Source of the DNA: Candidatus Oscillibacter pullicola
GTDB lineage: Bacteria; Bacillota; Clostridia; Oscillospirales; Oscillospiraceae
Direction: 5' to 3'
DNA: 64,000 bases
Assembly: GCA_019118935.1 (NCBI GenBank)
Contig: DWXY01000124.1
Location: 1 to 64,000 of the forward strand
The position numbers and the translations under genes are program-made. Under the pieces are notes generated by a model that made no database searches, was not told the origin of the DNA, and worked only from the letters and a program-made list of their open reading frames with translations. The number at the start of each line of letters is the position of its first letter. Positions within the stretch are counted from its first letter, which is position 1. This document shows, piece by piece, positions 1 to 64,000 of the stretch.

Positions 1-1925
1 TCGTGTTCCAGAAGCCCGAAGGCGTCCGACAGGGTGACCCGGTCCTCCGATATGTCCTCCGGGAAGGTGAACACATCCCAATAGATCCCCGTGCCGCCGG
101 AGGGCGGCGTGTACTCCAGCACCACATGGAGGTTTCCGTCCTCCAGGCGGCAGAGATAGCAGGTGGTGCCGTAGGCGTCCCAGGAGGCGGAGATGTCATC
201 CGGCAGACTGTCCAGCTGTTGCGCGGAGAGCGCCGGATCATAGGGCGCCAGGTCTGTCAGGGGGATGGTCAGCACCGGCTCCTGCTCCGGGTACACCGTG
301 GCGACGGCGGGCTTTTCCGACAGCAGGTGGGACACGAACCAGTAGCTCCCGTCCTCCTGTGCCTGGAGCGTCACGCACTCCGTGCCGTAGCCGCCGTAGT
401 GGAAGTCCTCGAAATAGAGGCGGATGGTGCCGCCCTCCCGCTCTCCGGCGGTGAAGGTCACGTCCCCCCGGTAGTTGGTATCCCCGTGGGCCCAGTAATA
501 GGCGTCGTACTCCGGCAGATGGGAGAAGGACTCCAGTCCCACGCCGTTGGTCTCCGCCACGGTGAGACCTGTGTACTTCTCCAGAAAGGCGTCCATATCC
601 GCGGTAGAGAGGGCGTACATGGCGCAGTCCGGCGCTGTACCGCCGTAGTCCCGCCGGATCACCTCCGCCCAGCCCGCCGAGATGTCCGGGACGTCGGAGA
701 GGTCCACCTCGCCCTCCGGGATACCGCAGTAGAACAGCGCGAAGAGGTCGATGTCCTCCGGCTTCTCATACAGCGGGTTCAAAAACTGGTTGTGGATATT
801 GAAATCATTGCCGTTGAAGAACTCCTCATTGAAATACGCCACCTCGTCGCCGGTGAGAGGGCGTCCCTCTTCGGTGACGGGGACTGCCTCATCCCCCTTG
901 GCCCCGGTGAAGGTGACGGCGCAGACGCCCGCCGCCAGGGCCAGCGCCAGGAACAGGGCCGCCGCCCGGGTCTGCTGTCCCTGGGCGATGCGGGTGATCC
1001 GGTCCTTCAGCTGCCGCTTGCCTGCCGTCATGGTGGTGGCGGACAGCAGGGGAGAGCCGGGCCCCGTCCGCACCGGGATCAGGGACAGCAGGGTTTTGCC
1101 GTAGGGGATGCGTTCGCCCTCTCCCAGGGCCTGGATGGCGGCCTCGTCGCAGGCCAGCTCCCCGTCGGCCTTGGAGACGGCGGCGGCGATCCACACCAGG
1201 GGGTCGAACCAGTACACCGCCAGGCACACGCTCCGCAGCAGCGACCACAGCGGGTCCAGATGGCGGGCGTGGGCGGTCTCATGGGCCAGCACATGCCGCA
1301 GCCGCTCCGGCGTCTCCACTGCGGCGGGCGTCAGGTAAATGGCAGGCCGGACAGGTCCGAACAGGCAGGGGGAGGGGAGACCCGCCTCCACCAGATAGAC
1401 GGGGTACTTGCAGTTCTCCACGGCATAGGGCGCCCTCGTCCTCCGGAGCTTTTGCCAGAACCGCAGGTTGGTCACCAGGAACCACACCGCCATGGCGGCG
1501 ATGCCGATCAGCCAGAGGACCGTCAGCAGGTCTGCCGCCGTCACCACCCGCTCCCGGATGACCGGGTAAGAAAAGGCTTCCTCCCCGCTGGAGGGCGTGG
1601 CCGCCTCCCCGGAGGGGGAGCCGCCTCCCTCTATCTGAGGTGCGGGGGATGTGACCTGGGGCGCTGCCTCCATGGGAGAGGAGTCCAGCGGCATTCTGTA
1701 AATTTCCCGCTGTTCCAGCCGCTCCGTCACCGCCTGTCCCACCGGCTCCGCCGCCGACAGGACGGAGAAGTCCGCTCCCGGCAGGCTCACCGGCACCAGC
1801 AGCCGCACCAGCACCAGCGCCCACAGGGCATACTGGACCCGGCGGGAAATCCGGTCCCGGAAGGCCCGCCGCAGGATCAGGATCGCCAGGATCAGCACAG
1901 AAGAAGTCAACAGGATCTCACGCAT
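1..1925 (-). CDS. M56 family (BlaR1/MecR1-like) membrane metallopeptidase, 3' end outside the window
   Basis: This gene encodes a membrane zinc peptidase of the M56 antirepressor family. It runs off the window start, so at least 641 residues are present and the C-terminus is missing. The N-terminal 50 residues are hydrophobic, another membrane segment lies near residues 130-150, and the zinc-binding HETAH is at residues 215-219. A last hydrophobic stretch near residues 315-330 is followed by a long acidic region, presumably outside the cell, in which I recognise no penicillin-binding domain. The start ATG overlaps the stop of the blaI-like gene by 8 bases, so the pair is translationally coupled. 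By family analogy it would trigger loss of the repressor after sensing a cell-envelope signal. The signal itself is not evident. Confidence 0.88.
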   Translation of the reverse strand, partial: MREILLTSSVLILAILILRRAFRDRISRRVQYALWALVLVRLLVPVSLPGADFSVLSAAEPVGQAVTERLEQREIYRMPLDSSPMEAAPQVTSPAPQIEGGGSPSGEAATPSSGEEAFSYPVIRERVVTAADLLTVLWLIGIAAMAVWFLVTNLRFWQKLRRTRAPYAVENCKYPVYLVEAGLPSPCLFGPVRPAIYLTPAAVETPERLRHVLAHETAHARHLDPLWSLLRSVCLAVYWFDPLVWIAAAVSKADGELACDEAAIQALGEGERIPYGKTLLSLIPVRTGPGSPLLSATTMTAGKRQLKDRITRIAQGQQTRAAALFLALALAAGVCAVTFTGAKGDEAVPVTEEGRPLTGDEVAYFNEEFFNGNDFNIHNQFLNPLYEKPEDIDLFALFYCGIPEGEVDLSDVPDISAGWAEVIRRDYGGTAPDCAMYALSTADMDAFLEKYTGLTVAETNGVGLESFSHLPEYDAYYWAHGDTNYRGDVTFTAGEREGGTIRLYFEDFHYGGYGTECVTLQAQEDGSYWFVSHLLSEKPAVATVYPEQEPVLTIPLTDLAPYDPALSAQQLDSLPDDISASWDAYGTTCYLCRLEDGNLHVVLEYTPPSGGTGIYWDVFTFPEDISEDRVTLSDAFGLLEH

Positions 1926-2298
1926 GTTCCTCGCCTCCCGCTCGTTCCAAAATAGCGGACAGCTCCGCGATATCCGCCTCCGTCAGCTGGCGGCTCTCCA
2001 CCATGGCACTCATCATCAGGCCCAGGCTGCCGCCGTAGACCCGGGAGAGGAAGCTCTCCGTCTCCGCCGCGGCGGCGTCCTCACGGTCCACCGCGGGGAA
2101 GTATTGCTTGGCCCGGCCGCCCTCCTGGTGCCGGACGGCGCCCTTGGCCTCCAGCCGGGACAGCATGGTGATCACCGTGTTCTTGCTCCAGCCTGTGTCC
2201 TCCTTCAGGGAGGCCGTCAGCTCCATGATGGTCCGGGGGGACTGCTCCCACAGCCGGTTCATCAGCTTCCACTCGCTGTCGGACAGGTTCACCTGCAT
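1918..2298 (-). CDS. BlaI/MecI/CopY family transcriptional repressor
   Basis: This is a 126-residue winged-helix repressor. The N-terminal part (LSDSEWKLMNRLWE, then WSKNTVITMLSRLEAKG) is typical of the BlaI DNA-binding domain, and the C-terminal helices would form the dimer and carry the cleavage region. The ATG is preceded by GGAGGTGAG at good spacing. It is the first gene of a two-gene operon with the M56 peptidase. Two near-palindromic sites with GGTAGACA half-sites flank its promoter, which suggests autorepression. Members of this family control beta-lactamases or envelope-stress genes, but no beta-lactamase is visible here. Confidence 0.92.
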   Translation of the reverse strand: MQVNLSDSEWKLMNRLWEQSPRTIMELTASLKEDTGWSKNTVITMLSRLEAKGAVRHQEGGRAKQYFPAVDREDAAAAETESFLSRVYGGSLGLMMSAMVESRQLTEADIAELSAILERAGGEEHA

Positions 2299-2312
2299 AG
2301 TCTCACCTCCAT

Positions 2313-2330
2313 GGTATACGAGTGTCTACC
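2313..2330. promoter_or_regulatory. Candidate BlaI-type operator 1
   Basis: An imperfect inverted repeat of 8+2+8 bases (GGTATACG-AG-TGTCTACC) lies just downstream of the -10 of the blaI-like promoter. It shares its half-site with the second site at 2359-2376. The assignment as repressor binding site is inferred from position and symmetry. Confidence 0.65.
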
Positions 2331-2345
2331 TGGTCTTCTGATTGG

Positions 2346-2374
2346 ACCATATCAAATAGGTAGACATTTGTCAA
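2346..2374 (-). promoter_or_regulatory. SigA-type promoter of the BlaI/M56 operon
   Basis: On the minus strand TTGACA (2369-2374) and TATGGT (2346-2351) are separated by 17 bases. The -35 hexamer lies inside operator 2, so repressor binding would block RNA polymerase. Confidence 0.75.
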
Positions 2375-2376
2375 CC
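2359..2376. promoter_or_regulatory. Candidate BlaI-type operator 2, overlapping the -35
   Basis: The inverted repeat GGTAGACA-TT-TGTCAACC has seven of eight half-site positions symmetric. Its centre is 46 bp from the centre of operator 1. Confidence 0.7.
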
Positions 2377-2423
2377 TCAAATTGGTAACAAAAGCGGCAA
2401 ACCGGCAACAGCCGTTTCCCGCC

Positions 2424-2452
2424 TTGACCGGAAGGGGATTTTGCCGTAAAAT
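2424..2452 (+). promoter_or_regulatory. Promoter of pcrA
   Basis: TTGACC (2424-2429) and TAAAAT (2447-2452) are separated by 17 bases and lie about 40 bases upstream of the helicase start. Confidence 0.65.
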
Positions 2453-2493
2453 AGGGGCCGAGACTTTTGAGATGGATGGAGAACGGGGAACAT

Positions 2494-4983
2494 ATGGAAG
2501 ACTTCAAACAACGCTACATCGCCGCCCGCCGGGCGGTCATCGCCCAGGACTTATCCAGGCTGAACCCCATGCAGCGCCAGGCCGCCATGACCACGGAGGG
2601 TCCGCTGCTGCTGCTGGCGGGCGCCGGCAGCGGCAAGACCACGGTGCTGATCCAGCGGGTGTACAACCTGCTGACCTACGGCCGGGGAAGCGATTCGGAA
2701 GAGGTGCCGGCCTGGGCCACGGAAGAGGATCTTCGATTTCTGGAGAGCTTCCCCGCCCGGCCCACGGAGGAGGACGTCCGCAGGGCCCGGCGGCTCTGCG
2801 CCGTGGACGCGCCCAAGCCCTGGGAGATCATCGCCATCACCTTCACCAACAAGGCGGCGGGGGAGCTGAAGGACCGGCTGGCCGCCCGGCTGGGGCCGGA
2901 GGCCAACGACATCTGGGCCTCCACCTTCCACTCCGCCTGCGTGCGCATCCTGCGGCGGGACATCGACCGGCTGGGGTTCGACAAGGACTTCACCATCTAC
3001 GACACCGACGACTCCAAGCGGGTCGTCAAGGACATTCTGAAGGAGCTGAACCTGGAGGAGAAGACCTTCCCGCCCCGGAGCGTCCTGGCAGCCATCAGCC
3101 ACTCCAAGGACCAGTATGAGACGCCGGAGGACTTTGCCAAGCGGTACGAGGCGGCGGGGGACTGGAAGATGACCCGCATCGCCAAGATCTATGCCGCCTA
3201 TGTGAAGAAGCTCCGCGCCGCCAACGCCCTGGACTTTGACGACATCATCTTTCACACGGTGACGCTGCTGCAGCAGGAGCCCGAGGTGCTGGACTACTAC
3301 CAGCGCAAGTTCCGCTACGTGCTGGTGGACGAGTACCAGGACACCAACCATTTACAGTACCTGCTGACCAGCCTCCTGGCGGGGGGCTACAAAAACCTCT
3401 GCGTGGTGGGCGACGACGACCAGTCCATCTACCGCTTCCGGGGGGCCAACATCGAGAATATCCTGAACTTCGAGGAGCAGTACCCCAACGCCCGGACCAT
3501 CCGGCTGGAGCAGAACTACCGCTCCACCCAGAACATCCTGGACGCGGCCAACGCCGTCATCTGCAACAACCAGGGCCGCAAGGGCAAGACCCTCTGGACC
3601 GACAACGGCGGGGGCGACGTGGTCACCGTCAGGACCACCTTCAACGAGAGCGACGAGGCCAACTATGTGGCCGGGGACATCCTGATGGGGGTGAACCGGG
3701 GCAGGAACTTCCGGGACACGGCAGTCCTCTACCGGATGAACGCCCAGTCCAACGCCCTGGAATACGCCATGAAGCGCAACGGCATCCCCTATAAAGTAGT
3801 GGGGGGCATGAAGTTCTTCGACCGGGCGGAGGTCAAGGACATGCTGGCCTACCTGTGCGTGCTGAACAACCCCCTGGACGACCTGCGGCTGCGGCGGATC
3901 ATCAACAACCCGCCCCGGGGCATCGGCGCCACCACGCTGGACAAGGTGGCGGCGCTGGCGGAGAGCCAGGGGGCGTCGCTGTACGAGATCATCCGCAACG
4001 CGGACCTGTTCCCGGAGCTGAAAGCGTCTTCCGCCAAGCTGCTGAAGTTCGCGGACCTGATCGACGGCCTGCGGCGGGCGGGCACGGAGCTGGCCCTGCC
4101 GGAGTTCTACGACGCCGTCTGCGACCAGACCGGCTACGTGAAGGCCCTGGAGGAGAAGAACGACATGGAGAGCCGGGGCCGCATCGAGAACGTCCAGGAG
4201 CTGAAATCCAACATCGTGGGCTTCCTGGAGCAGCAGCCCGAGGACGCCACCCTCTCCGGCTTCCTAAACGAGATCGCCCTGTACACGGACCTGGACAGCA
4301 TGGAGAATGGCGACGACTGCGTCACCATGATGACCATCCACTCCGCCAAGGGGCTGGAGTTCCCGGTGGTGTACGTGGTGGGTATGGAGGAGGGGATCTT
4401 CCCCGGCTCTTCCGCCCAGTACGACCAGGAGGAGCTGGAGGAGGAGCGGCGGCTCTGCTACGTGGCCATGACCCGGGCCAAGGAGAAGCTGACCCTCACA
4501 AACTGCCGGCAGCGGATGCTGTACGGCCGCACCAGCGCCAACCGGGCCTCCCGGTTCCTGGACGAGATCCCGGAGGAGAACATGCGCTGGGAGAGCAAGC
4601 CGGAGCCCCGCTTCGGCGGTATGGAGCACGACGGCACCTTCGGCGGCGACCGGTACGAGGACGGCTGGGGCAGCTCCCCCGCCCGCGCCGGCGGCTCCTG
4701 GAGCAGCGGCGGCGTCCACAGCTACCAGGCCCCGGCCCAGGCGCCCCAGCGGCCCCTGGCCTCTGTCCAGCAGGCGGCCTCCGCCCGGAAGAACGCCGCC
4801 CCGGCGGCGCCTCTGCTGCAATTACAGCAGGGGGACATGGTGGAGCACACCGCCTTCGGGCGCGGCATGGTGCTCTCCGTCCGGCCCATGGGCGGCGACG
4901 CCCTGGCGGAGGTGGCCTTTGACACCGTGGGCAAAAAGAAGCTGATGCTGAAATCCGCCGGCGCCCACATGAGGAAACTGTGA
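2494..4983 (+). CDS. pcrA: ATP-dependent DNA helicase PcrA (UvrD/Rep family)
   Basis: This is an SF1A 3'-5' DNA helicase of 829 residues, the usual PcrA length. It acts in nucleotide excision repair, plasmid replication and clearing of RecA filaments. Visible motifs are Walker A GAGSGKT (43-49), motif II DEYQDTN (279-285), the QNYRST motif, and the C-terminal TIHSAKGLEF and VAMTRAKEKL motifs. The extreme C-terminus (EHTAFGRGMVLSV) matches the PcrA-specific Tudor-like RNA polymerase-binding region, preceded by a Gly/Ser/Pro-rich linker. I chose the ATG at 2494 because GGGGAA lies upstream at normal spacing; an in-frame TTG at 2467 and an ATG at 2476 lack one. The stop overlaps the next gene (TGATG). 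Confidence 0.95.
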   Translation: MEDFKQRYIAARRAVIAQDLSRLNPMQRQAAMTTEGPLLLLAGAGSGKTTVLIQRVYNLLTYGRGSDSEEVPAWATEEDLRFLESFPARPTEEDVRRARRLCAVDAPKPWEIIAITFTNKAAGELKDRLAARLGPEANDIWASTFHSACVRILRRDIDRLGFDKDFTIYDTDDSKRVVKDILKELNLEEKTFPPRSVLAAISHSKDQYETPEDFAKRYEAAGDWKMTRIAKIYAAYVKKLRAANALDFDDIIFHTVTLLQQEPEVLDYYQRKFRYVLVDEYQDTNHLQYLLTSLLAGGYKNLCVVGDDDQSIYRFRGANIENILNFEEQYPNARTIRLEQNYRSTQNILDAANAVICNNQGRKGKTLWTDNGGGDVVTVRTTFNESDEANYVAGDILMGVNRGRNFRDTAVLYRMNAQSNALEYAMKRNGIPYKVVGGMKFFDRAEVKDMLAYLCVLNNPLDDLRLRRIINNPPRGIGATTLDKVAALAESQGASLYEIIRNADLFPELKASSAKLLKFADLIDGLRRAGTELALPEFYDAVCDQTGYVKALEEKNDMESRGRIENVQELKSNIVGFLEQQPEDATLSGFLNEIALYTDLDSMENGDDCVTMMTIHSAKGLEFPVVYVVGMEEGIFPGSSAQYDQEELEEERRLCYVAMTRAKEKLTLTNCRQRMLYGRTSANRASRFLDEIPEENMRWESKPEPRFGGMEHDGTFGGDRYEDGWGSSPARAGGSWSSGGVHSYQAPAQAPQRPLASVQQAASARKNAAPAAPLLQLQQGDMVEHTAFGRGMVLSVRPMGGDALAEVAFDTVGKKKLMLKSAGAHMRKL

Positions 4984-5651
4984 TGCTGGAGATACAGAAC
5001 TGGATGGAGCAATACTGCGGGGCCGTCCGGGCCGCCTTCGGGGACCGGGTGCGGTACATCGGCCTCCAGGGCAGCCGGGGCAGGGGAGAGGCCGGACCGG
5101 ACAGCGACATCGACGTGGTGTGCATTCTGGACAGCTGCTCTCTCCAAGACCTGGAGACCTACCGGGCAGCCGTGAAGGACCTGCCGGACCGGGACAAGCT
5201 GTGCGGCTTCGTCTCCGGTGCGGCGGAGCTGGCGGCCTGGGACCGGGGGGAGCTGTTCCAGTTCCGCCGGGACACCACCGACTGGTGCGGCCATCTCTCG
5301 GACCTGCTGCCGCCGGAGGAACCGGGGGACGCCCGCCGGGCCCTCCAAACCGGGGCCTGCGGCCTGTATCATCTCTGCTGCCACAACTTCCTCCACGGCA
5401 GAAGCCGGGAGGCGGTGGCGGAGGCCTACAAATCCGCCGTGTTCCTGCTGCAGGCCAAGCTGTATGTGGAGCAGGGGATCTACTGCCGCCGGAGATCAGA
5501 CCTGGAACAGCACCTGACCGGGCCGGACCTGGAGATTCTGCAAACTGCCCAGGCCCTGAAAGCAGGGGCGTGCCGGGAGGACCTGACGGCCCTCACGGAC
5601 CGGCTGTTTGCCTGGTGCCGGGACGTGATCGGCCGGCAGAAAGCAACCTGA
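4983..5651 (+). CDS. Nucleotidyltransferase-domain protein with C-terminal HEPN-like helices
   Basis: A 222-residue protein with a polymerase-beta-type nucleotidyltransferase fold. GS at residues 30-31 and DID at 42-44 supply the phosphate-binding and metal-binding residues. The C-terminal half is helical and resembles HEPN-type partners. The ATG overlaps the pcrA stop by one base, so it is coupled to the helicase. It could be an aminoglycoside-type or protein-AMPylating enzyme; the substrate cannot be told from sequence. The pair resembles a fused MNT-HEPN module, but there is no separate antitoxin gene, so I do not call a toxin-antitoxin system. Confidence 0.75.
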   Translation: MLEIQNWMEQYCGAVRAAFGDRVRYIGLQGSRGRGEAGPDSDIDVVCILDSCSLQDLETYRAAVKDLPDRDKLCGFVSGAAELAAWDRGELFQFRRDTTDWCGHLSDLLPPEEPGDARRALQTGACGLYHLCCHNFLHGRSREAVAEAYKSAVFLLQAKLYVEQGIYCRRRSDLEQHLTGPDLEILQTAQALKAGACREDLTALTDRLFAWCRDVIGRQKAT

Positions 5652-5658
5652 ACAGCAG

Positions 5659-5690
5659 AGGGCCCGCCGTTTTCGGCGGGCCCTGGTGTT
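5659..5690 (+). terminator. Rho-independent terminator after the pcrA-nucleotidyltransferase operon
   Basis: A perfect 11-bp stem (5659-5669 with 5674-5684) with a TTTT loop is followed by a T-rich tail. Confidence 0.8.
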
Positions 5691-5715
5691 TTATGTGTGA
5701 TCGGGGGCGGGAGGT

Positions 5716-5768
5716 CCGTTCCATTGCACGGGGGATCAGCCATGCTGACGGCTGGGCGGATGCACCCC
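5716..5768. repeat. Solo end fragment of the 0.7-kb inverted-repeat element family
   Basis: The segment contains a CCGT/ACGG dyad, then CAGCCATGCTGACGGCTGGG and ATGCACCCCC. The same order of motifs forms the outer end of the large elements at 46.2, 51.4 and 57.8 kb. Here it is cut off by the 3' end of the pentapeptide gene. Confidence 0.6.
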
Positions 5769-6380
5769 CTACGGCTCCACCCGAATGCCGAGAATCCGAG
5801 CCACCACCGCGGCCTGGGCGGCGTTGATGACGCCCCCCTTCAGCTCCCGGCAGGTCTCCGACAGCACGATCCGGTCCAGGGTGCAGGCCGTCAGGTCCAT
5901 GCCGGCGAGGCTGGTGCGGAACAGCTCCGCCCCGGTCAGGTCCGCCTTTTCCAAGGCTACCTTTTTCAGGCGTATCTCCGAGAGCGTAGACTCTGTGAAG
6001 TCACATTCCTTCACAGAAATACGCTCCCAGACGCCGCCGGAAAAGTTGACATAACGAAGCAGAGTCTCCTCCAGAACGCTGTCCTTCCACCGGGAGCGGC
6101 GCAGGTCCGCGCCGTCCCATTTGCAGCCGGAGAGGCGGCAGTCCTTCCAATAGGTGGCGGAGAGGCGGCAGTTTGCCAGGAGACAGCCGGTGAAGGTGCA
6201 GCCGTAAAAGGCGGCGCCGGTGAAATCGCAGTTCCGGAGGCGGCAGGACTGGAACCGGCAGTCCCGGAAGTCCAGGCCGGAGCCGTCCAGCCCCTCGGCG
6301 GTTTCCTGGGAAAGGACCGCGGCGGAGAGAACTTCTCCCGCCTCCCGCGCCGCCTCCAGGGCTTCAGGCAGGCCGCTCAT
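5769..6380 (-). CDS. Pentapeptide repeat protein
   Basis: A 203-residue protein whose middle and C-terminal parts consist of tandem five-residue units of the A(D/N)LxX type, for example SGLDF RDCRF QSCRL RNCDF and ADLTG AELFR. These should build a right-handed quadrilateral beta-helix. Cysteine is frequent at unit positions. The start ATG overlaps the stop of the upstream HAD gene (ATGA), so the two are one operon. Some family members mimic DNA and protect gyrase, but nothing here shows that role. Confidence 0.88.
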   Translation of the reverse strand: MSGLPEALEAAREAGEVLSAAVLSQETAEGLDGSGLDFRDCRFQSCRLRNCDFTGAAFYGCTFTGCLLANCRLSATYWKDCRLSGCKWDGADLRRSRWKDSVLEETLLRYVNFSGGVWERISVKECDFTESTLSEIRLKKVALEKADLTGAELFRTSLAGMDLTACTLDRIVLSETCRELKGGVINAAQAAVVARILGIRVEP

Positions 6381-7027
6381 GGGCGGGGCTCCTGCCGGGG
6401 CGGGAGCAGCAGCTCCTCAAAGCTCCGGATATACACGTCGCAAAATCCCCGCATGGCCGCCTCGTCCTGGGCGAAGAAGCCGTCGTAAACGCCCACCACC
6501 CGCATCTTTGCCGCCCGGGCACCCTTGCAGGCGGAAAGGCTGTCGTCGAACACCGTGCAGTCCTCCGGCGCCACGCCGTAGTGCTTTGCGGCGGCGCGCC
6601 ACAGGGCCGGGGCCTTTTTCTCCAATCCCAGGTCGTGGGCCAGGGTGACGCCCTCGAAGTACTTCATCAGGTCCAGGTTCGTCAGGGCGGTGCGGCAGTG
6701 CTCCGGCACGCTGGAGGTCACCACCGCCATCCGGCGGCCCTCTGCCCGGCACTGCTTCAAATACGCCCGGACGCCGGGCTTCACCGTGACGTGGGCGTAT
6801 GCGTCCCTGGCCATCTCCATCCACTCGGCGATGATCTCCTCGCAGGACTCCGTGAGGCGGCAGTACTCCTTGGTGAACTTGGCGGCCAGGGGCAGGATGG
6901 TATGGGCTACGCCCTCGTAATAGGCGTGGGTGTATGGCATGCCCCGCCGGGCCAGAAATTCCCGGTCCACGTTTTTCCAGACGCCGTTGGAGTCGATCAG
7001 CGTCCCGTCCATGTCAAACAGCAGCAT
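6377..7027 (-). CDS. HAD-superfamily phosphatase (beta-phosphoglucomutase/phosphoglycolate phosphatase-like)
   Basis: A 216-residue HAD hydrolase. Motif I DMDGT places the nucleophile and acid/base Asp at residues 5 and 7. The motif II region is VVTSSVPEHC, and motif IV is FDDSLSACKGA. A helical cap lies between motifs I and II, as in subclass IA. The start is fixed by AAAGGAGG six bases upstream; a longer in-frame extension upstream lacks family similarity. It heads an operon with the pentapeptide protein and is divergent from the EamA gene. The substrate is unknown. Confidence 0.88.
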   Translation of the reverse strand: MLLFDMDGTLIDSNGVWKNVDREFLARRGMPYTHAYYEGVAHTILPLAAKFTKEYCRLTESCEEIIAEWMEMARDAYAHVTVKPGVRAYLKQCRAEGRRMAVVTSSVPEHCRTALTNLDLMKYFEGVTLAHDLGLEKKAPALWRAAAKHYGVAPEDCTVFDDSLSACKGARAAKMRVVGVYDGFFAQDEAAMRGFCDVYIRSFEELLLPPRQEPRP

Positions 7028-7150
7028 GGGCCGCCTCCTTTTCCCGGGGAGGAACCGGGTCTTGCCATTTCCGCCCCGTTGTGTTAAAATTTCCACTTGT
7101 TCGCGGCTCTTGGCCCCGGACATCAAATCTGCGGGAGTTTGCAAAAGTAA

Positions 7151-7179
7151 AGTATAGCATAGATCCTGGTGAGGAGCAA
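7151..7179 (-). promoter_or_regulatory. Candidate promoter of the HAD-pentapeptide operon
   Basis: On the minus strand TTGCTC (7174-7179) and TATACT (7151-7156) are 17 bases apart. The -35 overlaps the ribosome binding site of the divergent transporter gene. Confidence 0.5.
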
Positions 7180-7184
7180 GTCCG

Positions 7185-8111
7185 ATGAAAGTCAATCACA
7201 TCCGTCAAAATGTATTCCCCGTGCTGGCGGCTCTGATCTGGGGCACCGCCTTCGTGGCCCAGAGCGTGGCCGCCGACCATGTGGGTCCCTTCACCTTCAC
7301 CGCCGCCAGAAGTGCGGTGGCCTTCGTGTTTCTGCTGGTGCTGTGTCTGGTGTTCCGCTGCCTGCGGCGGCGGGACTTTCAGGAGGAGGCCCAGGCCAGG
7401 CCCGGGTCCCGGCGAGATCTTGTGATCGGCGGCGCCTGCTGCGGCGTGGCCCTGACAGTGGCCACCAACCTCCAGCAGATGGGGCTGGAGACCACCAGCT
7501 CCGGCAAGGCGGGGTTCATCACGGCCCTCTATATCGTCATCGTGCCCATCGCGGGGATTTTCCTCCGCCAAAAGGCGCCCCGGGCCATCTGGCTCAGCGT
7601 GGCGCTGGCGGTGGCGGGGCTGTACCTGCTGTGCGTGCAGGAGTCCTTTTCCATCACGGAGGGGGACTGGTACGTGCTGCTGTGCTCCTTCTGCTTCGCC
7701 GGGCACATCCTGCTGATCGACCACTTCACCGGGAAGGTGGACGGGGTGGCCCTGTCCTGCGTGCAGTTCCTGGTGATGGCGGTGCTCTCCGCCGGGCTGA
7801 TGCTGGTGATGGAGACGCCCGACTGGGCGGGGCTGCTGGCCTGCATCGGGCCCGTCCTGTATGTGGGCATCTTCTCCAGCGGCGTGGGGTACACCCTCCA
7901 GATCCTGGCGCAGAAGGACTCCAACCCCACGGTGGTGTCCCTGCTGCTGAGCCTGGAGTCCGTGTTCGCCACCATCGCCGGGGCGCTGATCCTGGGGGAC
8001 CGGATGAGCGGGAAGGAGTACCTGGGCTGCGTGCTGATGCTGGCGGCGGTAGTGCTGGCCCAGCTGCCGGACTTCCGGAAAAAGCAGGCGGCGCCGGCGC
8101 CGGAAAAGTGA
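7185..8111 (+). CDS. EamA/DMT-family transporter
   Basis: A 308-residue inner-membrane protein with about ten hydrophobic segments arranged as two EamA repeats. It starts with the typical PVLAALIWGTAFVAQ, and the second repeat contains GYTLQILAQKDSNPTVVSLLLSLES across two motif-bearing helices. Such proteins export amino acids or other metabolites; the substrate cannot be deduced. GAGGAG lies just upstream of the ATG. The gene stands alone, followed by a terminator. Confidence 0.9.
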   Translation: MKVNHIRQNVFPVLAALIWGTAFVAQSVAADHVGPFTFTAARSAVAFVFLLVLCLVFRCLRRRDFQEEAQARPGSRRDLVIGGACCGVALTVATNLQQMGLETTSSGKAGFITALYIVIVPIAGIFLRQKAPRAIWLSVALAVAGLYLLCVQESFSITEGDWYVLLCSFCFAGHILLIDHFTGKVDGVALSCVQFLVMAVLSAGLMLVMETPDWAGLLACIGPVLYVGIFSSGVGYTLQILAQKDSNPTVVSLLLSLESVFATIAGALILGDRMSGKEYLGCVLMLAAVVLAQLPDFRKKQAAPAPEK

Positions 8112-8120
8112 ATCGTTCAG

Positions 8121-8156
8121 CAGGGATGCCGGTTTTTGGCGTCCCTGTTGATTTTT
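8121..8156 (+). terminator. Terminator after the EamA gene
   Basis: A 10-bp stem with one G-U pair (8121-8130 with 8138-8147) is followed by TTGATTTTT. Confidence 0.75.
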
Positions 8157-8159
8157 GGT

Positions 8160-8188
8160 TGGACAAACGCGGCGGCTTGTGGTATACT
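8160..8188 (+). promoter_or_regulatory. Promoter of the tagA-like/thymidylate kinase operon
   Basis: TGGACA (8160-8165), a 17-base spacer and TATACT (8183-8188), with an extended -10 TG one base upstream. Confidence 0.7.
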
Positions 8189-8222
8189 GCTATCCTGTAT
8201 GAGTATGTAGCGAGGTGATTCC

Positions 8223-8942
8223 ATGCGCATCGACGTGCTGGGCGTCGGCTTTGACAACCTGACCATGGCAGAGGCCGTGGAGCGGGGGATGGAGCTGGTC
8301 CGCAGTCCGGGCCCCCACTATGTGGTGACCCCCAATCCGGAGATCGTGGAGGTCTGCCGGGAGGACAGCGGGGCCAGGGCCGCGGTGAACGGCGCGGATC
8401 TGGTGCTGCCGGACGGCATCGGCGTCATCAAGGGCGCGGCCATGCTGGGGACGCCTCTGAAGGAAAAGACGCCGGGCATTGAATTCGCGACCCATTTGAT
8501 GGATAAACTGGCGGAGGAAGGGAAGTCCCTCTACCTCCTGGGCGCCAAGCCCGGCGTGGCGGAGCAGGCGGGGGAGAAGCTGGCCGCGGCCCATCCGGGA
8601 CTGCGGATTGCCGGCACCCACGACGGCTATTTCAAGGAGGACGGCCCGGTGGTGGAGGCTATCCGCCAAAGCGGCGCGGACGTGGTGTTCGTCTGCCTGG
8701 GTGCCCCCAAGCAGGAGAAGTGGATGGCGGAGAACGGCGCCGCCACGGGCGCCCGGCTGCTGTGCGGCCTGGGGGGCAGCCTGGACGTATTCGCCGGCGT
8801 GGTGGAGCGGGCCCCGAAATTCTGGACCGACCACGGGCTGGAGTGGTTCTACCGCCTGTGCAAGGAGCCCCGCCGCATCGGCCGCATGATGAAGCTGCCG
8901 CTGTTTTTAATCCATGTCAAGCAGGAGAAGAGACGCAGATGA
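8223..8942 (+). CDS. WecG/TagA/CpsF family glycosyltransferase
   Basis: A 239-residue GT26-family glycosyltransferase. Conserved segments are VTPNPEIV, the ADLVLPDGIGV motif with its catalytic Asp, YLLGAKPGVAEQA, and the C-terminal GGSLDVFAGVVERAP. Enzymes of this family add N-acetylmannosamine or a related sugar to a lipid-linked N-acetylglucosamine during wall teichoic acid or polysaccharide assembly, at the cytoplasmic membrane face. The C-terminal basic tail fits membrane association. Its stop overlaps the start of the thymidylate kinase gene (ATGA). No other teichoic acid gene is nearby, so the polymer is not known. Confidence 0.9.
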   Translation: MRIDVLGVGFDNLTMAEAVERGMELVRSPGPHYVVTPNPEIVEVCREDSGARAAVNGADLVLPDGIGVIKGAAMLGTPLKEKTPGIEFATHLMDKLAEEGKSLYLLGAKPGVAEQAGEKLAAAHPGLRIAGTHDGYFKEDGPVVEAIRQSGADVVFVCLGAPKQEKWMAENGAATGARLLCGLGGSLDVFAGVVERAPKFWTDHGLEWFYRLCKEPRRIGRMMKLPLFLIHVKQEKRRR

Positions 8943-9607
8943 GCGGAAAACTGATCGTATTCGAGGGCACGGACGGCTCCGGCAAGGCCACCCAGGCAAA
9001 GCTCCTGTGCGAGACCCTGGCCCAGCGGGGCATCGCGTATCGGGAGATCGACTTCCCCCGGTACGGCAACCCCTTTGCCGAGCCGGCGAACCTCTACCTC
9101 CACGGTGCCCTGGGCAACAGGCCCGGGGACGTGAACGCCTACGCCGCTTCAGTGCTGTACGCCGTGGACCGCTTCGCCTCCTACAAGGAGGACTGGGGCG
9201 GGTTCTACGAGGAAGGCGGCATCGTGGTGGCCAACCGGTACACCACCTCCAACGCCGTCCACCAGGCGTCCAAGCTCCCGGAAGGGGAGCGGCGGGAATT
9301 CCTGGACTGGCTCTTTGACCTGGAATACGGCCGCATGGGCCTGCCCGCGCCGGACCTGGTGCTGTACCTGGACCTGCCCACAGAGGTGTCTGAGAGGATG
9401 CTCCGGCACCGGGAACAGGCGACCGCCACCGCTGCGGACATCCACGAGCAGGACGGGGACTATCTCCGCCGCTGCCGGGAGAGCGCCCGTGAGATCGCCC
9501 GGGACCTGGGCTGGTCGGTGATCGACTGCGCCGCCGGGGACGCGCCCCGGACGGTGGAGGACATCCGCCGGGAGGTGCTCTCCCGGGTGGAGCCGCTGCT
9601 GAGATAG
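8939..9607 (+). CDS. tmk: Thymidylate kinase (divergent dTMP kinase)
   Basis: A 222-residue P-loop nucleoside monophosphate kinase that would phosphorylate dTMP to dTDP. The P-loop is GTDGSGKATQ, the DR-type motif is AVDRFASYKE, and YTTSNAVHQ fits the substrate-binding region. The residue after the P-loop lysine is Ala rather than Ser or Thr, followed by Thr. This departs from the standard GK[ST] rule. I recall similar changes in clostridial members of this family, so the enzyme is probably functional. Translation is coupled to the tagA-like gene. Confidence 0.85.
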   Translation: MSGKLIVFEGTDGSGKATQAKLLCETLAQRGIAYREIDFPRYGNPFAEPANLYLHGALGNRPGDVNAYAASVLYAVDRFASYKEDWGGFYEEGGIVVANRYTTSNAVHQASKLPEGERREFLDWLFDLEYGRMGLPAPDLVLYLDLPTEVSERMLRHREQATATAADIHEQDGDYLRRCRESAREIARDLGWSVIDCAAGDAPRTVEDIRREVLSRVEPLLR

Positions 9608-9630
9608 GGGCTGTCCCCAACGGGAGCAAA

Positions 9631-9658
9631 GAAAATGGGACGAACACGCCCCATTTTC
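9631..9658. terminator. Inverted repeat between convergent genes, possible bidirectional terminator
   Basis: GAAAATGGG (9631-9639) pairs with CCCATTTTC (9650-9658) between the tmk stop and the end of the Cys-rich gene. The flanks are only weakly T-rich. Confidence 0.4.
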
Positions 9659-9668
9659 CCCGCCGCTG

Positions 9669-9842
9669 TCAGCAGCAGCCGTTGTTGCAGCCGTCGTTGC
9701 CGCAGCCGCACCCGCAGTTGCAGCCACAGCCGCAGCTATTGCCGCCGAAGGCGCTGCCGTTGCCGCAGCAGCAGCAGATCAGCACGACGATGATGATGAG
9801 CCACAGGCAGGAACAATTGTTGTTTCCGTTGTTGAAGCACAT
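9669..9842 (-). CDS. Cysteine-rich single-pass membrane micropeptide (57 aa)
   Basis: A 57-residue peptide in three parts. There is an Asn-rich N-terminus, a hydrophobic segment at residues 13-22 running into four consecutive cysteines (23-26), and a Gly/Cys tail with alternating CG units at residues 37-47. Sixteen of the 57 residues are cysteine. GAGGTG precedes the ATG at 9842 by a normal distance, which supports translation. The gene is divergent from mltG and convergent with tmk. I recognise no named family; a small spore- or envelope-associated, metal-binding or thiol-rich peptide is a guess. The low-complexity composition leaves some doubt that it is a gene. Confidence 0.6.
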   Translation of the reverse strand: MCFNNGNNNCSCLWLIIIVVLICCCCGNGSAFGGNSCGCGCNCGCGCGNDGCNNGCC

Positions 9843-9990
9843 GATTGTCACCTCGCTTTGAGACATTCTATGCGCCCGGCTTCCAAAGGGAGCCTGGCCG
9901 CTGAAAAAAATTGCAGGGAGGGGAGGATTTCTTCCCCGTCCCGGGACGTTTCCGGCGGCGCGCCGCCGGGGCGAGAAAATGGAGGTTCCT

Positions 9991-11166
9991 ATGTCTGATT
10001 ACAAAAACGGCGATACCGCCAGCTGGGACGCGTCTCAGGTGCGCCGCAGCCAAGCGGGCCACACGGGGAGGAGCCAGGGCAATCCGCCCCAGCAGCGGCG
10101 GCGCCGCAAGCGCCGCCGGATCAACCCGGTCCTGTATATCCTGTGCGTGCTGGTGGCCTCGGCCATCCTGGCAGGCGTGGGCTGGCTGCTGGCCAGCGAC
10201 CTGTGCGCCTTCAGCCGGGACATCCCCTCCACCACCAAGATCACCATCGAGGTCACCGCGGATGACGACATGGGCAGCATCGCGGAAAAGCTGCAGGACG
10301 CCGGCCTGATCCGCTACAAGTGGTTCTTCCGCCTGTTCGCGGCTTTCACCGGCGCCAGCGAAGAGGTGGGCATCGGCACCTATGAGCTGAACACCGACAT
10401 GGACTACCACGCCCTGATCGCGGGGATGCGCAGCTCCTCCGGCAACCTGAGCGCGGAGACGGTGACCGTCACCATTCCGGAGGGCTACACCGTCCGCCAG
10501 ACCATCGCCCTGCTGGCGGAGAAGGGCGTCAACACGGAGGAGGCCCTGACCGAGGCCGCCCAGACCGGCGATTTCGACTACGACTTCATCGACAACGAAT
10601 CCGAGGACCTGAGCCGGCTGGAGGGCTTCCTCTTCCCGGACACCTATGAGTTCTATGTGGGCCACAACGCCGAGGACGCCCTGGACCGGCTGATCCGCAA
10701 CTTTGTCAGCCGCATGGACGAGGAGCGGATGGCCCAGGTGGAGGAGTCCAGCTACTCCCTGCAGGAGATCATCACCATCGCCTCCCTGATCGAGGAGGAG
10801 ACCGACGGCACCGACCAGGCCAACATCGCCTCCGTCATTTACAACCGGCTGGAGGGCTCCGGCAACAAGCAGGGGACCTACGGCCTGCTGCAGATCGACG
10901 CCTCTCTGCTCTATGCGCTGCCGGACCACACGGGCCCCATCACCAGCGCGGACATGCAGACCGACTCCCCCTACAACCTGTACCAGAACGCGGGCCTGCC
11001 CCCCACGCCCATCTCCAACCCGGGCCTGGCCTCCATCGACGCGGCGCTGAACCCCAATAACACGGATTACTATTACTACGCCCTGGGCACGGACGGCAAG
11101 CACCACTTCTCCACCACCCTGGCGGAGCACAACGCGTTCGTCAACAGCAGCTCCTATGGCGGTTAA
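9991..11166 (+). CDS. mltG: Endolytic murein transglycosylase MltG (YceG-like)
   Basis: A 391-residue membrane-anchored lytic transglycosylase that cuts nascent glycan strands and sets their length. A basic Gln/Arg-rich cytoplasmic N-terminus is followed by one membrane segment (about residues 44-66). A LysM-like region and the catalytic YceG domain come next. SLIEEETDGTDQANIASVIY contains the expected catalytic Glu in the EEET context. The ATG at 9991 is preferred over 9979 because ATGGAGG there serves as its ribosome binding site. It overlaps the U32 peptidase gene by 11 bases. The same neighbourhood (yrrL with yrrN/yrrO) occurs in Bacillus. Confidence 0.93.
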   Translation: MSDYKNGDTASWDASQVRRSQAGHTGRSQGNPPQQRRRRKRRRINPVLYILCVLVASAILAGVGWLLASDLCAFSRDIPSTTKITIEVTADDDMGSIAEKLQDAGLIRYKWFFRLFAAFTGASEEVGIGTYELNTDMDYHALIAGMRSSSGNLSAETVTVTIPEGYTVRQTIALLAEKGVNTEEALTEAAQTGDFDYDFIDNESEDLSRLEGFLFPDTYEFYVGHNAEDALDRLIRNFVSRMDEERMAQVEESSYSLQEIITIASLIEEETDGTDQANIASVIYNRLEGSGNKQGTYGLLQIDASLLYALPDHTGPITSADMQTDSPYNLYQNAGLPPTPISNPGLASIDAALNPNNTDYYYYALGTDGKHHFSTTLAEHNAFVNSSSYGG

Positions 11167-12385
11167 GCGGAACAAGCCGGAGCTGCTGGCTCCGGCGGGG
11201 GACATGGAGCGGCTGAAAATGGCCGTGCTCTACGGCGCGGACGCGGTGTATCTGGCGGGCACCAGCTTTGGGATGCGGGCCTTTGCGGGGAACTTCTCCG
11301 ATGAGGAGCTGCCCCAGGCGGTGGCCTTCGCCCACGACCACGGCGTCCGGGTCCACTGCACCATCAACACCATGCCGCGAAACGACGAGGCGGCCCGCCT
11401 GCCGGAGCACCTGGAGCGGCTGAACGACGCCGGGGTGGACGCCCTGATCGTGGCGGACCTGGGGGCCTTTACCATGGCGGGGAAGTACGCCCCCCGGTGT
11501 GAGCGCCACATCTCCACCCAGGCCAGCATCTGCAACTACGAGACCGCCCGGGCCTGGCACGACCTGGGCGCCAGCCGGGTGATCCTGGCCCGGGAGCTGA
11601 GTCTGGAGGAGATCCGGACCATCCGGGACAAGACCCCGGCGGACCTGGAGATCGAGGCCTTCGTCCACGGCGCCATGTGCGTCAGCTACTCGGGGCGGTG
11701 CCTGCTCTCCAACTATATGACCGGCCGGGACTCCAGCCGGGGTGCCTGCGCCCAGCCCTGCCGGTACCAGTACGCCCTGGTGGAGGAGAAGCGGCCGGGG
11801 GAGTACTTCCCGGTGTTTGAGGACGACCAGGGCACCTATATCCTGAACTCCCGGGATATGTGCATGATCGACCACCTGGGGGACCTGTGCGACGCAGGCC
11901 TCTCCAGTTTGAAGATCGAGGGCCGGGCCAAGTCCGCCTACTACGCGGCCATCGTCACCGCTGGCTACCGCCACGTGCTGGACGACGTGTGCGCCGGGCG
12001 GGACCCGGACCCCGTGTGGCGGGACGAGGTGGAGCACGTGAGCCACCGGCCTTACTCCACCGGCTTCTACTACGGCCCGCCGGGCCAGTACTACGCCACC
12101 TCCCGCTATGTCCGGGAGTGGCAGGTGGCCGCGGTGGTGACGGACTGCGACAGCGCCGGACACGCCGTGCTGTCCCTGCGGAACAAGTTCCGGGCCGGGG
12201 ACACGGTGGAGATCGCGGGCCCGGACCTGCGGCCCTTCTCCATGACCGTGCCGGAGATGCGGGACGAGGCGGGGGCGCCTCTGGAGGAGCCCCGCACCCC
12301 ACAGATGAAATTCTATATGGACCTTCCCCGGCCGGTGCCGCCCTTTTCCCTGGTGCGCCGCGGGGTGGACCTGTCAGCCAAATGA
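11156..12385 (+). CDS. U32 family peptidase-like protein (tRNA hydroxylation protein TrhP-like)
   Basis: A 409-residue U32 family protein. It opens with PELLAPAGDMERLKMAV, and the family signature EAFVHGAMCVSYSGRCLLS is intact. Downstream cysteines (GACAQPCRYQY) fit the iron-sulfur cluster or metal site proposed for this family. In Bacillus and E. coli, U32 members next to mltG or of the YegQ type act in 5-hydroxyuridine formation at tRNA position 34 using prephenate, so TrhP function is more likely than proteolysis. The start lies inside the end of mltG, which indicates an operon. Confidence 0.88.
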   Translation: MAVKRNKPELLAPAGDMERLKMAVLYGADAVYLAGTSFGMRAFAGNFSDEELPQAVAFAHDHGVRVHCTINTMPRNDEAARLPEHLERLNDAGVDALIVADLGAFTMAGKYAPRCERHISTQASICNYETARAWHDLGASRVILARELSLEEIRTIRDKTPADLEIEAFVHGAMCVSYSGRCLLSNYMTGRDSSRGACAQPCRYQYALVEEKRPGEYFPVFEDDQGTYILNSRDMCMIDHLGDLCDAGLSSLKIEGRAKSAYYAAIVTAGYRHVLDDVCAGRDPDPVWRDEVEHVSHRPYSTGFYYGPPGQYYATSRYVREWQVAAVVTDCDSAGHAVLSLRNKFRAGDTVEIAGPDLRPFSMTVPEMRDEAGAPLEEPRTPQMKFYMDLPRPVPPFSLVRRGVDLSAK

Positions 12386-12407
12386 GGAAAAACGAGGAGA
12401 GAAGACT

Positions 12408-13805
12408 ATGAACGCAGACGTTGTCATTGTTGGCGCCGGCCCCGCCGGTATCTTCACCGCCCTGGAGATGATCAAGAAGGGCAGCCGCCAGAAGATCGTC
12501 ATGGTGGAAAAGGGACAGCCGGTGGAAAAGCGCCACTGCCCCAAGGACAAGACCAAGAAGTGCGTGAACTGCAAGCCCTACTGCCACATCACCACAGGCT
12601 TCTCCGGCGCCGGCGCCTTCTCCGACGGCAAGCTCTCCCTCAGCTATGAGGTGGGCGGCGACCTGCCCACCCTGATCGGGGCGGACCTGGCCCAGGAGAC
12701 CATCGACTACGCCGACCAGATCTATCTGGAGTTCGGCGCGGATGAGCACATCGAGGGCCTGGGCCACGAGGACGAGCGGAAGGAGATCCGCCGCCGGGCC
12801 ATCCAGGCGGGACTGAAGCTGGTGGACTGCCCCATCCGCCACATGGGCACCGAGAAGGCCCAGGGCATTTACCTCGCCATCGAGCGGTACTTACAGGAAA
12901 ACGGAGTGGAGATGTACTTCGGCTATGAGTGCAGCAACCTGATCCTGGAGAACGAGGTGTGCCGCGGCGTGGCCATCTCCGACGGCAAGACCGACCTGGA
13001 GATCTACGCCAAGCACACCGTGGTGGCCACCGGCCGCCGGGGCGCCGACTGGCTGGAAAAGCTCTGCGCCGAGCACAATATCGCCCACGCCCCCGGCACC
13101 GTGGACATCGGCGTCCGGGTGGAGGTCCGCAACGAGGTCATGGAGATGGTGAACCGGGTGCTGTACGAGTCCAAGCTGGTGGGCTATCCCAAGCCCTTCA
13201 AGAACAAGGTCCGCACCTTCTGCCAGAACCCCGGCGGCTTCGTCAGCCAGGAGAACTACGACAACAACCTGGCGGTGGTGAACGGCCACTCCTACAAGGA
13301 CCTGAAGAGCGACAACACGAACCTCTCCATCCTGTGCTCCCACAACTTCTCCATCCCCTTCAACCAGCCCATCGCCTACGCCCAGAAGGTGGGTGAGCTG
13401 ACCAACATGCTGGCCAACGGCCAGATCCTGGTCCAGCGGTTCGGGGACATCCTGGACGGCAAGCGCACCTGGCAGAAGGAACTGGCCCAGTCCAATATCC
13501 GGCCCACCCTGCCGGACGCCGTGGCCGGCGACATCACCGCCGCCATGCCCTACCGGGCCATGATCAACATCATCAACTTCATCCAGGCCATGGACTATGT
13601 GGTGCCGGGCTTCGCCGCCTATGAGACGCTGCTGTACTCCCCGGAGCTGAAGTTCTACTCCAACCGGGTGAAGATGGACACCGACTTCAACACCAGCCTC
13701 CAGGGCCTCCACTGCCTGGGCGACAGCTCCGGCTGGACCCGTGGCCTCATGATGGCCTCCGTCATGGGCACCCTCATGGGCCGCAAGATCGCGGAAGAGG
13801 GCTGA
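12408..13805 (+). CDS. FAD-dependent dehydrogenase (COG2509-type)
   Basis: A 465-residue flavoprotein. The N-terminal dinucleotide-binding motif is VVIVGAGPAGIFTALEM, followed by a cysteine-containing insertion (KKCVNCKPYCHITTGFSGAGAFSDGK) characteristic of this uncharacterised family. The C-terminal FAD contact is CLGDSSGWTRGLMMASVMG. AGGAG lies upstream of the ATG and the gene follows the U32 gene by 22 bases. The electron donor and substrate are unknown. The CxxC/CxxxC pattern could be redox-active or bind a metal, but that is inference. Confidence 0.85.
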   Translation: MNADVVIVGAGPAGIFTALEMIKKGSRQKIVMVEKGQPVEKRHCPKDKTKKCVNCKPYCHITTGFSGAGAFSDGKLSLSYEVGGDLPTLIGADLAQETIDYADQIYLEFGADEHIEGLGHEDERKEIRRRAIQAGLKLVDCPIRHMGTEKAQGIYLAIERYLQENGVEMYFGYECSNLILENEVCRGVAISDGKTDLEIYAKHTVVATGRRGADWLEKLCAEHNIAHAPGTVDIGVRVEVRNEVMEMVNRVLYESKLVGYPKPFKNKVRTFCQNPGGFVSQENYDNNLAVVNGHSYKDLKSDNTNLSILCSHNFSIPFNQPIAYAQKVGELTNMLANGQILVQRFGDILDGKRTWQKELAQSNIRPTLPDAVAGDITAAMPYRAMINIINFIQAMDYVVPGFAAYETLLYSPELKFYSNRVKMDTDFNTSLQGLHCLGDSSGWTRGLMMASVMGTLMGRKIAEEG

Positions 13806-13910
13806 CGGCCCGCGGCGGGGTATGCAGAGCGCATACTTGCCACGTCCCGGACAGTGTGATAACCTTTCTTCAAAAGGCCGCCCAGTGGAGACGCCTTTTC
13901 CACTGCGGCT

Positions 13911-14342
13911 ATGGAGAAAGGAGAGCTGTCCATAAAATACTGTACGCACTGCGGAACGGAGCTGGAAGATACTGCGGAGGTTTGCCCCAGCTGCGGCACC
14001 CCGGCCGGGCCGCAGGACAAGCCGGATACTGCCCTGAATGTGCTCTCATTCTTTATCCCGCTGGTAGGGCTGATTCTCTTCCTGGTGTATCGCGACCGCC
14101 AGTCCCGCCGGGCGAAGGCCATCGGAAAATTCGCCCTGTTCGGTGTGGGTCTGGCAGCGGCTGTGATGCTGGTGTGTGCTGGAATATTTGGAGCCGAGTG
14201 GCAACGGCAGCGGGAAATTGACGCCGCTTTGGCTGATGCAGACCGCGCCATAGAGGAAGCGGAGGATACTCGGCGTCAGATGGAAGAAGTTCAGCGCGCC
14301 ATGGACGCCGCGCGGCGGGCCATGGAGGATTATTACGGCTGA
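13911..14342 (+). CDS. Zinc-ribbon membrane protein with coiled-coil tail
   Basis: Up to 143 residues: an N-terminal zinc ribbon (YCTHCG...VCPSCG), two hydrophobic segments around residues 44-60 and 75-95, and a charged C-terminal helix rich in Glu, Arg and Ala that should form a coiled coil. The start is uncertain. ATG 13911 has no ribosome binding site, while AAAGGAGAG (13917-13925) lies inside the reading frame. That Shine-Dalgarno is ideally spaced for an in-frame ATA at 13932 and close to a CTG at 13926. The shorter start would give (I/M)KYCTHCG, the usual beginning of such ribbons. Function unknown. Confidence 0.72.
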   Translation: MEKGELSIKYCTHCGTELEDTAEVCPSCGTPAGPQDKPDTALNVLSFFIPLVGLILFLVYRDRQSRRAKAIGKFALFGVGLAAAVMLVCAGIFGAEWQRQREIDAALADADRAIEEAEDTRRQMEEVQRAMDAARRAMEDYYG

Positions 14343-14459
14343 GGCCGTACGGACAGCAGGCCCCCGGAAGAGCCTGCGGAAAACAGCCGGGACAGCAGGG
14401 ATGCTCCGTCATGCCTGCTGTCCCTCATCTTGAGAAAAAGAGGAAAAAGGAAGGAACCC

Positions 14460-16085
14460 ATGATCACAGTCAACGACGTCAGTCTCAATTTCAGCGGACA
14501 GACCCTGTTCAAGCACGTGGACCTGAAGTTCACCCCCGGCAACTGCTACGGCATCATCGGCGCCAACGGCGCGGGGAAGACCACCTTCCTGCGGATCCTC
14601 TCCGGCGACCTGGAGCCCACCACCGGCGAGGTGGTGATCTCCAAGGACCAGCGGATGAGCGTTCTGAAGCAGGACCACTTCCAGTACGACCAGTATACCG
14701 TGCTGGACACGGTCATCATGGGCAACCAGCGGCTCTATGACATCATGAAGGAGAAGGACGCCCTCTACGCCAAGGAGGACTTCACCGACGCCGACGGCGT
14801 GAAGGCCAGCGAGCTGGAGGCGGAGTTCGCCGACATGGACGGCTGGGAGGCGGAGAGCGACGTGAGCCGCCTGATCCAGGGCCTGGGATTGTCCGAGGAC
14901 ATCCTGTACAGCGAGATGAGCACGCTGACCGCCAAGGAGAAGGTGAAGGTCCTGCTGGCCCAGGCGCTGTTCGGCAAGCCGGACATCATTCTGCTGGACG
15001 AGCCCACCAACCACCTGGACATCCACGCTGTGGAGTGGCTGGAGGACTTCATCTTAGAGTGCGAGAGCCTCATCATCGTGGTGAGCCACGACCGCCACTT
15101 CCTGAACACCGTGTGCACCAACATCGTGGACGTGGACTACGGCGGCATCAAGATGTACGTGGGCAACTACGAGTTCTGGTACGAGTCCAGCCAGATGATG
15201 CAGCGGCTGATCCGGGACCAGAACAAGAAGAAGGAGGAGAAGATCAAGGAGCTCCAGGAGTTCGTCTCCCGCTTCTCCGCCAACAAGTCCAAGTCCAAGC
15301 AGGCCACCGCCCGCCGCAAGCTGCTGGACAAGCTGACGGTGGAGGAGATGCCCGCCTCCTCCCGCCGGTATCCCTTTGTGGGCTTCAAGATGGACCGGGA
15401 GCCGGGCAAGGAGATCCTGGCGGTGGAGGGCCTCACCAAGACCGTGGACGGCCGGAAGGTGCTGGACAACGTCAGCTTCCGGGTGAACAAGGGGGACAAG
15501 ATCGCCTTCGTGGGGGAGGACGAGATCGCCACCACCACCCTCTTCAAGATTTTGATGGAGGAGCTGGAGCCGGATGCGGGCACCTTCAAGTGGGGCACCA
15601 CCATCACCACCAGCTACTTCCCCCTGGACAACTCCGCCTTCTTCAACGACTGCGACCTGAACCTGGTGGACTGGCTGGGCCAGTACACCGCCGACAACGC
15701 GGAGGAGGGCACCGAGTCCTTTAAGCGGTCCTTCCTGGGCCGGATGCTGTTCTCCGGAGACGACGTATACAAGCCCGTCAAGGTCCTCTCCGGCGGCGAG
15801 AAGGTGCGGTGCATGCTGTCCCGGATGATGCTGTTCGGCTCCAACGCCCTGGTGCTGGACCAGCCCACCAACCACCTGGACCTGGAGTCCATCACCGCCG
15901 TGAACAACGGCCTGATCGACTTCAAGGGCGTGGTCCTGTTCGCCAGCCACGACCATGAGTTCGTCCAGACCATCGCCAACCGGGTCATGGAGTTCGTGGA
16001 CGGGAAGCTCATCGACAAGATGTGCACCTACGATGAGTATATCGCCGGGGCCCGGGAGGAGATGCTCGCCCGGCTGAAGGGCTGA
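14460..16085 (+). CDS. ABC-F family ATPase (YkpA/YbiT type)
   Basis: A 541-residue soluble protein with two ATP-binding cassettes and no membrane domain. NBD1 has Walker A GANGAGKT (34-41) and Walker B with Glu181 (LLDEPTNHLD), but its signature is LTAKEKVKVLL rather than LSGG. A charged linker follows. NBD2 has a degenerate Walker A (GEDEIATTTLF), a good LSGGEK signature, and Gln468 in place of the catalytic Glu (LDQPTNHLD). ABC-F proteins act on the ribosome as translation factors; this subfamily is not clearly tied to drug resistance. The ATG at 14460 has AAAAAGGAAGG upstream. Confidence 0.9.
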   Translation: MITVNDVSLNFSGQTLFKHVDLKFTPGNCYGIIGANGAGKTTFLRILSGDLEPTTGEVVISKDQRMSVLKQDHFQYDQYTVLDTVIMGNQRLYDIMKEKDALYAKEDFTDADGVKASELEAEFADMDGWEAESDVSRLIQGLGLSEDILYSEMSTLTAKEKVKVLLAQALFGKPDIILLDEPTNHLDIHAVEWLEDFILECESLIIVVSHDRHFLNTVCTNIVDVDYGGIKMYVGNYEFWYESSQMMQRLIRDQNKKKEEKIKELQEFVSRFSANKSKSKQATARRKLLDKLTVEEMPASSRRYPFVGFKMDREPGKEILAVEGLTKTVDGRKVLDNVSFRVNKGDKIAFVGEDEIATTTLFKILMEELEPDAGTFKWGTTITTSYFPLDNSAFFNDCDLNLVDWLGQYTADNAEEGTESFKRSFLGRMLFSGDDVYKPVKVLSGGEKVRCMLSRMMLFGSNALVLDQPTNHLDLESITAVNNGLIDFKGVVLFASHDHEFVQTIANRVMEFVDGKLIDKMCTYDEYIAGAREEMLARLKG

Positions 16086-16112
16086 GAAGCGCCAACTGTT
16101 ACCGGTTTGTAG

Positions 16113-16172
16113 TTGACATAAGATCAAACCACCCTGTAAACTGTTTTCAGGACAGCTTACGGGGTGGTTTTT
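16113..16172 (+). promoter_or_regulatory. Terminator-like hairpin that also covers the next ribosome binding site
   Basis: A 12-bp stem with one G-U pair (16128-16139 with 16157-16168) is followed by TTTTT two bases before the next ATG. Its 3' arm contains the GGGGTGG Shine-Dalgarno. TTGACA at 16113-16118 could be the -35 of a short leader. It can terminate the ABC-F transcript and could also attenuate the gene downstream. Confidence 0.6.
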
Positions 16173-16173
16173 C

Positions 16174-17397
16174 ATGGAAAAACGGCGGATTTTGGGCGTT
16201 TTGGCACTGGCAGTCATCACGGCGGTCACAGCGGGGGTGGAGTACACCAAAATGGCGGCACAGCGGCAGGAGGCGGCGGAGCACCGGGCCTTCCTGGCAG
16301 CCGCGCCCCTGGCCCAGGTGGAGGGGGAGACCCTGTCCCCCAACGGGCGGTTCCAGGTCCGGACAGCGGGAAAGAGTGAGATGTATGTCAGCGGATACGT
16401 GGTGCCGGAATTCCTGCAGATCGTGGACACGGAGACCGGTGAAATTCTCTGGCAGGACCAGGGGGCGCTCTGGCAGTCGGCGCTGTGGTCTCCGGCAAAT
16501 AATCTGGTGGCTATCGCCTATGGCGGCCGGACCTGGACCCAGGTGAAGGTCATCTCCACCGCCTGCTGGATCAGCTGGGACTTCACCCTGCCGGACGGCA
16601 GCCCCATCCCAGAGTACGAATTTCTCCCGGAGGACTGGGGCACATGGCTGGACATGGACACCCTGCTGCTGACGGTTGGCCGGGGCGGGGACGCAGGGGA
16701 GCCCCACACCTACCGCTGCACCGTGCGTACGAACCAGGACGGAACGCTGTCTGGCTCCGCTTTGGAACAGACCACGGAGGTATTGTCGGAGGACTACGAC
16801 TTCGACCACGACGGCATGCCGGAGACCACGGAGCTGGTGACGGTGCTCACCCCGGAGGCAGATTACTATCCCGCTTGGTATATCCTGCAGGTCATCCGGC
16901 AGGACGGCGTGGAGCTGTGGTCCGCCGGAGCCCATCCGTCCCATGCCGGCTGGACCAGCGTATTTGCCTGCAAGATCGATGGCGAGGACTACCTGCTGCA
17001 ATACGAGCCGGAGATGTACCAGGGCTGGGGGGAGTATGCCTACCGGCTGTTCCATCCCTACATCATTTCCCCCGCCAGCAATGAGCCGGCAGAACAGGTC
17101 CTGCGGGAGGGCGCCGTGACCTGGGACCTCAATTTCGGCAGAGAGGGGCACCATCTCAACGCTGCCGCCCTGGCGGATTTCCTGGAGGAAGTCCACGGCT
17201 ATCTGGACCAGAGCACTCTGCTGCTCTCCACGGAAGGCGGAGAAGTCCGCACCGGCGGCAGCGGGGCGGACTTCCGGTCAGACATGGACTTCTGGGACGA
17301 CCTCTGTCCCTATGATGAAGCCCTTTCTCTCCAGGAAAATCTGGAGAACTTGGAGCGGTCCTGGACAGCGGCCCAACAGGCGCTGGAAATCACATAA
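16174..17397 (+). CDS. Signal-anchored extracytoplasmic protein of unknown function
   Basis: A 407-residue protein with an N-terminal hydrophobic anchor (ILGVLALAVITAVTAGV) and a large, acidic, mainly beta extracellular part. Residues SPNGRFQVRT and ETGEILWQDQGALW look like repeats of a beta-propeller or WD-like sensor, and DFDHDGMPETTEL resembles a calcium-binding EF-hand-like loop. I do not recognise a named family. The gene is monocistronic between the hairpin upstream and a strong terminator. Two regulators at 33 and 39 kb end in a comparable Asp-rich loop. Confidence 0.65.
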   Translation: MEKRRILGVLALAVITAVTAGVEYTKMAAQRQEAAEHRAFLAAAPLAQVEGETLSPNGRFQVRTAGKSEMYVSGYVVPEFLQIVDTETGEILWQDQGALWQSALWSPANNLVAIAYGGRTWTQVKVISTACWISWDFTLPDGSPIPEYEFLPEDWGTWLDMDTLLLTVGRGGDAGEPHTYRCTVRTNQDGTLSGSALEQTTEVLSEDYDFDHDGMPETTELVTVLTPEADYYPAWYILQVIRQDGVELWSAGAHPSHAGWTSVFACKIDGEDYLLQYEPEMYQGWGEYAYRLFHPYIISPASNEPAEQVLREGAVTWDLNFGREGHHLNAAALADFLEEVHGYLDQSTLLLSTEGGEVRTGGSGADFRSDMDFWDDLCPYDEALSLQENLENLERSWTAAQQALEIT

Positions 17398-17400
17398 ACG

Positions 17401-17426
17401 GCGGGGCGGGAAAATTCCCGCCCCGC
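17401..17426. terminator. Bidirectional terminator between convergent genes
   Basis: A perfect 12-bp GC-rich inverted repeat (17401-17412 with 17415-17426) lies between the stop of the 407-residue protein and the dapA stop. Confidence 0.7.
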
Positions 17427-17429
17427 TGT

Positions 17430-18326
17430 TCAGGTACCTGCCGGAGCCAGCCCCCGCCGCTCCAGCGCCGCCTTGATTTTCTCCAGCCCCGCCTCGGTGG
17501 GGTCGCACAACGGCAGGCGCAGGGGGCCCACATCCCAGCCCAGCAGATTCATGGCCGTCTTGACGGGGATGGGATTCACGTCGCAGAACATGGCGTCGCA
17601 GAAATCCTTCAGCTCCAGCTGCAGCTTTCCGGCGGCGGCGAAGTCGTTCCGCAGGCACAGCTCCGTCAGCCGGTGCATCTCCGCCGGGAGGACGTTGGCC
17701 ACCACGGAGATGACGCCCTTGCCCCCCAGCATACAGATGGCCGCCGTCTCGTCGTCGTTGCCGGACCAGATGGTGAAGTCCTCCGGGCACAGGTTCCGGG
17801 TCTTCTGGATGTTGGAGAAGTTGCCCCCCGCCTCCTTGACGCCGTTGATATTGGGGTGCTTGGCAAGCTCCGCATATGTCTCCGGGGCAATGGTGACCCC
17901 GGTGCGGGAGGGCACGTCGTACAGGATCAGCGGCACATCCACGCCGTCGGCGATCACCTGGAAGTGGCGGATGAGGCCGGACTGGCTGGCCTTGTTGTAG
18001 TAGGGCGTCACCAGCAGCAATCCGTCGGCCCCGGCCCGCTCCGCATCCCTGGACAGGGCCAGGGCGTTCTCCGTGGAGTTGGAGCCGGTGCCGGCGATCA
18101 CCGGCAGCCGCCCGTCCACATGGTCCACGCAGAACTCGATGGTCCGCATCCGCTCCCGGTAGCTCATGGTGCTGGCCTCGCCGGTGGTGCCGCAGACGAT
18201 GATGGCGTCGGTGCCGTTTTTCATTTGAAAGTCCAGCAGCTTCCCCAGGGTGGGGAGGTCCACGGTCTCTTTGGTAAAGGGCGTGACGATGGCCACACCG
18301 GACCCGGTGAAGAGAGGCTTTTTCAA
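17430..18326 (-). CDS. dapA: 4-hydroxy-tetrahydrodipicolinate synthase
   Basis: This enzyme condenses pyruvate and aspartate semialdehyde in lysine, diaminopimelate and dipicolinate synthesis. The 298-residue sequence has the CGTTGEAST pyruvate-binding motif, LILYDVPSRTG with the proton-relay Tyr, and the Schiff-base Lys164 in INGVKEAGGN. I chose the TTG at 18326 because the product then starts KKPLFTGSGVAIVTPF, as usual, with AAGGAG upstream. A longer frame runs into the upstream repeat. It lies downstream of asd, separated by a terminator and an AT-rich repeat, so it probably has its own promoter. Confidence 0.93.
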   Translation of the reverse strand: MKKPLFTGSGVAIVTPFTKETVDLPTLGKLLDFQMKNGTDAIIVCGTTGEASTMSYRERMRTIEFCVDHVDGRLPVIAGTGSNSTENALALSRDAERAGADGLLLVTPYYNKASQSGLIRHFQVIADGVDVPLILYDVPSRTGVTIAPETYAELAKHPNINGVKEAGGNFSNIQKTRNLCPEDFTIWSGNDDETAAICMLGGKGVISVVANVLPAEMHRLTELCLRNDFAAAGKLQLELKDFCDAMFCDVNPIPVKTAMNLLGWDVGPLRLPLCDPTEAGLEKIKAALERRGLAPAGT

Positions 18327-18359
18327 TGCATGCACGCTCCTTTTTGAAAGAGTGGGGAT

Positions 18360-18435
18360 CAGATAAGAGTTAAGAGTTAAGAGATAACCGGTCAAGGCAA
18401 ATATCTTTTCTCTTTTCACTTTTATCTTTTATCTC
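18360..18435. repeat. AT-rich GATAAGAG/TATCTTTT hairpin repeat
   Basis: A purine-rich arm built of GATAAGAG and TTAAGAG units is followed by a pyrimidine-rich arm (TCTTTTCTCTTTT, ATCTTTTATCT) that can pair with it. A similar element lies at 30320-30402. It lies in the dapA leader. Confidence 0.6.
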
Positions 18436-18469
18436 AAAAAAGACGGCCCGCCCATCCGGCAAGCCGTCT
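18435..18469 (-). terminator. Terminator of asd
   Basis: On the minus strand AGACGGC and GCCGTCT (18463-18469 with 18441-18447) form a stem followed by six T. Confidence 0.75.
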
Positions 18470-18489
18470 CTTTTGTAGATCTGTCTGCT

Positions 18490-19575
18490 TTAGTCCATGT
18501 AGCCCTTGGCGCACAGCAGCTCCGCCAGGAGCACCGCGCCGCCCGCCGCGCCCCGCAGGGTGTTGTGGGAGAGGCACACGAACTTGTAGTCGTACTGGGT
18601 GTCCGGCCGCAGGCGGCCCACGGACACGGCCATGCCGTGCTCCAGATTCCGGTCCAGCCGGGTCTGGGGCCGGTCCGGCTCCTCGAAATAGTGGAGGAAC
18701 TGCTTGGGGGCGGAGGGGAGTTCCAGCTCCTGGGGCACGCCCCGGAAGGCGGCCCAGTCCGCCTTGATCTGCTCCATGGAGGGGGCCTTGCCATCGGCAA
18801 ACTTCATGAACACGGCGGCCATGTGGCCGTCCTGGCAGGCCACCCGGAAGCACTGGGCGGTGATGGAGGGGCCGTCGGCCTTGACGATCTTGCCGTCCTC
18901 CACGCGGCCCCACAGCTTCAGGGGCTCCTGCTCGCTCTTCTCCTCCTCGCCGCCGATGTAGGGGATGCAGTTGTCCACCATCTCCGGCCAGCGCTGGAAG
19001 GTCTTGCCGGCGCCGGAGATGGCCTGATAGGTGCACACCAGGATTTTGTCCAGGCCGTACTTCTTCAGGGGGTGCAGGGCCGGGACGTAGCTCTGGAGAG
19101 AGCAGTTGCTCTTCACGGCGATGAAGCCCCGCTTCGTGCCCAGGCGCTTGCGCTGGGCCTCGATCACCGCCAGATGGTCTGCGTTGATCTCCGGCACTAC
19201 CATGGGTACATCGTCGGTCCATCGGTGGGCGGAGTTGTTGGAGACGATGGGGCACTCCAGCCTGGCGTATTTCTCCTCCAGGGCCCGGATCTCCTCTTTC
19301 TTCATGTCCACGGCGCAGAAGCAGAAATCCACCATGGAGGCGAGCCGCTCTGCGTCCTGCTCCGCGTCCAGGACCACCAGATTTTTGGCCTCCTCCGGCA
19401 TGGGGACGTCCAGGGCCCAGCGGCCCGCAACCGCCTCGGCGTAGGGTTTGCCGGCGCTGCGCGAACTGGCGGCGATGGCCGTCAGCTGAAACCAGGGGTG
19501 ATTTTCCATCAGCGTGATGAAGCGCTGGCCCACCATGCCGGTGCCGCCGATGATTCCGACTTTGTACTGTTTCAT
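18490..19575 (-). CDS. asd: Aspartate-semialdehyde dehydrogenase
   Basis: This enzyme reduces aspartyl phosphate to aspartate semialdehyde, the branch point to lysine/DAP, threonine and methionine. At 361 residues it is of the archaeal/fungal-type subfamily rather than the common bacterial one. The NADP-binding start is KVGIIGGTGMVGQRF, the catalytic cysteine is Cys158 in VKSNCSLQS, and DGHMAAVF lies in the C-terminal domain. AGGAGG eight bases before the ATG fixes the start. Its product feeds dapA, encoded just downstream. Confidence 0.93.
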   Translation of the reverse strand: MKQYKVGIIGGTGMVGQRFITLMENHPWFQLTAIAASSRSAGKPYAEAVAGRWALDVPMPEEAKNLVVLDAEQDAERLASMVDFCFCAVDMKKEEIRALEEKYARLECPIVSNNSAHRWTDDVPMVVPEINADHLAVIEAQRKRLGTKRGFIAVKSNCSLQSYVPALHPLKKYGLDKILVCTYQAISGAGKTFQRWPEMVDNCIPYIGGEEEKSEQEPLKLWGRVEDGKIVKADGPSITAQCFRVACQDGHMAAVFMKFADGKAPSMEQIKADWAAFRGVPQELELPSAPKQFLHYFEEPDRPQTRLDRNLEHGMAVSVGRLRPDTQYDYKFVCLSHNTLRGAAGGAVLLAELLCAKGYMD

Positions 19576-19768
19576 AGTATGTGCCTCCTGCTCCCATGTT
19601 GCGGCGGAAAAACGCGATGCCTTCCGTCGATTTTGGTTGAATATGGCGCCGGAATGTACTATAATGATCCATATTGATGTAGAAAGCCTGTACTTCCAGC
19701 ACGGACATTTGTACATATATTAGCATACTTCCGCGATTCCGTCAAGGTGCATGGCTTGGGGAGGTTCC

Positions 19769-21151
19769 ATGAAAAAAGGCTTGTTCCTGCTGTCGCTGAT
19801 TGTGACATTTTGCGCCCTGGGTACTGTCAGCGCCTCCGCCGTCACCAATGATACGGTGAAGGTGGGGCTGCGGTACGGCTCCTCTGTCATGTCCTCCGCC
19901 AACCTGGAAAACGATGAGGGCAGCGGCTACGAGTTCGGCTACTTCGAGGACGACCGGACCTTCGTGTCCCTGGGTGAGACGGACGAGACCGCCATCACCA
20001 TGGAGCCCGCTAGGCGGGACGGCATCCAGGTGACGGTCACCGGCACGGACCGGGTCCTTTACGAGAGTGGGGAGGACACCCTGGCCGTCATGCCCCAGGG
20101 CCGGGACCCCGTCACCTGGTTCCGGGGGAACCGCTACCGGGGCGGGTTCGAGTACACCGTCAGCGGCGGCGGGCTGCAGGTGGTGAACGTGGTGGACCTG
20201 GAGGACTATGTGAAGGGCGTTCTGCCTTCCGAAATGCCGGGGGACTGGGAGCTGGAGGCCCTGAAGGCCCAGGCAGTGTGCGCCCGGACCTTTGCCTGCC
20301 TCACCACCAAGCACCTGTCCGCCTACGGCTTCGACGTGTGCAATTCCACGGACTGCCAGGTGTACAGCGGCATCGGTGAGGCCACCTCCGCCACGGACCG
20401 GGCGGTGGAGGAGACGGAGGGGGAGTGCCTCTACTACGACGGCGAGCTGGCCCAGGCCTACTACCACTCCTCAGACGGCGGCGCCACTGAGGACGCGGAG
20501 AATGTCTGGGGCACCGACGTGCCCTATCTCCGGGGAAAGGAAGACCCCTACGAAGCGCGGACCTCCATCCCCAATTACAGCTGGACCGTTACCTACACCT
20601 GGGACCAGCTGACCTGGGTGCTGCAGAACAGCGGCTACGACATCGGGGACGTGGTGGACGCCTATGTATCGGAAGTCACCGATCTGGGCAACGTGTATTC
20701 CGTGACCTTTGTGGACAGCCGTGGAAAGACCCTGGTCCGCACGGGGGATGACGCCCGGATGGCCTTTTACAGCACCACCCTGGGCAAGAACGTCCCCAGC
20801 CTGCGATTCACCATCACCGGCGGCACCGGGGGCGGCAGCGGCTACGCGGTGAACAGCGCCTCCGGCACCCTGTCGGCTCTGGACGGCGTGGCCGTCATCT
20901 CCGGCGGCGGCACCGTCAGCCGCCTGGAGGGGGAGGACCACACCGCCATCTCCGCCTCCGGAACGGCGGACCTCACCGGCGGCAGCTCCGGCGGGCGGGG
21001 CTCCGCCTCCCGGGACGGCATCACCATCACCGGCACCGGAAACGGCCACAACGTGGGAATGAGCCAGTACGGCGCCAGGGCCATGGCGGAGCAGGGCCAC
21101 GACTACATCGACATTTTGGAATTTTATTTCACCGGCATCCGTGTCCGGTAA
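19769..21151 (+). CDS. SpoIID/LytB-domain lytic transglycosylase
   Basis: A 460-residue secreted protein with a signal peptide (KKGLFLLSLIVTFCALGTVSASA). The SpoIID domain contains VVDLEDYVKGVLPSEMP with the likely catalytic Glu, and ALKAQAVCARTFA. The characteristic C-terminal motif GNGHNVGMSQYGA is interrupted from the main domain by a Gly/Ser-rich insertion of about 90 residues. The family cleaves glycan strands denuded of stem peptides during engulfment. It may be SpoIID itself or a paralogue. The ATG at 19769 is chosen because GGGGAGG lies four bases upstream of it; the ATG at 19751 contains that site. Confidence 0.85.
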   Translation: MKKGLFLLSLIVTFCALGTVSASAVTNDTVKVGLRYGSSVMSSANLENDEGSGYEFGYFEDDRTFVSLGETDETAITMEPARRDGIQVTVTGTDRVLYESGEDTLAVMPQGRDPVTWFRGNRYRGGFEYTVSGGGLQVVNVVDLEDYVKGVLPSEMPGDWELEALKAQAVCARTFACLTTKHLSAYGFDVCNSTDCQVYSGIGEATSATDRAVEETEGECLYYDGELAQAYYHSSDGGATEDAENVWGTDVPYLRGKEDPYEARTSIPNYSWTVTYTWDQLTWVLQNSGYDIGDVVDAYVSEVTDLGNVYSVTFVDSRGKTLVRTGDDARMAFYSTTLGKNVPSLRFTITGGTGGGSGYAVNSASGTLSALDGVAVISGGGTVSRLEGEDHTAISASGTADLTGGSSGGRGSASRDGITITGTGNGHNVGMSQYGARAMAEQGHDYIDILEFYFTGIRVR

Positions 21152-21166
21152 AGAGAAGGAAGCAAC

Positions 21167-22192
21167 ATGAAGACCAGTGATTTTTACTACGATCTGCCCC
21201 AGGAGCTGATCGCCCAGACCCCCATCGAGAAGCGGGACACCTCCCGCCTGATGACGCTGGACCGGGTGAGCGGCGCCACGGGACACCACCATTTCTATGA
21301 CCTGCCGGATTTCCTGAACCCCGGCGACTGTTTGATCCTGAACAACTCCCGGGTGCTGCCCGCCCGTCTGGTGGGCCAGCGGCTGCCCGGCGGCGGCATC
21401 TGCGAGGTGCTGCTGCTGAACGACCGGGGCGACAAGGTGTGGGAGTGCCTGGTCCGCCCGGGTCGGAAGCTCCGCAAGGGCACGAAACTCACCTTCGGCA
21501 ACGGGGAGCTGACCGCCGAGATCGTGGAGCAGCTGGAAGAGGGCGGCCGCCTGATCCGGTTCGACTACGAGGGCATCTTCCTGGAGACCCTGGAGCGGCT
21601 GGGCAAGATGCCCCTGCCCCCCTACATCAAGGAGGAGCTCCAGGACCAGGAGCGGTACCAGACCGTGTACTCCAAGGTCCTGGGCAGCGCCGCCGCCCCC
21701 ACGGCGGGGCTCCACTTCACCCCGGAGCTGCTGGAGACCATCCGGAAAAAGGGCGTGCAGATCGGGTATGTGACCCTCCACGTGGGCCTGGGCACCTTCC
21801 GCCCTGTGAAGGAGGACACCATCGAGGACCACCCCATGCACAGCGAATACTGCACCATCCCCCAGGAGACGGCGGACCTCATCAACGAGACCCGGGCAAA
21901 CGGGGGCCGGTGCATCTGCGTGGGCACCACCTCCTGCCGGACGCTGGAGTCCTGGGCCGCCGAGGACGGACATATGGAGGCCAAGTCCGGCTGGACGGGC
22001 ATCTATATCTACCCCGGCTACCGATTCAAGGTGATGGACGGCCTGGTGACCAATTTCCACCTGCCGGAGAGCACCCTCATCATGCTGGTGTCCGCCTTCG
22101 CCGGGCGGGAGCACGTGCTGGCTGCCTATGAGGAGGCGGTGCGGGAGAAATACCGCTTCTTCTCCTTCGGCGACGCCATGTTCATCAGCTGA
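21167..22192 (+). CDS. queA: S-adenosylmethionine:tRNA ribosyltransferase-isomerase
   Basis: QueA transfers and isomerises the ribose of S-adenosylmethionine onto preQ1 in tRNA to give epoxyqueuosine. The 341-residue sequence has the full-length hallmarks: [14 protein letters not shown] at the start, [37 protein letters not shown] and [20 protein letters not shown]. It follows the SpoIID-like gene by 15 bases and is ended by a terminator. Its pathway partner tgt lies at 56.6-57.7 kb, not in this operon. Confidence 0.96.
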
Positions 22193-22199
22193 CATTGCC

Positions 22200-22228
22200 G
22201 CGCCCGGCGGGCCTGCCGGGCGCTTTTT
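22200..22228 (+). terminator. Terminator after queA
   Basis: GCGCCCGGC (22200-22208) pairs with GCCGGGCGC (22215-22223) and is followed by five T. recN starts 16 bases later. Confidence 0.8.
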
Positions 22229-22243
22229 CAGAGGAGGAGTCCC

Positions 22244-23944
22244 ATGCTGGAGCTTCTGCACATTGAGAATATCGCGGTCATCCAGGAGGCGGACATCCAG
22301 TTCCGCCCCGGCTTCAACGCCCTCACCGGCGAGACCGGCGCCGGCAAGTCCATCGTCATCGACGCCATGGGCGCAGTGCTGGGAGGGCGCACGTCCCGGG
22401 ACCTGATCCGCACCGGCGCGGACCGGGCCTTTGTCAGCGCCGAGTTCTCCCAGGTGGCGCCGGACCTGCCGGGGCTGGCGGAGACCGGCACCGCCCCGGA
22501 CGAGGACGGCCACCTGCTGCTCCAGCGGGAGCTGACGGGGGACGGCAAGAACCTCTGCCGGGTCAACGGCCGCCCCGTCACCGTGGCCCAGCTGCGGAAG
22601 ATCGGGGAGGAGCTGCTGAACATCCACGGCCAGCACGACGGACAGCAGCTGCTGGACGAGGAACAGCACCTGAGCTATCTGGACCGCTTCGGCCGGACGG
22701 AGGTGCCCCTGGGCCGGTATCAGGCGGCCTACGGCGCCATGGCGGATCTGCAGGCGAAGATCCGGGCCCTCCAGATGGACGAGGCGGAGAAGGCCCGGCG
22801 GATGGACAGCCTCCGTTTCCAGATCGGCGAGCTGGAGCGGGCCCAGCTGGTGCCCGGCGAGGAGGAGAGCCTCACAGAGCGGCGGGACCTGCTGCGCAAC
22901 GGGGAGAAGTACCTCTCCGCCCTGTCCGGGGCGGACTACTGCCTGAACGGCGGGGAGGAGGGAGGCGGCGCCGTCTCCGCCCTTCGGGACGCGGAGGAGG
23001 CCCTTGCCGGTGTCCGCAATCTCTCCGGCGACATGGGAGAGCTGTACCAGCGCCTGGAACAGCTGCGGTGTGAAGCCTATGACCTTGCCGAGATTATCCG
23101 GGACAAGCGGGAGGCGTTCGACTTCTCCCCGGCGGAGCTGGACGCGGTAGAGAGCCGGTCCGACCTGCTGTACCGGCTGAAAAAGAAGTACGGCGCCACG
23201 GTGGAGGAGATGCTCTCCTACCTGGACAAGTGCCGCCGGGAGCTGGACGACATGGAGACGGCGGACGACACCCTGGCCCGGCTGGAGCAGCAGCTGGAGA
23301 AGGCCCGGAAGGCCGTCCTGTCGGCGGGGGTGGACCTGACCGCCGCCCGGAAAGAGGCCGCCGGGGTGCTGGAGCAGCGCATCCAGTCCGAGCTCCGGGA
23401 CCTGGACATGCACAAGGTCCGCTTTGCCATCGACTTCGGGGAGAAGGAGCCGGGTCCCGACGGCTGCGACGCCGTCCGGTTCCTGATGTCCGCCAACGCC
23501 GGGGAGGATTTGAAGCCCATCGCCCGGATCGCCTCCGGCGGCGAGCTGGCCCGGATCATGCTGGCCCTGAAAAACGTGCTGGCGGAGCAGGAGTCCATCG
23601 GCACGCTGGTGTTCGACGAGGTGGACACCGGCGTCAGCGGCCGGGCGGCCCAGAAGGTGGCGGAGAAGCTGGCCCAGGTCAGCCGCCGGAAGCAGGTGCT
23701 GTGCGTCACCCATCTGCCCCAGTTGGCCGCCATGGCGGACACCCACTTCTCCGTGGAGAAGGGGGAGCGGGACGGCCGCACCTATACCCGCGTGGTGCTG
23801 CTGGACCGGGAGCAGCGGAAGGCGGAGCTGGCCCGGATCACCGGCGGCAGCCATGTGACGGAGGCCCTGCTGGCAAGCGCCGGAGAGCTGCTGGACCAGG
23901 CGGAGCGATACCGGAGCGAATTAGGAATGAGGAATGAAGAATGA
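22244..23944 (+). CDS. recN: DNA repair protein RecN
   Basis: RecN is an SMC-like ATPase that gathers broken DNA ends for homologous recombination. The 566-residue protein has Walker A GETGAGKSIVIDA near the N-terminus and the NIHGQHDGQQLL motif. Central coiled-coil stretches are followed by ASGGELARIMLALK and Walker B FDEVDTGVSG. GAGGAGGAG precedes the ATG. The last residues (ELGMRNEE) are encoded by a GGAATGAGGAATGA repeat, so the native C-terminus appears to end in an intergenic repeat that supplies the stop codon. Unlike in many Firmicutes, recN is not next to argR here. Confidence 0.95.
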   Translation: MLELLHIENIAVIQEADIQFRPGFNALTGETGAGKSIVIDAMGAVLGGRTSRDLIRTGADRAFVSAEFSQVAPDLPGLAETGTAPDEDGHLLLQRELTGDGKNLCRVNGRPVTVAQLRKIGEELLNIHGQHDGQQLLDEEQHLSYLDRFGRTEVPLGRYQAAYGAMADLQAKIRALQMDEAEKARRMDSLRFQIGELERAQLVPGEEESLTERRDLLRNGEKYLSALSGADYCLNGGEEGGGAVSALRDAEEALAGVRNLSGDMGELYQRLEQLRCEAYDLAEIIRDKREAFDFSPAELDAVESRSDLLYRLKKKYGATVEEMLSYLDKCRRELDDMETADDTLARLEQQLEKARKAVLSAGVDLTAARKEAAGVLEQRIQSELRDLDMHKVRFAIDFGEKEPGPDGCDAVRFLMSANAGEDLKPIARIASGGELARIMLALKNVLAEQESIGTLVFDEVDTGVSGRAAQKVAEKLAQVSRRKQVLCVTHLPQLAAMADTHFSVEKGERDGRTYTRVVLLDREQRKAELARITGGSHVTEALLASAGELLDQAERYRSELGMRNEE

Positions 23945-23955
23945 GGAATTTCTGG

Positions 23956-24002
23956 GTCCGGCTTCGCCGGACCCATTTTCATCGTTCCGCCTGCGGCGGA
24001 AC
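23956..24002 (+). repeat. Double-hairpin repeat, copy 1
   Basis: Two GC-rich hairpins (GTCCGGC/GCCGGAC and GTTCCGCC/GGCGGAAC) are separated by CATTTTCAT. It is a 47-base unit matching 38 of 47 positions with 50013-50059, and it is bordered by GGAATGA and CATTCCGAA arms. Confidence 0.65.
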
Positions 24003-24089
24003 ACATCCATTCCGAACTCCTAATTCCGAACTCCTAACTGACCAAACGTCCCTCTTCCGCATACAATGGCAGGAAGAGGAGGGGAGCCC

Positions 24090-24593
24090 ATGCGCTTTTT
24101 TGCAGACTACGACCGCAGTGCCGCCGTGCTGTATGCCCACCAGTGGGCCTACGGCCGGAACCCGGCCTTTTACGACTACGAGAACGTGGGGGGAGACTGC
24201 ACCAATTTCGCGTCTCAGTGCGTGTTCGCCGGCAGCGGCGTGATGAACTTCACCCCGGATTTCGGCTGGTACTACATCGACGCCAACCAGAAGTCCCCCT
24301 CCTGGACCGGGGTGCCCTATTTCTGGAATTTCATGACCAGGCAGGCGCCCTCCGTGGGGCCGGTGGCCCAGCCCTGCGCCCTGGAGGACCTGCAGCCCGG
24401 GGACCTGGTGCAGCTGAGCTTCAACGGCCAGGAGTTCCAGCACACGCCGGTGGTGGTGCGGGTGACGGCGCCCATCACCCTGGAGACGGTGCTGATCGCC
24501 GCCCACAGCTACGACGCCGACAACCGGCCCCTGTCCACCTACACGTTCCAGGACATCCGGTTCCTCCACGTGCTGGGCACCATCCGGCCTTAG
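24090..24593 (+). CDS. Amidase-domain (Amidase_6-like) protein
   Basis: A 167-residue protein matching the Amidase_6 pattern. It starts YDRSAAVLYAHQWAYGRNPAFYDY, and the likely active-site region is GGDCTNFASQCVF, with the catalytic Cys in DCTNF as in NlpC/P60-like folds. The central part is Trp-rich, and AAHSYDADNRPL probably contributes the His. No signal peptide is visible. Related domains occur in spore-cortex or wall proteins, but the substrate is not known. AGGAGGGGA precedes the ATG at 24090. Confidence 0.82.
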   Translation: MRFFADYDRSAAVLYAHQWAYGRNPAFYDYENVGGDCTNFASQCVFAGSGVMNFTPDFGWYYIDANQKSPSWTGVPYFWNFMTRQAPSVGPVAQPCALEDLQPGDLVQLSFNGQEFQHTPVVVRVTAPITLETVLIAAHSYDADNRPLSTYTFQDIRFLHVLGTIRP

Positions 24594-24629
24594 GCAATCG
24601 TTTGCGCGAAGTGAACAGGGAAAGGGGAA

Positions 24630-24662
24630 AACCGGCTGGGAGGGAGGTCCTCTCAGCCGGTT
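24630..24662. terminator. Bidirectional terminator between the amidase and recombinase genes
   Basis: A 14-base arm (24630-24643) pairs with 24649-24662 with one mismatch. T-rich sequence follows on the plus strand. Confidence 0.7.
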
Positions 24663-25675
24663 TCCTTTGGCTTTTTCTTTGATTTTTTTACATGTGACAA
24701 GGGATTTGCCTTTGCAGCTATCCGCAGGGATTCGTTGTCGATGTGGGTGTAGATTTCCGTGGTGTTCAGATGGTCGTGGCCCAGCACCTCCTGGACGGCC
24801 CGGACGTCCACGCCGTTCTGCAGCATCAGCGTGGCGGCGGTGTGCCGCAGCTTGTGGGAGCTGTACTCCGCCGGGTCGATGCCCGCCTGACCCAGCCGCT
24901 TTTTCACCATGGCGTGGACCGTGGAGCGGCTGATCCGCTCGTTCTGGGAGGAGAGGAAGAGGGCGTTTGCGTCCCGGCCGGTGATGGGCCGCCGCACCGC
25001 CAGATATTTGGCGATGGCGTCCTGGCAGGCGTCGTTCAGGTAGATGATCCGGACCTTGTTGCCCTTGCCAAGAACCCGCAGGGCATCCTCCTGGATGTCG
25101 GAGAGGTTCAAACCCACCAGCTCGCTGATCCGCAGCCCGCAGTTGAGGAACAGCGTCAGGATGCAGTAATCCCGCTCCTGATTTTTGCCGTCCACGGAGT
25201 CCAAAAGCTGGATGCTCTCGTCCAAGGTCAGGTATTTGGGCAGGGTTTTCTTCAATTTCGGAGAATCCATATCTTTGACAGGATTTTCACGAAGTAAGTG
25301 CATCTTATTGGTGAGGTAGTTGTAAAACGACCGGATCGTGGCGATCTTCCGGGCCCGGGACGCGGCGTTGAGGCCGTAGCCGGAATTGGGGCTGTTCTGG
25401 TGCTGGACCCGGTCCCGGCTGAGGTACGTCATGTAGCCGTAAATGTCCGTCAGGGTCACGGAGGCCACGAAGTCCAGATCCACGTCCATGATGTCGATCT
25501 CGTCCAGAGACCGGTCACGCAGGGACGGGTCCCGGGTCTGCTTGAGATAGCGGAAGAAATTCCGCAGGTCCAGGAAGTATTCGTCCACGGTCCGCTTGGA
25601 GTGGGCTTTGATGGTCTCGTGGTACGAGAGAAAGTCCCGCAGAATCTGCGGCGCTTCGGTGCGGTAATCAGCCAT
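24653..25675 (-). CDS. Tyrosine recombinase (XerC/phage-integrase family)
   Basis: A 340-residue site-specific recombinase. An N-terminal SAM-like core-binding domain (LRDFLSYHETIKAHSKRTVDEY) is followed by the catalytic domain with all expected residues: Arg in GLRISELVG, Lys in LGKGNKVRII, HKLRH, GHDHLNTTE, and the nucleophile Tyr in EIYTHIDNE. The C-terminal tail is Lys-rich. I chose the start at 25675 from protein homology. No good ribosome binding site is visible and the frame is open further upstream, so the start is uncertain. It borders the accessory island and could be its integrase or a XerC equivalent. Confidence 0.87.
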   Translation of the reverse strand: MADYRTEAPQILRDFLSYHETIKAHSKRTVDEYFLDLRNFFRYLKQTRDPSLRDRSLDEIDIMDVDLDFVASVTLTDIYGYMTYLSRDRVQHQNSPNSGYGLNAASRARKIATIRSFYNYLTNKMHLLRENPVKDMDSPKLKKTLPKYLTLDESIQLLDSVDGKNQERDYCILTLFLNCGLRISELVGLNLSDIQEDALRVLGKGNKVRIIYLNDACQDAIAKYLAVRRPITGRDANALFLSSQNERISRSTVHAMVKKRLGQAGIDPAEYSSHKLRHTAATLMLQNGVDVRAVQEVLGHDHLNTTEIYTHIDNESLRIAAKANPLSHVKKSKKKPKETG

Positions 25676-26220
25676 AACGGTGTCAACTTGCGGGCAGATG
25701 TTCGGCGCAGCCGCGGAGCGGCTTCCGGAGGGACTCAGGCCGTGCCGGGGGCCTGAAAAGGGCTCCAGAGCGGTTTGCCTCTCCCCTAGATTGAACAAAA
25801 TTTTTATTTTGTTCAAAAACACAGGTCCTACAAAAAGGGCCATCCCCTCCGGGTCCGCCCCTTTTCTCCGTCCCTGGTTTCTGTCCGGTCCTCGCCCTGA
25901 CGTCCCGTCAGGCTGCGCGCGGAAAAGCCGTCCAAGCATCGCCGCAAGCCGCGTCTTTTCCGCGCTTGGGCTTCGCCGCTGCGGACCAACAAAATAAGGG
26001 TCTTTTGTGCAATTTCGCGGCCAATGACCCTGCATTTTCGGGCCACAGGCTCCCGCATCTGCCCGCGTGTCTCCTTTCCTGAAAGATGGCGCCGCCGGGG
26101 CTGTTCTACCGCCGTGGCGCAGGATTTGATGGGTGTCAACCCCTTCGTGAAAAGGTGCAAGGGGTTGACACCCTCAGTATAGTGCGCCACTACCCCTTTT
26201 GTCAACCAAAAGTTTACCAC
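25676..26220. other. Intergenic region rich in inverted repeats between two recombinases
   Basis: No gene is supported here. It contains perfect or near-perfect dyads: an 11-bp TTGAACAAAAT stem with a TTTT loop at 25791-25816, a CCTGACG/CGTCAGG dyad near 25899-25915, an 11-bp GCGCGGAAAAG/CTTTTCCGCGC pair around 25916-25966, and the 15-bp inverted repeat at 26131-26173. Such density fits recombination or regulatory sites, but none can be assigned. Confidence 0.5.
26131..26173. promoter_or_regulatory. Perfect 15-bp inverted repeat with GGGGTTGACA core
   Basis: GGGTGTCAACCCCTT (26131-26145) and its exact complement (26159-26173) flank a 13-base spacer. The motif GCAAGGGGTTGAC in the right arm recurs at 27934-27946 and, with one change, at 28516-28528. 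It may be an operator, a replication site or a recombinase site. Confidence 0.55.
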
Positions 26221-26751
26221 TCACCGTCCCCGCGCGGCCCGTCTCCGCTCCATCAGCTGCTGCCTGTCGCTGAGCAGCTGGTCCGCCATGGCGTAAATGG
26301 CTGTGACCGCCAGCGAGCTGTGGGCCAGCGCCCGCTGGACCTTCTCGATGCTGCCGTACTTCTCCCGCAGCCGCACGGCGTAGACCTTGCGGAAGCTATG
26401 TGTCCCAATGTTTTGCGGCAGCCGGAAGGCCTTGGCCGCCCGCTTCACGTCCTTCCAGACGGCCTGCCGGGTCTTGTGGGTCCCCGGCTTGCTGCCGGGG
26501 AACGCCCAGACCTCCCCGGCCTGGGCCCGGATGGCCGCCAGAAGGTCCTTCGGCAGGCCGCAGCGGTGCTTCTTGCCCGTCTTTTTTTCCAGCACCCACA
26601 TGGAGGGCGCCAGCTGCTCCGTGCGCAGGTCCAGCACGTCCGAAATCCGCAGACCGGTATGTAAAACGGTCTCAAGGATCAGCGCGTTTTGCCTCGTCAG
26701 CAGGGCCAGGACGCGCCCCAGCTCATAGTCCAGCAGGAACTCCGTTCTCAT
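26221..26751 (-). CDS. Small single-domain tyrosine recombinase/integrase
   Basis: A 176-residue protein made of the catalytic domain alone, without the N-terminal core-binding domain, as in FimB/FimE-sized recombinases. The conserved residues are Arg in GLRISDVLDL, Lys near KKTGKKHRC, HSFRK, LAHSSLAVT, and the nucleophile Tyr in AIYAMAD. GGAGG seven bases before the ATG at 26751 supports this start. It lies downstream of the HUH Rep gene on the same strand, with a palindrome-rich 149-base gap. Inversion or integration of the island is a plausible role. Confidence 0.85.
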   Translation of the reverse strand: MRTEFLLDYELGRVLALLTRQNALILETVLHTGLRISDVLDLRTEQLAPSMWVLEKKTGKKHRCGLPKDLLAAIRAQAGEVWAFPGSKPGTHKTRQAVWKDVKRAAKAFRLPQNIGTHSFRKVYAVRLREKYGSIEKVQRALAHSSLAVTAIYAMADQLLSDRQQLMERRRAARGR

Positions 26752-26810
26752 CGCAAAACCTCCATCACTCCCCCCTTTCAGGGGGTCATTTTTGCCGCCC
26801 ACTCCGCCGC

Positions 26811-26832
26811 AGCCCCTGGGCCCCAGGGGCTG
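26811..26832. terminator. GC-rich palindrome between rep and the small recombinase
   Basis: AGCCCCTGG and CCAGGGGCT pair around a GCC loop. It may be a terminator without a strong T tract, or a site of action. Confidence 0.35.
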
Positions 26833-26900
26833 GCGGGCGCGGTTGACAATCCGAAAAAAGTAAACCAGCCGCCGTGGCCCGAAAATCCGGACGCGGCTTT

Positions 26901-27797
26901 TCAGCCGCCGCCGGTTCCCTTACAAGAATCTTGTAAAGGCGACTGCCGCAGCCGCAGGAAGCGGGCCCAGGGCAGGGCCTCGATCTGGAAGGGCTCCGCC
27001 CCCTCCGCCCGCAGCAGGGTCTCAAAATCCACGTCCGACCAGGACACCTGCGGCCGCCGCAGCCGCCCGCCGGAGTAGTACCACCGCCCGCCGATCTTTT
27101 CCTGCTGCTTGGCGATGTACTTGCAGCAGTAGCCCACGGCGGCGGCCCGCTCGCCGTACAGGCGAATGGCGGTGGAGAAGCCCCAGCCCCAGGCTGGCAG
27201 GTTGTAGATGGGGTGCCCGCCCTCGTCCCGGTGGCCGCTGTCCACAGCGGCCAGGGCGCCGTTGAAGAAGCCGTGAAAGTGGATGGCCCCGTCCCTGTGG
27301 TGCTCCGGCACCAGGACGTACGAGAGGCCGTCCCGGCGCACCCGGTTGTCCAGCCAGTGGTTCAGGTGGCGCACCACCTCCGCCGGGTCATACCGGTCGA
27401 TGCGGGCCGGGTCCAGGGTCAACGTGACGAAGTATTCCCAATCGTTGCAAAGGCCCAGGTCCCGGACGGCCACGCGGGCCCGCCGCTGGGCCCGCTCCCG
27501 GCTGGCCCTGGCGGCCCGTTCCGCCCTGGCCCTGGCCTCGCGGCCGTCCTCGTCCTGGATGGCCTCCCGTTCCAGCAGCTCATAGTCGGCCTCCCGCTCC
27601 GCCAGGGACCGGCGCCGGGGCGGCGCCAGGGGGTCCGCGTCGCCGTCGAATCGCTCCGGCTCCCGGCGGACCTCCCCGCCCCCAAAGGGGGCGGAGGCCG
27701 CCACGATCTCCGTGCTGCCGTCGGGGTACCGCTTCACGCGGCAGTTGTGCAGCTGTTCCATGGTCTCATCAGCTGGCAGATGGGAATGGGACATCAT
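26901..27797 (-). CDS. HUH-type rolling-circle replication initiator (Rep)
   Basis: A 298-residue protein resembling Rep proteins of small plasmids and single-stranded DNA phages. In order it has a motif-I-like EYFVTLTLDP, the metal-binding HFH at residues 173-175 (AIHFHGFFNG), and the tyrosine motif GYCCKYIAKQ with Tyr223 and Tyr227 as candidate nucleophiles. The N-terminal 110 residues are charged and rich in Arg, Ala and Glu. The start is uncertain because no clear Shine-Dalgarno is visible. With the small recombinase it suggests an integrated plasmid or phage-like element. No capsid or mobilisation gene is present. Confidence 0.8.
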   Translation of the reverse strand: MMSHSHLPADETMEQLHNCRVKRYPDGSTEIVAASAPFGGGEVRREPERFDGDADPLAPPRRRSLAEREADYELLEREAIQDEDGREARARAERAARASRERAQRRARVAVRDLGLCNDWEYFVTLTLDPARIDRYDPAEVVRHLNHWLDNRVRRDGLSYVLVPEHHRDGAIHFHGFFNGALAAVDSGHRDEGGHPIYNLPAWGWGFSTAIRLYGERAAAVGYCCKYIAKQQEKIGGRWYYSGGRLRRPQVSWSDVDFETLLRAEGAEPFQIEALPWARFLRLRQSPLQDSCKGTGGG

Positions 27798-28812
27798 CCC
27801 GGCCAGGGCGGGGCAGCCCCAGACAGAGCCCTGTCAGGGCGCCCCTCTGACGGAATAATGTCCTAATATCAAGTAGGGGGCCGCCCCCTTCGGGGGCTTG
27901 ACAGCAGCGCCGCCGCTGTGGTACGATAGACCCGCAAGGGGTTGACTCTGCCAAGAGTTTTCCTTCCCGGAAGCGTCCAGGCCACGGCCTGGGCGCTTTC
28001 CTTTTGCGCCGGACGCCGTCCCTTGTGGATGGTGCTCCTTGCAGCGGGGCGTCGGGGGGCCGCAGCTGCGGGCCCGCCTTGCGGCGGCTCCCTCCGCCCT
28101 GGCCCCCGCTCCGTGCCCCGCTTGCCCCGTGCTCGCCCCCTCAGGGGGTCTGCGCCGGGGCGAACCAAGGTGGGGCGCATGGGCAGCCCCCGCCGTTGGC
28201 GGGGGTCCGCTGTCGCCTGCCCGCGCCCCCGGCGGGGCCGCTCGCGGGCCGCTCCTGGGCGGTCGCGGCAGCCTCTGCCGCCCCCCTGGCGGGCCAGCGC
28301 CCCACAGGGGGCGCGGCCCGCCATTCCCCCCTCGGCGGCCCTTGGGCCGTTCCTCGGGGGCGGTGCTCCGGCGGCCCCGCCTCCGGCGCGTGGGGGCTCT
28401 GGCCTGTTCCGCGCCGGGCCTGTCCGCTGCCTGGTCCTTCTTCCCCTGGCGCTTCCGCCCGCAGCCCTCGCCCCTTCCCCCTCCCGTCCCCCTCCCCCTC
28501 CGGGGGCGGGGGAGCGCAAGAGGTTGACGCCCGCTGCGGCGGGGACGGGCGGCGCCCCCCTACCCCAGCGCACAAAAAAAGCCTCCCCGCCTGTGGCTCC
28601 CGCCACCCGCGAAAAGGCACAAAAGACGTATTTTGTTCAATTTTCCATCTTCCCGCAAAACCTCCTTCCCTGACAGGTCTATTGAAAATTTCCAGACCGG
28701 ACCACAGCCGCAGCGACGGCGGCACACGCCGGAATGCGCGGCGCATCTCCGGACCGGACATAAAAACCGCCGCTTTCGGCAAAGCTAGTCCCAAATCCAT
28801 GGAGATGGGATG
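27798..28812. other. GC-rich non-coding region of the accessory island
   Basis: No credible gene is present. Open frames exist in several phases but encode only Pro/Ala/Arg/Gly low-complexity sequence, as expected for very GC-rich DNA. The region holds a plus-strand promoter (27898-27927), two GGTTGAC repeats, and many CCCCC/GGGGG hairpins between about 28030 and 28510. It is next to the Rep gene and could contain the replication origin or a structured RNA; this is inference. Confidence 0.5.
27898..27927 (+). promoter_or_regulatory. Plus-strand promoter reading into non-coding DNA
   Basis: TTGACA (27898-27903), an 18-base spacer and TACGAT (27922-27927) with an extended TG. No gene follows on this strand for about 0.9 kb. 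Confidence 0.6.
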
Positions 28813-29052
28813 ATGTGTATGAGTTTGATTCCCTGTACCAGCCAATGTGTGTACCAGCAGGACGGCGTCTGCACGCTGGACAGCGCCGCCGCGGCGGGCC
28901 TCCCCGCCCTGGGCGGCGCCTGCGTCCACTTCATTCCGACGGACGAAGGGCGGCTCGGATCGCCTCACCGATATTCCGCACCGGGATCAGCCGAAGCCCC
29001 GCAGGCGCGGCCAGCTCCCCGGTCCGGCGGGACGGGATCAGGCACTGGGTAA
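28813..29052 (+). CDS. Small Cys-rich protein, 3' end overlapping radA
   Basis: The first 45 residues (CMSLIPCTSQCVYQQDGVCTLD, then CVHFIP after a spacer) match a family of about 50-residue clostridial proteins with a CxxxC...C...C pattern. Such proteins are sometimes mis-named hydroxymyristoyl-ACP dehydratase. GGAGATGGG lies upstream of the ATG. Family members normally stop just after the last Cys, but here the frame continues for another 30 low-complexity residues across the convergent radA 3' end. The stop may have been lost by rearrangement at the island border. Confidence 0.6.
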   Translation: MCMSLIPCTSQCVYQQDGVCTLDSAAAAGLPALGGACVHFIPTDEGRLGSPHRYSAPGSAEAPQARPAPRSGGTGSGTG

Positions 29053-30307
29053 AGCCCAGCCGCCGGACCTCGCTGACCCGCTGGCCCAGCTGGCTGACGG
29101 ACCGCAGCTCCCCGGTGAGGCCCACCTCCCCGATGGCCACCAAATCCGCCGGCACCGGCCGGTCCAGATAGCTGGAGGCCAGGGCGATCACCGCCGCCAG
29201 GTCCGCCGCGGGCTCGTCCAGGCTCAGTCCGCCGATGATGTTCAGATATGCGTCGCAGGCGGAGACCTTCAGGCCGCCCCGCTTCTCCAGCACCGCCAGC
29301 AGCATGGCGAATCGGTTGTAGTCAAAGCCGTTGCTGGTGCGGCGGGGATTGCCCGCCGGAGACGACACCGCCAGCGCCTGAATCTCCGCCAGCACCGGCC
29401 TTGCCCCCTCCATCACGCAGGTGACGCAGGTGCCGGGGGCGTCCTCGGGGCGGCCGGACAGCAGCATCTCCGACGGGTTCTCCACCTCCACGAGGCCGCT
29501 GTCCCGCATTTCAAAGACGCCGATCTCATTGGTGGCGCCGAAGCGGTTCTTGGCCGCCCGCAGGATGCGGTAGGCGGTGTGCTGGTCCCCCTCGAAGTAC
29601 AGCACGCAGTCCACCATGTGCTCCAGGACCTTGGGGCCGGCGATGGACCCCTCCTTGTTCACGTGGCCGATGACGAACACCGTGATTCCCTGCCCCTTGG
29701 CCAGCTGCATCAGAGCCATGGTGCAGTCCTTCACCTGGCTGACGCTGCCCGCCGGGGACTCCAGCGCGTCGTTGTACAGGGTCTGGATGGAGTCCACGAT
29801 CAGCACGTCCGGCGCCTCCGCCGCCACGGACTCCAGCAGGTCCCCCAGGCTGGTCTCGGAGATCACGAACAGCCGTTCGCTCTGCACGTCCAGCCGCTTG
29901 GCCCGGAGCTTCAGCTGGTGCTCCGACTCCTCGCCGGATACATACAGCACCTTATTCTCCCGGCAGAGGCTCTCGCAAATCTGGAGCATCAGCGTGGACT
30001 TGCCGATCCCCGGCGCGCCGCCCACCAGCACCAGCGAGCCCTTGACGGCGCCGCCGCCCAGGACCCGGTCCAGCTCTCCCATGCCGGTGGAGAACCGGAT
30101 TTCCTCGTCCGCCTCCAGCTCTGTCACCGGCCGGGCCCGGCGGACGGTCCCCCTTCCTGCCGGGCGGGAGGCCCCCTTCCCTGCCGCCTTGGCGGCCTGG
30201 GGCTGCTCCACGATGGTATTCCACGCCCCGCAGGCCGGGCACTTCCCCGCCCATTTGGGCGTCTCATTGCCGCACTCCGTGCAGTAGAACAGGGTCTTGG
30301 GTTTCAT
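28931..30307 (-). CDS. radA: DNA repair protein RadA/Sms
   Basis: RadA is a hexameric helicase that drives branch migration in RecA-mediated recombination. The 458-residue protein has the N-terminal zinc finger CTECG...CPACG, the RecA-like core with Walker A GGAPGIGKST, the RadA-specific KNRFG motif, and a C-terminal Lon-protease-like domain (VSACDAYLNIIGGLSLDEPAADL). Of two adjacent ATGs I prefer 30307, which is five bases from GGGAGG. Its 3' end overlaps a convergent small gene. Confidence 0.95.
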   Translation of the reverse strand: MKPKTLFYCTECGNETPKWAGKCPACGAWNTIVEQPQAAKAAGKGASRPAGRGTVRRARPVTELEADEEIRFSTGMGELDRVLGGGAVKGSLVLVGGAPGIGKSTLMLQICESLCRENKVLYVSGEESEHQLKLRAKRLDVQSERLFVISETSLGDLLESVAAEAPDVLIVDSIQTLYNDALESPAGSVSQVKDCTMALMQLAKGQGITVFVIGHVNKEGSIAGPKVLEHMVDCVLYFEGDQHTAYRILRAAKNRFGATNEIGVFEMRDSGLVEVENPSEMLLSGRPEDAPGTCVTCVMEGARPVLAEIQALAVSSPAGNPRRTSNGFDYNRFAMLLAVLEKRGGLKVSACDAYLNIIGGLSLDEPAADLAAVIALASSYLDRPVPADLVAIGEVGLTGELRSVSQLGQRVSEVRRLGFTQCLIPSRRTGELAAPAGLRLIPVRNIGEAIRAALRPSE

Positions 30308-30319
30308 CATAACCTCCCA

Positions 30320-30402
30320 TAAAAAGATAAAAGATATGAGATCAGAGATAAAAGATAGGCGGAATATCTCTTATCTTTTCTCTTTTAACTCTTATCTGAA
30401 TT
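30320..30402. repeat. AT-rich GATAAAAG/TATCTTTT hairpin repeat, second copy
   Basis: It has the same build as 18360-18435 in the opposite orientation: AGATAAAAGATATGAGAT units on one side and TCTTATCTTTTCTC units on the other. It supplies the last codons and stop of cwlD and the leader of radA. Confidence 0.6.
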
Positions 30403-31107
30403 CAGTACGCCCGCCGCGATGGCGGCCGCCAGCTTTGTCTGATACCCCGGGTCCTTCAGCTGCTCCGTCTCCGCGGCGTTGGAGAGGAAGCCGCACTCCA
30501 CCAGCACGCCGGGGGCGGTGATCTCCTTCATCAGGTACACGGAGGACGGCACCTGGGCGGCCTTCTTCTCATGCCCGGCGTTGATGGCGCCGTTCAGGGC
30601 CTCCTGAATGGACGACGCCAGTTCCTCCGCCCCCTCCTGCCGGTTCCAGAACACCTGGGCCCCCCGGGTGGAGGGCGACGACGGCAGGCTGTTCTGGTGG
30701 ATGCTGAGAAGCACCGCGCCGGGGAGCTCATTCACCAGAGCCACCCGGTTGTGGAGGTCGGAGACCTTCTTCTCCCGCAGGGTGGCGCTGCCGGGGTCGT
30801 AGATGGCGGCGTCCCCCTCCCGGGTGACGGTAGTGGGCACCCCCGCAAAGGTCAGCAGGTCCCGGACCCGCCGGGCGATGGCGAGGTTCAGGCTGCTCTC
30901 CACCGTGCCGTCGGCGGCCACGGCGCCGCCGTCCTCCCCGCCGTGGCCGGCGTCCACCACCACGACGGGAGACGCCCCTTCCTCCCCGGGGGCGAACGCC
31001 GCCGTGAAGGCGGCGTTCCCATGCCACAGCACGGCGGAGAGCCCGGCGACAAAACAGCACAGCAGCACAACATACGCCACATGGCGCTTTCGGATCAGAA
31101 TAATCAC
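30385..31107 (-). CDS. cwlD: Germination-specific N-acetylmuramoyl-L-alanine amidase CwlD
   Basis: CwlD removes peptides from muramic acid so that muramic-delta-lactam can form in the spore cortex. The 240-residue protein has an N-terminal membrane segment (AYVVLLCCFVAGLSAVLW) and the Amidase_3 zinc ligands in DAGHGGEDGG, TVESSLNLAIA and LLSIHQNS. The catalytic Glu is in VLVECGFLSN. The KKVSDLHNR segment is typical of CwlD. The GTG at 31107 is chosen because AGGGGGTG lies six bases upstream. The final residues (NSDKS) come from the AT-rich repeat that provides the stop. Confidence 0.9.
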   Translation of the reverse strand: MIILIRKRHVAYVVLLCCFVAGLSAVLWHGNAAFTAAFAPGEEGASPVVVVDAGHGGEDGGAVAADGTVESSLNLAIARRVRDLLTFAGVPTTVTREGDAAIYDPGSATLREKKVSDLHNRVALVNELPGAVLLSIHQNSLPSSPSTRGAQVFWNRQEGAEELASSIQEALNGAINAGHEKKAAQVPSSVYLMKEITAPGVLVECGFLSNAAETEQLKDPGYQTKLAAAIAAGVLNSDKS

Positions 31108-31227
31108 AGGCGGCACCCCCTGGGGAAAGCCTATTCCCGCCTGCTTATCCCATATTCCCGATTATAGCGGCTCGGGCGCCGGAAATCAAGGGCAGGCTCC
31201 TTTCGGCCCGTCTCCGCATAGGATGGC

Positions 31228-31252
31228 ATGGGCGCATGGTTCCCATGCGCAC
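31228..31252 (+). promoter_or_regulatory. Leader hairpin before the cotJ operon
   Basis: GCGCATGG and CCATGCGC pair around a TTC-type loop about 22 bases upstream of the cotJ start codon. No clear sporulation sigma promoter could be picked by eye. Confidence 0.4.
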
Positions 31253-31274
31253 CCTACCCCAGAAGGAGGCATCC

Positions 31275-31772
31275 ATGCAGATGGAGAAACCCAACACCAA
31301 CACGCCGCCCACGCCGTCCGTGCCTTCCATGCCGCCGTCCGGCTCCTGCCAGCCGAACCAGGGCACTCTGCCCGGCACCTGCGCACCCATGGCGTTTCCC
31401 TTTGTGGCCATGCAGGAGGAGAACCCCGTCCGGTACAGCCGGATGGAGGCCCTGCAGACCGGCACCCTGTTCCCGGGGCTGGACCTGCCCTTCAAGGCGG
31501 CCATCCAGGCCAAGACGAAGATGGCCAACACCGCCCTGGTGGAGCTGATGGCCCTGGACTTTGCCATTGACGAGCTGGGATTGTACCTCACCACCCACGC
31601 CCAGGATCAGGAGGCGCTGCAGCTGTACTGGTCCTATATCAAGCTGGCGAAAGAGGGCCGGGAGAAGTACCAGAAGATGTACGGCCCCCTGCTGCAGACG
31701 GACCTGACGCCGGAGGACGGTTTCGCCTGGCTGAAGGACCCGTGGCCCTGGGAGGAAGGAGGCAATGACTGA
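31275..31772 (+). CDS. Fused CotJA-CotJB spore coat protein
   Basis: A 165-residue protein that joins two normally separate coat proteins. Residues about 1-70 are a Pro-rich leader followed by the CotJA signature RYSRMEALQTGTLFPGLDLPF. From about residue 80, ALVELMALDFAIDELGLYLTTH through the C-terminal PWPWE is CotJB. There is no stop or frameshift between the halves. AAGGAGG precedes the ATG. The stop overlaps the cotJC start (TGATG), so the operon order A-B-C is preserved. The proteins are spore coat components deposited during sporulation. Confidence 0.87.
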   Translation: MQMEKPNTNTPPTPSVPSMPPSGSCQPNQGTLPGTCAPMAFPFVAMQEENPVRYSRMEALQTGTLFPGLDLPFKAAIQAKTKMANTALVELMALDFAIDELGLYLTTHAQDQEALQLYWSYIKLAKEGREKYQKMYGPLLQTDLTPEDGFAWLKDPWPWEEGGND

Positions 31773-32368
31773 TGTTCATTTATGAGAAGAAGCTCCAGTA
31801 CCCGGTGAAGATCAAGAACACCAATCCCAAGCTGGCCTCCGTCATCATCTCCCAGTACGGCGGGCCCGACGGCGAGCTGGGCGCGTCCCTGCGGTACCTG
31901 AGCCAGCGGTACTCCATGCCCTACGCGGAGCTGAAGGGCCTGCTGACCGACATCGGCACCGAAGAGCTGGGCCATTTGGAGATGATCGGCGCCATCGTCC
32001 ACCAGCTGACCAGGGACCTCACGGAAGACCAGATCAGGACCGCCGGCTTTGACACGTATTTTGTGGACCGGACCGCCGGCGTGTACCCCACCGCCGCCTC
32101 CGGCTTCCCTTACAGCGCCGCCAGCATGGCGGTGAAGGGCGACCTGATCGCCGACCTGACGGAGGACCTGGCCGCCGAGCAGAAGGCCCGGGTCACCTAC
32201 GACAACATTCTGCGCCTGAGTGACGACCCGGACGTGAACGACGTCATCAAGTTCCTCCGGGCCCGGGAGATCGTCCACTTCCAGCGCTTCGGCGAGGGTC
32301 TGCGGCTGGCCAAGGACAAGATGAACGAGAAGAACCTGTACTTCGTGAACCCGTCCTTTGACAAGTGA
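31772..32368 (+). CDS. cotJC: CotJC, manganese catalase-family spore coat protein
   Basis: A 198-residue ferritin-like/Mn-catalase protein. The four-helix bundle carries dinuclear-metal ligands visible in TDIGTEELGHLEMIGAI and in the later EDLAAEQKARVTYDNIL and REIVHFQRFGE, giving the E...ExxH...E...ExxH order. It starts MFIYEKKLQYPVKI, as CotJC does. It is translationally coupled to the fused CotJA-CotJB gene and probably forms a complex with that protein in the spore coat. Confidence 0.95.
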   Translation: MFIYEKKLQYPVKIKNTNPKLASVIISQYGGPDGELGASLRYLSQRYSMPYAELKGLLTDIGTEELGHLEMIGAIVHQLTRDLTEDQIRTAGFDTYFVDRTAGVYPTAASGFPYSAASMAVKGDLIADLTEDLAAEQKARVTYDNILRLSDDPDVNDVIKFLRAREIVHFQRFGEGLRLAKDKMNEKNLYFVNPSFDK

Positions 32369-32384
32369 CTGTCCTGAACGGAAA

Positions 32385-32412
32385 ACGCCCGCCCCGAAGG
32401 CTCGGGGCGGGC
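32385..32412 (+). terminator. GC-rich hairpin after cotJC, first copy of a 28-bp duplicate
   Basis: An 11-bp stem GCCCGCCCCGA with an AGGC loop. It is identical to 32577-32604 but lacks a T tract. Confidence 0.6.
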
Positions 32413-32414
32413 AC

Positions 32415-32576
32415 CAGGCTGGCGATAAACCCGTAAGTTTTGGAAAACGGGAAGGAAGATAGCTACGAAAGAAACCCAGGAAGGGTGTCTTTCGTTTTCA
32501 ATCAACCGTTTTTCAGAACTTTTTAAAGTTCTGAAAAACGCAAGCAGCTTGGCGAAAAGGCTTTTTCGCCAAGCTG
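32415..32576. repeat. Array of hairpins between two identical terminator copies
   Basis: Three strong dyads follow one another: 32466-32494 (CGAAAGA/TCTTTCG), 32509-32538 (14-bp arms of TTTTTCAGAACTTT), and 32546-32575 (13-bp arms of AGCTTGGCGAAAA). No reading frame is supported. The segment is flanked by the 28-bp direct repeat. Confidence 0.6.
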
Positions 32577-32610
32577 ACGCCCGCCCCGAAGGCTCGGGGC
32601 GGGCGCTTTT
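32577..32610 (+). terminator. Rho-independent terminator of the cotJ operon, second copy
   Basis: The same 28-bp hairpin as 32385-32412, here followed by GCTTTTTG, so this copy has the T tract needed for termination. Confidence 0.75.
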
Positions 32611-32619
32611 TGCGGGGAC

Positions 32620-32865
32620 TCAGTCCTCGTTTTTCATCAGGTCTTCCACCAGGGGCATGAGCCGGGCCTGGTCTTCCTTCCGGTCGGCAAAGAGCTCCAG
32701 GGTATCGCCCTGCTCCTCGATGAGGCGGCCGATGGCGATATACCGGGACATGGAGGATTTCAAATTAAAAATGTCTCCCTCCGGGCTCTTCAGATACACG
32801 TCGCCGCCGCACTGGTTGACGGCGTCCAGGAACTGCTGCACGTCCGCTTCGGAACGCAGTCGCAT
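32620..32865 (-). CDS. Small conserved protein of unknown function (81 aa)
   Basis: An 81-residue soluble protein with an alpha/beta pattern: RSEADVQQFLDAVNQCGGDVYLKSPEGDIFNLKS, then a helix and a second half ending in KEDQARLMPLVEDL. Short proteins of this kind are found in many Clostridia and are sometimes annotated as polyA polymerase or HPr-like without basis. AAAGGATG precedes the ATG at 32865. An alternative GTG lies nine bases upstream. It is convergent with the cotJ operon. Confidence 0.7.
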   Translation of the reverse strand: MRLRSEADVQQFLDAVNQCGGDVYLKSPEGDIFNLKSSMSRYIAIGRLIEEQGDTLELFADRKEDQARLMPLVEDLMKNED

Positions 32866-33096
32866 GGGAAACACATCCTTTCTGTATCAGACTCCCAGCC
32901 TTCCCGGCTGGTGCTTAACAAAGATACCACGCGGAGCCGCCGGTGTCTATGGCCGATCTCCATAAGATTTCTGGGAATTGTCAATTGTGGATTGTTATAT
33001 TGCATAAATAATTGTTAAATTTTTATACAATCAGCACAAAAATATGATTTGAACGAACAGATTCTGCAGAGAAATGGCCCCTCGACTGTTGGTTGA

Positions 33097-33125
33097 TTGC
33101 CTTTCTCCCCCGGCTGGGGTACACT
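33097..33125 (+). promoter_or_regulatory. Promoter of the first HTH-membrane regulator
   Basis: TTGCCT (33097-33102), 17 bases, TACACT (33120-33125). The paralogue at 40.3 kb has the same arrangement with the same -10. Confidence 0.7.
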
Positions 33126-33144
33126 GAACGCGAGGTGAGGGACC

Positions 33145-34137
33145 ATGGACATGCACGCCTTCGGGCAATTCATTGCGGAGAACCGCCGGAAGCGGGGCCT
33201 GACCCAGCTGCAGCTGGCGGAGGCCCTCCACGTGACAGACAAGGCGGTAAGCAAGTGGGAGCGGGGCCTGAGCTTCCCGGATGTGACGCTGCTGGAGCCC
33301 CTGGCGGCCAAGCTGGAGCTGACGGTGGCGGAACTGATGGCCTGCCGCCGGCAGGAGAGTGCCGAATCGAAAGGGGTGGACGAGCCCATGCAGAACCTTT
33401 TGACGATCTCCCGGGCCAGCGTGCGGAAGGAGCGGCGGCGCTCCTGGCAGCGGCTGGCGGCGGTGCTGGTGCTGCTGGTGGTGACCGCCGCCGTGGCGGC
33501 GTGGAACGCTCTGATCCAGCGGGATCAATGTTCCACCAGCATCTATCTCAAGGAGACCGTCAATGGGGTGAATTATCTCTACATTGATGCGCTGGACGGC
33601 CATCTCCTGCGGCTCCGGTGCGGAGACGACATCGATTTTGACAGCCTCCAGACGGGATATGACGGCTATCGGATGGAATACGTATGGAATCAGGCCACAC
33701 ATCGCGGCGTAGTTTTCACTTGCACAGCGACTGGCTGGCCCTGTTACACGGGGAGCATTTATACCGGCTCCATTGATGACTCCGGCTATGTCAACTTCAT
33801 CTTTGGTTATACGACCCTGCAATTCCGGGGCGAAAATCATTTACAAGACCCCTATCTAGAGCCCAAGGGCCGGGTCTTTGTTTGTGACCTGCAGTTCTTT
33901 GTGGACAACCTGGAGACTGGCGAGGAGGAAACAGTTCTCTTTGTTAGGGGCTGTCTGAACCATACCTTTGCGGACATGGACGGCGACGGGGAACTGGAGA
34001 TCGTCATCCGCACCCGCTGGCCGGAAAAGCCCTACACCGTCTATGACATGGTGAACGGCGAGGTGGTGGCGGTGGACTGGCCGGACACGGTGCCGGAGGC
34101 GGTCCGGGAACAGCTGAAATGCATCTGGGAACAATGA
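33145..34137 (+). CDS. Membrane-tethered XRE-type HTH regulator with extracytoplasmic domain (paralogue 1)
   Basis: A 330-residue protein with an N-terminal HTH_3 domain (RKRGLTQLQLAEALHVTDKAVSKWERGLSFPDVTLLEPLA). A basic linker and one membrane segment (LAAVLVLLVVTAAVAAW, about residues 103-120) follow, then a roughly 210-residue domain outside the cell. The outer domain has an Asp-rich loop DMDGDGELEIVIRTRWPEKPYTVYD. The topology suggests direct signalling from surface to DNA, but no ligand is known. GAGGTGAG lies upstream of the ATG. A close paralogue is encoded at 39342-40361 on the other strand. Confidence 0.8.
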   Translation: MDMHAFGQFIAENRRKRGLTQLQLAEALHVTDKAVSKWERGLSFPDVTLLEPLAAKLELTVAELMACRRQESAESKGVDEPMQNLLTISRASVRKERRRSWQRLAAVLVLLVVTAAVAAWNALIQRDQCSTSIYLKETVNGVNYLYIDALDGHLLRLRCGDDIDFDSLQTGYDGYRMEYVWNQATHRGVVFTCTATGWPCYTGSIYTGSIDDSGYVNFIFGYTTLQFRGENHLQDPYLEPKGRVFVCDLQFFVDNLETGEEETVLFVRGCLNHTFADMDGDGELEIVIRTRWPEKPYTVYDMVNGEVVAVDWPDTVPEAVREQLKCIWEQ

Positions 34138-34151
34138 CGTATTCATTCAAA

Positions 34152-34174
34152 AAGCGGGGGCATCAGCCCCCGCT
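34152..34174 (-). terminator. Terminator of ligA
   Basis: AGCGGGGGC and GCCCCCGCT (34153-34161 with 34166-34174) pair around a 4-base loop. On the minus strand TTTT follows. Confidence 0.7.
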
Positions 34175-34191
34175 TCCCTGTTCTTCCCTGG

Positions 34192-36958
<2,767 letters not shown>

Positions 36959-37004
36959 GGGCGCCACCCCCCTTCCCGCCATTGTATGCGGGGGCGGCCT
37001 GGCC

Positions 37005-38381
37005 TTATTTCAGGGCGTTCACCAGATCCTTGAAGACCCGGCCCCGCTCCATGAAGTTGGCGAACCGGTCAAAGGAGGTGCTGGCCGGGGACAGCAGCAC
37101 CACGTCCCCGGGCCGGGCCGTCCTGCGGGCCAGCTCCACCGCGGCGGGGTAGCTGTCCACCTCCGTGATGGGAAGGCCGGTGAAGTTGGCGGCCTTCTCC
37201 ACGGCTGCCCGGATGACCCCGGCGGTGGCGCCGCAGAGGATCAGGGCCTTCACATGCTGGTTGATCTCCGGGCCGATGGCGTCATAGGAGATGCCCTTGT
37301 CCTTGCCCCCGGCGATGAGGATGACCTTTGACCGGAAGGACCGGAGCCCGGCGATGGTGCGGCTGGGGCTGGAGGCGATGGAGTCGTTGTACCAGCGCAC
37401 CCCGTCCAGCTCCCGGACCAGCTCGATCCGGTGCTCCACGCCGCCGAAGGAGCGGGCGAAGGCCCGGATGGTCTCGTCGGGGACCATCCCGTCCACGGCG
37501 GCGACGGCGGCCATGTAGTTCTCGATGTTGTGGACGCCGGGGAGACGGATGTCGGCGGTGTCCAGCACCACCCGCTCGCCCTTCGCATCCCGGCAGACGA
37601 TGGACGTGCCCCGGAGGAACACGCCGTCCTCCACCTCCCGCTTCCGGGAGAACCACCGCACCCGGCCCGGGGCCTTGGCGGCGCAGCGGCAGGTTTCCTC
37701 GTTGTCGGCGTTGAAGACGGCAATATCCTCCGCCGTCTGGTGTGTAAAGATATTTTCCTTGGCAGTGATATACTCCCCGTAGCTCTTGTGGACGTCCAGG
37801 TGGTTGGGGGAGAGATTGGTCATCACCGCGATATGGGGGCTTTGCGTCATGGTCATCAGCTGGAAGGAGCTGAGCTCCAGCACCGCCAGGTCCGTGGGGG
37901 CCATGTCCGGCGTGTCGCACAGCAGCGGGCGGCCGATGTTGCCCCCCAGGTGGACGGTGCGCCCGGCGGCCTCCAGGAGCTTTGCGATGATCGTGGTGGT
38001 CGTGGTCTTGCCGTCGGAGCCGGTGACGGCAACCATCTCGCAGGGGCAGACCTCAAAAAAGACCTCCATCTCGCTGGTGAGGGTACTCCCCCGGGCCACC
38101 GCCGCCGCCAGCTCCGGCACGTCGGGCCGCAGGCCGGGGGTGCGGAAGATCACGTCCTCCGTCAGGTCCTTCAGGTAGTCCTCCCCCAGCTGGAGGCGGC
38201 AGCCGTGCTGCTCCAGCTCGTCCCCCAGGGGCCCCAAGGCCTCCCGGGATTTCTTGTCGCAGGCGGTGACGCGAATGCCCCGCTCCAGCAGCAGCCGGAT
38301 CAGGGGCCGGTTGCTGACGCCGATGCCGATGACGGCCACGGACTTGTTCTGCAGAGAGTCCAGATATTCCTCAAACTTCAT
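37005..38381 (-). CDS. murD: UDP-N-acetylmuramoyl-L-alanine--D-glutamate ligase
   Basis: MurD adds D-glutamate to UDP-MurNAc-L-alanine in the cytoplasm during peptidoglycan precursor synthesis. The 458-residue protein has the N-terminal nucleotide-sugar domain (VAVIGIGVSNRPLIRLL), the ATP-binding VAVTGSDGKTTTTTI motif, the central NLSPNHLDVHKSYGEY motif, and the C-terminal VEHRIELVRELDGVRWYNDS. TAGGAG lies before the ATG. It stands alone rather than in a mur cluster and has its own consensus promoter, divergent from rnpB. Confidence 0.96.
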   Translation of the reverse strand: MKFEEYLDSLQNKSVAVIGIGVSNRPLIRLLLERGIRVTACDKKSREALGPLGDELEQHGCRLQLGEDYLKDLTEDVIFRTPGLRPDVPELAAAVARGSTLTSEMEVFFEVCPCEMVAVTGSDGKTTTTTIIAKLLEAAGRTVHLGGNIGRPLLCDTPDMAPTDLAVLELSSFQLMTMTQSPHIAVMTNLSPNHLDVHKSYGEYITAKENIFTHQTAEDIAVFNADNEETCRCAAKAPGRVRWFSRKREVEDGVFLRGTSIVCRDAKGERVVLDTADIRLPGVHNIENYMAAVAAVDGMVPDETIRAFARSFGGVEHRIELVRELDGVRWYNDSIASSPSRTIAGLRSFRSKVILIAGGKDKGISYDAIGPEINQHVKALILCGATAGVIRAAVEKAANFTGLPITEVDSYPAAVELARRTARPGDVVLLSPASTSFDRFANFMERGRVFKDLVNALK

Positions 38382-38430
38382 GGGTACGCTCCTAACGCCG
38401 CGCAGGCGGCAGAGATTGACAGACAAGGAA

Positions 38431-38459
38431 ATTATACCGCACACTGGGAAAAATTACAA
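38431..38459 (-). promoter_or_regulatory. Promoter of murD
   Basis: On the minus strand TTGTAA (38454-38459), 17 bases, TATAAT (38431-38436). Confidence 0.75.
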
Positions 38460-38521
38460 CCACGGCGCCGGCTCCCCGGGGATTTTCTTCGGCGCAGGCC
38501 TCGGACCGCCCCATCCCGCCG

Positions 38522-38550
38522 TTGACAATCCCGCCGGTTTCCGGTAAAAT
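38522..38550 (+). promoter_or_regulatory. Promoter of rnpB
   Basis: TTGACA (38522-38527), 17 bases, TAAAAT (38545-38550), just upstream of the RNase P RNA 5' end. Confidence 0.8.
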
Positions 38551-38556
38551 AATCCG

Positions 38557-39122
38557 GTGAGTAAGACAGACAGTCGCGCGGCCAGGCCGAAAGGCCGTCC
38601 GTGAGGAAAGTCCGGGCTCCACAGGGCAAGGATAACGGGTAACGCCCGCCGAAGGCGACTTCAGGAAAAGTGCAACAGAGATATACCGCCTCGTCGTCGC
38701 AAGCTCCATATCCTTCGCTGTCATCAGCGCAACCCACGATGACGGCGCCGTTCCACGTTGGTTCGGCAGGATACAGAGCGTGCAGCGCAACCGCGTCCCC
38801 CACTCCGGAAAGAACCCAGCGAAGCGGTTCTTTTCGGAAGAGGAGGAGCAGCGGAATGAGTGAGCTTTCGCCGCCAGGCGGAAGCGAAGGATATGGAGCT
38901 TGCGACGACGAGGTAAGGGTGGAAAGGTGCGGTAAGAGCGCACCCATCGGCTGGAGACTGTCCGATGCTGTAAACTCTATCCGGAGCAACACCGGTATGG
39001 GAGCAGGGGGTCCGACCCCCAAGGCTGGCCCGGCCGCTCCCGGGGTGGCTGGAGCGTATCGGCAACGATGCGTCGAGATAGATGACTGTCAAATACAGAA
39101 CCCGGCTTACAGTCTTGCTCGT
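38557..39122 (+). ncRNA. rnpB: RNase P RNA (type A) with a strongly expanded P12 region
   Basis: The catalytic RNA of RNase P matures tRNA 5' ends. The conserved 5' block GAGGAAAGTCCGGGCTCC and the 3' block ACAGAACCCGGCTTA are present, and GGAAAGTGCAACAGA-type and GGTAAGGGTGGAAAGG-type core segments fit a bacterial type A fold. P1 can form between 38559-38567 and 39112-39120. A perfect 30-bp stem (38689-38718 with 38884-38913) occupies the P12 position and is capped by about 165 extra nucleotides. The RNA is therefore about 565 nt against the usual 350-400. Confidence 0.93.
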
Positions 39123-39128
39123 ACAAGA

Positions 39129-39158
39129 AGAGGTCCTGGCGAACGCCAGGGCCTCTTT
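39129..39158 (+). terminator. Terminator of rnpB
   Basis: A 12-bp stem with one G-U pair (39129-39140 with 39144-39155) followed by TTTT. Confidence 0.85.
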
Positions 39159-39164
39159 TGGTCC

Positions 39165-39329
39165 CTATTGATACCGGTACTGCCGCGCGGTGTACTGGTC
39201 GATGCAGCGGAGGAACAGCTCCCGGCTGTGAAAGGCCAGGTACTGGCTCCCCGCCTCCGGGTGGAAGGAGACGATCCGCCGCACCGGGTCCACCCACAGC
39301 TCCCAGAGGGGATACGCAGGAGTTTCCAT
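39165..39329 (-). CDS. Small hypothetical protein (54 aa) downstream of HTH paralogue 2
   Basis: A 54-residue protein with the pattern ELWVDPVRRIVSFHPEAG, then YLAFHSRELFLRCIDQYTARQYRYQ. It resembles short clostridial proteins of unknown function with a W(V/L)D...IVSF start. AGAGGTG precedes the ATG by six bases and the gene begins 12 bases after the regulator stop, so it is probably the last gene of that operon. It ends beside the rnpB terminator on the opposite strand. Confidence 0.65.
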   Translation of the reverse strand: METPAYPLWELWVDPVRRIVSFHPEAGSQYLAFHSRELFLRCIDQYTARQYRYQ

Positions 39330-39341
39330 AGGCGGCACCTC

Positions 39342-40361
39342 TCATAGCCCTTCCCACGGGGCCCGCATCTGTTCCAAAATCTCCTCCGGCAGGGTGTCCG
39401 GCCATGTCTCCACAATCTCTCCATCCACATAGTCGTAGACGGTGTAAGGCTTCTCCGGCCAGCGGGTGCGGACGGCCACCTCCGGCTCTCCGTCTCCATC
39501 CACGTCCAGCGCCTCGGCGTTGATGCAGTCCTCTATTTCCAGGATTGCCCTGGTGTTGATGCCGGTGGGGTCCGGCTCCTCCGGATCATAGGGCCAATAC
39601 CGGACGTCACATAAAAACACCAGATTTTCTGACTCTGCGTAGGGGTCCGGGTAGTAGCCGTCCCGGAGATACTGGACGCTGGTATAACCGAAGAGAAGCG
39701 GCACGCTGCCGGAATCCCCCTCATAGGTGACATCCATGACACTTCCCAGAACCGTGGCGCCGGTGTCCTCGCAGGCAGACACCGTACCAGTGCGGGTCAG
39801 CCGGTTCCATTGATAGTCCATCTGATAGGAAATGGTGTCTCCCCACTCGTCCCGCAGCGTGATGGCGTCAAAGTCCACGTCCTTCCCGCATTTCAGCCGG
39901 ATCAGGTGTCCACGGTCCTCCACATAGACGTAGTTCCTGCCATTTACAGTCTCTTTCAGAACAATGCTGTAATACCCATCCTCTGGCACCACGATTTTCG
40001 TATACGCCACCACGGCGGCGGTCACCGCCAGCAGCACCAGCACCGCCGCCAGCCGCTTCCAGGACCGCCGCCGCTCCTGCCGCACGCTGTCCCGGGAGAT
40101 GTCCAACAGGTTCTGCATGGTCTCTTCCGCTCCCTTCTTCTCCGTGACCGCCTGCCTCCGGCAGGCCATCAGCTCCTCCACCGTCAGGTCCAGGGCCGCC
40201 GCCAGGGGCTCCAGCAGCGTCACGTCGGGGTAGCTCATCCCCCGCTCCCACTTGCTGACGGCCTTGTCCGTCACGTGGAGCCGCGCCGCCAGGTCCCGCT
40301 GGGTCAGGCCCAGATTTCTTCGCTCGCCGCTGATGAAATTCCCCAGCCGCTCCTTGTTCAT
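39342..40361 (-). CDS. Membrane-tethered XRE-type HTH regulator with extracytoplasmic domain (paralogue 2)
   Basis: A 339-residue paralogue of the protein at 33145-34137. The HTH (GLTQRDLAARLHVTDKAVSKWERGMSYPDVTLLEPLA), the basic juxtamembrane RQERRRSWKRLAAVLVLL segment, the membrane helix, and the final DVDGDGEPEVAVRTRWPEKPYTVYDYVDGEIV are all shared. The middle of the outer domain has diverged, so the two may sense different ligands. I chose the ATG at 40361, six bases from GAGGTGAG, as in paralogue 1. Its promoter lies within the end of the upstream gene. Confidence 0.8.
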   Translation of the reverse strand: MNKERLGNFISGERRNLGLTQRDLAARLHVTDKAVSKWERGMSYPDVTLLEPLAAALDLTVEELMACRRQAVTEKKGAEETMQNLLDISRDSVRQERRRSWKRLAAVLVLLAVTAAVVAYTKIVVPEDGYYSIVLKETVNGRNYVYVEDRGHLIRLKCGKDVDFDAITLRDEWGDTISYQMDYQWNRLTRTGTVSACEDTGATVLGSVMDVTYEGDSGSVPLLFGYTSVQYLRDGYYPDPYAESENLVFLCDVRYWPYDPEEPDPTGINTRAILEIEDCINAEALDVDGDGEPEVAVRTRWPEKPYTVYDYVDGEIVETWPDTLPEEILEQMRAPWEGL

Positions 40362-40366
40362 GTGTC

Positions 40367-40786
40367 TCACCTCGCGTCCAGTGTACCTGAATCGCCGGAT
40401 TTTGGCAACCGACTGGTGGTAGAGAAGTCCCGGACGTATTTCCAGATGTCGCTGTCGTCCCTGGAATCAGCCCGTTCCAGGGCCCGCCGGGAGACCGGCT
40501 CCTGCCGCCGCGCCGCCGCCTCCTGGTAGCGCCGCTGCTTCTCCTTCCACTTCTCCGTGTCCCGGCGGATAGTCTCCGCCAGAAACCGGTAGGCCATGCG
40601 GGTCTCCTCCTTCAAGCCCGGGTGCTGCCGCAAAACCTCCTCCGGATCCGTGGGAGCCTTGTCCGCCGCCATGGCATAGCGGTACAGCAGAAGCAGCAGC
40701 TCCCCCCTCTGCTCCGCGTCCAGGGCCGCCACACAGGGGAAATTATCGAAATACAGCATGAAACTCTTTTTCCGTCCCTCTGCCAA
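40367..40786 (-). CDS. DUF6291-like small protein
   Basis: About 139 residues. The N-terminal part (GRKKSFMLYFDNFPCVAALDAEQRGELLLLLYRYAMA) resembles the DUF6291 pattern found next to phage or plasmid replication genes, and the rest is Arg/Glu-rich and helical. The start is uncertain. A TTG at 40786 has GGGAG upstream and gives the family-like beginning, while an ATG at 40759 is internal to the conserved part. Any longer N-terminus would be translated hexanucleotide repeat and is not credible. It may be a phage remnant. Confidence 0.62.
   Translation of the reverse strand: MAEGRKKSFMLYFDNFPCVAALDAEQRGELLLLLYRYAMAADKAPTDPEEVLRQHPGLKEETRMAYRFLAETIRRDTEKWKEKQRRYQEAAARRQEPVSRRALERADSRDDSDIWKYVRDFSTTSRLPKSGDSGTLDAR
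40380..40408 (-). promoter_or_regulatory. Promoter of the second HTH-membrane regulator
   Basis: On the minus strand TTGCCA (40403-40408), 17 bases, TACACT (40380-40385). It is nearly the same as the promoter of paralogue 1 and lies inside the 3' end of the DUF6291-like gene. Confidence 0.7.
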
Positions 40787-40875
40787 AGAAACAACACTCC
40801 CTTCAAGGAACAGCGTCCCTGCCCCGGTTGTTGCATGAGGCGGTGCACGAAGGGGGAGAATTTTGCAGAATCCTC

Positions 40876-40946
40876 CCGTTATGGTAATAGCTAGAGTTAG
40901 GGTTATGGTGATGGTAATGGTCATTGTCATTGTTATGGTAATGGCA
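40876..40946. repeat. Imperfect hexanucleotide tandem repeat
   Basis: About 70 bases are built from variants of GTTATG/GTAATG/GTCATT. On the minus strand they would read as alternating Ile/Thr/Met codons. No gene is supported across it. Confidence 0.7.
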
Positions 40947-41024
40947 AGGGGGACGGCCAGGCCCGCCTCTCCGGCGCGCTGATTGCACAAAAGAAAACTT
41001 TTGTTGAATGTTTCAGGGGACGAA

Positions 41025-41050
41025 AAGAGGACGGGTCTCCCCGTCCTCTT
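41025..41050 (-). terminator. Terminator of the yebC operon
   Basis: An 11-bp stem AAGAGGACGGG (41025-41035 with 41040-41050), followed by TTTTCG on the minus strand. Confidence 0.8.
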
Positions 41051-41065
41051 GGTATCCAGCGATGC

Positions 41066-41803
41066 TCAGTCGTTGTTCCAGTTGTGCCAGACGTTCTGCA
41101 CGTCGTCGTTGTCCTCCAGCATGTCGATGAGCTTCTCCATGTTCTTCACGTCTCCCTCGCCGGTGAGGGTGATGTAGTTCTGGGGCACCATCTCGATCTC
41201 CGCGCTGGCGAAGGCGTAGCCCTTCCCCTCCAGGGCCTTCACCACGTCGTTGAAGGCGTCGGGGTCGCAGGTGATCTCCAGGGCGGGGCCGTCGGCCTCG
41301 AAGTCGGCGGCGCCGGCCTCCAGGGCGTCCATCATGACGGTGTCCTCGTCCAGCTCGCCCTCCTCGTTGTCGATGACGATGACGCCCTTCTTGTCGAAGG
41401 ACCAGCTGACGCAGCCCTGGGCACCCAGGTTGCCGTTGCACTTGTCGAACGCGTGGCGGACCTCCGGCGCGGTGCGCTGGCGGTTGTCGGTCAGGGCCTC
41501 CACGATGACGGCCACGCCGCCGGGGCCGTAGCCCTCGTAGGTGACGGCCTCGTAGTTGTCGGTGCTGCCGGCGCCCAGGGCCCGGTCGATGGTGCGCTTG
41601 ATGTTGTCGTTGGGCATGTTCACGGCCTTAGCCTTGGCGATGACCGTGGCCAGGCGGGAGTTGTTGTTGGGGTCGCCGGAGCCGCCGCCCTCTTTCACGG
41701 CCACGATGATCTCCTTGGCGATCTTGGTGAAGGCGGCGGAGCGCTTGGCGTCGGCCGCACCCTTGGTCTTCTGGATATTATGCCACTTGGAATGTCCGGA
41801 CAT
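41066..41803 (-). CDS. YebC/PmpR family DNA-binding/translation regulatory protein
   Basis: A 245-residue member of the YebC family. The N-terminus MSGHSKWHNIQKTKGAADAKRSAAFTKIAKEI and the central YEGYGPGGVAVIVEALTDNRQRT are diagnostic. The family was described as transcription regulators; more recent work links YebC-type proteins to translation of proline-rich stretches. AAGGAGAG precedes the ATG. It is the last gene of a probable four-gene operon with nif3-like, trmK and a DUF1858 gene. Confidence 0.95.
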   Translation of the reverse strand: MSGHSKWHNIQKTKGAADAKRSAAFTKIAKEIIVAVKEGGGSGDPNNNSRLATVIAKAKAVNMPNDNIKRTIDRALGAGSTDNYEAVTYEGYGPGGVAVIVEALTDNRQRTAPEVRHAFDKCNGNLGAQGCVSWSFDKKGVIVIDNEEGELDEDTVMMDALEAGAADFEADGPALEITCDPDAFNDVVKALEGKGYAFASAEIEMVPQNYITLTGEGDVKNMEKLIDMLEDNDDVQNVWHNWNND

Positions 41804-41809
41804 AGTGAA

Positions 41810-42601
41810 TTACTCTCCTTCTACGTAATACTGGATGACCTCCCGGTGGGAGGCGGATTTGGTGACGGTGAGGCCCGGGAATCGGCCCCGCAGGTACTCT
41901 GCCAGCACGGCGCACACCGGGTCCTCTGTGGGGAAGTGGCCCGCGTCGATCAGGCGGATGCCCTTCCCTGCCGCGTCTAAAAACTGGTGATAGCTCAGGT
42001 CGGAGGTGACGAACACGTCGCACCCCGCGGCGATGGCCGCGTCCTCATAGTCGCCGCAGGCGCCGCCGCCCACTGCGACCTTCCGCACCGGGCCGCTGTC
42101 CCCAGCGTAGCGGACGCCGTTGGCGTGGAGCGCCCGGCAGACATGCTGCGCGAAGTTCTGTAAAGGCATAGGACTTGCCAGAGTTCCCATCCGGCACAGC
42201 CCCTCCGGGTCCCCCAGGGGCCCAGGATCCTCCAGACCCAGCGCGGCGGCCAACGCGTCGTTGACGCCGCCGGGGGCCACATCCAGGTTCGTGTGCATAC
42301 AGATGGCGGACAGGTCGTTCTTCAGGATCTTCAGCAGCAGGTGCCCCTGGGGCGTGTCCTGCCGGACGGTCTGCACCAACAGCCACTTGCAGTTCATCAC
42401 CGGATGGTGGCTGACGATCAGCTGACACCCCTGGGCCATGGCCTCGTCCGCCACCGCCTCCGTGATGTCCAGGGCCACCAGGACAGAGGAGACCTCCGCC
42501 GCCGGGTCCCCCAGCAGCTGGCCCACGTTGTCCCAGTCCATGGCGCCCTCTTTCGGGGCCAGCTGGAACAGGGCCTGTTCAATTTCCCGGACCGTTGGCA
42601 T
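41810..42601 (-). CDS. Nif3-like dinuclear metal-centre protein
   Basis: A 263-residue NIF3/YbgI family protein. Metal-ligand motifs are DNVGQLLGD, IVSHHPVM, HTNLDVAPGGVNDALA, and near the C-terminus DAGHFPTED. The family forms hexameric rings with two metals per subunit; a GTP cyclohydrolase-like role has been suggested but not settled. The start lies inside the trmK 3' end (23-base overlap) with GAGGAG upstream. The trmK-nif3 pairing is common in Firmicutes. Confidence 0.93.
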   Translation of the reverse strand: MPTVREIEQALFQLAPKEGAMDWDNVGQLLGDPAAEVSSVLVALDITEAVADEAMAQGCQLIVSHHPVMNCKWLLVQTVRQDTPQGHLLLKILKNDLSAICMHTNLDVAPGGVNDALAAALGLEDPGPLGDPEGLCRMGTLASPMPLQNFAQHVCRALHANGVRYAGDSGPVRKVAVGGGACGDYEDAAIAAGCDVFVTSDLSYHQFLDAAGKGIRLIDAGHFPTEDPVCAVLAEYLRGRFPGLTVTKSASHREVIQYYVEGE

Positions 42602-43295
42602 GGCGCCACTCCTCTCGCATTTGTAACAGCTCCGTCAGGATGTCCCGGGCGTGGTCCCCCCGTTCCCGGGCCTCTGGCGCCGCCGCCCGGTTGGACCCGG
42701 CCACCGCCGCCTGGAGCTGGATGATCTTCTCGATCAGATACCGGTCCCCCAGGGGGTCGTGGAGCAGGTCCGCCCCGCCCCACTGCTGGCCCGCCGTGAG
42801 ACGCATCTCCCCCGCCGCAGCCTCCATCACCGGATAGAGAAAGCCCCGGTCCCGGACCAGCGCCTCCCGCCGGATGGTATAGCCGTGGTCCGCCAGAAAG
42901 GCCCGCAGCACCTCCGCCCGGCTCTGGGGCTGGAGCAGCAGCGTGTGGCCGCCGTCGGCGGTCCAGGGGGCCCGCTGGAGAATCTGGGCGATGTTCTCGC
43001 CCCCCATGCCGGCGATGACGATGGTGTCGCACTCCTCCGGCCGGACGGCGGCCAGGCCGTTGCCCAGGCGGTAGGTGATCCGCTCCTCCACGCCGTAGCG
43101 CCGGCCGGTGTCCCGGGCCCGGTTCAGGGGGCCCAGCCGCAGATCGCTGGCAATGGCAGAGGCCACGCGGCCCTGCAGCGTCAGCCACACGGGCAGATAG
43201 GCGTGATCCGTGCCAACATCAGCGAGGTGCGCGCCGGGGCGGACCCAGGCGGCGATCTGCCCCAGCCGGGGCGTCAGTTCCAGATGTTTTCCCAT
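42579..43295 (-). CDS. trmK: tRNA (adenine22-N1)-methyltransferase TrmK
   Basis: TrmK methylates N1 of adenine 22 in tRNA using S-adenosylmethionine. The 238-residue protein has the SAM motif ADVGTDHAYLPVWL, the catalytic-region IVIAGMGGENI, and LLLQPQSRAEVLRAFL. The start MGKHLELTPRLGQIAAWV with AGGAGG upstream is typical. It overlaps the nif3-like gene downstream and follows the DUF1858 gene across a 13-bp perfect hairpin. Confidence 0.94.
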   Translation of the reverse strand: MGKHLELTPRLGQIAAWVRPGAHLADVGTDHAYLPVWLTLQGRVASAIASDLRLGPLNRARDTGRRYGVEERITYRLGNGLAAVRPEECDTIVIAGMGGENIAQILQRAPWTADGGHTLLLQPQSRAEVLRAFLADHGYTIRREALVRDRGFLYPVMEAAAGEMRLTAGQQWGGADLLHDPLGDRYLIEKIIQLQAAVAGSNRAAAPEARERGDHARDILTELLQMREEWRHANGPGN

Positions 43296-43325
43296 GGCGC
43301 CCTCCTGTTTTCGGACTTCGCCGGA

Positions 43326-43355
43326 GGACGCATACGGGGTCTCCCGTATGCGTCC
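43326..43355. other. Perfect 13-bp hairpin between the DUF1858 gene and trmK
   Basis: GGACGCATACGGG and CCCGTATGCGTCC pair around a GTCT loop. There is no T tract on either side, so it may be an RNA processing or stability element rather than a terminator. Confidence 0.5.
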
Positions 43356-43369
43356 CGCAGGTGCGGAGC

Positions 43370-43579
43370 TCACTCCGCCTTCTTGTTGGCCTCCTCGTTC
43401 ACCAGAGCCAGCAGCTTGTCGCAGTCCACGCCGTGGACCATGCAGGCCTCCTCCACGGTCTCGCCCCGGGAAGAGGGGCAGCCCAGGCAGTGCATACCGA
43501 TGGACAGGAAGATGGGGGCCGTCTGGGGCGCCACGTCCAGGATGTCACCGATGATGGTGTCCTTCTTGATCTCGATCAT
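43370..43579 (-). CDS. DUF1858 redox-disulfide domain protein
   Basis: A 69-residue protein consisting of one DUF1858 domain. IKKDTIIGDILDVAP comes first, then the hallmark cysteine pair in MHCLGCPSSRGETVEEACMVHG. Such domains occur in ScdA/hybrid-cluster-associated proteins and may handle disulfide or nitrosative redox chemistry. GGAGG precedes the ATG at 43579. It is the first gene after a near-consensus promoter. Confidence 0.92.
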   Translation of the reverse strand: MIEIKKDTIIGDILDVAPQTAPIFLSIGMHCLGCPSSRGETVEEACMVHGVDCDKLLALVNEEANKKAE

Positions 43580-43619
43580 CAGAGGTTCCTCCAATTCTAA
43601 TCTGAAATTCAGCAGGGGT

Positions 43620-43648
43620 ATTATACTCTAGTTTTCGATGATTTTCAA
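43620..43648 (-). promoter_or_regulatory. Promoter of the DUF1858-trmK-nif3-yebC operon
   Basis: On the minus strand TTGAAA (43643-43648), 17 bases, TATAAT (43620-43625). Confidence 0.85.
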
Positions 43649-43763
43649 GAGAAAATCTTTGAAAAGCCTGGAAATGTGGAGATTCGGCGTCCGCACCGGC
43701 GCATTTTTCCAGTGGCTGCCTCCCGTTTCCCCGGCGCGGGGCGCGGCGGCCGGCACCCACGGC

Positions 43764-43794
43764 AAAAGAAGAAGCGGCGCCCACCGGACGCCGC
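43764..43794 (-). terminator. Terminator of the sigH-zinc ribbon operon
   Basis: A 9-bp stem (43774-43782 with 43786-43794), followed on the minus strand by TTCTTCTTTT. Confidence 0.75.
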
Positions 43795-43823
43795 CTCTGC
43801 AAGAGACCAAAACGGATATTCGT

Positions 43824-44105
43824 TTATCTCTGCTGCTCCCGCATCTTGGCGAAGCACTCGCTGCAGTACACGGGACGGTCAGACTTCGGCTCGAAGGGCA
43901 CGCGGGCCTCGCCGCCGCAGGCGGCGCAGACAGCGGTGAAATACTCCCGGGGACCGCGGGCCGCGTTCTTGCGGGCGTCACGGCAGGCCTTGCACCGCTG
44001 GGGCTCGTTCTGGAAGCCGCGCTCGGCATAGAACTCCTGCTCGCCGGCGGTGAACACGAACTCCTGGCCGCACTCCTTGCAAACTAAGGTCTTGTCTTCG
44101 TACAT
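43824..44105 (-). CDS. Zinc-ribbon protein (zf-trcl type)
   Basis: A 93-residue protein with two zinc ribbons. DKTLVCKECGQEFVF...RCKACRD forms the first, and AVCAACGGEARVPF...VYCSECF the second. The arrangement matches the probable zinc-ribbon (zf-trcl) family, which is common in Clostridia and of unknown function. GAGAGGG lies before the ATG. It follows sigH by 38 bases and shares its terminator, so it is probably co-transcribed with the sigma factor. Confidence 0.88.
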   Translation of the reverse strand: MYEDKTLVCKECGQEFVFTAGEQEFYAERGFQNEPQRCKACRDARKNAARGPREYFTAVCAACGGEARVPFEPKSDRPVYCSECFAKMREQQR

Positions 44106-44143
44106 GATGTTACCCTCTCTTTGAAAAGAAAAATATATTGCGT

Positions 44144-44785
44144 TCAGCTTCCGCTGAGATCGCCGGAAAGAAGCTGCCGTGCCACCTTGCGCCGAATGCG
44201 CTGCACGGCGTTGTCCACGGACTTTGGGGGCTTGCCTACCGTCTCGGCAATTTCCCTGCATGAAAGACCGTCCAAATAGTACCCCAAAATCTTTGCTTCA
44301 AACTCGGACAACTGTTTCCGGACACCGGATAAGAGGGCAGCGGTATGTTCCCTGTCGATGAGATACGCTTCGGGATCGCGCTGAGTCAGATCGCTGGTAC
44401 CAGAGGTGTAGGAATTGGCGTCAAAGAAGGGTGTATCCAAGGGGACCGACTGATTGAGAGCCAGGTGCTTATCCCGCGCCGCGGCGCGGAGGACGGAATA
44501 CAGCCGGTTACGAATGCAGATTTCCGCGAAGGTCCGGAAGGATGCCTCCTTGGAGGCGTCATACTCCCGAACGGCTTTGAGGAGGCCCACCATGCCCTCC
44601 TGGGTCAGGTCCTCGCTGTCGCCGCCCACCAGAAAGAAGGGACGGGCGCAGGTCCGGACCAGCCGGTTGTACCGCGTCACAAGAGCTTCCTCCGCTTCGC
44701 GGCTGCCGCCGGCAACCAGTCGGCACAGCGTTTCATCGCTGCACTGGTCCAGGGGCTGAGGTGTCTTCTCGTTAGATTTGTACAT
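44144..44785 (-). CDS. sigH: RNA polymerase sigma-H factor (Spo0H family)
   Basis: A 213-residue sigma-70 family protein of the SigH type, which directs transition-state and early sporulation genes. Region 2 contains LVRTCARPFFLVGGDSEDLTQEGMVGLLKAVREYD and SFRTFAEICIRNRLYSVLRAA. Region 4 contains LSEFEAKILGYYLDGLSCREIAETVGKPPKSVDNAVQRI. It has its own vegetative-type promoter. Confidence 0.93.
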   Translation of the reverse strand: MYKSNEKTPQPLDQCSDETLCRLVAGGSREAEEALVTRYNRLVRTCARPFFLVGGDSEDLTQEGMVGLLKAVREYDASKEASFRTFAEICIRNRLYSVLRAAARDKHLALNQSVPLDTPFFDANSYTSGTSDLTQRDPEAYLIDREHTAALLSGVRKQLSEFEAKILGYYLDGLSCREIAETVGKPPKSVDNAVQRIRRKVARQLLSGDLSGS

Positions 44786-44790
44786 ATCGT

Positions 44791-44820
44791 ATTATACCTG
44801 TCTATCCAGTGAAATGTCAA
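44791..44820 (-). promoter_or_regulatory. Promoter of sigH
   Basis: On the minus strand TTGACA (44815-44820), 18 bases, TATAAT (44791-44796). Confidence 0.85.
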
Positions 44821-44829
44821 GCAATTTGT

Positions 44830-44855
44830 AAAAAAATCCGAGAATCAGATTTTTA
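44830..44855 (-). terminator. Weak terminator after glmM
   Basis: AAAAATC and GATTTTT can pair around a 9-base loop, followed by T-rich sequence on the minus strand. Confidence 0.45.
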
Positions 44856-46208
44856 TTTTTTTTGCGATTTGATGAAATCCGCCAGCCGGTCCGCCACCGC
44901 CTGGGCGATCTGCGTGGTTTTGGCCTCCACCATCACCCGGATCAGGGCCTCCGTGCCGGAGGGGCGCACCAGCACCCGGCCCGCGCCGGCGAGGGCCTCC
45001 TCCTCCCGCTTCACGGCCTCCGCCAGCGCGGGGGACGCCATGATGGCCTCCTTCACGCCGCCGCTGTGGGGCACCTCCACGTTCACCAGCACCTGAGGGT
45101 AGACGGCGCAGCAGCTGACAAGGGAACTCGCTTTCTCCCCGGACCGGGCCAGCACCTGCAGGAACTGGAGGGCCGTCACCTCGCCGTCGCCGGTGGTCTC
45201 CACGTCGGTGAAGATGGTGTGGCCGGACTGCTCCCCGCCGATGCGGTAGTCCCGCTCCAGCATCTTCTCCAGCACGTTCCGGTCGCCCACGTCCGTGCAG
45301 AGCAGGTCGATGCCGTTGTTCCGGCAGAACTCGTGGAGGCCCAGGTTGCTCATCACCGTGGCCACCAGGGCGTTGCCGTTGAGCTTTCCCCGGCGCTTCA
45401 TGTCCAGGGCGCACACCGCCAGGACCTTGTCGCCGTCGATGACGCCGCCGGTCTCGTCCACCAGCAGGCAGCGGTCCGCGTCCCCGTCAAAGGCCACGCC
45501 GATGTCATAGCCGCCCCGCACCACGGCGGCGGCCAGGTCTTCCAGGTGGGTGGAGCCGCAGTGGCTGTTGATGTTCACCCCGTCCGGGTCCCGGTGGATG
45601 AAGTCCGTCCGGGCCTTGAAGCGGCCGAACAGCTCCGGCGCGGTGGCGCTGGCGGCGCCGTTGGCGCAGTCCGCCAGGATCTTCAGCCCCGCCAGATCGG
45701 ACTCGATGGTGGAGGCCACGAAGTCGATATAGTCCCGCTTCAGCTGGCGCATGCCGTGGTGGCGGCGGCCGATCTCCCCCCGGGTGCGGAGCTTCATGGG
45801 CTCCTGGGAGAGGATCTTCTCCTCGATCCGGGCCTCCACGCTGTCGGAGAGCTTGTAGCCCTGGCCGCTGAAGACCTTGATGCCGTTGTGCTCATAGGGG
45901 TTGTGGCTGGCGGAGATCACGATGCCCGCGTCGGCCTTTTCCTGCACGGTGAGATACGCCACCGCCGGAGTGGGGATGGTGCCCACCGGCTTCACGTCGC
46001 TGCCCACGGAGCAGAGCCCCGCCATCAGCGCGGACTCCAGCATGTCGGAGGAGATGCGGGTGTCCTTGCCGATCACCACGGTGGGGCGGCTGCCCTTGTC
46101 CTCCATCAGAACGGTGCCCACGGCCTGTCCCACGCGGAAGGCCATGTCGGCAGTGAGGTTCTCCCCCACCACGCCGCGGATGCCGTCGGTTCCAAATAGT
46201 TTGCCCAT
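44853..46208 (-). CDS. glmM: Phosphoglucosamine mutase
   Basis: GlmM converts glucosamine-6-phosphate to glucosamine-1-phosphate for UDP-GlcNAc synthesis. The 451-residue protein starts MGKLFGTDGIRGVVGENLTADMA. The active-site serine motif is ISASHNPYEHNGIKVF, the metal-binding loop is AFDGDADRCLLVDE, the sugar-binding motif is GGEQSGHTIF, and the phosphate-binding motif is RPSGTEALIRVMVE. GAGG precedes the ATG. A large inverted-repeat element lies immediately upstream, so any promoter must be inside it or in the last 30 bases before the gene. Confidence 0.97.
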   Translation of the reverse strand: MGKLFGTDGIRGVVGENLTADMAFRVGQAVGTVLMEDKGSRPTVVIGKDTRISSDMLESALMAGLCSVGSDVKPVGTIPTPAVAYLTVQEKADAGIVISASHNPYEHNGIKVFSGQGYKLSDSVEARIEEKILSQEPMKLRTRGEIGRRHHGMRQLKRDYIDFVASTIESDLAGLKILADCANGAASATAPELFGRFKARTDFIHRDPDGVNINSHCGSTHLEDLAAAVVRGGYDIGVAFDGDADRCLLVDETGGVIDGDKVLAVCALDMKRRGKLNGNALVATVMSNLGLHEFCRNNGIDLLCTDVGDRNVLEKMLERDYRIGGEQSGHTIFTDVETTGDGEVTALQFLQVLARSGEKASSLVSCCAVYPQVLVNVEVPHSGGVKEAIMASPALAEAVKREEEALAGAGRVLVRPSGTEALIRVMVEAKTTQIAQAVADRLADFIKSQKK

Positions 46209-46241
46209 TGATATTACCTCGTTTGTTTTTTATGATGTGAC

Positions 46242-46977
46242 CGTCCCGATGGGACGGGGGATTCAGCCATGCTGATAGCTGGGTCATTCCACCCCCCATT
46301 CTCTTTTTGTTCTTGACAAAAAGAGAACGGGCCGTGGACGGTCCAAGAGAAAAAATCGCTTTTGGTCGCGCTCCGGCACCTTCGTGCCTCCGCGCTGTAC
46401 GGGGGTCGGCGTGAGATGGTGCCTGCGGGTTTGCGAGGGCTTCCCGACGGGCGCGGCGGAGTGCGGTGCAGACTTGAACACTGACTCCCGCGGCGCGGTT
46501 CCGACAAAAATCGGGGTGCAAGAACGCATTTGACCAGCTCCTCTTTCCGCGCGTTCCGCTTCGCTACGCGCTACCCTGGCGGGCGTGGGGCTTGTACCAA
46601 ACAAGACAGAAAGCCTTCCGCATCCCCGTAGGGGCCGATGCCCTCATCGGCCCGCTGCACCGGCTCCCGTCAACCGCCAAGCCAGCGGCAGCGAAAAGAG
46701 AAGCAATTCAATGCGACGACCTCCCCGACGCCCTCCGCACCATCCACCACGGGACGGCAGTTGCAACCTCGCAGAAGAGCATAGCGTGCCCGAAGGTCAG
46801 GCCAAATCGGCGCTTGCACCGATCCGCCGACCCCCGTCGCGCGCGGAGGGCCACTGCACCGGAGCGCGCCTAAGCGGCCTTTTCTTTTGGACCGTGCACG
46901 GCCCGTTTTCTTTTCCGCAAGACGGAAAAGAAAATGGGGGGTGCATCCCGCTGGACCAGCCCCTTGCGGGAGCAAAG
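46242..46977. mobile_element. 0.7-kb inverted-repeat element, copy A
   Basis: Terminal inverted repeats of about 117-121 bp (46290-46410 with 46826-46942) each contain a CACCCCCCATT end, an 11-bp TTCTCTTTTTG-type inner hairpin, GGGCCGTG(G/C)ACGGTCC, and GGGGGTCGGC. Outside them the left end has the CGTCCC/GGGACG type and the right end the GCTCCCGC type. A 57-bp core (46519-46575) is nearly identical to copies B and C. No transposase or credible gene is inside. The orientation is opposite to copy B. Confidence 0.75.
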
Positions 46978-47005
46978 ATTCCCGAGGCCGCCGTCCGGCG
47001 GCCTT

Positions 47006-47218
47006 TTACAACTCCCGCCGGTCCGACCGGCCGGCCAGATAATCCAGCGACACGCAGAAGTGGTCTGCCAGGGCAAGCAGACTGTCAAACCCTGGCTTTT
47101 GTTTGCCCGTTTCAAACCGCTGATACTGCCGGTCTGTCATTCCGGCGGCTGCGGCCACCTGCGCTTGGGTCTCGCCGTGCTCTTTGCGGAGTTCCCGCAT
47201 TCTCTCATAAAACTCCAT
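47006..47218 (-). CDS. XRE-family HTH transcriptional regulator
   Basis: A 70-residue single-domain regulator. MRELRKEHGETQAQVAAAAGMTDRQYQRFETGKQKPGFDSLLALADHF is a full HTH_3 domain. AAGGAG precedes the ATG at 47218. The gene is divergent from a 68-residue protein. The 87-base gap between them holds a promoter, a short ACCTAAAGGT dyad and a 34-bp perfect palindrome, so the regulator probably controls its neighbour and itself. This is inference from layout. Confidence 0.88.
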   Translation of the reverse strand: MEFYERMRELRKEHGETQAQVAAAAGMTDRQYQRFETGKQKPGFDSLLALADHFCVSLDYLAGRSDRREL

Positions 47219-47229
47219 ATATGATCTCC

Positions 47230-47258
47230 TTGACACAACCTAAAGGTCGTGATATATT
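47230..47258 (+). promoter_or_regulatory. Promoter of the 68-residue protein gene
   Basis: TTGACA (47230-47235), 17 bases, TATATT (47253-47258). The dyad ACCTAAAGGT (47238-47247) lies in the spacer, as expected for an operator. Confidence 0.75.
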
Positions 47259-47259
47259 A

Positions 47260-47293
47260 TTTCTACAAACAACTTTAAAGTTGTTTGTAGAAA
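47260..47293. promoter_or_regulatory. 34-bp perfect palindrome, candidate operator
   Basis: The 34 bases from 47260 to 47293 equal their own reverse complement (arms read TTTCTACAAACAACTTT). The palindrome starts right after the -10 hexamer and ends at the Shine-Dalgarno of the plus-strand gene. In RNA it would form a 15-bp or longer hairpin. Confidence 0.75.
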
Positions 47294-47305
47294 GGAGCAT
47301 TCGCA

Positions 47306-47512
47306 ATGTCCGACTTCATGCAATGGCTGTACGCCCACTACATCCGCCCCCAGCTGGACGCCGCCCCATTGGATGGCTACGAGATGCCCCTCTCCCTTCT
47401 GGAGGGCGAACTCACTGCCGAGATGGCGGCGGATTACGAAAAGGCCCGGGAGTTCACCGCCATCCACGCCTTTCTGCTGGGCCTGCGCACCGGCCGGGGC
47501 CTGCCCCTGTGA
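47306..47512 (+). CDS. Conserved hypothetical protein (68 aa)
   Basis: A 68-residue acidic, mostly helical protein: DFMQWLYAHYIRPQLDAAPLDGYEMPLSLLEGEL, then a helix and HAFLLGLRTG. I have an impression of similar proteins in Oscillospiraceae genomes but know no function. GAAAGGAG is upstream. It is divergent from an XRE regulator, which resembles a toxin-antitoxin or prophage-switch layout. It has no toxin motif that I recognise. Confidence 0.72.
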   Translation: MSDFMQWLYAHYIRPQLDAAPLDGYEMPLSLLEGELTAEMAADYEKAREFTAIHAFLLGLRTGRGLPL

Positions 47513-47516
47513 CGCC

Positions 47517-47996
47517 TCAGACGCCCGCCATCCTGGACAGCTCCGGCAGCCAGGCGCAGAAGGTCTCCAGATACACGCCCCGCAGGGGGTCCTCCCCTGC
47601 CTCCGCAGGCGCCGCCAGCGCGCGGGCGATCACTTCCTCCGCGTCCGGCCGGGTCACCAGCTCCGCCAGGGCGCCGTTGCCCGCCAGGGCCGCCCGCTTT
47701 CCGAACATCCCCTCCAGGTCGCTGGACGCGTACATGGAGGCGTTGAACGGATAGTCCAGCGCCGTCTCCAGCAGGGCCTCCGACGTCATCCGCTCCGCCA
47801 GCCCCGTCGGCAGGCGGCAGGCGTCACGGCGGGCGTTGGCGGACATCTCCACCCACTCCGGCGTGCCGGGCTGGACGGGAAACTGATAGGGCGCCGCCAC
47901 GGAACAGGCGGCCCGGCCTGTGACGGCCCAGACTCCGACGGCCAGCGCCGCCGACAGCGCCAGAAACACGACGCGCTCCGCAAGGGTCCGCTTCAT
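47517..47996 (-). CDS. Secreted protein of unknown function (159 aa)
   Basis: A 159-residue protein with an N-terminal signal peptide or anchor (ERVVFLALSAALAVGVWAVTG) and a helical mature part. LPTGLAERMTSEALLETALDYPFNASMYASSDLEGMF and ALAELVTRPDAEEVIARAL recall a family of clostridial exported proteins of unknown function. AGGAGG precedes the ATG. It ends four bases after the convergent 68-residue gene and lies downstream of ruvB. Confidence 0.7.
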   Translation of the reverse strand: MKRTLAERVVFLALSAALAVGVWAVTGRAACSVAAPYQFPVQPGTPEWVEMSANARRDACRLPTGLAERMTSEALLETALDYPFNASMYASSDLEGMFGKRAALAGNGALAELVTRPDAEEVIARALAAPAEAGEDPLRGVYLETFCAWLPELSRMAGV

Positions 47997-48009
47997 GAAA
48001 ACCGCCTCC

Positions 48010-49074
<1,065 letters not shown>

Positions 49075-49139
49075 GGGTTCACTTCCTCATGTGCTCTAAA
49101 TGTGCTCTGAAATTCCGGCCGCGGCGGAATGCTGGGCGG

Positions 49140-49367
49140 TCAGCCCGCCTGGAACAGGTGCACCGCCAGCCAGGCCAGGCCGAACACGGCGCACAGGCAC
49201 AGGGCGAACACCGCGCCGCTGCGGTTGCGCTGCCTCCGCTCTTTTTCCGGCAGGCCGTGGCGCTGCTGGCCCTTGTTGAGCAGGGCCGCGAAGCGGGTGC
49301 CGAATATCATAGCCAGAAAGGCCATGGCCAGCGCGGCCAGGAGCGAAATCACGGATAGGATCTTCAT
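49140..49367 (-). CDS. Small two-helix membrane protein between ruvA and ruvB
   Basis: A 75-residue protein with two hydrophobic segments (ILSVISLLAALAMAFLAMIFG and AVFALCLCAVFGLAWLAVHLF) separated by a charged loop (KGQQRHGLPEKERRQRNR). Its start is two bases from the ruvA stop, so it is coupled to ruvA. I do not recognise the family. Its presence between ruvA and ruvB is unusual and it may simply be carried along. Confidence 0.65.
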   Translation of the reverse strand: MKILSVISLLAALAMAFLAMIFGTRFAALLNKGQQRHGLPEKERRQRNRSGAVFALCLCAVFGLAWLAVHLFQAG

Positions 49368-49369
49368 GC

Positions 49370-49975
49370 TCACTTCACCATCTTTTTCAGGCTCTGGCGG
49401 ATGATCTCCTCCAGGGGCAGGTTCTCCACGTCCACGCCCTTCAGGGCCTGGGCCACCTCCGCACTGGTGTAGCCCAGCACCGCCAGGGCCTGGGCCGCCT
49501 CTGTGGCCTTATTTGTAAAGGCCGGAACGCTCACAGCGGCCCCGCCGGAGAAGTCCAGCCCCGTGGCGGCGCTCTCCCGGGCCATCTTGTCCTTCAGCTC
49601 CAGGATGATCCGCTGGGCGATCTTCTTGCCCACGCCCGGCGCCGCCGTCAGGCTCTTCTCGTCCCCGGTGACGATGGCCATGGCCAGGGACTCCGGCGTG
49701 GTGGCGGAGAGGATGGCCAGCGCCGCCTTGGGCCCCACGCCGCTGACGCTGATCAGCAGCTTGAAGCTGTTCAGCTCGTTGGCCGTGGCGAAGCCGTACA
49801 GGCCGAAGGCGTTCTCCCCCACGTCCAGATAGGTGTAGAGCTTCCCCCGCTGGCCCTTTTTCAGCTGGGCCAGGGTGGTGTTGGTGGTCTTGCAGGCGTA
49901 GCCCACGCCGCCGCAGTCGATGACCGCCAGGTAGGGCAGGATCTCTGCCACGGTGCCGTCTAAATAGTAGAACAT
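49370..49975 (-). CDS. ruvA: Holliday junction branch migration protein RuvA
   Basis: RuvA is the tetrameric junction-recognition subunit. At 201 residues it has the N-terminal OB fold (MFYYLDGTVAEILPYLAVIDCGGVGYAC), two helix-hairpin-helix motifs (LLISVSGVGPKAALAILS and LTAAPGVGKKIAQRIILELKDK), and the C-terminal RuvB-binding helices (ALAVLGYTSAEVAQAL). I prefer the ATG at 49975. A GTG 12 bases upstream would leave no room for a Shine-Dalgarno. Confidence 0.95.
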   Translation of the reverse strand: MFYYLDGTVAEILPYLAVIDCGGVGYACKTTNTTLAQLKKGQRGKLYTYLDVGENAFGLYGFATANELNSFKLLISVSGVGPKAALAILSATTPESLAMAIVTGDEKSLTAAPGVGKKIAQRIILELKDKMARESAATGLDFSGGAAVSVPAFTNKATEAAQALAVLGYTSAEVAQALKGVDVENLPLEEIIRQSLKKMVK

Positions 49976-50012
49976 GGATGATGACACTTCCTTGGGTGTT
50001 CGGAATTTTGCT

Positions 50013-50059
50013 GTCCGCCGAAGCCGGACGCATTGAAATCGTTCCGCCGGCGGCGGAAC
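50013..50059 (+). repeat. Double-hairpin repeat, copy 2
   Basis: A 47-base unit with two hairpins (GTCCG.../CGGAC and GTTCCGCC/GGCGGAAC), matching 38 of 47 positions with 23956-24002. It lies between ruvC and ruvA and is bordered by CGGAAT and ATTCCG arms. Confidence 0.65.
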
Positions 50060-50092
50060 AGGTCAATCCTCTCCAATCGCATTCCGAATGGC

Positions 50093-50605
50093 TCAGATCG
50101 TCTCCTTGACCCCGCTGTCCTGCTGGGGCAGGCGGGACGTGGCGCTCCGGGCGTGGCACAGGGCCAGGGCCAGGGCGTCCGCCGCGTCGTCGGGCCGGGG
50201 GACGGCTTTCAGGTGCAGCAGCCGGCGGGTCATGTCCATCACCTGGCGCTTTTCCGCCTTGCCGTAGCCCACCACCGCCATCTTCACCTGGGAGGGGGTG
50301 TACTCGTGGAGCGGGATCCCGCACTTTTCCGCCGTGTACAGCAGCACGCCCCGGGCGTGGGCCACGGCGATGCCGGTGGTCAGGTTCGTGTTGAAGAACA
50401 GCTCCTCGATGGAGATGACGTCCGGCTTCAGCTGGCCGATCAGGTCCTCCATGTCGGTGCCGATCTGGTACAGCCGCCGGGAGAGCGGCAGCCCCGCCGG
50501 GGTGGTGATGGCGCCGTAGGTCACCATATGCACTTGTGCCCGCTCCGCCGTGATGAGGCCGAAGCCGATGGTGGCGTAGCCGGGGTCGATGCCCAGGATC
50601 CGCAT
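50093..50605 (-). CDS. ruvC: Crossover junction endodeoxyribonuclease RuvC
   Basis: RuvC resolves Holliday junctions by paired nicks. The 170-residue protein has the four catalytic acids of the family: Asp7 in GIDPG, Glu in ISIEELFFNTN, and the pair in RPDDAADALALAL. GYGKAEKRQV also fits. GGAGGG precedes the ATG at 50605. It is the first gene of the ruv operon and is preceded by its own promoter. Element copy B lies just beyond that promoter. Confidence 0.95.
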   Translation of the reverse strand: MRILGIDPGYATIGFGLITAERAQVHMVTYGAITTPAGLPLSRRLYQIGTDMEDLIGQLKPDVISIEELFFNTNLTTGIAVAHARGVLLYTAEKCGIPLHEYTPSQVKMAVVGYGKAEKRQVMDMTRRLLHLKAVPRPDDAADALALALCHARSATSRLPQQDSGVKETI

Positions 50606-50636
50606 GGCGCTTTCCCTCCAGTTTACATACTGTAAT

Positions 50637-50665
50637 AGTATAGCAAATTTTCCAGGGAAGCGCAA
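50637..50665 (-). promoter_or_regulatory. Promoter of the ruv operon
   Basis: On the minus strand TTGCGC (50660-50665), 17 bases, TATACT (50637-50642). Confidence 0.75.
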
Positions 50666-50700
50666 CAGGGAAAACGCGGGGGGCGGTGGGGGCCCCACCG

Positions 50701-51442
50701 GGGGCTGCTCCCGCAGGGGGCCGTTTCCACGGGGGATGCGCCCCCCATTCTCTTTTTGGTCTTGCCCAAAAAGAGAACGCGCCGCGCCCGGTGTAAGAGA
50801 AAAAGGCGCTTTGACGCGCTCCGGTGCAGTGGCCCTCCGCGCGCGACGGGGGTCGGCGGATCGGTGCAAGCGCCGATTTGGGCTGGCCTTCGGGCACGCT
50901 ATCATCTTCTGCGATTCCTGTGACTGCCGTCCCGTGGCAGATGGTGCCGACCTCGTTGGGGTGGTCGTCGCATCGACTTCCTACTCTTTTCGCTGCCGCT
51001 GGCCGCTCCGCGCAGGAGCCGGTGCAACGGGCCGATGAGGGCATCAGCCCCTACAGGGAAGCGGAAGGCTTTCGGGCCTGTGTGGTGCACGCTGCCACGA
51101 TTGCCCGGGTAGCGCGTAGCGAAGCGGAACGCGTGGAAAGAGGAGCTGGTCAAATGCGTTCTTGCAACCCCGTTGACCTCCGCACCCGCGCCGCGGGAAT
51201 CAACTGTCAAGTCCGCACCGCACCACGCCGCGCCCGTCGGCAAGTCCTCGCAAACCCGCAGGCACCATCTCACACCGACCCCCGTACAGCGCGGAGAGCC
51301 ACTGCACCGGAGCGCGACTAAAGCGTTTTTTCTCTTTGGACCGTGCACGGCCCGTTTCTCTTTTGGCAAGACCAAAAGAGAAATGGGGGGTGCATCTGCC
51401 CAGCCATCAGCATGGCTGCCATTCCCGCGTCCAATGGGACGC
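50701..51442. mobile_element. 0.7-kb inverted-repeat element, copy B
   Basis: Terminal inverted repeats of 117 bp lie at 50741-50857 and 51275-51391, with the same motif order as copy A. The GCTCCCGC-type end is on the left and the GCGTCC/GGGACGC-type end on the right, so the whole element is inverted relative to A. The 57-bp core is at 51108-51164. The inner part also has a GGGCCGATGAGGGCATC hairpin. Short open frames inside are not conserved between copies. Confidence 0.75.
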
Positions 51443-51498
51443 ACTCCCCCATCCCCCTCCTGCGGGAGCAGGCTCCCCCCGGCCGCCGTCCGGCGGCC

Positions 51499-51526
51499 AA
51501 AAAAGCACCCGCCTTGCGGCGGGCGC
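51499..51526 (-). terminator. Terminator of the ECF sigma/anti-sigma operon
   Basis: A 9-bp stem (51505-51513 with 51518-51526), followed on the minus strand by six T. Confidence 0.75.
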
Positions 51527-51576
51527 TCCTTCGTTCGATCCGGCCAGGGGTTCCACTCCCCGCACCGGCTATTCTT

Positions 51577-52977
51577 TCACTTAACGGGAATGGTGACAGG
51601 CACCTCCGCCTGCGCGGTGCGGGAGAAGGTGGGGCACAGCCATACCTCGTCATAGGGGTAGTTCTCCAGGGGCAGGATCTCAAAGAAGCGCCCCTCCCCC
51701 GCCGCCCGATGGGCGTCAAACGCCTCGTCGGAAATGGGGCCCTCGATGTAGGGCTCCGTCATGGTGGACCGGCTGTCCATGCTGTACTCGCTGCCCTCCG
51801 CGTCATAGTAGGTCATGGAGAACAGCTGGTGGAAGTGCATCTCCTCTTCCTCCGGGGCGCTGAACTGGACGAGCCAGCCATTCCCGCTCCGCTGCGCACT
51901 GTACAGCTCCACACCCTCCGGCAGGCGGTCCGCCGTGCCGTTGGCCAGGTCCACCCGGATGCGCTCCATGTCCTTATCCAGCCACTTCGCGCCGGTGATG
52001 TGGAGGGTCAAATGCGCGCTGTCCGCAAAGTAGGGGCTCTCCAGCCGGAAGGACTTCATGGCCGGTGTATCCGGGTCCCCGGTGGCGGAGACGCCGCTGG
52101 TGATGGTGTCGAACCGTTCCCTGTCCTCGTTTTCCAGGTAGAAGTCCAGGCCCTCCAGCCAGGCGGTGTTGTCCGGCGCCCCCTCCACGTTCACCCGGAC
52201 GTGGGTGGGATAGACCTCCACTGTGGTCACCGTCAGGGTCTGGCCGTCCAGCTGGAAGGTGCTGTCCACCGGGACGATCTCCCCCTGGGCGGTGTAGGTG
52301 GGGTCAAAGTCCAGGTCAAAGGTGAACGATGCCAGGATGTCCGGCTCCTCCCGCTCCGGTTCGTCCAGAATGGACCGGGTGGGCGCGGCGGGGCCGTTCT
52401 CCGTCCCCGTCTCCCCGGTGACGCCGAAGGCCATGGTGAAGCCCTCCGGCACGTCGTTGTCCTGGTAGTCCAGGGTGAAGTGCAGCAGCGTTCCCGGCTC
52501 CTGCCGGAAGTCCGCCCCCAGCACGGAGCAGTGCTGTCTGGGGGTGAATTCCGGCATCTCGGCGGAGAGGCTCTCGTACCCCTCTCCCTCCAGGGTGAAG
52601 AAGATGTGCACCTGTTTCTGGTCCACGATCACGTACTCGATGGTGGCGGTGACGCCGTTGGCCGTCTGGGACTGGCCGATGGGCTGGACGTAGTCGTTCT
52701 CCACCGCGGCGGAGAGGCTGGGCGACCAGGCCACCGCCTGGGCCAGCTCCCGCAGCACCGGCACGTTCCCGCAGGCCCGGGCGAAGGGCGGGAACAGGTT
52801 CACCAGCAGCACAAAGGCGGCGAAGCAGGCCGCGAGACTCCCCGCCGGGACGCCGAAGAGCCGCAGGCGGCGGTCCCGTCTCCGGCGGCGCAGCGCCCGT
52901 TCCGCCGTGCCGTCCAGTGCCGGGGGCGTGGCCTCCAGCTCTTGGAGCAGGGCCTGATATTCCTCGTTTCGGGTCAT
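51577..52977 (-). CDS. DUF4179 domain-containing anti-sigma factor
   Basis: A 466-residue membrane protein. A short cytoplasmic N-terminus (about residues 1-36, with a basic RRRRRDRRLRLFG run) is the expected sigma-binding part. One membrane helix (GSLAACFAAFVLLVNLFPPF) is followed by a DUF4179 domain (NVPVLRELAQAVAWSPSLSAAVENDYVQPIGQSQTANGVTATIEYVIVDQKQVHIFF) and further beta-rich extracellular sequence. The start overlaps the stop of the ECF sigma gene (ATGA). It should hold the sigma factor inactive until an envelope signal arrives. Confidence 0.88.
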   Translation of the reverse strand: MTRNEEYQALLQELEATPPALDGTAERALRRRRRDRRLRLFGVPAGSLAACFAAFVLLVNLFPPFARACGNVPVLRELAQAVAWSPSLSAAVENDYVQPIGQSQTANGVTATIEYVIVDQKQVHIFFTLEGEGYESLSAEMPEFTPRQHCSVLGADFRQEPGTLLHFTLDYQDNDVPEGFTMAFGVTGETGTENGPAAPTRSILDEPEREEPDILASFTFDLDFDPTYTAQGEIVPVDSTFQLDGQTLTVTTVEVYPTHVRVNVEGAPDNTAWLEGLDFYLENEDRERFDTITSGVSATGDPDTPAMKSFRLESPYFADSAHLTLHITGAKWLDKDMERIRVDLANGTADRLPEGVELYSAQRSGNGWLVQFSAPEEEEMHFHQLFSMTYYDAEGSEYSMDSRSTMTEPYIEGPISDEAFDAHRAAGEGRFFEILPLENYPYDEVWLCPTFSRTAQAEVPVTIPVK

Positions 52978-53447
52978 GGGTCTCCCTCCTCTCCCAGTTC
53001 CAGGCGCAGCAGCTGCAATGCCCGCCGCTGGCGGGTGGCCGCGGTGCCCTGGGGAATGTTCAATGCCCGGGCGGTCTCCGCCTGGGTGTATCCCGCGAAG
53101 TACCGCAGGATCACCACCGCCCGCAGGTCCTCCGGCAGGCGGCGGACCGCCTCCTTCAAGGGCAGGGCGTCGTAGGCATCCGGACCGGCGCTCTCCGGCA
53201 GGGCCTCCTCCCCCGCCAGGCGCCTGCGGCGGCGGAGCTCCCGGTGGCACGCGTTCAGCACGATCCGGGTGAGCCAGGTCTCGAAGAACGCCGGCTCTCG
53301 CAGCTGCCGCAGCGCCCGCAGGGCCTGATAGACGCCCTCGTCCACCGCCTCCAGTGCGTCGGCCTCGCTGCCCAGGTACAGGTACGCCGTCCGGTACAGC
53401 CGGGCCCGGAGAGCCTCCGCCCGGCGGGCGAATTCGTCGTGATCCAT
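52974..53447 (-). CDS. ECF-family RNA polymerase sigma factor
   Basis: A 157-residue extracytoplasmic-function sigma factor. Region 2 includes LYRTAYLYLGSEADALEAVDEGVYQALRAL and FETWLTRIVLNACHRELRRRRR. Region 4 includes LPEDLRAVVILRYFAGYTQAETARALNIPQGTAATRQRRAL. AAAGGAGG lies before the ATG at 53447. It is coupled to the DUF4179 anti-sigma gene. Autoregulation is likely by analogy but I could not assign its promoter. Confidence 0.93.
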   Translation of the reverse strand: MDHDEFARRAEALRARLYRTAYLYLGSEADALEAVDEGVYQALRALRQLREPAFFETWLTRIVLNACHRELRRRRRLAGEEALPESAGPDAYDALPLKEAVRRLPEDLRAVVILRYFAGYTQAETARALNIPQGTAATRQRRALQLLRLELGEEGDP

Positions 53448-53740
53448 GGCGGGCCTCCTTTCTCTTCTCTTCACCTATTTGAGTCCCAGGCAGCCGGTTT
53501 TGTTTTCGGCGGCAAAAAAATTTTCACAGGCTGGCAGAACGCCGCTGCACATTTCCGTGGTCTGCCGTGCGTTTGCACAGCAAAAAAGTCCCGGCCAGGG
53601 CATGTGCCTGGACGGGACACTTCTGCCCCTGGCCGCGGTCGGCCGGGGCCGTCTTTGCCGTGCAAAGGCGAGGGGGATCGGCAGAGGCGGGCTCTGCCCG
53701 CCGGAGTGTCGGCGGGAGGCGCCGGTGCCCCCCCTTGGAG
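53448..53740. other. Intergenic region between xerD and the ECF sigma gene
   Basis: No gene is seen. A CCAGG/CCTGG hairpin inside GTCCC/GGGAC arms lies around 53588-53620. The stretch nearest the sigma gene (53480-53520) holds AAAACCGGCTGCCTGGGACT on the minus strand, which could be an ECF promoter; this is a weak inference. Confidence 0.35.
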
Positions 53741-54628
53741 TTATGCCCGGGGATGGGCTTTCTGATACACATCCTTCAGCTGGTGCTTCACCACATGGGT
53801 GTAGATCTGGGTGGAGGAGATGTCCGCATGGCCCAGCATCTCCTGGATAGACCGCAGGTCCGCGCCGTTTTCCAGCAGGTGGACGGCAAAGGAGTGGCGC
53901 AGGGTGTGGGGCGTGATGTCCTTTTCGATCCCCGCCTTCTCCTGATAGTACTTGATGATCTTCCAGAACCCCTGGCGGCTCATGCGCTCGCCGTTCATGT
54001 TCACGAACAGGGCCTGCTCGCCGCCGTCGGCGATCAGCTGGGGCCGGATATCCCGCACATAGTCCTGCAGCGCCTTCACGGCCGTGTGGTACAGGGGGAT
54101 GATCCGCTCCTTGCCCCGGCTGGCACACCGGATGAAGCCCGCGGAGAGATTCAGGTCCTTCAGGTCCAGGGAGATCAGCTCGCTGACCCGGATGCCGGTG
54201 GCGTACAGCAGCTCCAGCATGGCGTGATCCCGATATCCCTTGGCGTCCACGCACTGGGGCTGCTCCAGAAACAGCTCCACCTCTTTGCTGGTGAGGATCT
54301 CCGGATACTTCCGCTCCGCCCGGTCCGCGCTGATGCTCTTGGCGGGGTTGGCCTTTACGGCGCCGGCGGAGAGCAGGAAGTTGTAAAACGACTTGACGGA
54401 GGCCAGGAACCGGGTCACCGAGGCGGCGGACTTCCCCCGTCCCCGCATCCAGCTCATGTAGTCCTGGATCATCTCTCCGCCGGCCTGCCGCAGCGTGCAG
54501 CTCTGGTGCTCCCGCAAATACGCGGAGAACTGGGTCACGTCCCGCAGATAGGAGCAGATGGTGTTCTGGGAGGCGTGCCGCTCCTCCGCCAGATAAGTCC
54601 CAAAGTCCGCGATGTCGTCTCTTGCCAA
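53741..54628 (-). CDS. xerD: Site-specific tyrosine recombinase XerD
   Basis: XerD works on chromosome dimers at dif sites. The 295-residue protein has the N-terminal core-binding domain (FGTYLAEERHASQNTICSYLRDV) and the catalytic domain with Arg in ATGIRVSELISL, Lys in RGKERIIPL, HTLRHSFAVHLL, LGHADISST and Tyr in TQIYTHV. It uses a TTG start with GGGAGGAG upstream. It follows spoIIM by 28 bases; this spoIIM-xerD pairing is also seen in Bacillus. Confidence 0.92.
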   Translation of the reverse strand: MARDDIADFGTYLAEERHASQNTICSYLRDVTQFSAYLREHQSCTLRQAGGEMIQDYMSWMRGRGKSAASVTRFLASVKSFYNFLLSAGAVKANPAKSISADRAERKYPEILTSKEVELFLEQPQCVDAKGYRDHAMLELLYATGIRVSELISLDLKDLNLSAGFIRCASRGKERIIPLYHTAVKALQDYVRDIRPQLIADGGEQALFVNMNGERMSRQGFWKIIKYYQEKAGIEKDITPHTLRHSFAVHLLENGADLRSIQEMLGHADISSTQIYTHVVKHQLKDVYQKAHPRA

Positions 54629-54656
54629 GGGTGCTCTCCTCCCTCTCTCTTTCTCT

Positions 54657-55292
54657 CTACCCCAGGATGCGCTCCAGCATCAGCCGCAGCAGCACCGGGG
54701 ACAAAAACAGCTCCGCACACACACCCGCCAGCAGCGCCAGACAGCAGGCGCCGAACCGGACCCAGCAGGCCTGGCCGTAGACCACGGGGGCAGTCCGCCG
54801 TCCTCTCCCAAAGGACACGGCCGCCAGTCCCGCGGACGTCCCCCAGGAGGACGCCGCCAGCAGGAAATAGCAGGGCATGGTCACCAGGCACCGCAGGCCG
54901 AACACCGCCAGGGCCAGCAGCACGCCGTCCACGCCGAAGGCCGCCGTGAAGCAGCACACGGAAAAGGACAGAAAAAAGCCGTAAGCCGCCGTCACACAGG
55001 GCAGCAGCACCACCCCGATGGAGGCGAACCCCAGCAGAAATGCAAGCAGCGGATAGCGGAAATAGATCACCAGGGCCGACAGAGCCGTCTGGGCGGTGGG
55101 CGCTCCCTCGCCCCCCAGGCGGACGTAGTCCTCCAGATACCGCCGCAGCTCGTCCCCCGTGGTGTCCGGCACCCGGCCCGACAGGACCTGTCCCAAAAGG
55201 ACGCCGGCCAGGAAGAACAGCGCCAGCAGAAGCAGGCGGGGCAGCGTGGGCAGCTGGACCGTGGGCCGCTTCGTCAATGTTCTCGTGTTCAA
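54657..55292 (-). CDS. spoIIM: Stage II sporulation protein M
   Basis: SpoIIM is the membrane component of the SpoIID-SpoIIM-SpoIIP engulfment machine. The 211-residue protein has four or five hydrophobic segments, including LLLLALFFLAGVLLGQVLSG and YPLLAFLLGFASIGVVLLPCVTAAYGFFLSFSV. A charged loop follows the first helix, as is typical of the family. It appears to start at TTG 55292, with GAGGTGAGG upstream. Its partner SpoIID-like protein is encoded at 19.8-21.2 kb. Confidence 0.9.
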   Translation of the reverse strand: MNTRTLTKRPTVQLPTLPRLLLLALFFLAGVLLGQVLSGRVPDTTGDELRRYLEDYVRLGGEGAPTAQTALSALVIYFRYPLLAFLLGFASIGVVLLPCVTAAYGFFLSFSVCCFTAAFGVDGVLLALAVFGLRCLVTMPCYFLLAASSWGTSAGLAAVSFGRGRRTAPVVYGQACWVRFGACCLALLAGVCAELFLSPVLLRLMLERILG

Positions 55293-55369
55293 TCCGCCTC
55301 ACCTCACCGCATCCTATGCGAGGGCGGGCGGATTTATGTAGCGGTTGACGTAAGACCTTGCCTTGTTCT

Positions 55370-55398
55370 AATATAGTTGAATTCGCCGGATTTTGCAA
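55370..55398 (-). promoter_or_regulatory. Promoter of spoIIM-xerD
   Basis: On the minus strand TTGCAA (55393-55398), 17 bases, TATATT (55370-55375). Confidence 0.7.
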
Positions 55399-55532
55399 GG
55401 AATTTACGGGAATTTTCCGTTTTTTGTGAGTTATGGCAAAATATTATGTAAACAAAATTATGTTAACTTCGTAAAACCAGGGCAAAGGAGTCCCCTCTCC
55501 CGCCCAAAAAAACGACAATATCTTGTAGACAT

Positions 55533-55562
55533 AAAAGCGGCGGCGCCCCACATTTGCCGCCG
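55533..55562 (-). terminator. Terminator of the tgt-yajC operon
   Basis: CGGCGGC (55538-55544) pairs with GCCGCCG (55556-55562), followed on the minus strand by TTTTATG. Confidence 0.6.
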
Positions 55563-55658
55563 TCGTCCCCCCTGCCGCGGGAGACCTCCCGGCTGTGGCC
55601 GCAGTCTCCGCGGCAGGGCTCAGATCTGTATTTTTGGTGAAATTCACAAGCGGCTTTT

Positions 55659-56081
55659 TCAGGCCTTGCGGACCTTGCGGACCGGACGGCGCTTCCGCTT
55701 CCTCCGGCGCCCGCCCAGCAGGCCCGCCAGAAGTCCCCCGCCTGCGCCGCACAGCAGCAGCACGCCCCCGCGGCCCAGCCAGGTGATCTGCTGCCAGCAC
55801 AGTAGCGCCACAGCCACCACCGCCAGCAGAAAGCCTGCGGCGCTCACCATGGCGCTGGCCAGGCTTCCCCAGGAGGAGCGGCGGACGCTGAGCATGGCCC
55901 CGGCGAAGGACGCCAGACAGCACGACACCGCCACGGCGGGAAAGCTCCCCTCCTCCGGCAGCACCGCCTTCACCACCAGCGCGGACAGCAGCACCGTCAG
56001 CAGCAGATAGATCCCCAGAGACAGCGCCGCACCCTCTACGAACACCAGCCACAGGGCTGTCTGTTTCCGCCCGTTACCCAT
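55659..56081 (-). CDS. TIGR04086-type four-helix membrane protein
   Basis: A 140-residue integral membrane protein with four hydrophobic segments and a strongly basic C-terminal tail (RRRKRKRRPVRKVRK). Size, topology and position after yajC fit the TIGR04086 family, which is common in Clostridia and of unknown function. GGGGAGGAA precedes the ATG. It is probably the last gene of the tgt-yajC operon. Confidence 0.85.
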   Translation of the reverse strand: MGNGRKQTALWLVFVEGAALSLGIYLLLTVLLSALVVKAVLPEEGSFPAVAVSCCLASFAGAMLSVRRSSWGSLASAMVSAAGFLLAVVAVALLCWQQITWLGRGGVLLLCGAGGGLLAGLLGGRRRKRKRRPVRKVRKA

Positions 56082-56146
56082 AAAAATTCCTCCCCTGTCA
56101 TCGCTCTATCCGAGCTTATGACAAGGGAGGGTGGTTTTATGATGGG

Positions 56147-56536
56147 TCAGTCCTTCTTTTCCTCTTCAGAGGGTGCAGCGGTCTCCTCGGCGGGAGTCTC
56201 GGGGATCTCCTCGGTCTTCTTGACCTCGTCCTCTTTCTTCTCCTCCTTGGAGGACTTCTCCTCGCTGGAGGCCTGGACGCCGGTGGTGGAGACGGCCCAC
56301 TTGGTCAGCTCCATGCGGACCCGGTCGTCGCTGGTCTCGATGACGATGGTGTCCGGCTTGACCATGACAATCTTGCCCACGATGCCGCCGATGGTGGTGA
56401 TGGTGTCGCCCTTCTTCAGGCTGTCCCGCATCTCCTGGGCCTTTTTCTTCCGCTTGTTCTCCGGGCGGATCAGCATGAAGTAGAACACCGCAATGAGAAC
56501 AACCAGCATGATGATAGAGGAGGAAGCGCCTTCCAT
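56147..56536 (-). CDS. yajC: Preprotein translocase accessory subunit YajC
   Basis: YajC associates with SecDF in the protein export machinery. The 129-residue protein has one N-terminal membrane helix (IIMLVVLIAVFYFMLIRPENKRKK) with the family RPE/Q...KK signature. The conserved LKKGDTITTIGGIVGKIVMVKPDTIVIET follows, then an unusually long Glu/Lys-rich tail. AAAGGAG lies upstream. The tgt-yajC order is common in bacteria. Confidence 0.94.
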   Translation of the reverse strand: MEGASSSIIMLVVLIAVFYFMLIRPENKRKKKAQEMRDSLKKGDTITTIGGIVGKIVMVKPDTIVIETSDDRVRMELTKWAVSTTGVQASSEEKSSKEEKKEDEVKKTEEIPETPAEETAAPSEEEKKD

Positions 56537-56610
56537 AACAACAAAACTCCTTTTCGTTACAAAGTCAGAATGACAACATTATAGCAGATGTGCCAGCTTT
56601 TGCAAGAGGG

Positions 56611-57744
56611 TCATGCGCGTTTTTCCAAATTTCCGCTGTAACGGGCCCGAAAATCCGCGAATGTCCCTTCATCCAGGGCCCGGCGGATCCGGGCGGCCAG
56701 CTCATTGTAGAAGTACAGGTTGTGCAGCACCGCCAGCCGCAGGGCCAGCACCTCGTCCGCCTTGAACAGGTGCCGGATGTACGCCCGGGAGAAGCTGCGG
56801 CAGGCGGGGCAGCCGCAGCTCTCGCTGATGGGCCGGGGGTCGGTGGCGTACTTCTCGTTGAGGATGTTCACCGTCCCCTCCCAGGTGAAGAGCTTGCCGT
56901 GGCGGCCGTTGCGGGAGGGCATCACGCAGTCGAAGAAATCCACGCCCCGGGCCACGGCCTCGATGATGTTGCTGGGGGTGCCCACGCCCATGAGGTACCG
57001 GGGCTTGTCCTGGGGCATGTGGGGTTCCACCGCGTCGATGATCTCGTACATCACCTCCGTGGGCTCCCCCACCGCCAGGCCCCCGATGGCGTAGCCGTCG
57101 CAGTCGATCTTCGCGATCTGGTCCATGTGCCACACCCGCAGGTCCGCAAACGTGGCGCCCTGGTTGATGCCGAAGAGCATCTGCCCCGGGTTCACCGTGT
57201 CCGGCAGGGCGTTGAGGCGGTCGTGCTCGGCCTTGCACCGCTCCAGCCAGCGGGCGGTGCGCTCGCAGCTGGCCTTGGCGTATTCGTAGGTGGCGGGGTT
57301 CTCCACGCACTCGTCAAAGGCCATGGCGATGTCGCTGCCCAGGTTGGACTGGATCCGCATGGACTCCTCCGGCCCCATGAAGATCCTGTGCCCGTCGATG
57401 TGGGAGGCGAAGGTGACCCCCTCCTCCCGGATCTTCCGCAAAGAGGCCAGGGAGAACACCTGGAACCCGCCGGAGTCCGTCAGGATGGGGCCGTCCCAGT
57501 CCATGAACTTGTGGAGCCCCCCCATCTGCCGGACGATGTGGTCGCCCGGCCGCAGGTGGAGGTGGTAGGTGTTGGAGAGCTCGATCTGACAGCCCACCTC
57601 TTTCAGATCATGGGCGGAGACACCGCCCTTGATGGCCCCCTGGGTGCCCACGTTCATGAACACCGGCGTCTGGACCACGCCGCCATGGGCGCAGGAGAAT
57701 TCGCCGCGCCGGGCGCGGCCCTCGGTTTTCAGCACTTTGAACAT
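56611..57744 (-). CDS. tgt: Queuine tRNA-ribosyltransferase (tRNA-guanine transglycosylase)
   Basis: Tgt swaps guanine 34 for preQ1 in GUN-anticodon tRNAs, before QueA acts. The 377-residue protein has GTQGAIKGGV, the substrate-binding DSGGFQVFSL, and the nucleophile region DFFDCVMPSRNGRHGKLFT. The zinc site is CGCPACRSFSRAYIRHLF. AAGGAG precedes the ATG at 57744. Element copy C lies directly upstream, leaving about 40 bases between them. Confidence 0.96.
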   Translation of the reverse strand: MFKVLKTEGRARRGEFSCAHGGVVQTPVFMNVGTQGAIKGGVSAHDLKEVGCQIELSNTYHLHLRPGDHIVRQMGGLHKFMDWDGPILTDSGGFQVFSLASLRKIREEGVTFASHIDGHRIFMGPEESMRIQSNLGSDIAMAFDECVENPATYEYAKASCERTARWLERCKAEHDRLNALPDTVNPGQMLFGINQGATFADLRVWHMDQIAKIDCDGYAIGGLAVGEPTEVMYEIIDAVEPHMPQDKPRYLMGVGTPSNIIEAVARGVDFFDCVMPSRNGRHGKLFTWEGTVNILNEKYATDPRPISESCGCPACRSFSRAYIRHLFKADEVLALRLAVLHNLYFYNELAARIRRALDEGTFADFRARYSGNLEKRA

Positions 57745-57787
57745 CCAGTGATCTCCTTCAATGTAATATATCTTCGATATGGGGAGG

Positions 57788-58461
57788 CCGTCCCATTGGA
57801 CGGGGAATGACAGCCATGATGATGGCTGGGCATTTCCACCCCCCATTCTCTTTTTGCACGGCGACAAAAAGAGAACGGGCCGTGGACGGTCCAAGAGAAA
57901 AAACGCCTCGGCGGGTCGGTCTGCGCAGGCGCAGCCCTCCTGCCGCCGGCGGGGGATGGTTGGCAGTCCCGCGCGGCAGTCAGGGATGGAAACGCGATGC
58001 CCTTGGGGAGTCCTTTGGCCCGGGGATGTACAGGGATACCCCCTGCTTCTCTTTCCGTTGCCGCTGGCCCGGTGGTTGATGAAAGCCTCCGCAACGGGCC
58101 GATGGGAGCATCGGCTCCTACGACCGCTCGGGCAGCGCGTAGCGAAGCGGAACGCGTGGAAAGAGGAGCTGGTCAAATGCGTTCTTGCAACCCAATTTTC
58201 GTTGGCACCCGCGCCGCGGGAATCCGCTGTCAAGTCCGCACCGCACCCCGCCGCGCCCGTCGGAGCGCCATCTCAAACACGCAGGCACCACCTCACGCCG
58301 ACCCCCGTACAGCGACTTTGCACGTACGTGCAAAGTTGCGACCAAGCGCCTTTTTCTCTTCCACCGGGCGCGGCGCATTCTCTTTTTGGGCAAGACCAAA
58401 AAGAGAATGGGGGGCGCACCCCCTGTGGGAACAGCCCCCTGCGGGAGCAGACACCCTCCGC
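57788..58461. mobile_element. 0.7-kb inverted-repeat element, copy C with flipped core
   Basis: The outer ends are like copy A: CCGTCC/GGACGG and CAGCCATGATGATGGCTGGG on the left, GCTCCCGC-type on the right. The inner hairpins (TTCTCTTTTTG-type) are at both ends. The 57-bp core (58131-58187) points the same way as in copy B, not A, so the core is inverted relative to its ends. A 22-bp palindrome (58315-58336, arm ACTTTGCACGT) replaces part of the right repeat. No gene is inside. Confidence 0.72.
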
Positions 58462-58471
58462 ACGGGATGCC

Positions 58472-58921
58472 TCACAGCATCTCCTTGATCTCCTCGCAGA
58501 AGCTGGCCGCGGACTCCGTGTCCCGCATCACCAAAAAGGCCGTGTCGTCTCCCGCCAGGGACCCCACCATGTAGGCGACGCCCATGTCGTCCAGCGCGGC
58601 GCAGGCGGCGCTGGCCAGGCCCGGCATGGTCTTGATGACCACGATGTTCTGGGCGCTGTCGATGCTGGTAATGCTCTCCCGGAAGATGGTCCGCAGCTTC
58701 TCCGCGAAGTTCAGCCGGGTCCGGTTGCCGGACACGGCGTACTTGTACACCCCATGGCCCACCGGCTCCTTGATGAGGTGCATCTGCTTGATGTCCCGGG
58801 AGATGGTGGCCTGGGTGCTGGTGATCCCCCGCTCCTGGAGACGGACGAGCAGCTGCTCCTGGGTCTCGATATTCTCCTGGCTGATGATCTCCAGGATCAT
58901 GCTCTGCCGGTCATTTTTCAT
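58472..58921 (-). CDS. argR: Arginine repressor ArgR/AhrC
   Basis: ArgR is the arginine-dependent hexameric regulator of arginine metabolism. The 149-residue protein has the N-terminal winged helix (RQSMILEIISQENIETQEQLLVRLQERGITSTQATISRDIKQM) and the C-terminal arginine-binding domain with MPGLASAACAALDDM and SLAGDDTAFLVM. AGGAGG lies before the ATG at 58921. It overlaps the nadK stop by 11 bases and closes the dxs operon. Confidence 0.95.
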   Translation of the reverse strand: MKNDRQSMILEIISQENIETQEQLLVRLQERGITSTQATISRDIKQMHLIKEPVGHGVYKYAVSGNRTRLNFAEKLRTIFRESITSIDSAQNIVVIKTMPGLASAACAALDDMGVAYMVGSLAGDDTAFLVMRDTESAASFCEEIKEML

Positions 58922-59789
58922 CTTCAAATCCTCCTGGCAGCATTTTTTGCGCAAAGATCTCGCAGAAGCTCCGCTCCGACAGCCGCACCAGCCGCACGGT
59001 GTGCTTGGACCGGCGGACCTGGATCTTGTCGTCGGCCTTCAGGGAGAAGGCCCGGCTCTCGTCCACGAACAGGTACACCGGCTTGCGGCCGTTGCGCTCC
59101 AGCTCGATGGTCAGCGTGTGCTCCGGCGAGAGGACATAGGACGAAAAGCGCATGTTGTGGGTGCAGATGGGACAGACCACCATGGTCTGGGCCACCGGCT
59201 CCACCACCGGCCCGCCGGCGGAGAGCGAATAGGCCGTGGACCCGGTGGGGGTGGCCACGATGACGCCGTCCCCGGCGATGTCCGCCAGGTGCCGGCCGTC
59301 GGAGGAGATCTTCAGATGGATCACGTGGGAGATGGGGCCCTCCCGGATCACCGCGTCGTTGAGGCCCAGATTCGTGTAGATCTGGCGGCCCTCCCGCTGG
59401 ACGGTCACGTCCAGCATCATCCGCTGCTCCGTCTGGAAGTCCCAGTCCTTCAGCTTCCGCAAGGCCTCCAGCTCCCCGGCCTCCAGCTCCGCGATGAAGC
59501 CCAGGCCCCCCATGTTGATGCCCAGCACCGGGATCTTGTTCAGGGCCACCAGCTTGGCCAGGTGCAGGATGGTGCCGTCCCCGCCGAAGGTGATCAGCAG
59601 GTCGGCGCTTTTCAGCTCCGCCGTCAGGGGCCGGGTCTTGTAGTCCCCGTAGGCCCCGTCCTTCTGGTCCTTGAAGGGGGGGCACACCACCGTCTGGAAG
59701 CCCATCTCCCGCAAAATGGCGTCCGCCCTGCGGGTGGCCTCCATGCCCCGGTCCCGGTTGGGGTTGGGGCATAGGATGATCTTTTTCAT
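58911..59789 (-). CDS. nadK: NAD kinase
   Basis: NadK phosphorylates NAD to NADP. The 292-residue protein has the diphosphate-binding GGDGTILHLAK motif, the second motif NLGLNDAVIREGP, and TPTGSTAYSLSAGGPVVEP. The first residues (KKIILCPNPNRDRGMEATRRA) are typical of the clostridial type. It overlaps the tlyA-like gene by four bases and argR by 11, so translation is coupled. Confidence 0.96.
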   Translation of the reverse strand: MKKIILCPNPNRDRGMEATRRADAILREMGFQTVVCPPFKDQKDGAYGDYKTRPLTAELKSADLLITFGGDGTILHLAKLVALNKIPVLGINMGGLGFIAELEAGELEALRKLKDWDFQTEQRMMLDVTVQREGRQIYTNLGLNDAVIREGPISHVIHLKISSDGRHLADIAGDGVIVATPTGSTAYSLSAGGPVVEPVAQTMVVCPICTHNMRFSSYVLSPEHTLTIELERNGRKPVYLFVDESRAFSLKADDKIQVRRSKHTVRLVRLSERSFCEIFAQKMLPGGFEDEK

Positions 59790-60610
59790 GGATTGCCTCC
59801 CTCTCCGTGCTCTTTCAGGGTCTGGTGGGACTCATCCACCAGGGCCTTGAGGTCAAATGTACGCTCCTGCCAGGGACCCTTTTCCAGATACCCCAGGTAC
59901 TCGATGTTCCCCTCCGGGCCCCGGATGGGGGAATAGGTCAGCCCCAGCACCGCGAAGCCCGCGTCCCTGGCGTGGTCCAGAAAGTGCTCCAGCACCTCCA
60001 GGTGGACCGCCGGGTCCCGGACCACGCCCTTCTTCCCCACCTTCTCGCGCCCGGCCTCGAACTGGGGCTTCACCAGGCAGGCGGCGTGGCCGCCGTCCTT
60101 CAGCAGCCCGTTCAGGGGCGGCAGGATCAGCTTCAGGGAGATGAAGCTCACGTCCACGGAGGCGAAGTCCAGCTCGTCCGGCACCTGCTCGTGGGTGAGG
60201 TACCGGGCGTTGGTCCGCTCCAGGCACACCACCCTCGGGTCACTGCGGAGCTTCCAGGCCAGCTGGCCGTAGCCCACGTCCACGGCGTAGACCTTTTCCG
60301 CGCCGTTTTGCAGCATGCAGTCGGTGAAGCCGCCGGTGGAGGCACCGATGTCGGCGCAGACCGCGCCGTTCAGGTCGATGGGGAAGGCCGCCATGGCCTT
60401 CTCCAGCTTCAACCCACCCCGGCTGACGTATGCCAGCGTACCGCCCCGGACCTCGATCTGGGCGTCCTCCGCCACGGCGGTGCCGGGCTTGTCCACCCGC
60501 TGGCCGTTCACAAAGACCTCGCCGCTCATGATGACCGCCTGGGCCCGCTGACGGCTCTCCTGAAGGCCCCGCTCCGTCAGCAGGACGTCCAGCCGTTTTT
60601 TTCCGCTCAT
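59786..60610 (-). CDS. TlyA-family rRNA 2'-O-methyltransferase
   Basis: A 274-residue protein with an N-terminal S4 RNA-binding domain (RLDVLLTERGLQESRQRAQAVIMSGEVFVNGQRVDKPG) and an FtsJ/RrmJ-type methyltransferase domain. The SAM motif is CADIGASTGGFTDCML, followed by VDVGYGQLAWKL. TlyA-type enzymes methylate ribose in 16S and/or 23S rRNA; the hemolysin name is historical. The ATG at 60610 has AGGAGG upstream and overlaps the dxs stop (ATGA). In Bacillus the same place is held by yqxC. Confidence 0.94.
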   Translation of the reverse strand: MSGKKRLDVLLTERGLQESRQRAQAVIMSGEVFVNGQRVDKPGTAVAEDAQIEVRGGTLAYVSRGGLKLEKAMAAFPIDLNGAVCADIGASTGGFTDCMLQNGAEKVYAVDVGYGQLAWKLRSDPRVVCLERTNARYLTHEQVPDELDFASVDVSFISLKLILPPLNGLLKDGGHAACLVKPQFEAGREKVGKKGVVRDPAVHLEVLEHFLDHARDAGFAVLGLTYSPIRGPEGNIEYLGYLEKGPWQERTFDLKALVDESHQTLKEHGEGGNP

Positions 60611-62457
60611 GTATGCGCCTCCTGTACCGCCCGGGCGATGCCCGCGGCGTCGATTCCGGCCTCCTGTTCCAGCTGGGGCACCGTGCCCTCCGGCAGGAAG
60701 GTCTTGCCCAGGTTGATGAGCACCAGCTTCTCCGGCGCCTGGCCGTGCTGGGCCAGGATGGCCGCCGCCCGCTGGCCCACGCACCCGGCGCCGAAGGCGT
60801 CCTCCGCCACCGCCAGCAGCTTCTTCCCCGCCAGCCAGGGCGCCAGCGTCTCATACTCCAGGGGGGAGATCTGATTCAGCTTCAGCACCTCCGTCCGGAT
60901 GCCCTGCCGTTCCAGCAGGTCCGCCGCCGCCAGGGCCTGGTTCACCAGCACGCCGTAGGTGAGGATGGCGGCGTCCGCCCCCTCCCGGAGCCGGACCACC
61001 GGCGCGCCGGACCGGTCCTCCCGGTAATCGCCCTCGCCGCCCCGGGGATACCGGACCGCCACAGGGCCGTCGATCTCAAACAATGCCTGCCGCAGCATCC
61101 GCCGCAGCTCCGCGAAGCTGGCGGGGCACAGCACCGTGAACCCCGGGATCTCCGACAGGAACAGCGCGTCGAAGCAGCCGTGGTGGGTCTCGCCGTCGGC
61201 GCCCACCAGACCCGCCCGGTCCACCCCCAGCACCACATGGAGCTGCTGGAGGGCCACGTCGTGGATCAGCATGTCGTAGCCCCGCTGCAGGAAGGACGAG
61301 TACACGGCAAACACCGGGAGCATCCCCTGCTTGGCAAGGCCCGCCGCCATTGCCACCCCGTGCCCCTCGGCGATGGCCACGTCGAAGAACCGGTCCGGGA
61401 ACTCCCTGGCAAAGGGGGCAAGGCCGGTGCCGTCCGCCATGGCGGCGGTGATGGCGCAGACCCGCCCGTCCTCTGCGGCGCAGGCGGCCAGCGTCTTGCC
61501 GAACACGGCGGAGAAGTCGTCTCCCCCGCTCTTCTTCACAAGACCCGTCTCCGGGTCGAAGGGGCCCACGCCGTGGAACTTGTCCGGGTTCTGCTCCGCG
61601 AAGGCGTAGCCCTTGCCCTTCACCGTCTTCACATGGACCACCACCGGGCACTGGAGCTCCCGGGCCCAGGCCAGCACGTGGACCAGCCGGTCTAGGTCGT
61701 GGCCGTCGATGGGCCCCAGGTAGGTGAAGCCCATGTCCTCGAACAGGGTGCTGCCGGGCCACAGGGCCTTTTTCAGGGACGTCTTCACCTTGTGGTTGAA
61801 CCGGTACAGCCGGTTCTCCATGGGGTGCTGGCCGAAGAGGCTCCGGTACCACTTTTTAAAGTGATAGTAGGCGGGCTTGGAGCGGATCTGGCTCAGATGG
61901 CTGTCCACCGCCCCCACGTTGGGGTTGATGGACATGCCGTTGTCATTGAGGATCACGATCAGGGGCTCGCCGGAGGCGCCGGCGTTATTGAGCCCCTCGT
62001 AGGCCAGCCCCCCGGTGAGGGCGCCGTCCCCGATCAGGGCCAGAACGCTGTAATCCCCATGCTGTAAAGTTCTTGCCCTTGCCATTCCAAGAGCCACGGA
62101 AACGGAGTTGGAGGCGTGTCCGGCGATGAAGGCGTCGTGTTCGCTCTCCCGGGGCTTGGGGAAGCCGGAGAGGCCGCCGAACTGCCGCAGGGTGTCAAAC
62201 AGCGCCTGCCGGCCCGTGAGGGCCTTGTGGACGTAGCACTGGTGCCCCACGTCGAACACCAGCCGGTCCTTCGACGTGTCGAAGACCCGGTGGATGGCCA
62301 CCGTCAGCTCCACCGCCCCCAGGTTGGAGGCCAGATGCCCGCCGGTTTTGGACACATGCTCCACCAGGAACTGCCGCAGCTCCCGGCACAGGGGCTCCAG
62401 CTGGTCCCGGTCCAGGGCCTTCACGTCCGCCGGGGTATGGATATTCTCTAAGATCAA
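60607..62457 (-). CDS. dxs: 1-deoxy-D-xylulose-5-phosphate synthase
   Basis: Dxs makes the first MEP-pathway intermediate from pyruvate and glyceraldehyde-3-phosphate. The 616-residue protein has the catalytic-region His in SKTGGHLASNLGAVELTVA, the thiamine diphosphate motif GDGALTGGLAYEGLNNAG, and transketolase C-terminal features (YSSFLQRGYDMLIHDVALQ, DRAGLVGADGETHHG). It uses a TTG start with GGAGG upstream. ispA, at the window end, belongs to the same pathway. Confidence 0.96.
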   Translation of the reverse strand: MILENIHTPADVKALDRDQLEPLCRELRQFLVEHVSKTGGHLASNLGAVELTVAIHRVFDTSKDRLVFDVGHQCYVHKALTGRQALFDTLRQFGGLSGFPKPRESEHDAFIAGHASNSVSVALGMARARTLQHGDYSVLALIGDGALTGGLAYEGLNNAGASGEPLIVILNDNGMSINPNVGAVDSHLSQIRSKPAYYHFKKWYRSLFGQHPMENRLYRFNHKVKTSLKKALWPGSTLFEDMGFTYLGPIDGHDLDRLVHVLAWARELQCPVVVHVKTVKGKGYAFAEQNPDKFHGVGPFDPETGLVKKSGGDDFSAVFGKTLAACAAEDGRVCAITAAMADGTGLAPFAREFPDRFFDVAIAEGHGVAMAAGLAKQGMLPVFAVYSSFLQRGYDMLIHDVALQQLHVVLGVDRAGLVGADGETHHGCFDALFLSEIPGFTVLCPASFAELRRMLRQALFEIDGPVAVRYPRGGEGDYREDRSGAPVVRLREGADAAILTYGVLVNQALAAADLLERQGIRTEVLKLNQISPLEYETLAPWLAGKKLLAVAEDAFGAGCVGQRAAAILAQHGQAPEKLVLINLGKTFLPEGTVPQLEQEAGIDAAGIARAVQEAHT

Positions 62458-62473
62458 ATGACCCAGCCTCCTC

Positions 62474-63037
62474 TCAGCGGTGGAACAGGTGCAGAAACCG
62501 TCCCACCCAGTAGACCACGCTGGTGCTTTTGTTCAGGGCCACCGTCTTGCCCAGGGCCTTGCCGCCGATGGTGAGGCCGGACACCAGGGCCGTCACCGCC
62601 ACGCTCAGCAGCACGCTCTCCGGCAGGGCGAAGGCCGTCTGGAGCCGCACCACGATCACGGCGGTGGTGGTGCCGCTGACGATGCCGCAGATGTCCCCCA
62701 CCACGTCGTTGCAGACGCTGGACACCCGCCCGGCGTTCCGCAGCAGGACCAGCGCCTCCTTGGCGCCGGGCTCCTTGTGGGCGGCCATGGAGTGAAAGGG
62801 CCTGGGGTCCGCCGCCGTGACCGCCACGCCGATGATGTCGAACAGGATGCCCAGGCCGATGAACACCGCCAGCACCAGCGCGGCAGCCGCCGCGCCCGCG
62901 CCGCTGAGACTGGTCTCCGACGCAAGGCTCAATGCCGCGGACAGGACGATGGCAAGAAAAAAGACCTGCACGGCCCACCGGTAGGGGCCCGGCCTCTCCC
63001 GCTCCCGTCCGCGCTTTCGCTTTGGGGTATCGCTCAA
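62474..63037 (-). CDS. oapA: OLE-associated protein OapA (DUF21/CNNM-like membrane protein)
   Basis: A 187-residue membrane protein with three or four hydrophobic segments (WAVQVFFLAIVLSAALSLASE, AAAALVLAVFIGLGILFDIIGVAV, and a C-terminal pair). AADPRPFHSMAAHKEPGAKEALVLLRNAGRVSSVCNDVVGDICGIVSG resembles part of CorB/CNNM-type magnesium transport proteins. In Bacillus halodurans a protein of this type, OapA, binds OLE RNA at the membrane and is linked to magnesium and alcohol tolerance. Here it directly follows the candidate OLE RNA and precedes dxs, as in known OLE loci. The TTG at 63037 fits GGAGGG upstream. Confidence 0.82.
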   Translation of the reverse strand: MSDTPKRKRGRERERPGPYRWAVQVFFLAIVLSAALSLASETSLSGAGAAAAALVLAVFIGLGILFDIIGVAVTAADPRPFHSMAAHKEPGAKEALVLLRNAGRVSSVCNDVVGDICGIVSGTTTAVIVVRLQTAFALPESVLLSVAVTALVSGLTIGGKALGKTVALNKSTSVVYWVGRFLHLFHR

Positions 63038-63064
63038 AAAAAGTCCCTCCACTTGGGAATGAAT

Positions 63065-63728
63065 TCAAGTTGGCTAAGCCGGCGGCGGCGGAAAAGGTAA
63101 ATCTTACGGCTTAGGTACGGGTTGGATTTCCCCGCGGCACACCTCTCGTTGCCGATGGAGGCGGTTCCCCCTTCGGTGCCGCGGCACAGTGTCGCCAGCC
63201 ATGCCACCCGATCGCCACTTAGTCCGCACTGCAATCCCTTTTCAGCCCGGTCAGGACAGCCTAGGTGATTTCCACCCCAGTCGATCCGTCCCTTTAGCCT
63301 CTTTTGCAAACCGGGTTTCAGGGGGCGATCAAACGGGCCCTCCGGCCAGAGGGCCCCGCCTGTTGTTCCCCCATCCACCCGCCTCACGCAAGGCAGGCTA
63401 CGTCTGCACACAGCGTTACGGCCCCCCAGGGCCGATGCACCGCGCTGCAGGTTCATCAGCTGCTTCGTACGCGGCCCGGAATACCACACTGGGAGTACGT
63501 CCGCGCACAAGAACAGGTCTCCACGGAAACAGGGTCATCATCACCATGCCATTGGAAAGCGCCCTGAGTCCGCAAGCGCAGGCAAAGCCAGGCTTCCCCC
63601 CAGCACCCACCCGAAACTGGGCGTATCAAGCAGGCACCAGAGGTTTCATCGGTGTGCCCTTCAGAGGATTTTTAGCCCCTCCTTCGGAGACGGATGATCT
63701 GACTAGAATACTGCGCCGCCGCTTAGCG
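63065..63728 (-). ncRNA. OLE RNA (ornate, large, extremophilic RNA)
   Basis: A roughly 660-base non-coding segment on the minus strand sits between ispA and the oapA-dxs genes, the characteristic location of OLE RNA. It has its own promoter, many GC-rich pairing segments, and no credible reading frame. The 3' part runs through GAGGTGTGCCGCGGGG and ends near GGCTTAGCCAACTTG. Assignment rests on position, size and the oapA-like neighbour; I could not run a covariance model. OLE RNAs bind OapA at the membrane. The ends are approximate. Confidence 0.78.
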
Positions 63729-63734
63729 CCATAC

Positions 63735-63763
63735 AGTATATCACAAATCTAATAAATATACAA
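63735..63763 (-). promoter_or_regulatory. Promoter of the OLE RNA-oapA-dxs operon
   Basis: On the minus strand TTGTAT (63758-63763), 17 bases, TATACT (63735-63740). Transcription would start near 63728. Confidence 0.75.
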
Positions 63764-63845
63764 CATATTCCGTATATGCGTCCGTAAATTTTTTGTGACC
63801 GGCCGGGCTGTCCTCCCGGGGCGGACAGCCCCCGGCACCGGGCAG

Positions 63846-63870
63846 AAAAAGGGCCGCCGGACGGCGGCCC
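63846..63870 (-). terminator. Terminator after ispA
   Basis: GGGCCGCC and GGCGGCCC (63851-63858 with 63863-63870), followed on the minus strand by TTTTT. It separates ispA from the OLE RNA promoter. Confidence 0.8.
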
Positions 63871-63877
63871 CCGCTCT

Positions 63878-64000
63878 TCACTTGTTCCGCTCCGCCAGGG
63901 AGTCCGCCAGGGCGGCCAGGAAGCCGTCCGTGTCCCAGTCCGCCACCGCGGCCTTGGCCGCCTCCGTGCGGGCGCGGACCGCCCGGCCGCAGCCCTCCAG
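63878..64000 (-). CDS. ispA: Polyprenyl synthetase (farnesyl diphosphate synthase, IspA-type), C-terminal end only
   Basis: Only the last 40 residues are in the window: an Ala/Arg-rich helix followed by WDTDGFLAALADSLAERNK and a stop. This is the usual ending of IspA-type synthases. Position upstream of OLE RNA, oapA and dxs supports the call, since ispA is the gene found there in other OLE loci. The active-site DDxxD motifs lie outside the window. Confidence 0.7.
   Translation of the reverse strand: MEGCGRAVRARTEAAKAAVADWDTDGFLAALADSLAERNK

What the first reader, a model, noticed from the sequence alone, without database searches (positions are those of the whole stretch)
24653..28812. Integrated element with HUH Rep, two tyrosine recombinases and no structural genes
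A rolling-circle-type Rep, a catalytic-domain-only recombinase and a full tyrosine recombinase lie on one strand, flanked by dyad-rich DNA and a 1-kb GC-rich non-coding stretch. There is no capsid, relaxase or cargo gene. It may be a minimal integrative plasmid or the remnant of a single-stranded phage.
Basis: partly seen in the sequence, partly recalled or inferred. Interest (0 to 1): 0.6.

Follow-up and report, generated by a model that had tools for sequence, protein, structure and literature searches.

The report
Minimal plasmid parked at chromosome terminus
A 2.8-kb rolling-circle plasmid with two genes has inserted into the site that gut Dysosmobacter bacteria use to separate joined chromosomes, probably as a folded single DNA strand, a route established until now mainly for the cholera phage CTXphi.

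Summary
The window is from a Dysosmobacter (Oscillospiraceae) genome. The full recombinase (24653-25675) is a core xer gene next to a perfectly palindromic dif site at the replication terminus, not part of the element. In 24 relatives only about 320-490 bp separate it from radA. Removing 25807-28630 from the window gives 96.7% identity over 1977 bp to the empty site of a close relative.

The element (2824 bp) carries a catalytic-domain-only tyrosine recombinase, an intact inovirus-type HUH Rep with two tyrosines, a conserved nick-site motif 5' of rep, and GC-rich non-coding DNA. The same rep/recombinase pair recurs across Oscillospiraceae, at xer/dif wherever the flank could be read except one unresolved case, and in tandem arrays. 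Recombinase homologues ride free circular 2.2-3.8-kb plasmids with other rolling-circle Reps.

At the circle junction, two inverted dif-like sites fold into a branched hairpin (z -6 to -11; 30 of 71 pairs compensated; 0/500 shuffles reach this). This matches CTXphi's single-stranded attP geometry.

Best reading: an integrative rolling-circle plasmid of the IMEX class that enters dif as folded ssDNA through host Xer. It is intact, not a remnant. The role of the small recombinase is unproven.

The parts
25807..28630 (.). Whole inserted element (one period, 2824 bp)
   Evidence: Removing it gives 96.7% identity over 1977 bp to the empty site of G060 with an intact 28-bp dif; same boundaries in L077/L095/L098
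25790..25817 (+). dif / attL: ATTGAACAAAA TTTTTA TTTTGTTCAA(A); perfectly palindromic 11-bp arms, 6-bp centre
   Evidence: About one copy per genome in 64 of 86 genus genomes (39 of 42 good ones), next to xer in the fetched loci; at the GC-skew flip and opposite dnaA
25984..26013 (-). Internal inverted dif-like site (ATTGCACAAAA N8 TTTTGTTGGTC), partner of attR in the predicted folded attP
   Evidence: Same position and orientation in L077 and L095; complementarity 21.9 against at most 13.0 in 300 shuffles
25817..26013 (-). Element-left arm of the predicted folded attP hairpin (with 28600-28630 across the circle junction)
   Evidence: Fold z = -6.35 (+) and -7.34 (-); covariation in four elements
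26221..26751 (-). Catalytic-domain-only tyrosine recombinase (P0002, 'CATR'); pentad R-K-HxxR-H-Y complete and conserved
   Evidence: PF00589 1.2e-20; alignment of 12-13 homologues; AlphaFold model matches integron integrase IntI4, P2 Int, XerH
26901..27797 (-). HUH rolling-circle Rep (P0003), HFH motif and two tyrosines Y223-xxx-Y227; true start may be 27761
   Evidence: PF23343 1.5e-12; invariant H173, H175, Y223, K226, Y227, K230; nearest phage Reps are Inoviridae
27848..27875 (-). Predicted double-strand origin, TACTTG^ATATTAGGACATTATTCCGTCA, nick predicted between 27870 and 27869
   Evidence: Once, on the rep strand, 5' of rep in all 9 elements and both L154 copies; 0.03-0.06 copies of CTTGATA expected
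27876..28613 (.). GC-rich non-coding region with a conserved block around 28480-28530 (candidate sso or other cis site); overlapping long ORFs look spurious
   Evidence: Alignment of four elements
28614..28641 (+). attR: AAGGCACAAAA GACGTA TTTTGTTCAAT; left arm from the element, right arm chromosomal
   Evidence: last two centre bases follow the host dif (TA or CA) in each element
24653..25675 (-). Host core gene: divergent XerC-like recombinase (P0001) adjacent to dif; NOT part of the element
   Evidence: TIGR02224 233 bits against cut-off 335; orthologues 72-99% identical in about 45 same-genus genomes
28931..30310 (-). Host radA, right flank of the empty site
   Evidence: xer-radA synteny in 24 empty-site genomes
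53741..54628 (-). Host XerD (P0004), possible second partner at dif
   Evidence: TIGR02225 357.9 bits against cut-off 329.6

Best explanation
The element is an integrative rolling-circle plasmid of the IMEX kind (integrative mobile element exploiting Xer), inserted at the host's dif site. Steps, with their status: (1) Rep nicks the origin at 27870^27869 and makes single-stranded circles of rep-strand polarity: inferred from HUH/two-Tyr motifs and a conserved nick motif. (2) In that strand, two inverted dif-like sites about 170 nt apart pair into a branched hairpin whose stem imitates dif with a mismatched centre: supported by predicted energy and covariation, not by experiment. (3) Host Xer (P0001, perhaps with XerD P0004) exchanges strands between the hairpin and dif next to the right arm, and replication fills in: inferred by analogy with CTXphi and from att-site sequences. 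(4) The intact dif is regenerated at attL, while attR carries an incompatible centre: shown by the sequence. (5) The small recombinase P0002 most likely resolves multimers or helps excision of this plasmid family: the weakest step, because it also occurs on free plasmids that lack a visible att hairpin.
For: Empty sites in 24 of 40 fetched same-genus xer-radA loci, and a 96.7% identical empty site once the element is removed. dif identity: about one per genome, GC-skew flip, near the antipode of dnaA in three complete or near-complete genomes. The same site holds other ssDNA replicons in relatives: gokushoviruses with Phage_F capsids at 1e-172 and 1e-173, and inovirus-like inserts. The rep+CATR pair is next to xer/palindromic dif in many Oscillospiraceae. 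Tandem arrays of period 3417 bp (L172) and 2544 bp (L154), 99.6-99.7% identical, with the circle junction directly readable in L172. Folded attP: z -6.1 to -11.0 in six elements, 30 of 71 pairs compensated, covariation 0.423 against 0.149, 0/500 shuffles, slid controls 0.04-0.14. Complementarity was present in all nine elements tested and absent from both gokushoviruses and from inoviruses G030 and G033. Nick motif in all elements. CATR on free circular plasmids, including pRGI00952 with 12- and 6-nt centres and a 3296-bp Dysosmobacter circle.
Against: No reads or experiments show a free circle of this very element, ssDNA or recombination. In the window the circle junction is inferred; only L172 and the free plasmids show one directly. 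Both strands fold, so the energy does not show which strand reacts. Covariation rests on four sequences, and part of the core pairing follows simply from both sites imitating a palindromic dif. For G024 one complementarity test lay below the shuffle maximum (15.8 against 17.4) although a longer query exceeded it. Free CATR plasmids without a visible att pair exist (L179, L183, L185, L186), so CATR is not tied to integration.
Confidence: 0.75

Rival explanations
1. It is an IMEX at dif, but it integrates as ordinary double-stranded DNA (VGJphi or TLCphi type); the inverted sites are binding, regulatory or dimer-resolution sites rather than a single-stranded substrate.
For: attR is itself a 6-nt-centre dif-like site with an intact right arm. 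Gokushoviruses G067/G085 and inoviruses G030/G033 at the same dif have no inverted partner, so the host machinery can evidently use simple sites.
Against: The branched hairpin extends well beyond the dif arms, with compensated outer stems and side stems. The circle-form site has an incompatible centre in every element. Some elements have 9-10-nt centres that pair to 6-nt centres only in the fold.
Confidence: 0.17
2. It is a satellite of a filamentous phage: it replicates itself and is packaged by helper inovirus proteins, like TLCphi or RS1. (Compatible with the best explanation; concerns how it spreads.)
For: The Rep is closest to inovirus Reps; there are no structural genes; inoviruses use the same dif in related genomes; TLCphi is a dif-integrated satellite with only a replication module (PMC4246890).
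Against: Zot (PF05707) was found in only 1 of 12 genomes searched, most of them carriers of the element (divergent Zot can be missed). No relatives in IMG/VR viral contigs. CATR relatives with plasmid Reps occur as free plasmids.
Confidence: 0.25
3. CATR, not host Xer, is the integrase, acting alone or as partner of P0001.
For: The pair rep+CATR is inseparable in dif-integrated mini elements, the catalytic residues are complete, and phages at the same dif without a CATR use host Xer.
Against: It lacks the core-binding domain; CATR also occurs on free plasmids without dif-like sites (L186 and others); the target is the host's own dif.
Confidence: 0.25
4. A decayed prophage remnant.
For: Inovirus-type Rep, no structural genes.
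Against: Intact ORFs, origin and attP; relatives of 2.5-3.4 kb in several genera have the same compact gene set and recent 99.7%-identical tandem copies.
Confidence: 0.04

Closest known systems
CTXphi (and its satellite RS1), V. cholerae: ssDNA IMEX with folded attP(+) (PMC5357621, PMC4246890)
   Same: Rolling-circle replicon at dif; two inverted dif-like sites near the circle junction folding into one hairpin; unequal centres (12 and 5-7 in CTXphi; 6 and 8 here, 10 and 6 in Flavonifractor, 12 and 6 in pRGI00952); centre bases next to the exchanged arm match dif; tandem arrays
   Different: No phage genes, about 2.8 kb, in Bacillota with a palindromic dif beside the xer gene; encodes its own small tyrosine recombinase; longer loop (about 170 nt, three side stems)
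TLCphi satellite phage (PMC4246890)
   Same: Replication module only, at dif, no structural genes
   Different: TLCphi integrates as dsDNA through a single degenerate site; here a paired foldable site and a recombinase gene
Legionella XerL/dif and LME-1 (PMC9765430)
   Same: Perfect dyad dif arms; IMEX regenerates intact dif on one side and a modified dif on the other
   Different: Here dif is adjacent to the xer gene, a bona fide XerD also exists, and LME-1 has no reported ssDNA route
XerS/difSL and XerH/difH (PMC5357621)
   Same: Recombinase gene next to its dif
   Different: dif is 28 bp with 11-6-11 geometry and XerD-like arms; P0001 scores as XerC/XerD rather than XerS
Small circular plasmids of the rat cecum metamobilome (PMC3913684)
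   Same: 2.2-3.8 kb, a catalytic-only tyrosine recombinase plus a rolling-circle Rep in most
   Different: Rep types differ (Rep_1, RepB, RepL); the paper gives no Xer/dif interpretation; integration not reported
Gokushovirus and inovirus prophages at dif (PMC3091885, PMC7062461, PMC7307601)
   Same: Same integration target and PF23343 Rep family
   Different: They carry capsid or morphogenesis genes

Membership tests
IMEX (integrative mobile element exploiting Xer) | Inserted exactly at the host dif, regenerating dif | tested here: met
IMEX (integrative mobile element exploiting Xer) | The target is the terminus dif: single copy, skew flip, opposite the origin | tested here: met
   (G060 about 6% of the genome off the antipode but at the skew flip)
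IMEX (integrative mobile element exploiting Xer) | Integration is catalysed by host Xer | not testable with these tools
   Inferred only
CTXphi-type attP | Two inverted dif-like sites near the junction forming a folded ssDNA structure | tested here: met
   Predicted by folding and covariation:
CTXphi-type attP | Only the folded single strand is recombined | not testable with these tools
   Needs a recombination assay
CTXphi phage itself / Inoviridae | Filamentous phage structural and morphogenesis genes (capsid, Zot) | tested here: not met
   No such ORF in 25807-28630
Rolling-circle replicon with HUH Rep | HUH motif, catalytic tyrosines, conserved nick site | tested here: met
   fold match to HUH nucleases only weak
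Tyrosine recombinase (P0002) | R-K-HxxR-H/W-Y catalytic set and fold | tested here: met
Single-recombinase dif/Xer system (XerS, XerH, XerL type) | Only one Xer acts at dif | tested here: inconclusive
   Symmetric dif arms and linked gene, but a XerD equivalog exists
Conjugative or mobilizable element | Relaxase or oriT | tested here: not met
   No relaxase ORF; related plasmids typed non-mobilizable; oriT not searched
Phage satellite | Helper-dependent packaging | not testable with these tools
   Resident helper not found as a rule

The most novel reading that the evidence does not exclude
A widespread family of capsid-less two-gene plasmids in gut Bacillota enters the chromosome as folded single-stranded DNA at a palindromic, xer-linked dif, a CTXphi-like mechanism outside phages and outside Proteobacteria, with a plasmid-encoded minimal tyrosine recombinase taking part.
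Probability: 0.6. Interest if true: 0.75.

Novelty: new variant of a known kind. Interest (0 to 1): 0.62.

Why it matters
Integration of folded single-stranded DNA by Xer is established for CTXphi of Vibrio. If the same solution is used by tiny plasmids in common gut Firmicutes (Dysosmobacter, Flavonifractor), it becomes a general route for rolling-circle replicons to become vertically inherited, and it links rolling-circle plasmids with ssDNA phages that use the same target. The work also gives the dif sequence and its recombinase for a large gut family; no such assignment was found in the literature searched. That makes chromosome dimer resolution, and insertion at dif, testable there. Finally, it assigns a context to orphan 'integrase'-bearing mini-plasmids known since 2014.

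Tried and rejected
Full recombinase as element gene: rejected, core gene. Core-gene explanation of rep/CATR: rejected, empty sites. Terminal inverted repeats of a transposon (25988-26020 against 28607-28627): these proved to be the two arms of the att hairpin. Bacillus-type dif: absent in four genomes with 3 mismatches. A first control that searched only the left side suggested that inoviruses at this dif lack a paired site; searching both sides showed a right-hand pair in G070, G032 and G083, so folded attP is not unique to the mini elements. Relatives in IMG/VR: none for Rep, one weak for CATR. Rep in PDB by sequence: none. Helper phage in carrier genomes: not found as a rule. Long ORFs in the GC-rich region (e.g. 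27869-28606): not conserved as protein, treated as spurious. Strict CATR-att linkage: rejected, plasmids L179, L183, L185 and L186 show no dif-like pair. L154 tandem array: no dif of the usual form found at its ends in the fetched 10.5 kb, left open.
Full report
What is in the window. ORF listing and HMM scans confirm three minus-strand genes: a full tyrosine recombinase (24653-25675, P0001), a recombinase with only the catalytic domain (26221-26751, P0002, here CATR) and an HUH Rep (26901-27797, P0003, PF23343 REP_ORF2-G2P, 1.5e-12). GC rises to 70-72% in the non-coding part. Nothing between 25.8 and 28.6 kb resembles a capsid, relaxase or cargo gene.

Core gene versus element. P0001 has orthologues of 72-99% identity in about 45 same-genus genomes and a match in all 31 good ones. 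P0002 and P0003 occur as a pair only in G000, G013, G014 and G024 of that set, and always just upstream of P0001. Record titles name the genus Dysosmobacter. Of 40 fetched xer loci, 24 have only about 320-490 bp between xer and radA, with one dif-like 28-mer in the middle. Joining the window flanks across 25806/28631 gives 96.7% identity over 1977 bp with the empty site of G060, including an intact ATTGAACAAAA-TTTTTA-TTTTGTTCAAT. The element is therefore 25807-28630, 2824 bp, and P0001 is outside it.

The site is dif. The 28-mer occurs about once per genome in 64 of 86 genus genomes, 39 of 42 of the good ones, and beside xer in the fetched loci. In G084 it lies at 2079 kb with dnaA at 475 kb of a 3156-kb contig; in G108 at 2072 kb with dnaA at position 22 of 4410 kb; in G060 at 3550.5 kb with dnaA at 1972 kb of 3576 kb, and GC skew changes sign at the site (+0.051 to -0.055; the window itself +0.018 to -0.037). 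No Bacillus-type dif was found with 3 mismatches in four genomes. Across the family the arms change symmetrically (ATTGAACAAAA, ACTCAACAAAA, AGTAAACAAAA, ACGCAACAAAA, each with its exact reverse complement). This suggests that one recombinase binds both arms, but a XerD equivalog is present 28 kb away, so a single-recombinase system is not shown. P0001 itself is below the XerC cut-off (233 against 335 bits).

A hot spot for ssDNA replicons. In other Dysosmobacter genomes the same dif holds gokushoviruses (G067, G085: capsid PF02305 at 1e-172 and 1e-173, phrog_514) and inovirus-like inserts with M13-protein-I/Zot-like ATPases (G030, G033; similar inserts in G070, G032, G083). The window's Rep is nearest to Reps of Inoviridae such as bajarodino virus 76 (31.5%, taxonomy; Dulem virus 66).

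The element family. Rep+CATR pairs were found in Flavonifractor, Pelethomonas and other Oscillospiraceae. Strong Rep hits (E <= 1e-25) occur in 21 of 401 family genomes and 13 genera; some of these are Rep without CATR. Wherever the CATR partner and the flank could be read, xer and a perfectly palindromic dif were adjacent; the tandem array L154 is the unresolved exception. Element lengths are 2542 to 3417 bp. L172 carries two head-to-tail copies (3417 bp, 99.7%), so its circle junction is read directly. L154 is a 2544-bp tandem (99.6%).

The folded attP. In the circle, attR's left half (AAGGCACAAAA GACG..) and an inverted internal site (25984-26013) are about 170 nt apart. Folding with DNA parameters gives a dif-like stem closed by two or three side hairpins; z-scores are -6.1 to -11.0 in six elements on either strand. 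For the four Dysosmobacter elements the consensus has 71 pairs, 30 of them with changes on both sides. Covariation is 0.423 against 0.149 +/- 0.029 in shuffles (0/500), and sliding the partners drops it to 0.04-0.14. Shuffles do not keep relatedness, so the slid control is the more telling one, though the structure was derived from these same sequences. An inverted partner is present in all nine mini elements tested. It is absent from both gokushoviruses and from inoviruses G030 and G033, while inoviruses G070, G032 and G083 have their own pair on the other side. CTXphi has attP1 with a 12-bp centre, attP2 with 5-7, 90 bp apart, folding into about 150 nt (PMC4246890; PMC5357621). Flavonifractor elements have 10 and 6, the window element 6 and 8. 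The last two centre bases of attR follow the host dif (TA with TTTTTA, CA with TTTACA or TTTGCA), as expected if the crossover lies beside the right arm.

Replication origin. A motif TACTTGATAYnRGG..TATTsCGTCA occurs exactly once on the rep strand, just 5' of rep, in nine elements and both L154 copies; 0.03-0.06 occurrences of the CTTGATA core are expected. From general knowledge, CTTG^ATA is the nick core of phiX174 and pC194-type origins. The Rep has H173-F-H175 and invariant Y223/Y227. The AlphaFold model (pLDDT 79) finds HUH nucleases among its best but weak matches. The predicted nick makes the rep strand the single strand released.

Free plasmids. CATR homologues (38-61%) are carried by complete circular 2.2-3.8-kb plasmids from rat cecum, with Rep_1, RepB-type or RepL replication proteins in most. 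pRGI00952 (2482 bp) has inverted dif-like sites with 6- and 12-nt centres and folds at z -10.5; L181, L182 and L184 have paired sites as well. A 3296-bp circle (77-bp terminal overlap) with Rep_1 and CATR lies in Dysosmobacter G013, without a visible att pair. So the recombinase is a plasmid gene of general use (multimer resolution is my guess), Reps are exchangeable, and the dif-mimicking hairpin is what makes a lineage integrative. The plasmid paper counts 83 phage-integrase genes but does not discuss Xer or dif (PMC3913684).

Verdict. A new variant of a known kind: a CTXphi-like, probably ssDNA-integrating IMEX that is a plasmid and not a phage, in Bacillota. Anatomy, target and family are well supported. 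The ssDNA route is strongly suggested by sequence, and the enzymology is untested. Literature searches found no description of these elements; the library is open-access only.

Noticed in passing
L072 2720-6683 (G067) and L130 7228-10986 (G085): Gokushovirus prophages (Phage_F capsid, PF23343 Rep) inserted at the Dysosmobacter dif; the dif-integrated gokushovirus prophages in the papers seen here are from Bacteroidetes and enterobacteria.
   Followed up: partly
L085, L124, L126 (G070, G032, G083): Inovirus-like inserts at the same dif with a paired inverted dif-like site on the opposite (right) side, 56 nt apart: an apparently independent folded attP.
   Followed up: partly
window 28810-28930 (+), also in the empty-site loci: Conserved short ORF between dif and radA (M(S)LIPCTSxCVYQxDGVCTLDSAAAAG..GGACVHF), a Cys-rich microprotein of unknown function.
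   Followed up: no
window 53741-54628 and 54657-55292: XerD equivalog next to a spoIIM-like gene, 28 kb from the dif-linked XerC-like gene; both Xer genes lie near the terminus.
   Followed up: partly
L186 (G013 contig 44): A 3296-bp circular contig in a Dysosmobacter MAG with Rep_1, CATR and about 0.9 kb of GC-rich non-coding DNA; a second plasmid type in a genome that also has the integrated element.
   Followed up: partly
L138 7865 and 9349, L139 4870, L140 6754, L141 7004: Second, less perfect dif-like sites elsewhere in some genomes, possibly att sites of other elements.
   Followed up: no
L090, L093, L097, L100 (G076, G006, G074, G082): Inserts of 1.7-2.6 kb between dif and radA without Rep or recombinase, e.g. 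with a TetR-like regulator in G076.
   Followed up: no
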